Shown piece after piece: positions 1-22,571 of a stretch of DNA of 22,571 bases. The stretch's first letter is position 1; every line of letters starts with the position of its first letter. The notes beneath the pieces are model-generated. The model was not told where the DNA came from. It saw only the letters and a list, made by a program, of their open reading frames with translations, and did no database searches. The translations under genes were made by a program, and so were the position numbers. This DNA comes from Bacillota bacterium (GTDB lineage Bacteria; Bacillota_A; Clostridia; DSM-8532): NCBI GenBank assembly GCA_023424865.1, contig JAFADM010000079.1, positions 1 to 22,571 of the forward strand, given 5' to 3'.

Positions 1-56
1 CGGTTCACATTATGCCTTTGCTTGCCCATACACGAAAATGAAATTTAGGTTGATTT

Positions 57-70
57 CGGACGGCAGTCCG
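57..70 (+). other. Short hairpin before the binding-protein gene
   Basis: CGGAC and GTCCG flank a four-base loop about 40 bases before the lipoprotein start. No T-run follows directly. It may be an intercistronic mRNA-stabilising or attenuating hairpin between an off-window permease gene and the binding protein. The role is inferred from position only. Confidence 0.3.
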
Positions 71-108
71 TTTCAAAATAAAAGTGTAACACAAAGGGGG
101 ATTTCATC

Positions 109-1689
109 ATGCTAAAAACAAAAAGGCTTTTACTGAAGTTTATGGCTATGGGACTTACACTGTCTCTGCTGGCCGGCTGCGGTACTCAGGGAGGAGGTAC
201 GGCGCCGGTGAATTCACCGTCTGATTCACCTAAGGCCAGTACCGGCGACAAAGAGGGTGAAAAGGAGGAGCTCAAGCAGGCAACGCTTAAGGTGCTGTTT
301 ATCGGCCCCGGCAAGCAGCAGGATTCAGACAGGGTATGGGAGGAATTCAACAAAAAGCTGCCCGAGTATCTGCCGAATACCAAGGTAGACGTCAGTATCG
401 TTCCCAATGCGGATTACAAGGATAAATGGCAGCTCATGATCGCTGCCGGAGAGCCCATGGATATTGCCTGGACGGGCTGGCTCATTCCCTATGTGGAGGA
501 AGTGGGAAAGGGTGCTTATAAGCCTTTGGATGAGCTTATCGACACCTATGCGCCCGCCATTAAGGCCGAGATTCCGGACTGGATAATGGAGAAAGCCAAG
601 GTAGACGGAAAAATTTATTCCATCCCCTGCTACCAGTCCATGGCCGAGCAAGGTCCTTCCATGAAAACTCAGAAGGAGCTGGCAGACAAATATCTGGATG
701 TTGAAGAAGCCAACAAGGTCTTTGCTTCGTCCAGGTACATGACAAAAGAAAAATACGACTTTATCGAAAACTATTTGAAAACCCTGGAGGACAACGGAGA
801 GCTGAGAAAGGGAATCAGCCCGTATATGGCACAGTGGCTGGGAAGCAACGGCTATGAGCATATAACGGGAGGCGTCTTTGTGGACGTGTTCGCCGACGAG
901 GTCAAAGCGGTGATGGGTTATGAAATTCCTGAAGTAAAGCTCAATTCCGATACCTTCCACGACTGGTTTGATAAGGGTTATATCAGAAAAGACGTTGTGG
1001 GAATGAAAACCGAGGACATCACCAAGGAAGAAGGAAAAACCGACGGTTATGTGGTCTGGTGCCATAACTACAGCAAATATGCCGACGCAACCGATTCGGG
1101 CAGATGGGGCTTTGATATTTTGAATATCTCCATTAACCAGTACTCCTACCTGCCCAATTCCCCCAGCTCCACCAGCCTGACCATTCCAAGAACCTCCCAA
1201 AATCCCGAAAGGGCCATGATGCTTATGGAGCTTTTGAATACCTCTAAAGGAACGGACCTTTACAATCTCCTCATCTGGGGTATTGAGAACGAGCATTACA
1301 CAAAAACCGGCGAAGGCACAATTGAAACCATCGGGTACCAGTCCCAGGGAACAAGCGATGCCAAATACGGCCTCTGGAAGTGGGCTATGGGCAATACCTT
1401 CAATGCATGGCAGACCCAGACCGACACCGAGGGTATGATGGATTATGTGAAGCAGCTTCACGATGAATCCATAGTATCTCCCCTCATGGGCTTTAAGCTG
1501 GATACCAGCCCCATCAAGACGGAGCTTGCCCAGATGTCCGCCGTTAACACGGAATACGACAGCATCTACTGGATGCCCAATTATGAAGAGCTCCGTGTTC
1601 AGCAGATTGAGAAGCTTCAAAAAGCCGGCGCGGAAAAGGTAAAGGCCGAAATTCAGAGACAGATTGACGAATGGCTGAAAACCAAGTGA
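109..1689 (+). CDS. Sugar ABC transporter substrate-binding lipoprotein (LplA-like, CUT1)
   Basis: Extracellular solute-binding protein that should capture an oligosaccharide or sugar and pass it to a CUT1 permease pair. The 526-residue product starts with a basic, hydrophobic signal peptide and a lipobox LAGC, so Cys24 is the likely lipidated residue. A Gly/Ser/Pro-rich tether of about 30 residues follows, then an alpha/beta binding fold. The start is fixed by AAAGGGGG eight bases upstream. Length and style match the large LplA-type lipoproteins of Firmicutes. Its permease genes are not downstream, so they are probably just off the left edge. The terminator after it and the glycoside hydrolase gene beyond suggest a carbohydrate-use locus. 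The substrate cannot be read from the sequence. It is distinct from the second binding protein at 12657-14258. Confidence 0.9.
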   Translation: MLKTKRLLLKFMAMGLTLSLLAGCGTQGGGTAPVNSPSDSPKASTGDKEGEKEELKQATLKVLFIGPGKQQDSDRVWEEFNKKLPEYLPNTKVDVSIVPNADYKDKWQLMIAAGEPMDIAWTGWLIPYVEEVGKGAYKPLDELIDTYAPAIKAEIPDWIMEKAKVDGKIYSIPCYQSMAEQGPSMKTQKELADKYLDVEEANKVFASSRYMTKEKYDFIENYLKTLEDNGELRKGISPYMAQWLGSNGYEHITGGVFVDVFADEVKAVMGYEIPEVKLNSDTFHDWFDKGYIRKDVVGMKTEDITKEEGKTDGYVVWCHNYSKYADATDSGRWGFDILNISINQYSYLPNSPSSTSLTIPRTSQNPERAMMLMELLNTSKGTDLYNLLIWGIENEHYTKTGEGTIETIGYQSQGTSDAKYGLWKWAMGNTFNAWQTQTDTEGMMDYVKQLHDESIVSPLMGFKLDTSPIKTELAQMSAVNTEYDSIYWMPNYEELRVQQIEKLQKAGAEKVKAEIQRQIDEWLKTK

Positions 1690-1744
1690 AATGAATTGCC
1701 TAAATAACGTCTTTTGCTTTAAACAATAAACCCAATCGGACGAC

Positions 1745-1790
1745 AAGCCGGACAGGCGGTAACAGGTGTACTGCCGTCCGGCTTTGTTTG
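1745..1790 (+). terminator. Intrinsic terminator after the binding-protein gene
   Basis: AAGCCGGAC (1745-1753) pairs with GTCCGGCTT (1776-1784). Inside it GGCGGTA pairs with TACTGCC with one mismatch. TTGTTT follows. This is a strong GC-rich stem that should end or attenuate transcription before the glycoside hydrolase gene. Confidence 0.75.
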
Positions 1791-1795
1791 GCAGT

Positions 1796-1851
1796 CCTTT
1801 GCGAAAGCAAATCTGGCAAAAAGGAAGGGGGTTGGATGCCCCTGAGCTTTT
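1796..1851 (+). repeat. Intergenic repeat, copy 1 (upstream of glycoside hydrolase)
   Basis: This 56-base stretch matches 7945-7995 closely. The first 21 bases are 18/21 identical, and the last block (GGGG, TTGG, TG, CCC, GAGCTTTT) has only transition differences. An A-rich middle varies in length. It can fold as a small CTTT/AAAG hairpin, then a GGGG/CCCC hairpin, with AAGC and GCTT able to close the whole. It lies between the terminator and the ribosome binding site of the hydrolase gene. I do not recognise it as a known riboswitch. Confidence 0.6.
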
Positions 1852-1875
1852 GTTTTGGAACGAGGAGATTAGTGT

Positions 1876-3861
1876 ATGAAAAGACTTGCGGTAAGACAGG
1901 TTCATCTCGATTTTCACAGCTCGGAGCACATTCCGGGCATAGGCAGCAAATTCAGCAAAAAAAATTTCCAGGAGGCATTGCTGACCGGGCATCTGGACTC
2001 CATAACCCTATTTGCAAAATGCCATCACAGCTGGTGCTACTTTCCCACGAAAACGGGGCAAATGCACCCCCGGTTAAACTTTGATCTTATGGGGGAGATG
2101 GTGGAGGCTGCCCATGAAATAGGGGTTAAAGCTCCCCTTTATATCACTGTGGGATGGTCCTCCAACGATGGGGAGAACCATCCGGAATGGCTGGCAAGGA
2201 ACAAGGACGGAAGCCCTCAGCTGACCAACTACAGTTTGGAGGCCAGGCCGGAGGATAAAAGGCCCATTGCCTCCTGGAAGGTACTTTGTCCGTCAGGGTC
2301 TTACGCAGCCCATATTTATGACCTTACCCGAGAAATAAGTGAAAGGTATCCAAAAGTGGACGGCCTTTTTTACGATATCTGCTTTATCGATGACCGGTGC
2401 TACTGCGACTCCTGCCTTAAAGGCATGGCAGAGCAGGGATTGGATCCGGAAAAGGAGGACGATGCCCGCGCCTGGTATATCCATATGCGCAGAGCGTTTA
2501 TGGCCCGGTGTACCGAAATTGTCCGTGAAAGGCACCCGGAGAGCACGGTATTCTTTAATGGCGGCGCGGATCAATACAGGCCCCAATACCATGATTTACA
2601 AACTCACTTTGAGCTTGAGGACCTTCCCACTACCTGGGGAGGCTATGATAAAATGCCGCCAAGAGCCAAATACTTTGCACGTACAGGCAAGGACTACCTG
2701 GGAATGACGGGGAAATTCCATACCATGTGGGGGGAATTCGGCGGCTTCAAAAACCCGGCAGCCCTAAGGTATGAATGCGCCGCCATGCTTACCTACGGCG
2801 CCGGGTGCAGTGTGGGAGACCAGCTCCACCCCTCAGGCGAAATGGATATGGATACTTACCGGAGCATCGGCTATGCCTATGAATACGTAAAGCAAATGGA
2901 AGACTATTGCTTTGAGACGGAGGAAACCACCCGGCTGGGAATCATGCAGTCCGGAGATCCTCAGTCGGATGAGGGCCTTGTTAAAATGCTTCTGGAACGC
3001 CAGATGGATTTTGATATTGTCCTGCCCGAAGACCCTCTTTCCAGGTTTGATGCTATTATACTTCCGGATTCAGTGGTTCTGGACGAAGAGACAGCAGCCC
3101 GCATTGAAGCCTTTGCAGCAAATGGCGGAGGGGTTCTGCTTACAGGAGAAAGCGGACTTAACAGGGAAAAGGACAGGCTCCTCATTGATACCGGAGCCGA
3201 CGATCTGGGGCCTTCAGAATATGAAAATGACTATGTCTGTGCGGGTACGGAGCTGGCAGAAGGGATTGTTTCATCCCCCTTTCTGTTTTATGAGGCAGCC
3301 CGCAGAGTTGGTGTAAGGGACGGAAAAGTATGGGCCTCCCTAAGGGAACCCTATTTCAACAGAACCTACGCCCGCTACTGCTCACATCAGAATACGCCCT
3401 ATAAGCTTGAAGCCGCCCCTTATCCGGCAGTGGTCGGCAAGGGGAGCATTCTCCACCTGACTCATAAAATATGCAAAATGTATTTTATCCACGGCGCCCA
3501 GTATCACAGGGATTATTTTATAAACGCCCTAAGGCTGGTGTATAAAAATCCTGTGATGAAGGCGGGGATGCCCAGCGCGGGAAGGGCGCGTTTTGTCAGG
3601 CAGCCATCCAATAACCGTTATATTTTACACTTGCTGTATGGCGCCCCGGTACGCAGGGGGAGGGCGGAGGTTATGGAAGATTTGCCGCCATTGTACCGCA
3701 TTCCTCTTAGGATAAGAGCAGCGGAAAAGATTGATCGGATTTATTCCGTGCCCAAGGGTGTTGAAATTCCTTTTACTCAAAAAAACGGAGTAGTGGAATT
3801 TACCGTTCCGGAGGTTCAGTGCCATCAGGCAGTGGTTTTGGAGTACGGGAATAAAGCCTGA
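1876..3861 (+). CDS. Putative cytoplasmic glycoside hydrolase (GHL6-like TIM barrel plus GATase-like domain)
   Basis: Probable glycosidase acting on imported oligosaccharides. The 661-residue protein has no signal peptide, so it should act in the cytosol. Residues about 1-330 look like the hypothetical glycosyl hydrolase 6 (GHL6) barrel: AKCHHSWCYFPT near 47-58, a strand ending GLFYDICF with Asp167, a C-x-C-x2-C motif at Cys175/177/180, and WGEFGG with Glu287. Residues about 350-450 (DFDIVLPED, FDAIILPD, GGGVLLTGES) resemble the beta-galactosidase trimerisation or GATase-like fold that follows such barrels. A small C-terminal beta domain ends the protein. GAGGAG eight bases before the ATG supports this start. 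Known relatives are annotated as alpha-L-fucosidase or beta-galactosidase-like, but the substrate and catalytic pair are not established here. It converges on pflB with only 14 bases between the two stop codons. Confidence 0.75.
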   Translation: MKRLAVRQVHLDFHSSEHIPGIGSKFSKKNFQEALLTGHLDSITLFAKCHHSWCYFPTKTGQMHPRLNFDLMGEMVEAAHEIGVKAPLYITVGWSSNDGENHPEWLARNKDGSPQLTNYSLEARPEDKRPIASWKVLCPSGSYAAHIYDLTREISERYPKVDGLFYDICFIDDRCYCDSCLKGMAEQGLDPEKEDDARAWYIHMRRAFMARCTEIVRERHPESTVFFNGGADQYRPQYHDLQTHFELEDLPTTWGGYDKMPPRAKYFARTGKDYLGMTGKFHTMWGEFGGFKNPAALRYECAAMLTYGAGCSVGDQLHPSGEMDMDTYRSIGYAYEYVKQMEDYCFETEETTRLGIMQSGDPQSDEGLVKMLLERQMDFDIVLPEDPLSRFDAIILPDSVVLDEETAARIEAFAANGGGVLLTGESGLNREKDRLLIDTGADDLGPSEYENDYVCAGTELAEGIVSSPFLFYEAARRVGVRDGKVWASLREPYFNRTYARYCSHQNTPYKLEAAPYPAVVGKGSILHLTHKICKMYFIHGAQYHRDYFINALRLVYKNPVMKAGMPSAGRARFVRQPSNNRYILHLLYGAPVRRGRAEVMEDLPPLYRIPLRIRAAEKIDRIYSVPKGVEIPFTQKNGVVEFTVPEVQCHQAVVLEYGNKA

Positions 3862-3875
3862 AATCACTATAAAAA

Positions 3876-6074
3876 CTACATGCCGTCATGAAAGGAGCGG
3901 GCAAGAACCTCTTTCTTTTGAGCCTCCGTCAGCTTGTTAAAATGAACGGCATAGCCGGAAACCCTTATTGTAAGCCAGGGATAGCGTTCCGGGCTCTCAA
4001 TGGCTTCGAGGAGCAGCTTTCTGTCCAGCACGTTGATATTCAGGTGATGACCGCCCTTTGCAAAATAACCGTCAAGAAGGGCAGCCAGATTGGCGGTGCG
4101 CTGACGGGATTCCCTGCCAAGGGAAGGGGGCGTAAGGGAAAGAGTTAGGGAGATACCGTCCCTGCAGGTTTCATAAGGGAGCTTGGCCACTGTATTCAGA
4201 ACGGCCAGGGCTCCCTTTTTGTCCCTTCCGTGCATGGGGTTGGCTCCGGGGGCAAAGGGCTCTCCCTTTTTGCGCCCGTCAGGGGTTGCCCCTGTTTTTT
4301 TGCCATAAACCACATTGGAGGTAATGGTGAGAATGGAAAGGGTATGCTCCGCGTTTCTGTAGGCTCTTCGTGCCTTCAAGTCCTGGAGGAAGCTGTGAGC
4401 AAGCACCACGGCAAGGCTGTCCGCCCTGTCGTCGTCATTTCCGTATTTTGGAAAGTCTCCTTTGATAATAAAATCTGTTACCAGGCCGTCCTCGTTTTTA
4501 AGGGGTGTAACCCGGGCATACTTAATGGCGCTCAGGGAATCGCATACAACACTCAAGCCCGCTATGCCAAAGGCCATAAAGCGGTGGACCCGGGTATCGT
4601 GAAGCGCCATCATCAGCCTTTCATAGGCATATTTATCATGCATGTGGTGAATGATGTTGAGGGTATCCACATAGAGTGCGGCAAGCCAGGCCTGATAACG
4701 GTAAAAGCTTTCCATCACCCAGTCAAAGGAAAGCGGTCCGGGTGGACAGTGTTCTCCGGCGGGGCCAATTTGTTCCCCCGTGAACTCGTCCCTTCCTCCG
4801 TTGAGGGCTAAAAGCAAAAGCTTGGGCAGGTTGCACCGGGCGCCGAAAAACTGCATATCCCTGCCTATGTCCATGGCCGACACACAGCAGGAAATGCCGT
4901 AATCGGAGCCAAAAACAGGCCTCATGAGATCATCGTTTTCGTACTGGATGGCACTGGTTTCAATGGAGATTTGGGTGCAATAGCTTTTGAAGGGATCGGG
5001 CAGGCGTTCCGACCAGAGCACGGTTAAATTAGGCTCAGGTGCCGGTCCTAGGTTTACCAGAGTATGGAGAAAACGGTAGGCGGTTTTCGTTACCTGGTGG
5101 CGGCCCGAACTGCTCATACCTCCCAAAGCCTCGGTCAGCCACACCGGATCTCCGGCAAAAAGCTCGTTGTATTCAGGGGTGCGAAGGTGTCTTACAAGAC
5201 GTAGCTTTATAACAAGCTGGTCGATGAGCTCCTGGGCGCCTGACTCATCCAGAAGCCCGTTACAAATATCTTTTTCAATATAAATATCAAAGAAGGTATT
5301 AAGCCTTCCCAGGGAGTTGGCGGCCCCGTTGGTTTCCCTGACAGCTCCTAAAAAGGCCAGGTAAGTCCATTGAACAGCTTCAAAGGCGTTAACCGCGGGC
5401 TTTTTGATATCAAAGCCGTAGGCGGCGCCCAGGGCTGCAAGCTCCTTTAACGCTTGAATCTGCTCGTAAGCCTCCTCACGAAGCCGTATGTTCTCCTCAG
5501 ACATTTCCTCATTGGCAAGCGCCTCAAGATCCTCCTGCTTTCCCTGGATAAGGGTATCTGTGCCATAGAGGGCTACGCGCCGGTAGTCGCCTATGATACG
5601 CCCCCTTCCGTAAGCATCGGGAAGTCCTGTAATGACACCGGAGCGGCGTGCCTTGAGCATGTCCCCGGTATAGGCATGAAAAACGCCGTCGTTATGGCTT
5701 TTCCGGTATTTGAAATAGAGCTTTTCCACATCCCCGGACAGGTGGCAGCCATAGGCCTCGCAGGCTTTCTTCGCCAGCCTCAGCCCCCCGAAGGGATTTA
5801 CCATGCGCTTTAAGGGTTCGTCGGTCTGAAGGCCTACGATGACCTCGTTTTTCCTGTCAATATAACCGGGGGCAAAGCTTAGGATACCGGACAGGCTCTG
5901 AACATCAATGCCCTTCACGCCACCCTGCCGGGCTTCTTCTTTTAAAAGCTCCTCACAAGTCTCCCAGAGCCTCCGGGTGCGGCTTGTGGGTGGAGCCAGA
6001 AAGCTGCTGTCCCCGTCGTAGGGGGTGTAATGGCCGAGGATAAAAGCTTCAATGTCCTTTTTAGAGGGATTCAT
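3876..6074 (-). CDS. pflB: Formate C-acetyltransferase (pyruvate formate-lyase)
   Basis: Cytosolic glycyl-radical enzyme converting pyruvate and CoA to acetyl-CoA and formate. The 732-residue protein shows the family hallmarks: YTPYDGD near the N-terminus, SHNDGVF and TGLPDAYGRGRIIGDYRRVA in the first third, the active-site Cys396-Cys397 pair in GISCCVSAMD, and the glycyl-radical loop RVSGYAV with Gly707 near the C-terminus. I place the start at the internal ATG at 6074, with AGGAAAGG upstream. The earlier in-frame ATG at 6152 lies inside the leader terminator and would add a hydrophobic 26-residue stretch unlike PFL. With this start it lacks about 18 N-terminal residues relative to the E. 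coli enzyme, including the usual W-x-GF segment. No activating enzyme gene (pflA) is next to it. Its leader carries a ZTP riboswitch, so it probably supplies formate for formyl-tetrahydrofolate and purine synthesis. Confidence 0.95.
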   Translation of the reverse strand: MNPSKKDIEAFILGHYTPYDGDSSFLAPPTSRTRRLWETCEELLKEEARQGGVKGIDVQSLSGILSFAPGYIDRKNEVIVGLQTDEPLKRMVNPFGGLRLAKKACEAYGCHLSGDVEKLYFKYRKSHNDGVFHAYTGDMLKARRSGVITGLPDAYGRGRIIGDYRRVALYGTDTLIQGKQEDLEALANEEMSEENIRLREEAYEQIQALKELAALGAAYGFDIKKPAVNAFEAVQWTYLAFLGAVRETNGAANSLGRLNTFFDIYIEKDICNGLLDESGAQELIDQLVIKLRLVRHLRTPEYNELFAGDPVWLTEALGGMSSSGRHQVTKTAYRFLHTLVNLGPAPEPNLTVLWSERLPDPFKSYCTQISIETSAIQYENDDLMRPVFGSDYGISCCVSAMDIGRDMQFFGARCNLPKLLLLALNGGRDEFTGEQIGPAGEHCPPGPLSFDWVMESFYRYQAWLAALYVDTLNIIHHMHDKYAYERLMMALHDTRVHRFMAFGIAGLSVVCDSLSAIKYARVTPLKNEDGLVTDFIIKGDFPKYGNDDDRADSLAVVLAHSFLQDLKARRAYRNAEHTLSILTITSNVVYGKKTGATPDGRKKGEPFAPGANPMHGRDKKGALAVLNTVAKLPYETCRDGISLTLSLTPPSLGRESRQRTANLAALLDGYFAKGGHHLNINVLDRKLLLEAIESPERYPWLTIRVSGYAVHFNKLTEAQKKEVLARSFHDGM

Positions 6075-6131
6075 AGGCCACCGTAACCTTTCCTGCCCTG
6101 GGCATAGGGTTGTTTCAAGAAGGAAAACAAC

Positions 6132-6177
6132 AAAAAACGCCTGGGCAAACACATATTTATATATGGTTCGCCCAGGC
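6132..6177 (-). terminator. Riboswitch expression platform: intrinsic terminator in the pflB leader
   Basis: Read on the minus strand, CGCCTGGGC (6177-6169 side) pairs perfectly with GCCCAGGCG (ending at 6138). The stem continues as GAAC/GTTT with one mismatch. TTTTTTG follows at once. The 5' arm is the same CCGCCTGGGC segment needed for the aptamer pseudoknot. Ligand binding and termination are therefore mutually exclusive, which predicts an ON switch. It ends about 60 bases before the pflB start. Confidence 0.88.
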
Positions 6178-6240
6178 GGCCGGCTTAAGCTTAATCATGC
6201 TCCCCTGCGGTTAATTCCGCATGTCCGCCAGTTGCATGAT
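6170..6240 (-). ncRNA. ZTP riboswitch (pfl RNA motif) aptamer
   Basis: On the minus strand, stem P1 is ATCATGC with GCATGAT (6240-6234 and 6200-6194). Inside it lie the conserved ACTGGCGGA, a second stem GCGG/CCGC with loop AATTAA, and GGGGAGC. A short linker with a GCTTAAGC hairpin leads to the conserved 3' element CCGCCTGGGC, whose GCC can pair with the GGC of ACTGGCG as the pseudoknot. These are the signature segments of the ZTP-sensing pfl motif, which senses ZTP/ZMP (AICAR) as a sign of low 10-formyl-tetrahydrofolate. This aptamer class is known upstream of pfl, fhs and purine genes, which fits pflB. Confidence 0.9.
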
Positions 6241-6294
6241 GTTTTATTTTATTAGGCCCTGCTGCTTCCGCATGAGGCCGTTAGATACAAAAAA

Positions 6295-6323
6295 AGTATA
6301 TATGGCCAAACTGCTATTGTCAA
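6295..6323 (-). promoter_or_regulatory. Sigma-A promoter of pflB
   Basis: On the minus strand there is a consensus TTGACA (6323-6318), a 17-base spacer and TATACT (6300-6295). Transcription should start near 6288, giving a leader of about 210 bases that holds a first GGCC/GGCC hairpin, the ZTP aptamer and its terminator. Confidence 0.85.
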
Positions 6324-6385
6324 CTTAAAACATCAGGGCCGTTTGCGCTTGTTCCTTACGGACTGCTGCCTGCGTAAAACGTCGA

Positions 6386-6417
6386 AACCTGCCGTATGCC
6401 GTCATCATAAGCAGGTT
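6386..6417. other. Inverted repeat in the pflB/LysM-gene divergent region
   Basis: AACCTGC (6386-6392) and GCAGGTT (6411-6417) are perfectly complementary, with an 18-base spacer. It lies upstream of both divergent promoters and not in a coding region. It could be a protein-binding operator or a chance hairpin. No T-run adjoins it on either strand. Confidence 0.3.
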
Positions 6418-6462
6418 AAAAGGCTGTTAAGATTACAAATTAATGATATATTTGCAATTGAG

Positions 6463-6492
6463 TTGAAAGGTATAAATAAGTTATGATAAGAT
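6463..6492 (+). promoter_or_regulatory. Possible promoter of the PP2C-like/LysM gene
   Basis: TTGAAA (6463-6468), an 18-base spacer and TAAGAT (6487-6492) precede the gene in an AT-rich stretch. Both boxes depart from consensus, so the assignment is tentative. The ribosome binding site AGAGGAG follows just before the ATG. Confidence 0.4.
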
Positions 6493-6538
6493 AACTAGAG
6501 GAAAAGGGCATGAATCATGTCGAAAAGAGGAGAATCCA

Positions 6539-7888
6539 ATGAGTAGCGTGATAAAGTTAAATGCGTCCGTCTACACGCGTGTCGGATACGCAAGAGAAAA
6601 AAACACGAACTCTTTTTATCTGAACGGAAAATTTGCTTCCGAACAGCATATAGAAAATGTACAGGCCGCTTTGGAAAACAGAGGGGAAGAATACCTCTTT
6701 GCCGTTGCGGATAATATGATATGCGAAGATAAGGATCTTGAGGCCAATTTGTCCATCCTCAAGGAACTGGGCCGGTTTCATGAAAAAATTATGGTCAGCG
6801 GCGCCGATGTGGAATCCAAGGCAGAAGAGCTGGAATCCAGGGTTGGTGAAGCGGAACGACTGATTGAAAGCTATCTTGATATTAAAAAGATTCCTGAATC
6901 GGATCTGAAAAGGAAAACCGGTTTTGGAGGCATTCTTCTTTCCGAAGGCCGTCTGGTGGCTGTGACCCATGGCAATTGCCGCATTTTCAGGATGCATGAG
7001 GGTATGTTCCGCGCCATGGCATCCTCCGTTTCCCGTGCCAAACGTAATATTGATTCACGTAAATTGTCCGACGAGGATGAGGAAGAGTATGAGGGCCAGG
7101 AGGAAGGCGACAACATTATACTTCCCGGCTATGAAAATAAAAACGATTCGGTTCTTTCGGATTACTATGAGCTTTCACCAGGGGATATGATTTTAATTTG
7201 CAGCAACGGACTACATATGGCTCTGGGAGAAGAAAAAATTGAAGACATCCTTTCTCTGAGAAGCGACAGCAGCTTCATTTCTCACAAGCTGGTGGACGAG
7301 GCCATGAAAAGAAACTTTGACGGTGATTTGACGGCCATGGTCATCGAAGTTGAAAAAATTACCGAAAACGGAAATACACCTGTACGCAAATCTGCTCCCA
7401 CCAGACAACAAACCATGAAAACAAAAGTGGATAAGCTTAATAAGGCGCCTGCCGTTACTTATAAATACAACCGCAAACAGTCCTCCAAGCACCAAAGCGC
7501 CGTGTTTATGGTTTTGGTAGTGCTTACTACAGGCGTATTAATTGTTCTTTTATTCCTTATGATTGCTTCTCTTATGAATACGGGAAAGGAAGGCATCAGC
7601 ACCAATACACCCACACCCAGCTCTTCCTATTCACCCAGCCCCACACCCACGGAAACGGCTACTCCGGAGCCAACACCCACTCCTACGCCTACTCCCACAC
7701 CCACACCGCAGGAAACCATTCATAAGGTGGCGGCGGGAGAAAGCATTAACTCCATTGTACGCAAGTACTACGGGGATACGGCATTGGTGGACAAGCTGTG
7801 TAAGTATAATAATATTACTGAGCCTGATAAAATCCAAATTAACCAGGAAATCAAGATTCCGCCTAAGGAAGTTTTGGCAAGTTATTAA
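6539..7888 (+). CDS. Membrane protein with degenerate PP2C-like domain, TM helix, Thr-Pro linker and LysM domain
   Basis: The 449-residue protein has an intracellular N-terminal domain (about 1-275) patterned like PP2C phosphatases: REKNTNSFYL, YLFAVADNM, TGFGGILL, THGNCRIFRM, GDMILICSNGL and DGDLTAMVI correspond to the usual family blocks. Several metal-binding positions differ. The NED aspartate is Ser25, DGMGG is DNMIC, and SDG is SNG. It may therefore be a pseudophosphatase or bind an effector. An acidic insert (EDEEEYEGQEE) lies near 179-189. A single membrane helix spans about 321-345, followed by a (TP)n linker (about 357-391) and a LysM domain (about 395-443) that should bind peptidoglycan outside. 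The design suggests a wall-to-cytoplasm signalling protein, which is inference. The start is set by AGAGGAG six bases upstream. It is monocistronic, with a terminator directly after it. Confidence 0.75.
   Translation: MSSVIKLNASVYTRVGYAREKNTNSFYLNGKFASEQHIENVQAALENRGEEYLFAVADNMICEDKDLEANLSILKELGRFHEKIMVSGADVESKAEELESRVGEAERLIESYLDIKKIPESDLKRKTGFGGILLSEGRLVAVTHGNCRIFRMHEGMFRAMASSVSRAKRNIDSRKLSDEDEEEYEGQEEGDNIILPGYENKNDSVLSDYYELSPGDMILICSNGLHMALGEEKIEDILSLRSDSSFISHKLVDEAMKRNFDGDLTAMVIEVEKITENGNTPVRKSAPTRQQTMKTKVDKLNKAPAVTYKYNRKQSSKHQSAVFMVLVVLTTGVLIVLLFLMIASLMNTGKEGISTNTPTPSSSYSPSPTPTETATPEPTPTPTPTPTPTPQETIHKVAAGESINSIVRKYYGDTALVDKLCKYNNITEPDKIQINQEIKIPPKEVLASY
7611..7708 (+). repeat. Low-complexity ACACCC/ACTCCT repeat coding a Thr-Pro linker
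   Basis: An imperfect six-base tandem repeat encodes alternating Thr and Pro with some Ser and Glu, linking the membrane helix to the LysM domain. Such repeats can vary in length between strains. Confidence 0.7.
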
Positions 7889-7900
7889 AAAGCATAAAGA

Positions 7901-7935
7901 AAAAAGAGGGAGAGCAGCGAGCTTTCCCTCTTTTT
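7901..7935. terminator. Bidirectional intrinsic terminator between the LysM and AraC genes
   Basis: AAAAAGAGGGA (7901-7911) pairs with TCCCTCTTTTT (7925-7935). Flanking T-runs exist on both strands, so it can end the LysM gene (plus) and the AraC-type regulator mRNA (minus). The latter would then carry a 3' untranslated region of about 160-190 bases that includes the antisense of repeat copy 2. Confidence 0.8.
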
Positions 7936-7944
7936 GCTGCTAAC

Positions 7945-7995
7945 CCTTTGGGTAAGCAAATCGGGATAAAAGGGGTTGGGTGTCCCCGAGCTTTT
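7945..7995 (+). repeat. Intergenic repeat, copy 2 (after the LysM gene)
   Basis: Partner of the element at 1796-1851: CCTTTG, AAGCAAATC, a GGGG/CCCC hairpin around TTGGGTG, and GAGCTTTT. The 5' hairpin here is ACCC-TTT-GGGT, where copy 1 has CTTT-GCG-AAAG, so a hairpin is kept although its sequence changes. No plus-strand gene follows, unlike copy 1. Bases 7996-8096 beyond it hold only a short GCCAG/CTGGC hairpin (8019-8038). Confidence 0.6.
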
Positions 7996-8096
7996 CATTG
8001 TGGGATGCGTCCAGGGAAGCCAGCTCGCATGAACTGGCGGTAAAACTGGAAAAGTGTTTATATGCATTAATTTGCAGGTTGTACTTGGTAGGAGAA

Positions 8097-10337
8097 TTAA
8101 CGGCTGTTGAGCAGTCGGTATTCTAGCGGGGTTACCCCTGTCAGAGTTTTGAATTTCCGTGTGAAATTGGATTGATCCTGATAGCCCACAAGCTCGACGA
8201 TTTCCTGAATGCTGAGCTGAGTTCCGGTGAGCAGGTTTTTTGCGTGAGCCATACGGATTTTCATAGCCGTGTCCCATATGGTGCTGCCTACCTCTTGCTT
8301 AAAGCGCTTATTGAGGCTGGTTTGAGAAATCTGGAAATGATCCGCCATTTCATCCACCGAAAAGTGGCTTTTAAGAGCGTTTTCACTAAGATATTGAACA
8401 TAAATCTCCTGCATGCCGGGAAGCCGTTCCCGACTTGTTTGGACAAAGCCGCACAACTTGCGGGCAAGGCTGTTGACTGCATTTATAAGTACTTCAGGGT
8501 CGCCTGAGTGCAGAAGATTGTATAAATCGTCCCCGTGCAAGGCAGCAGATACCCTGCAGTGCTTCCTTACGTCCTGTGCCGCCTGGCTGAGGGCTTCATA
8601 CCAGAAAAGGCGCAGCATGGAATAATAGGTCTTGGCCTCCTTGAGCCTCTGGTGAATGAGGCCTATATGATTCAGAGTGGATTCCAGTTCACCTGCACGA
8701 ATGGCCTGACGGAGGCCCATGGCCATTTCTCCCCACTGCTCCTGCCAGGAGGATGGTTCCTCAAAGAGGCGACCGTGAATAAGAATTTCATCAGAACCGG
8801 TGCCGACAGAGTATTCCAGGGCTATCTGGGCCTCAATAAGGGATTTTCCGGCTTCTCCCGCCGTTCCGATACCAACTGCACCGTGGGGCTGAAAGAGATC
8901 CGCAAGCTTCATGACATAGTCCTGGACAAGCTTATTGTCGGAGATGAGGTCCGGGTTGGAAGAAAGCAGAAGGAGGATAAGCTGTCCCTGCTTCATGCCG
9001 GACATGCTCATAATCTGGAAGGGGTTTTCAGGATTATTGGAAAAGGCATTAAGCCTGCGGGTGCGGTATTCCCTTTCAAGGCCGGTACTGTCCAGGTCAT
9101 TTATTAATACCACACGTATAGCCATTTCACTGGGATTATAGCCAAGGGATTCCACAAGAGAGCTCTCCTGACTCCAAACGATAGCTTCTCCTGAGAGGAT
9201 ACGGTAGGCCAAATGCTCCTTCAGGGCATCCTGGTTAAGAAGTGTTCGGTTTTCCAGCCTGTTTTTTTCATTTAGCAGACAGGCAAAGGATTCCCGGATT
9301 TGATCCAGCTCGTTAAGGCTTTCCTTGGAAAGGGGAATAGCGCTTCCGATCTCGCTCTTCAGCCGTTTGACGGGATTATAATTGTAATGTGTAAGAAGGA
9401 TGAGTACCAGGGTCCCTGCAATTAAGGTTGCCAGTATAAACAGGCCGGAGATGGCCCGGGCATGATCAAGGCTCCGGTTGATCGTGGCCATTGGAAATAC
9501 GCTGGCATACTTCCACGGAAACGATTCGGATGCGGTAAAGGTGGCCAGATAGCGCTGACCGTGATCCCCTTTTAAAATAACAGCCTCCATATCAACCGCA
9601 CCACCCTTGATAAGGCCGGAAATTTCGTCGTCGGCAGCGGGATTCCGTCCTGGGGAAGCAAAAAGAATATCTCCGCCGTCCGTAACAATATAGGACGAGG
9701 TGCTGTCATTCCCGGTCTTAGAGGCAATAAGCCTGTTTATCTGTGTGGAGTTGACCATAAAGATGGCAGTACCGTACTGCCCCACGCCGTAGGAGAATTG
9801 AAGGGGGAATGCAAATAAAAGGTAGTCTCCCGCATTGTTGCCGTTTATCATGACCTTGGAAACACGCCGTACCTCCGGCTTGCCTTTCGGTGCGTCCTTA
9901 TCTGTGTACCCGGCCATATTCAGCCCCTCAATGGTATATACCGCATTAAAGGTATCGGAGGTATAAGAGCCCTTCTGGGTATAAAAAAAGTGTTCCCCCC
10001 GATAGGCAATGATGATGTCGCTGATAAAGGAATTGGTCAGGGTGTAATTTTGAAGAAGTTCCCCGGCCACATTGCTTTTTAAGGGATTTTCAAAAAAGCG
10101 GAAGGGGCGCAGATCCTCCTGACGGGTCATCTGGGTGGCGGTTTGGTACAATTGGGCTACCTGCATGTCCAACACTGTCTGAATGCGGGACAGGGTGTTC
10201 TGCTCGTTTCGGATGAGCTCATTTTCGAGCTGGCCGGAAAAGAAGCTGAAAATGAACAGGCTGAAAGCGGTAAGCGGCAAAAAAAGCAATGCCAGATTAG
10301 ATAAAAAATAACGAAAACGGATGCTTTTTCTTTTCAT
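8097..10337 (-). CDS. Membrane-anchored AraC-family sensor-regulator
   Basis: A 746-residue one-component regulator that likely senses an extracellular sugar signal and activates the adjacent transporter. TM1 spans about 11-33. An extracellular Cache-like sensor region covers about 35-290 (for example SFISDIIIAYRG, GTAIFMVNSTQI, YIVTDGGDILFAS). TM2 spans about 297-317, followed by a HAMP-like linker beginning NPVKRLKSEI. A cytoplasmic middle domain leads to a C-terminal AraC double helix-turn-helix (about 646-746) with VDEMADHFQISQTSLNKRF and EIVELVGYQDQSNFTRKF. GAGGGAG seven bases before the ATG supports the start. This layout is common beside LplA/YtcP-type transporters in Paenibacillus and clostridia. 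It is divergent from the permease genes, with 261 bases between. It is not a two-component response regulator because no receiver domain is present. Confidence 0.88.
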   Translation of the reverse strand: MKRKSIRFRYFLSNLALLFLPLTAFSLFIFSFFSGQLENELIRNEQNTLSRIQTVLDMQVAQLYQTATQMTRQEDLRPFRFFENPLKSNVAGELLQNYTLTNSFISDIIIAYRGEHFFYTQKGSYTSDTFNAVYTIEGLNMAGYTDKDAPKGKPEVRRVSKVMINGNNAGDYLLFAFPLQFSYGVGQYGTAIFMVNSTQINRLIASKTGNDSTSSYIVTDGGDILFASPGRNPAADDEISGLIKGGAVDMEAVILKGDHGQRYLATFTASESFPWKYASVFPMATINRSLDHARAISGLFILATLIAGTLVLILLTHYNYNPVKRLKSEIGSAIPLSKESLNELDQIRESFACLLNEKNRLENRTLLNQDALKEHLAYRILSGEAIVWSQESSLVESLGYNPSEMAIRVVLINDLDSTGLEREYRTRRLNAFSNNPENPFQIMSMSGMKQGQLILLLLSSNPDLISDNKLVQDYVMKLADLFQPHGAVGIGTAGEAGKSLIEAQIALEYSVGTGSDEILIHGRLFEEPSSWQEQWGEMAMGLRQAIRAGELESTLNHIGLIHQRLKEAKTYYSMLRLFWYEALSQAAQDVRKHCRVSAALHGDDLYNLLHSGDPEVLINAVNSLARKLCGFVQTSRERLPGMQEIYVQYLSENALKSHFSVDEMADHFQISQTSLNKRFKQEVGSTIWDTAMKIRMAHAKNLLTGTQLSIQEIVELVGYQDQSNFTRKFKTLTGVTPLEYRLLNSR

Positions 10338-10402
10338 GCGACGCTCCCTCTTTTTAACTGGAATAACTTCCCTTTTTTCATTCCTTTAACCGTACTTCCT
10401 TC

Positions 10403-10432
10403 AACGTAGCATCTAAGCTTTAAACTTGTCAA
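10403..10432 (-). promoter_or_regulatory. Possible promoter of the AraC-type gene
   Basis: On the minus strand, TTGACA (10432-10427) is consensus. An 18-base spacer leads to TACGTT (10408-10403), a weak -10 box. The position, about 65 bases before the start codon, is reasonable. Confidence 0.45.
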
Positions 10433-10502
10433 TAAATCCTGGACAAAAGATGCTTTAATGCAGAAAATACATATACGTTTATGAATAACATAGCCCATTT
10501 GT

Positions 10503-10545
10503 CGGATTTGCACAGGATTAACGGATTTACTCATTGTTCCGGTTT
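10503..10545 (+). promoter_or_regulatory. Candidate AraC-type operator: three phased repeats
   Basis: CGGATTT at 10503-10509, CGGATTT at 10522-10528 and CGGTTT at 10540-10545 recur at 19- and 18-base spacing. They run up to and just past the presumed -35 box of the transporter operon. AraC-type activators often bind direct repeats near this spacing. Binding by the neighbouring regulator is inferred, not shown. Confidence 0.4.
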
Positions 10546-10562
10546 GACCCATTGCGTACAAT
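10534..10562 (+). promoter_or_regulatory. Probable activator-dependent promoter of the transporter operon
   Basis: TTGTTC (10534-10539), a 17-base spacer and TACAAT (10557-10562). The -10 box is good and the -35 box is poor, as expected of a promoter that needs an activator. The first gene starts 37 bases downstream. Confidence 0.5.
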
Positions 10563-10598
10563 AGCATCATTCACCCAGCAGCATAAGGAGAGATAAAA

Positions 10599-11549
10599 AT
10601 GCAGAACGGTCAAATGGTTATGCCAATATCAAAGAATAAACTGAAGTATCGCCTGGTGAAGGAATTTCGTGCCCATTATCAGCTTTATCTGCTTATCCTT
10701 CCCAGTCTTGCGTACATACTTATATTCAATTATGTTCCAATGTACGGGGTTCAGATTGCATTTAAAAAGTTTTCAGCAGGCCTGGGGATTTTGGATAGCC
10801 CATGGGTGGGTTTGGACAATTTCATGCGCTTTTTCAGCTCTTATTCCTCCCAACAGATTATCTTAAATACCCTGGAGCTGTCACTTTTAAATATTGCCTT
10901 TTCCTTTCCTGTTCCCGTGGTGCTTGCCCTTTTACTTAACCGGATGAGGAGCGAGAAATACAAGCGTTTGGTTCAGACTGTTACCTACGCGCCCCATTTT
11001 ATATCCATCGTAGTTATTGTAGGCATGCTTCATTTGTTTCTGTCTCCTACCACCGGAATTATCAACAAGCTTGTTGTACTGCTGGGGGGAGAGGCCCAGC
11101 TGTTTATGGGGGCTGCTTCCTGGTTCAGGCCGGTGTACATCCTGTCAGGTATCTGGCAAAGCACAGGGTGGGGAATGATACTGTACCTGGCCACTCTGGC
11201 CGGGGTGGATCCGTCCCTTTATGAGGCAAGCTACATGGATGGAGCCACTAAATGGCAGCAAATACGCTATATCGATGTTCCCGCGCTTATGGAGGTTTTT
11301 GTCATCGTCCTTATCCTGCGTATGGGAAGCATCATGAATACGGATTTTGAAAAGGTTTATCTCATGCAGTCCACTTTAAACTTAAGCACCTCGGAGCTTA
11401 TCAGCACCTATGTGTACAAGGTGGGCCTGCTGCAGGCGGATTACAGCTACTCGGCGGCCGTGGGCCTTTTCAACAGTGTGGTTAATACGGTGATGCTCCT
11501 TCTGGTGAACGGTTCGTCAAAAAGGCTCACCGGTTCAAGTCTTTTCTAA
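10599..11549 (+). CDS. Sugar ABC transporter permease (LplB/UgpA-like, CUT1)
   Basis: Inner-membrane permease of a CUT1 sugar importer. The 316-residue protein has a first membrane helix near 28-48 with the family-typical FNYVPMYGVQIAF, then further hydrophobic spans. The EAA loop that contacts the ATPase is EASYMDGA at 209-216, followed by PALMEVFVIV. AAGGAGA before the ATG supports the start. It is followed after 42 bases by the second permease at its preferred start and then by a binding lipoprotein, so the three form one operon. No ATP-binding subunit gene is present, so a shared MsmX/UgpC-type ATPase elsewhere is expected. The substrate is unknown. Confidence 0.93.
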   Translation: MQNGQMVMPISKNKLKYRLVKEFRAHYQLYLLILPSLAYILIFNYVPMYGVQIAFKKFSAGLGILDSPWVGLDNFMRFFSSYSSQQIILNTLELSLLNIAFSFPVPVVLALLLNRMRSEKYKRLVQTVTYAPHFISIVVIVGMLHLFLSPTTGIINKLVVLLGGEAQLFMGAASWFRPVYILSGIWQSTGWGMILYLATLAGVDPSLYEASYMDGATKWQQIRYIDVPALMEVFVIVLILRMGSIMNTDFEKVYLMQSTLNLSTSELISTYVYKVGLLQADYSYSAAVGLFNSVVNTVMLLLVNGSSKRLTGSSLF

Positions 11550-11591
11550 TAAAAAGTTAAATGTCCAATGCTCATAAAAGGGGTCGTTAAA

Positions 11592-12476
11592 ATGCTGCAA
11601 AGATCAAAAGGTGACCGTCTGTTTGATATAACGGTCTATACCCTGTTTACAATTATTCTGCTCCTTGTGCTCTATCCCTTGTATTTCGTCGTTATTGCTT
11701 CTGTAAGTGACCCCGCCAAGGTTTTAAGCGGCGGTATTACCTTCTGGCCCAGAGGCTTTCAACTGGACGGTTATATGCGTATTTTCGAGCATAAGCGCAT
11801 ATGGAACGGTTATGGCAACAGCGTGAAATACACGGTTTTGGGAACCTTTCTAAACATACTGCTGACGCTCATGCTGGCCTACCCCCTTTCCCGTAGCGAT
11901 TTCAAAATGCGAAAGCCTCTTATGGTAATTCTCATGATCACCATGTATTTCAGCGGCGGACTTATTCCCACTTATCTGGTGGTAGATGGTCTGGGGCTTA
12001 CGGGAAAATGGCCGGTAATGATTATTCTGGGGGCCGTAAGTGTCTATAATGTCATTATTTCCAGAACCTTTATAAGCACAAGCATTCCCTCCGAGCTTCA
12101 GGATTCTGCCCATATTGACGGTTGCGACGACATACGCTATCTTTTCCGCATAGTCATTCCCCTGTCAAAAGCCCTTATTGCGGTACTGTGCCTTTACTAC
12201 GGCCTTAATCACTGGAACGGCTACTTTAACGCCATGATTTATCTCAGGGATAAGTCGGATTACCCGCTCCAACTGGTGCTTAGAGAAATTCTCAGCATGT
12301 CAAAAATCGATCAGGAGATGGTTGTGGATGTCCCCGGTATTGAAAAACAGCGGGAAATCGCTGAATCCATCAAGTACGGACTCATTATTGTGGCAAGCCT
12401 GCCCATGCTTGTTCTCTATCCCTTCCTGCAAAAATACTTTGTCAAGGGCATCATGCTGGGCTCGGTGAAGGGGTAA
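11592..12476 (+). CDS. Sugar ABC transporter permease (YtcP-like, CUT1)
   Basis: Second inner-membrane permease of the same importer, homologous in style to YtcP/UgpE. I prefer the ATG at 11592 (294 residues) over the in-frame ATG at 11568. The later one has AAAGGGG at proper spacing and begins MLQRSKGDRLFD, the usual family N-terminus. The first membrane helix is at about 16-37 (LLVLYPLYFVVIAS), and the EAA loop is ELQDSAHIDGCDD near 168-180. The C-terminus ends with KYFVKGIMLGSVKG, a conserved tail in this family. It should pair with the LplB-like protein and the lipoprotein at 12657. Confidence 0.92.
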   Translation: MLQRSKGDRLFDITVYTLFTIILLLVLYPLYFVVIASVSDPAKVLSGGITFWPRGFQLDGYMRIFEHKRIWNGYGNSVKYTVLGTFLNILLTLMLAYPLSRSDFKMRKPLMVILMITMYFSGGLIPTYLVVDGLGLTGKWPVMIILGAVSVYNVIISRTFISTSIPSELQDSAHIDGCDDIRYLFRIVIPLSKALIAVLCLYYGLNHWNGYFNAMIYLRDKSDYPLQLVLREILSMSKIDQEMVVDVPGIEKQREIAESIKYGLIIVASLPMLVLYPFLQKYFVKGIMLGSVKG

Positions 12477-12485
12477 GACAAGGTA

Positions 12486-12509
12486 TAATAATTCGAAAAG
12501 GTATTATTA
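12486..12509 (+). other. AT-rich hairpin between permease and binding-protein genes
   Basis: TAATAAT (12486-12492) and ATTATTA (12503-12509) form a perfect but weak stem. The 180-base gap before the lipoprotein gene also holds a GC-rich palindromic patch near 12545-12570. Such gaps often adjust expression of binding proteins relative to permeases. No clear promoter was found here. Confidence 0.25.
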
Positions 12510-12656
12510 AATGATTTAACCGTAGGAAAAGTTTAAGAGCCGCTGCTCCCAGAGCTCGGGGCCAGTCGCTTTTATATATTCCTTGCAAGCCTGATTGTTC
12601 CGGAGAAATGAGGTTTGTGAGAGAACAAGATTAATCCAGTCAGAGGAGGAAGAACC

Positions 12657-14258
12657 ATGAAAACATTGAGACCGCTTTTGGCCCTGCTTCTTGTCCTGAT
12701 GCTGCTTTCGGCCTGCGGTTCCGCCACGGGTGCGACACCCCAAGCCGGGCAGCCGTCCGCTTCGGCTCCGCCACAGGGGTCTGCCGCTACGGGGATTATG
12801 AACCCGGAGGGGCTTCCCATTGTGAAGGAGCCCTATACTTTAAAGCTAATGGGCTATCAGCACGATACGGTTTACAAGGATTTGAACGAATTGGGGATTG
12901 TTAAGGAGTGGGAAGCACAAACCGGCATCAAATTTGAGTTTGAGGTTGTTAATCCCGCGGACAAGGTTGAACGGGTCAACCTTGCTATTGCTACTAACAA
13001 TCTGCCCGATGTGTTTTACGGCAACATAGCAACCGATTTAGTGAAGAACGGAAGCGAGGGCACTTATCTGGCGTTGGAGGAGCTTATTGAGAAGTGGTGC
13101 CCCAATATAACGGCATTATTCAATGAACGGCCGGAGATTAAAAACACGGCCACAGCTCCTGACGGGCACATCTACGGCTTTCCGAAGTTCTATGAGACCG
13201 GTCAGCATAACTGCTACGGCTTCTATATTCATATGGATTGGCTGGAAGATACGGGCTTAGGCATGCCTCAAACAACGGACGAGCTGCTTACGGTATTGCG
13301 GGCCATGAAAGGGAAGGACCTCAATGGCAATGGCATAGCCGACGAATATCCTCTTGGTTTTACGTCTAAAGACAGCCTATTCAACTATGGAAACTTTTAC
13401 ACCTGGTTTGGTATGCCCGCCTACAACATCGTTTATGTGGGAGAGGACGGCAAAGTGGGCAGCGGCTTTACCCATCCCGGATACAAGGCGGGTCTTGACT
13501 TTGTGCATACCCTTTACAGTGAGGGCTTGTGCGATCCCGAGGTCTATACCCAGGATGTTCAGGCCTACCGTGCCAAGGTAAAGGAATATAAGTACGGATC
13601 ATTTTTTATGTTTGCACCCTATAATTCCTTCGGTACGGAGATGAACAAGGAGGATTACCGGTATGAGCTTGTTCCCGCTCCTAAAGCGCCTGACGGAAAT
13701 ACCGGCTGGGTATGGAATCCTACGACGCCGGAAACCAATGCCATGGTCATTACAAAGGCTTGCAGGAACCCTGAGATTGCCGCCCGGTTTGCCGACTATT
13801 GCGCCGAAACGGAAATGAGCCTTCAGCTTGGCGAGGGCCTACTGGGCCAAAACCTTTTATCCAATGGCGATGGTACTTACCATATGGCAAATCCCATGGG
13901 AGAGGGTGAAACCTTCGCAGGCTTCAGCTTCCATATCCTGACCCGGGATAGGTTAAAGCTTGTGGAGCCGGGCTTCTTAGCTACCCAGAGAGTGCCCCGC
14001 ACGGAATTGTATGAGCCTATCGTAAACAAAGACACCATTTATCCTTCCATTATGTCAACGGCAGAGGAAGCCGAGCAAATTGCCGTTCTTCAGACGGAGA
14101 TAATGAATTTTATTAACCAAAAGCAAGCCGAATGGGTGGTGAACGGAGACCTGGAAGAAGGCTGGGACGCTTATGTGAAGCAGCTTGAAGCCATGAAGCT
14201 CAACGACCTTATCGCCATTTATCAGACAATGTACGACCGTTATCTGGCCAATAAATAA
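12657..14258 (+). CDS. Sugar ABC transporter substrate-binding lipoprotein (LplA-like)
   Basis: Third gene of the transporter operon and its likely substrate-capturing subunit. The 533-residue protein has a signal peptide with lipobox LSAC, so Cys20 is the likely lipid anchor. A Ser/Ala/Pro/Gln-rich tether of about 30 residues follows, then a large bilobal binding fold. The segment KDLNGNGIADEYPLGF near 221-236 resembles the DxNxNGxxDE calcium-like loop common in this subfamily. AGGAGG seven bases before the ATG supports the start. It is similar in class to the lipoprotein at 109-1689 but not a recent copy, since the sequences differ throughout. The ligand is unknown. Confidence 0.93.
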   Translation: MKTLRPLLALLLVLMLLSACGSATGATPQAGQPSASAPPQGSAATGIMNPEGLPIVKEPYTLKLMGYQHDTVYKDLNELGIVKEWEAQTGIKFEFEVVNPADKVERVNLAIATNNLPDVFYGNIATDLVKNGSEGTYLALEELIEKWCPNITALFNERPEIKNTATAPDGHIYGFPKFYETGQHNCYGFYIHMDWLEDTGLGMPQTTDELLTVLRAMKGKDLNGNGIADEYPLGFTSKDSLFNYGNFYTWFGMPAYNIVYVGEDGKVGSGFTHPGYKAGLDFVHTLYSEGLCDPEVYTQDVQAYRAKVKEYKYGSFFMFAPYNSFGTEMNKEDYRYELVPAPKAPDGNTGWVWNPTTPETNAMVITKACRNPEIAARFADYCAETEMSLQLGEGLLGQNLLSNGDGTYHMANPMGEGETFAGFSFHILTRDRLKLVEPGFLATQRVPRTELYEPIVNKDTIYPSIMSTAEEAEQIAVLQTEIMNFINQKQAEWVVNGDLEEGWDAYVKQLEAMKLNDLIAIYQTMYDRYLANK

Positions 14259-14322
14259 AAATGGCCGGGGAGGCAGTGAAGGAAGGGAACCGATAGAAGG
14301 GGGCCCTTTAAAAGCTGACACA

Positions 14323-14359
14323 AGCAGGAGGCAGGTGAACGAATCACCTGCCTCCTGCT
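14323..14359. terminator. Perfect 16-bp hairpin between convergent genes
   Basis: AGCAGGAGGCAGGTGA (14323-14338) and its exact complement (14344-14359) flank a five-base loop. It sits between the convergent lipoprotein and phosphoglycerate mutase genes, as a shared terminator would. Neither side has a proper T-run, so termination efficiency is uncertain. mRNA 3'-end protection is the alternative. Confidence 0.55.
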
Positions 14360-14403
14360 CCTGTATCCGGATGGGAAAATCCGATATCCCTATTCATTTT
14401 TAA

Positions 14404-15648
14404 TTAACCGTTCTTTTTCTCCAGAAGATAATCCATAAGAAGGCTTGCATCCTCAACATAATAATTCCGAGCTTTCGCGTAAGCCTCCGAATAAACAGCC
14501 TGTGAATCCAGCAGCTCGTTACGGCTGTCAAAAAGCATGAAGGGAACAGGATCCCGGCTATGGGTTTTTATGGACAGGGGAGTGGGGTGATCCGGCATGA
14601 TCAGAATTCGGAACGGCCCTATCTGAGGAAGCTCCTTTAGTAGAAAACCGAGAATATCCCGATCAATGATTTCAACCGATCGTACCTTTTCCTCCAATAA
14701 TCCCTGATGACCGCATTCATCCGGCGCCTCAATGTGGATATACACGAAATCCCTGCCGCTTTTAAGTTCTTCCAGAGCGGCACGGGCTTTGCCCTTGAAA
14801 TTGGTATGTATGTTTCCTGTAGCACCCTCCACATTAATAGAGCGCATGCCGGCCGCAAGGCCGATACCCTTTATTAAATCCACCGCAGAAATAACCGAAC
14901 CTTCAAGACCGTATTTCGCCTTAAAGGAAGGAACGGCAGGGCGCTTTCCCTGACCCCATAACCAAATAGCGGTGGCAGGGCGCAAGCCTTTTTCAATCCG
15001 TTTTTGGTTTATGGGATGGTTTTCCAGTATGGCCGGACTTCTTCTCATTAATTCCAAAAGGCGTTGGCCGCCCTCTCCGGCGGGTAGATAATCACTTATC
15101 CTTTTACCGGATATATCATGGGGAGGAGTTAAGCTCATATCCAAAGGGCCATTATTCCAGATTGCCAGGTGGCGGTAGCTTATTCCGGGATGGAAGGAGA
15201 TTCCGTCCCCGTTAAGGCTTTGGGCAACAGCCTTCATTAAAAGGGCGGCTTCCTCGGTGGTAATTTCCCCGGCACTGTAATCCGCCATCCTTTTGTCTTC
15301 GAATTTGTCCTCTCCTGTAAGCGTGACAAGATTGCACCTAAGAGCCACATCCTCATCGGACATTTGAATGCCCATACTCACTGCCTCCAGAGGAGAACGG
15401 CCTGTGTAATAGACCTGGGGGTTGAATCCAAAAACGGAAAGATTAGCCACATCGCTTCCGGCAGGAAGATTCTCCGGTACGGTTTTTGCAAGTCCCAGCA
15501 GGGATTTTTTTGAAAGGGCATCCAGATTCGGAGTATGGGCAGCCTCTAAAACGGTTTTGCCGTCCAATGCCTCAAGGGGTAGATCAGCCATACCGTCTCC
15601 TAAAAGAACAATGTACTTGGTTGTATTATTCGGTGTCATGTTCGTCAT
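14404..15648 (-). CDS. apgM: 2,3-bisphosphoglycerate-independent phosphoglycerate mutase, ApgM type
   Basis: Cytosolic metalloenzyme of the alkaline-phosphatase superfamily that interconverts 3- and 2-phosphoglycerate in glycolysis. The 414-residue protein has the N-terminal metal site LLGDGMAD (Asp17), the phosphoryl-accepting Ser in AGSDVANLS (Ser65), YYTGRSPLEA, and the C-terminal metal-site motifs IEAPDECGHQG and IMPDHPTP with THSRDPVPF. This matches the archaeal-type ApgM, not the longer GpmI. AAGGAAAG just before the ATG fits this start. An ATG three codons later is possible. Some bacterial ApgM-like proteins act as homoserine kinase, so that role is the main alternative. No threonine-pathway gene is adjacent. 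Confidence 0.85.
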   Translation of the reverse strand: MTNMTPNNTTKYIVLLGDGMADLPLEALDGKTVLEAAHTPNLDALSKKSLLGLAKTVPENLPAGSDVANLSVFGFNPQVYYTGRSPLEAVSMGIQMSDEDVALRCNLVTLTGEDKFEDKRMADYSAGEITTEEAALLMKAVAQSLNGDGISFHPGISYRHLAIWNNGPLDMSLTPPHDISGKRISDYLPAGEGGQRLLELMRRSPAILENHPINQKRIEKGLRPATAIWLWGQGKRPAVPSFKAKYGLEGSVISAVDLIKGIGLAAGMRSINVEGATGNIHTNFKGKARAALEELKSGRDFVYIHIEAPDECGHQGLLEEKVRSVEIIDRDILGFLLKELPQIGPFRILIMPDHPTPLSIKTHSRDPVPFMLFDSRNELLDSQAVYSEAYAKARNYYVEDASLLMDYLLEKKNG

Positions 15649-15739
15649 TTCTTTCCTTGCCTATTTAAAGTAGCCGGAATCGCCGGTGTTTAGGACGGGG
15701 GCTCCGGTTTTTTAGTTGGTTCATCCTATGAATAAACTA

Positions 15740-15771
15740 AAAAAGCTGTCCCTTTAACAAGACAGCTTTTT
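15740..15771. terminator. Intrinsic terminator after the OadG-like gene
   Basis: AAAAAGCTGTC (15740-15750) and GACAGCTTTTT (15761-15771) form a perfect 11-bp stem with a ten-base loop. It lies just after the stop of the minus-strand OadG-like gene and has terminal A/T runs usable on either strand. Confidence 0.8.
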
Positions 15772-15781
15772 ATATGCTTTA

Positions 15782-16069
15782 TTACAGCCGGGTTGCGATG
15801 TACTGATCACGTCCTGCCGTGTTCCAGACCGGGCTGCTTCTTCCAACACGCTTTATGGAGCGTATTTGAAGATCGCCTGTTCTGCTGGAAGGCATCATAC
15901 ACATTATGGCAGCCATAATAACTGCGGCCAGTTCCTTGGGATCTGTTTCAGTAGAAGCACTTTCCTGAGCTTCATCAAGAGCGGCGGAAGCCGTATCAAC
16001 GGAAAGGGCCTGGCTCTGCGTGTCAGAAGATTTGCTGCTGTTTCCGAAAATTTTTGCAAAAAATGACAT
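15782..16069 (-). CDS. Small OadG-like protein (sodium-pump decarboxylase gamma C-terminal region)
   Basis: A 95-residue protein starting MSFFAKIFG, with a low-complexity Ser/Ala/Asp/Glu-rich linker (about 10-43). Its C-terminal half, ELAAVIMAAI followed by LQIRSIKRVG, SPVWNTAGRDQYI, resembles the tail of OadG-type gamma/delta subunits of sodium-pumping decarboxylases. The N-terminal membrane helix of that family is absent, and no alpha, beta or biotin-carrier gene lies nearby. Function is therefore uncertain; a partner for a decarboxylase encoded elsewhere is possible. GGAGGCG before the ATG supports the start. It has its own likely promoter and terminator, so it is a single-gene unit. Confidence 0.65.
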   Translation of the reverse strand: MSFFAKIFGNSSKSSDTQSQALSVDTASAALDEAQESASTETDPKELAAVIMAAIMCMMPSSRTGDLQIRSIKRVGRSSPVWNTAGRDQYIATRL

Positions 16070-16090
16070 TCTATCGCCTCCATCCGGTAA

Positions 16091-16120
16091 ATATTATCTT
16101 GTTAAAAGTAACACAAGCAA
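16091..16120 (-). promoter_or_regulatory. Possible promoter of the OadG-like gene
   Basis: On the minus strand, TTGCTT (16120-16115), an 18-base spacer and TAATAT (16096-16091) lie just before the ribosome binding site. An overlapping TTGACT at 16134-16129 could instead act as -35 for a weak TACTTT box. Confidence 0.45.
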
Positions 16121-16197
16121 GGCCTTCTAGTCAATAGAACGCGGTAATTTGCCCACGGAAACAAAAGTTCGGTTTTACTCCTGTCCGCCTATGGAAA

Positions 16198-16220
16198 ACT
16201 CAATAGCTATCTTATATAAT
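16198..16220 (+). promoter_or_regulatory. Probable promoter of the hydrogenase-sensor operon
   Basis: TATAAT (16215-16220) is a perfect -10 box. TGGAAA, 17 bases upstream, is a moderate -35 match. Transcription should begin near 16227, inside the following inverted repeat and about 65 bases before the first gene. Confidence 0.5.
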
Positions 16221-16221
16221 G

Positions 16222-16246
16222 TAAGCATCCCTGCCTTACATGCTTA
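16222..16246 (+). other. Inverted repeat overlapping the presumed start of transcription
   Basis: TAAGCAT (16222-16228) and ATGCTTA (16240-16246) are exact complements 11 bases apart. GTAAG (16221-16225) can alternatively pair with CTTAC (16235-16239). Its place right after the -10 box suits a repressor operator. An RNA hairpin switch is the alternative. Confidence 0.4.
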
Positions 16247-16291
16247 TCAATGTGAAAGACACTACTGAATTCTATGCCACTGAGGTGTAAT

Positions 16292-16645
16292 ATGACGATT
16301 CGCGAAGTTGTACAGCTATTAAAGGCCGTAGTTCATACCGGAGAGCATCTGCTGGAGCTTAATGTACAATCGGCATGCAGTGCGGATTTGATGAGTGACG
16401 TCATGGCTTTTTCAAAAGAAAACGCCATGCTTCTGACTGGTCTTGTCAATCCCCAGGTAATTCGCACGGCTGAAATGCTGGATATTAGGGCTGTTATTTT
16501 TGTCAGGGGAAAAAAGCCCCAGGAGGCTATGGTTCAACTGGCCGGAGAAAAGGATATTATTCTTATTTCCACCGATTACTCTCTTTTTGTTGCCAGTGGC
16601 AAGCTTTATGAAAAGGGAATTAACGGCTATGGAGAGCAAAGATGA
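16292..16645 (+). CDS. DRTGG-domain protein (first copy)
   Basis: Small cytosolic protein of about 117 residues, probably a ligand-sensing or partner module for the downstream hydrogenase. I choose the ATG at 16292 because GAGGTG precedes it; an in-frame ATG at 16274 has no ribosome binding site. Visible DRTGG-type features are SADLMSDVMAF, LLTGLVNPQVIRTAEMLDI and AVIFVRGKKP. These domains occur in phosphotransacetylases and CBS proteins and recur beside sensory [FeFe]-hydrogenases in clostridia. The stop codon overlaps the next start by four bases (ATGA), indicating translational coupling. A second, diverged DRTGG protein is encoded at 18489. The biochemical activity is unknown. Confidence 0.75.
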   Translation: MTIREVVQLLKAVVHTGEHLLELNVQSACSADLMSDVMAFSKENAMLLTGLVNPQVIRTAEMLDIRAVIFVRGKKPQEAMVQLAGEKDIILISTDYSLFVASGKLYEKGINGYGEQR

Positions 16646-17067
16646 GCGGTGTTATTGTGAGGGAGTACACTATTCCTGCCAATGATTTTACCGTTGCCGG
16701 AGAAGCCTCCAGCAGCGTGAGAAAAATACTGACCCAATTGGGCGTTTCACCTTCGGCAGTTAAGAAAACCTCTATTGCCATGTATGAAGCCGAAATTAAC
16801 GCGGTCATTCATGGTGGAGGCGGAAAAGCCCATGTGGAAATTGACAACTCCAAGGTTTACATAGCCATAAGGGACGAGGGGCCAGGAATTGTGGATCTGG
16901 AGCTTGCCATGCAGGAAGGTTATTCCACAGCCTCCGATCGGGTGCGTGAAATGGGTTTTGGCGCGGGTATGGGGCTTCCAAACATAAAAAAACATGCCGA
17001 CAGGCTTCAAATTGATACGGTGGTCGGAAAGGGCACAGATGTCTGTATCACCGTCTACTTCTCCTGA
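16642..17067 (+). CDS. GHKL-type ATPase (anti-sigma factor/serine kinase-like)
   Basis: Cytosolic 141-residue protein made almost wholly of a Bergerat-fold ATPase domain, like SpoIIAB/RsbW anti-sigma kinases. The N-box is EAEINAVIHG, the G1 box is DEGPGI, the G2 box is GFGAGMGLPNIK, and the last strand is GKGTDVCITVYF. It has no histidine dimerisation domain, so it is not a complete sensor kinase. The start has GGAG within the upstream gene, and the four-base overlap suggests coupling. Beside a HydS-like protein it is a candidate output partner that could turn redox or hydrogen signals into protein phosphorylation or sigma-factor control; that role is inferred. Confidence 0.85.
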   Translation: MSGVIVREYTIPANDFTVAGEASSSVRKILTQLGVSPSAVKKTSIAMYEAEINAVIHGGGGKAHVEIDNSKVYIAIRDEGPGIVDLELAMQEGYSTASDRVREMGFGAGMGLPNIKKHADRLQIDTVVGKGTDVCITVYFS

Positions 17068-17140
17068 ACATAAGGCTCATTTCTTTAAGGCGGAGCAGTA
17101 AGGCAATAAACCTTTCGGCTTGGCAGGAAAGGATGAAAAG

Positions 17141-18445
17141 ATGGAACAGGCGTATTTTCATTCCGTAACGTTAGACAAGGAGAAATGCAAGGGGTGTACA
17201 AACTGCATTAAGCACTGCCCCACCGAGGCAATACGCGTCAGGGGGGGAAAGGCGGCCATTATTGCGGAAAGGTGCGTTGACTGCGGCGAATGTATACGCA
17301 TTTGTCCGTATCACGCCAAAAAGGCTGTGACGGATTCTCTGGAGAGGCTAAAGGACTATACCGTCCGTATTGCACTGCCCGCCCCATCCTTATATGGCCA
17401 GTTCGGCCCAAGCTTTTCACGCAGCCGTATACTTCAGGGGCTTTTAAGCCTGGGCTTTGACGGGGTGTATGAGGTGGCGGCCGCAGCTGAAATTGTTACC
17501 CGGGCTACCGACAGATATATGAGGCAGGCTGCATTGAAAAAGCCTGTTATCTCCTCTGCCTGCCCAGCGGTGGTTCGTCTAATTCAGGTGCGCTTTCCCA
17601 ATTTGATCGATAATCTGGCAAAAATTGATTCACCGATGGAGGTTGCTGCAAGGCTGGCTCGGGAAGCCTTTTTGACTGAAAAGGGTGAGACGGCTTCTGA
17701 GGATCGTGTAGGAGTCTTTTTTATTTCTCCCTGTGCGGCAAAGGTGACAAGTGTCAAAGCTCCTTATGAAAGTTATGTGTCATCTGTAAGCGGCGTTTTG
17801 GCCATGAAGGAGGTATACCTTCCGCTTTTGGAAGCCATGAAAGCGGGGAAAATGGGTAAAACTCTCATACAAACCCTTTCCGGTCCCTCCGGAATAGGGT
17901 GGGCCGGTACCGGGGGCGAAAGTTCCGCTTTGTCGGGTGGACGGCGTATTGCGGTGCATGGCATCAAGAATGTCATTGACATTTTGGATATGACGGTTCA
18001 GGGTGCTCTGGACAGCATCGACTTTATAGAAGCGCTCGCATGTCCTGAGGGCTGTCTTGGAGGCCCCCTCACCGTTGAAAATCCCTTTATATCAAAAATT
18101 AATCTTAAATATGTAAGCGAGGATGCCGCAGCAGATAAGGTAAAAGCAGAACAGACCTTTCTGCCGGAGGGAGACAAGGATTATATCTGGAAATCTCAGG
18201 TAACATACCGGCCTATTTTAAAGCTTGATGAGGATATGCTCCGGGCCATTGAAAAAATGCAGCACATGGATGAACTGACCGACAGCCTTCCCGGCTTGGA
18301 CTGCGGTGCCTGCGGTGCGCCCAATTGCCGTGCCCTTGCGGAGGATATTGTACGGGAAAATGCTCGGGTGACGGATTGCGTTTTTAAACTCAGGGAACGG
18401 GTTAGTGATATAGCAAGCCTGCTTCAGAAAATCGAGGAGCTATAA
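17141..18445 (+). CDS. Putative sensory [FeFe]-hydrogenase (HydS-like)
   Basis: Cytosolic iron-sulfur protein of about 434 residues. Two N-terminal [4Fe-4S] motifs use Cys16/19/22/26 and Cys45/48/51/55. The H-cluster domain keeps the four cysteine ligands: Cys141 in SSACP, Cys198 in ISPCAAK, and Cys301 and Cys305 in ACPEGCLGG. The proton-relay Cys that precedes the first ligand in catalytic hydrogenases is Ala140 here, and the Met of the MPC motif is Ser197. Both are typical of low-activity sensory types. A C-terminal [4Fe-4S] motif (Cys388/391/396/413, DCGACGAPNC) replaces the PAS domain of some sensory hydrogenases. The ATG at 17141 with GGAAAGGA upstream is preferred over a TTG seven codons earlier. 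Its neighbours (ATPase, DRTGG, PHP) fit a signalling role rather than bulk hydrogen production. Confidence 0.85.
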   Translation: MEQAYFHSVTLDKEKCKGCTNCIKHCPTEAIRVRGGKAAIIAERCVDCGECIRICPYHAKKAVTDSLERLKDYTVRIALPAPSLYGQFGPSFSRSRILQGLLSLGFDGVYEVAAAAEIVTRATDRYMRQAALKKPVISSACPAVVRLIQVRFPNLIDNLAKIDSPMEVAARLAREAFLTEKGETASEDRVGVFFISPCAAKVTSVKAPYESYVSSVSGVLAMKEVYLPLLEAMKAGKMGKTLIQTLSGPSGIGWAGTGGESSALSGGRRIAVHGIKNVIDILDMTVQGALDSIDFIEALACPEGCLGGPLTVENPFISKINLKYVSEDAAADKVKAEQTFLPEGDKDYIWKSQVTYRPILKLDEDMLRAIEKMQHMDELTDSLPGLDCGACGAPNCRALAEDIVRENARVTDCVFKLRERVSDIASLLQKIEEL

Positions 18446-18488
18446 ATATTCCGGATGCAGGCAGAGAGACGAATGGAGGAGAACGGTT

Positions 18489-18833
18489 ATGACGGTTGAA
18501 GAGCTGGCACAGCTTTTGGAAGCGGAGATTCTCACCTGCAGGGGGGAAGCCGTAAGCCGAAGAGTATCCGGAGTGTATGTTTGTGACCTTCTAAGCTACG
18601 CCATGGCGAAAATAGAGGCAGAGGATGTGTGGATAACAGTTCATACCAATCTGAACGTAGTTGCGGTGGCCCTGCTTTCCGGGGTGGCCTGCGTGCTTAT
18701 ACCGGAAGGTGGGCAGGTAGAGGAGGCAGCCCTGTCCCGGGCTGCTGCCGAATCCGTTGTCCTTCTGTCCGGAAAGGCCTCCGGTGCACGCTATTGCCAT
18801 GAGATTTTGAAGCTTTTGGAAGGAACGGAATAA
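18489..18833 (+). CDS. DRTGG-domain-like protein (second copy)
   Basis: A 114-residue cytosolic protein starting after GGAGGAG. It has the pattern SGVYVCDLLSYAMAKIEAED, WITVHTNLNVVAVALLSGV, CVLIPEGG and VVLLSGKASG, similar in layout to DRTGG modules such as the one at 16292 but clearly diverged. It may heterodimerise with that protein or sense a metabolite; neither is shown. Its TAA stop shares its last base with the ATG of the PHP gene, so translation is coupled. Position between HydS and PHP is a recurring clostridial arrangement as far as I recall. Confidence 0.7.
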   Translation: MTVEELAQLLEAEILTCRGEAVSRRVSGVYVCDLLSYAMAKIEAEDVWITVHTNLNVVAVALLSGVACVLIPEGGQVEEAALSRAAAESVVLLSGKASGARYCHEILKLLEGTE

Positions 18834-19561
18834 TGGCTGCCTTCACGGACCTCCATATTCATAGCTGCCTTTCTCCCTGTGCCCATGAGGACATGACCCC
18901 GAACAATATCGTCAATATGGCCCTTATTAAAGGCCTGGAGCTTATTGCGGTTACGGACCACAATTCCTGTGCCAATTGCGGGGCTGTAATGGAGGCGGGT
19001 AAGAGAGCGGGGCTTGCTGTTGTGCCCGCCATGGAGCTGTGTACAGCGGAGGAAATACACCTCCTGTGCTATTTTCCCAGCCTTGAAGCGGCTCTTGAAA
19101 TGCAGTGCCTGGTTTATGGCAACCTGCTCCCTTACCCCAACAGGCCGGATATTTTCGGCGATCAAATTCTTATGGACAGTCTGGATGTGGAATCAGGCCG
19201 GGAGACTCGTTTTCTTGCAGGCGCAACGACACTGGATGTGAGGGAAGCCTGCAAAAGAGTGCGTGGGCTTGGAGGCGCCCCGGTACCCGCCCATGTGGAT
19301 CGGGAGGCTTTCAGCATGGTAAATACCCTGGGAACCCTGCCTCAGGAGTACGGCTTTAACTTTATGGAGCTGTCGCGAAGCTGCAATGCCCCGCTTTTTA
19401 TGAATAAACATGCTGAATTAGCAAAAATGAAATTACTGAGAAACTCCGATGCCCACTTCCTCTGGGACTTATTTGAAAAAGAGGACTGTGCACCCATAAG
19501 AGCGGTATCTTCTGCCGAGCTGGTGGATTTGCTGGAAAAAAATCTGTTGGGTATGCTATAA
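18833..19561 (+). CDS. PHP-domain metal-dependent phosphoesterase
   Basis: Predicted cytosolic phosphoesterase of 242 residues. All PHP metal motifs are visible: DLHIHSCLSP (His8, His10), VTDHNS (Asp42, His43), AMELCTAEEIHLLCYF (Glu68, His76), PAHVDRE (His154) and NSDAHF (Asp206, His208). The full metal set suggests an active enzyme acting on a phosphoester such as a nucleotide or sugar phosphate. The substrate is unknown. It starts within the stop codon of the DRTGG gene, with GGAAGGA upstream, and ends 66 bases before pyrK. Its place in the hydrogenase-sensor operon suggests a signalling or nucleotide-turnover role, which is inference. Confidence 0.85.
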   Translation: MAAFTDLHIHSCLSPCAHEDMTPNNIVNMALIKGLELIAVTDHNSCANCGAVMEAGKRAGLAVVPAMELCTAEEIHLLCYFPSLEAALEMQCLVYGNLLPYPNRPDIFGDQILMDSLDVESGRETRFLAGATTLDVREACKRVRGLGGAPVPAHVDREAFSMVNTLGTLPQEYGFNFMELSRSCNAPLFMNKHAELAKMKLLRNSDAHFLWDLFEKEDCAPIRAVSSAELVDLLEKNLLGML

Positions 19562-19570
19562 TGAGTCGAT

Positions 19571-19605
19571 GCCGGCTGACCCGCAAAGCCTAAAAAGTCA
19601 CCGGC
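19571..19605 (+). other. Hairpin between the PHP and pyrK genes
   Basis: GCCGG-c-TGAC (19571-19580) pairs with GTCACCGGC (19597-19605). No T-run follows, so it looks like an intercistronic processing or stability element and not a terminator. Confidence 0.35.
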
Positions 19606-19627
19606 CGAGCCAATCAGGAGGACTTGC

Positions 19628-20401
19628 ATGAGCTTATATAAAATACAGCGGATTGAAAAACTCAATCAGGATACCTTTCTTTTTAGAATAGATTCACCGG
19701 AGATAGCCTCAAAGGCCAAAGCGGGGCAGTTTGTCAATGTCCTTTGCGGAGACGGGCTCAATGCCTATTTGAGAAGGCCTATCAGCATCTGCCGCACAGA
19801 TAGGGTTAACCTGACCTTTGACATCGTCTTTCAGATTAGAGGAAAGGGAACGCGGCTTCTTGCCGAATTCAAGGAAGGTCAGGAGCTTGACGTTTTAGGT
19901 CCGTTAGGAAACAGCTTTGCCTTAAACCCGGCCCACGAAAATCTCATCGTCATGGGGGGAGGCATCGGTATTTTTCCTCTGCTTCAGCTATTAAAGGATC
20001 ACCCGGCTAAGAGAAAAACGGCTGTGCTGGGGTTTAGAAATAAGGCTTCGGTGGTTTTGGAAAAGGATTTTTCCGAGGCCTGCCAAAGCCTTCTTATTGC
20101 TACCGATGACGGAAGCTACGGTTATAAGGGCTTTGCGCCCGAGCTGTTTGGTGATAGCCTCAAGAAGGACAGGCCCGATTTTGCGGCCATGTGCGGTCCC
20201 CTTGTGATGATGAAAAAGGGTGTAGGCCTGTGTGAGCACTTTGCCATAGAAAGCCAGGTGTCCATGGAACAGCGAATGGGCTGCGGCATCGGAGCCTGTT
20301 TGGTTTGTGCCTGTAAAACAAGGGATAAAAACGACTGGACTTATTCCCATGTCTGCAAGGATGGCCCTATCTTTAACGGCAAGGACATTCTGTTTGACTG
20401 A
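19628..20401 (+). CDS. pyrK: Dihydroorotate dehydrogenase B electron-transfer subunit
   Basis: FAD and [2Fe-2S] protein that passes electrons from dihydroorotate oxidation by PyrD to NAD+. The 257-residue length fits the family. The FAD-binding segment is YLRRPISIC (about 47-55), the nucleotide-binding segment is VMGGGIGIFPLLQLL (about 108-122), and the C-terminal [2Fe-2S] ligands are Cys219, Cys224, Cys227 and Cys243. AGGAGG before the ATG supports the start. pyrD follows after 36 bases, and the two proteins form the class 1B heterotetramer in the cytosol. It is the first pyrimidine gene after the hydrogenase-sensor genes on the same strand, with no terminator seen between them. Confidence 0.95.
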   Translation: MSLYKIQRIEKLNQDTFLFRIDSPEIASKAKAGQFVNVLCGDGLNAYLRRPISICRTDRVNLTFDIVFQIRGKGTRLLAEFKEGQELDVLGPLGNSFALNPAHENLIVMGGGIGIFPLLQLLKDHPAKRKTAVLGFRNKASVVLEKDFSEACQSLLIATDDGSYGYKGFAPELFGDSLKKDRPDFAAMCGPLVMMKKGVGLCEHFAIESQVSMEQRMGCGIGACLVCACKTRDKNDWTYSHVCKDGPIFNGKDILFD

Positions 20402-20437
20402 CAGAGTACTGAAAAGAGCAATTGAAAGGAAAAACGC

Positions 20438-21373
20438 ATGGTAAACGGCAATCAATCAGGGGAAATGCCTTCCCTTAAAGTGAATATCGGAGGATTGCAG
20501 CTTAAAAACCCTATTATGGCCGCCTCGGGAACCTTCGGGTTCGGAAGGGAATACGCCCGCTATTTTGATTTATCCCGTCTGGGCGGTATAAGTGTAAAAG
20601 GGCTTACACCCCTTCCTCGAAAAGGCAATCCGCCACCGCGTATTGCTGAAACTCCCGGAGGAATACTTAACAGCGTAGGCCTCCAAAATCCCGGTGTGGA
20701 TGCCTTTATACGGGATGAAATCCCTTTTTTAAGGCAATACGATACGGCAATTATCGCCAATGCCTCCGGCAATACCATTGAGGAGTATGCCGGTATAACG
20801 GAAAAGCTTTCTCATGCGGATGTGGATGCCATAGAAATAAACCTTTCCTGTCCCAATGTCAAGCATGGCGGTATGATCTTCGGCAGCACAAGGGAAGGTG
20901 TGGCACAGGTTGTGCGAGAGGTGAAACGGGTTGCCAAAAAGCCTCTCATGATAAAGCTCACACCCAATGTAACCGATATTACCGAGCTGGCTCTGGCTGC
21001 GGAAGCAGAAGGAGCCGACAGTGTATCCCTTATTAATACCCTTTTAGGAATGGCCATTGACGTAAAATCACGAAGACCCATCCTGGGTAATGTTATGGGC
21101 GGCCTTTCCGGGCCTGCCGTCAAGCCGGTGGCCCTTCGTATGGTCTATCAGGTGTCCCGGGCGGTTAAAATCCCTGTTGTGGGCATGGGAGGCATTTCAA
21201 ACGGACTGGATGCGGTGGAATTTCTTCTTGCCGGTGCTTCGGCGGTTATGATTGGAACGGCCGGTTTTGTGGATCCTATGGCCTGGATGCGTTCTTTGGA
21301 CGAGCTTGAGGCCTACATGACAGAAACGGGAGTTAAGGATGTCGGGGAGCTGATTGGCGCTTTAAAGGCCTGA
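20438..21373 (+). CDS. pyrD: Dihydroorotate dehydrogenase, class 1B catalytic subunit
   Basis: FMN enzyme that oxidises dihydroorotate to orotate in de novo pyrimidine synthesis, working with PyrK. The 311-residue TIM barrel shows NPIMAASGTFGFG near the N-terminus, NSVGLQNPG, the catalytic base Cys138 in INLSCPNVKHGG as in class 1B enzymes, and the FMN-phosphate region VGMGGISNG with VMIGTAG. AAAGGA before the ATG fits this start. The operon context with pyrK confirms class 1B. A PyrE-like gene follows after a 132-base gap that contains its own possible promoter. Confidence 0.96.
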   Translation: MVNGNQSGEMPSLKVNIGGLQLKNPIMAASGTFGFGREYARYFDLSRLGGISVKGLTPLPRKGNPPPRIAETPGGILNSVGLQNPGVDAFIRDEIPFLRQYDTAIIANASGNTIEEYAGITEKLSHADVDAIEINLSCPNVKHGGMIFGSTREGVAQVVREVKRVAKKPLMIKLTPNVTDITELALAAEAEGADSVSLINTLLGMAIDVKSRRPILGNVMGGLSGPAVKPVALRMVYQVSRAVKIPVVGMGGISNGLDAVEFLLAGASAVMIGTAGFVDPMAWMRSLDELEAYMTETGVKDVGELIGALKA

Positions 21374-21416
21374 ACAGGCAAAATGCCTCAGCCAGTGAAG
21401 ATAAAGGCTTGAGTGC

Positions 21417-21445
21417 TTGCAGTTAATTGTAAATTGTAATAAGAT
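21417..21445 (+). promoter_or_regulatory. Possible promoter of the pyrE-like gene
   Basis: TTGCAG (21417-21422), a 17-base spacer and TAAGAT (21440-21445) lie in the 132-base gap after pyrD. It would allow the phosphoribosyltransferase gene to be expressed apart from pyrKD. No PyrR-type attenuator is evident. Confidence 0.45.
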
Positions 21446-21505
21446 GCCGGAAAAATATAATTCTCTGCCTCATGAACTGAAAAACGAAAAGGAGAACAAA
21501 GAAAC

Positions 21506-22366
21506 ATGACAAATCTCACAAGTGAGCTTATTGGAGGCTTATTTGAAACCAATGCCATTCGGGTGTGCCCGGAGAACAAGCCCTTCTTTTACACCTCCGG
21601 CAAAATAGGCCCCTATTATATCAACACCCATTTTCTCTACGGCAGTCAAAAGAAGGCAGAGGCTCTTCTTAAAGCCATTGATGAGAAGAAGGCGGATAAA
21701 TTAGGCTGCTCCGCGGTTTTTCACCAATTGACTCTGGAAACTTACAGGCAGGATCCCATATACCGCAAAACCATTGACACTCTGGTGGAAACCATTCGCG
21801 CTATTCCCGGTGCCACGGAAGCAGAATATATTTCAGGCGGAGAACGCAGAGACTGGTTTTTTTCCTTTCTGGTAGCCGATTTTCTAAGGAAACCTCATAT
21901 TACCCTGTTTAAGGATATGGATGCTGTCGTATACAAGGAGGGTGCTTCCGAAAAAATTGAAGATCTGAAAGGTGCTTCCGTTCTCCATATAGCCGACCTC
22001 ATAACCACGGCTTCAAGCTATGAGCGTGCCTGGGTTCCGGCCATTAAAAGCCTTGGCGGGAATATGATTCACAGCCTCGTGGTGGTGGACAGACTGCAGG
22101 GTGGGGAAGAGGTTCTTAAGAAGCTGGATGTAAAATCCCATGCTCTTGTAGCCATTAGCTCGGAGACCTTTGAAAAGGCGTTCAAAGAAGGCTTTGTCAC
22201 AAAGCCCCAGCTTGATATGGTACTCAATTATATGAATGAACCCGAGGCATCCATGAAAAGCTTTCTGGAAGGGCATCCCGAGTTTCTTGAGGAGACGCTT
22301 AAGGGCGGCGGAAAAGACGCCGATAGGGCTCGTCTTTTGCTGGACAGCCATTTTTACGGCTTGTAA
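21506..22366 (+). CDS. pyrE: Divergent, long orotate phosphoribosyltransferase-like protein
   Basis: Likely converts orotate and PRPP to orotidine 5'-phosphate, the step after PyrD. The 286-residue protein has YTSGKIGPYYIN near 29-40, matching the substrate loop of OPRTases, and a PRPP-site-like motif VLHIADLITTAS (about 159-170). The motif usually has two acidic residues (VVDDVITTG); here one is Ala163 and only Asp164 remains. The segment SGGERRDWFFSFLVADFLRKP (starting at 110) replaces the usual catalytic-loop text. It is 70-100 residues longer than typical PyrE, with a helical C-terminal extension. GGAG upstream of the ATG is rather distant (11 bases). The location after pyrKD supports the assignment. 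An unrelated phosphoribosyltransferase role is possible. Confidence 0.7.
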   Translation: MTNLTSELIGGLFETNAIRVCPENKPFFYTSGKIGPYYINTHFLYGSQKKAEALLKAIDEKKADKLGCSAVFHQLTLETYRQDPIYRKTIDTLVETIRAIPGATEAEYISGGERRDWFFSFLVADFLRKPHITLFKDMDAVVYKEGASEKIEDLKGASVLHIADLITTASSYERAWVPAIKSLGGNMIHSLVVVDRLQGGEEVLKKLDVKSHALVAISSETFEKAFKEGFVTKPQLDMVLNYMNEPEASMKSFLEGHPEFLEETLKGGGKDADRARLLLDSHFYGL

Positions 22367-22413
22367 AAGTCAATATGAATAATAGATGTTCTTAAGCTTT
22401 ACTGCCTTTATGC

Positions 22414-22571
22414 TCAATCCTTTAACGGAACATCCAGGGTGATTGACACAATGGAACCCTGGGGTTTGTTGGGACGGATAATCAAACCATTAGAGATACG
22501 GTTTAAAATGGTGAAGGCCCAACCTCTGGATTTTAAATCCTCCAGTGAACGGGCTTCCCTGGAGAGGTTGA
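22414..22571 (-). CDS. Partial gene: C-terminus resembling an anti-sigma/GHKL ATPase
   Basis: An open minus-strand frame enters from the right edge and ends at a TGA at 22414-22416. It gives 51 codons reading NLSREARSLEDL, RGWAFTILNRIS, LIIRPNKPQGSIVSITLDVP. The pattern of a glycine-helix segment followed by PQGS and a final beta strand resembles the last part of SpoIIAB/RsbW-type ATPase domains (G2 box to final strand). The glycines are fewer than normal, so the assignment is weak. It converges on the pyrE-like gene with 47 bases between. The rest lies outside the window. Confidence 0.45.
   Translation of the reverse strand, partial: NLSREARSLEDLKSRGWAFTILNRISNGLIIRPNKPQGSIVSITLDVPLKD
22434..22462. 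other. Inverted repeat inside the 3' end of the partial gene
   Basis: CCAGGGT (22434-22440) and ACCCTGG (22456-22462) are exact complements, followed by GGTTTGTT on the plus strand. It might help end the pyrE-like transcript, but it lies within the convergent coding frame and could be chance. Confidence 0.25.

Follow-up and report, generated by a model that had tools for sequence, protein, structure and literature searches.

What controls the pyruvate formate-lyase gene (pfl) whose minus-strand leader, in a contig of a Bacillota bacterium, looks like a ZTP (pfl-motif) riboswitch, and what would such a switch say about the use of the enzyme? The class was first named for its arrangement before pfl, and its ligand is reportedly the subject of a 2015 paper from the Breaker laboratory. 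We analysed the whole 22,571-base stretch of DNA (the window), in which features lie on the minus strand unless marked otherwise. The element is very probably a transcriptional ON switch for an apparently monocistronic pfl, through which formate would relieve a block in purine synthesis. Judged by its sequence, the finding is genuine and is one clean further example of a well-studied riboswitch class.

Aptamer, promoter and target gene

An Rfam covariance search returned RF01750 (ZMP/ZTP riboswitch) at 6245-6163, minus strand, over its full length (model positions 1-86 of 86), with 61.8 bits against a gathering threshold of 39 and an E value of 4.7e-8. This was the sole match at the gathering threshold within the window, and it bears out the ZTP aptamer proposed by the initial annotation, whose segments are present in the order described on the minus strand between 6323 and 6132. 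The core segments are intact in the RF01750 alignment. The J1/2 segment GGCGG (6229-6225), which takes its role as the 5′ side of the pseudoknot from excerpts of PMC7337938, is complementary at the sequence level to L3, CCGCC (6179-6175), on the 3′ side. The alignment and the predicted folds both contain the P2 hairpin TGCGG/CCGCA (6221-6206), and the alignment places P3 with its loop at 6184-6170, where GCC (6184-6182) pairs with GGC (6172-6170). Two of the five model pairs of P3 and three model pairs of P1 are non-standard here.

Upstream, a promoter scan identified the −35 hexamer TTGACA (6318-6323) and the −10 hexamer TATACT (6295-6300), which have the 17-nt spacer claimed for them and match the consensus at 11 of 12 positions. 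With four promoter-like sites in the 1.5 kb scanned and 2.3 expected, the pattern alone is weak; this pair has the top score of the four and is correctly placed for a riboswitch leader. Transcription probably starts near 6288. Minimum-energy folding predicts a hairpin at the 5′ end of the leader (6279-6255), outside the RF01750 match and, as had been noted, between promoter and aptamer.

The gene downstream on the same strand (3876-6074, 732 amino acids) encodes the pyruvate formate-lyase (PFL) that had been named as the target. It scores 1060.1 bits against TIGR01255, above the equivalog cut-off of 994.2, whereas 11 other matched families, among them other glycyl-radical enzymes such as PFL2-3 and choline lyase, all fall below their cut-offs. 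Among solved structures, the closest by sequence is that of formate acetyltransferase 1 (1h16). A Gly_radical domain is matched, and the protein contains CCVSAMDIG and RVSGYAVHFN, which we take to carry the tandem active-site cysteines and the glycyl-radical glycine, respectively. The riboswitch here stands before a gene of purine or one-carbon metabolism, and PFL is a published target of the class.

A likely ribosome-binding site, AGGAAAGG (6087-6094), lies 12 nt before the ATG. We rejected the GTG start at 6152 given in the open-reading-frame list, which sits on the loop side of the terminator described below; counted from the ATG, matches to relatives start at residue 4, 5 or 7. The next gene, encoding a glycosidase-like protein (1876-3861, plus strand), is convergent with pfl and the two stop codons are 14 bases apart, which suggests that no other gene is co-transcribed with pfl.

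Other genes of the window include a cofactor-independent phosphoglycerate mutase (14404-15648, minus strand), for which a ‘proposed homoserine kinase’ model is also over its cut-off. A plus-strand cluster at 16274-19561 encodes DRTGG-like, HATPase (anti-sigma-factor-like), iron-only-hydrogenase-like, DRTGG and PHP proteins; the hydrogenase-like protein may be a sensor and not an enzyme, since its scores fall well short of the cut-offs set for the named [FeFe] hydrogenase models. Pyrimidine genes follow at 19628-22366 (plus strand): a dihydroorotate dehydrogenase over its cut-off, a dihydroorotate dehydrogenase electron-transfer-like protein that scores below its cut-off, and a phosphoribosyltransferase with weak similarity to orotate phosphoribosyltransferase.

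Terminator and predicted switching

Downstream of the aptamer core, an unbroken run of 13 pairs, with a single G-U among them, joins a terminator 5′ arm (6178-6166) to a 3′ arm, the invader (6150-6138), which is followed by a run of six T (6137-6132). The 5′ arm lies largely inside the 3′ element of the aptamer and has four of the five L3 bases in common with it, in agreement with the initial annotation, which had made the two one and the same. Its description of the terminator as perfect is right about the contiguous stem and the six T and slightly too strong in view of the G-U pair. In the minimum-energy fold, five further pairs continue above the 13-bp stem across a one-base bulge.

None of 2,000 mononucleotide shuffles of the downstream DNA reached 13 bp in a contiguous-stem test (longest, 11). 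We used this test for the window terminator instead of an energy-only scan, which is unspecific: the real hairpin has −29.1 kcal/mol in that looser scan, and 15 of 300 shuffles reached −20, the best of them −32.4. The hairpin is also absent from a simple terminator scan, presumably because the rules of that scan allow loops of 3-8 only.

We folded seven transcripts of increasing length, all starting at 6288. GGCGG/CCGCC pairing was predicted in five of them, with ends from 6163 to 6142, and in the last of these the 3′ strand of P3 is already taken by the invader; in the two longest, with ends at 6138 and 6132, the complete terminator takes the place of this pairing. The folding program draws no pseudoknots, so GGCGG/CCGCC is drawn instead of P1. 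This exclusive pairing in the predicted folds agrees with that reported, in excerpts of PMC7337938 and PMC10085676, for the Thermosinus carboxydivorans and Clostridium beijerinckii switches, in which pseudoknot and terminator are mutually exclusive.

We propose that transcription would start near 6288, that the aptamer would then fold, and that J1/2 GGCGG would pair with L3 CCGCC. Without ZMP or ZTP, the invader (6150-6138) would displace P3 and the pseudoknot, the terminator would form and transcription would stop in the T-run. When 10-formyl-tetrahydrofolate (10-formyl-THF) runs short, ZMP would accumulate, bind and hold the pseudoknot, allowing read-through into pfl; formate from PFL, charged onto THF by Fhs, would then relieve the block at AICAR formyltransferase. 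The aptamer, the mutually exclusive predicted pairing, the identity of the target and the presence of the element in relatives come from our analysis, and the ligand and the direction of switching from papers; we infer the transcription start and the physiological role here. The ON logic that the initial annotation had assigned agrees with that published for the class, as given in excerpts of PMC7337938, PMC2864571 and PMC10085676.

Relatives, proposed formate supply and the activase

As relatives we took the best 80 of 588 PFL loci from a scan of genome contigs (highest identity, 66%). A plasmid search returned 150 records; the five listed have 60.6-61.4% identity and point to no origin for the window. 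Rfam placed a ZMP-ZTP element upstream of pfl on the same strand in 46 of these best 80 of 588 (by scan set, 14/18, 11/18, 9/18, 10/17 and 2/9), a survey that gives the frequency of the switch among near PFL relatives. The 34 of the same best 80 loci that lack an aptamer at the gathering threshold indicate that PFL does not need one; at one locus (L019) the contig has only 109 bases before the match, and this short contig may explain the miss. By a loose scan that is itself unspecific, 42 of the 46 relatives (among the best 80 of 588 loci) have a terminator-like hairpin that overlaps the end of the aptamer; the scan found no overlapping hairpin in L014, L062, L066 and L068, and in L025, L045 and L053 it picked long hairpins of doubtful standing.

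Searching 108 loci with a simple pattern for the ZTP core proved too strict, recovering only L005, L084 and L098 (the last being the same element as L005), and was replaced by Rfam. One pattern match, L039:5407-5506, is likely false, being downstream of pfl and absent from the Rfam matches. FMN riboswitches also occur less than 3 kb from pfl at L021:2587-2715, L028:6989-7105 and L079:216-337, that of L021 divergent from the ZTP element and about 115 bases away from it.

The genome-wide RF01750 search covered the 30 genomes of L001-L030 and found ZTP elements in 22 of them, 28 in total: 22 at pfl and six on other contigs. These six stand before fhs (L083), before AICAR formyltransferase (L084 and L107), before purE (L088) and before an IMP cyclohydrolase-like gene (L081 and L087), which in both cases scores below the NCBIfam cut-off and over that of Pfam and in L081 is followed by AICAR formyltransferase. 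All 30 genomes of L001-L030 have fhs, the match in G003 being partial.

Weinberg et al. 2010 (excerpts of PMC2864571) argued that a PFL controlled by the pfl motif provides the formate needed to make formyl-THF and purines, and the motif is described as frequently associated with a pyruvate-formate-lyase gene in excerpts of PMC7337938. Because some of the same genomes use the switch on fhs and purine genes, our survey supports this published reading. The initial annotation had likewise assigned PFL the supply of formate for 10-formyl-THF, which is reasonable in the light of these elements in relatives; such a physiological reading is sound in direction and already published, and is not new. 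We infer that PFL has this role in the source organism, where it may serve fermentation as well.

A different reading keeps the switch as real and makes PFL chiefly fermentative: ZMP would report on the state of energy or growth, and what the element tunes would be a catabolic enzyme, not the supply of formate. The surroundings of pfl fit it to a degree: its neighbours include sugar ABC-transporter proteins and the glycosidase-like protein, no activase was found beside it, and no fhs, folD or purH was found among the window proteins scanned. We nevertheless consider it unlikely, as relatives have the same switch before fhs and purine genes, and fhs is present in 30 of the 30 genomes searched.

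The activase, identified as a radical-SAM motif in a strict and a looser version, is near pfl on the same strand in 74 of the best 80 of 588 loci by the strict version and in 75 when L021 is added by the looser one. The window contains no activase in any frame by either motif, and a tblastn search of it with the activase from the closest relative among the best 80 of 588 loci, L001, returned nothing at E values up to 1; the same query does find the activases of L002, L021 and L038. No activase motif was found near pfl in L004, L005, L063 and L074, nor in L059, whose contig stops a short way past pfl. Both L004 and L005 carry the riboswitch, and their genomes contain an activase over the cut-off on another contig; the genome of L063 has one activase over the cut-off, and that of L074 has none over it. 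At five loci (L038, L046, L060, L065 and L073) the activase motif separates pfl from a ZTP element that lies about 830-1,020 bases upstream of pfl, an arrangement that would put both genes under the switch.

The layout of the window is thus the less common one, and the switch in it seems to control the enzyme without its activase. With no activase found in the transcript or the window, a rise in PFL by itself may leave activity unchanged. It is conceivable, if rather improbable, that the regulon is split, such that folate stress, through the switch, sets the amount of PFL protein but does not raise that of the activase, which would lie unlinked elsewhere and gate its activity; formate for purines would then be made only when both conditions hold.

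Comparison with known switches

According to excerpts of PMC10085676, an invader with barriers, most of all with barriers close to the nucleation site, gives a higher ON state than a perfect one, and function is not accounted for by how stable the terminator is. In the window the invader is unbroken through P3 and the pseudoknot, and the G-U pair and the one-base bulge lie towards the loop. From the unbroken invader we predict a tight OFF state and a modest ON state, a prediction of low certainty because the loop-side G-U and bulge may themselves be barriers. That the element is degenerate or terminates constitutively, its response to ZMP lost, is very improbable: the invader does complement P3 and the pseudoknot without a bulge, and the ON state is lower with perfectly complementary invaders than with barrier-bearing ones (excerpts of PMC10085676), but the aptamer core is intact, its 61.8 bits fall within the 40.7-67.2 of the 46 relatives (among the best 80 of 588 PFL loci), the loop-side bulge and G-U could serve as barriers, and the −29.1 kcal/mol stem is no argument for degeneracy because stability does not explain function in that study.

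The transcriptional ON switch preferred here is like that of C. beijerinckii in aptamer class, in a terminator that overlaps the aptamer, in target gene and probably in ON logic. It differs in its invader, which has one G-U and one bulge, both on the loop side, in contrast to the three wobbles and two bulges given for C. beijerinckii in excerpts of PMC10085676, and in the predicted 5′ hairpin ahead of the aptamer; in the window, no activase gene was found adjacent to pfl. The Thermosinus carboxydivorans ZMP riboswitch, as described in excerpts of PMC7337938, shows no noticeable difference in kind from the element here and is likewise a transcriptional ON switch in which formation of the pseudoknot and formation of the terminator exclude each other.
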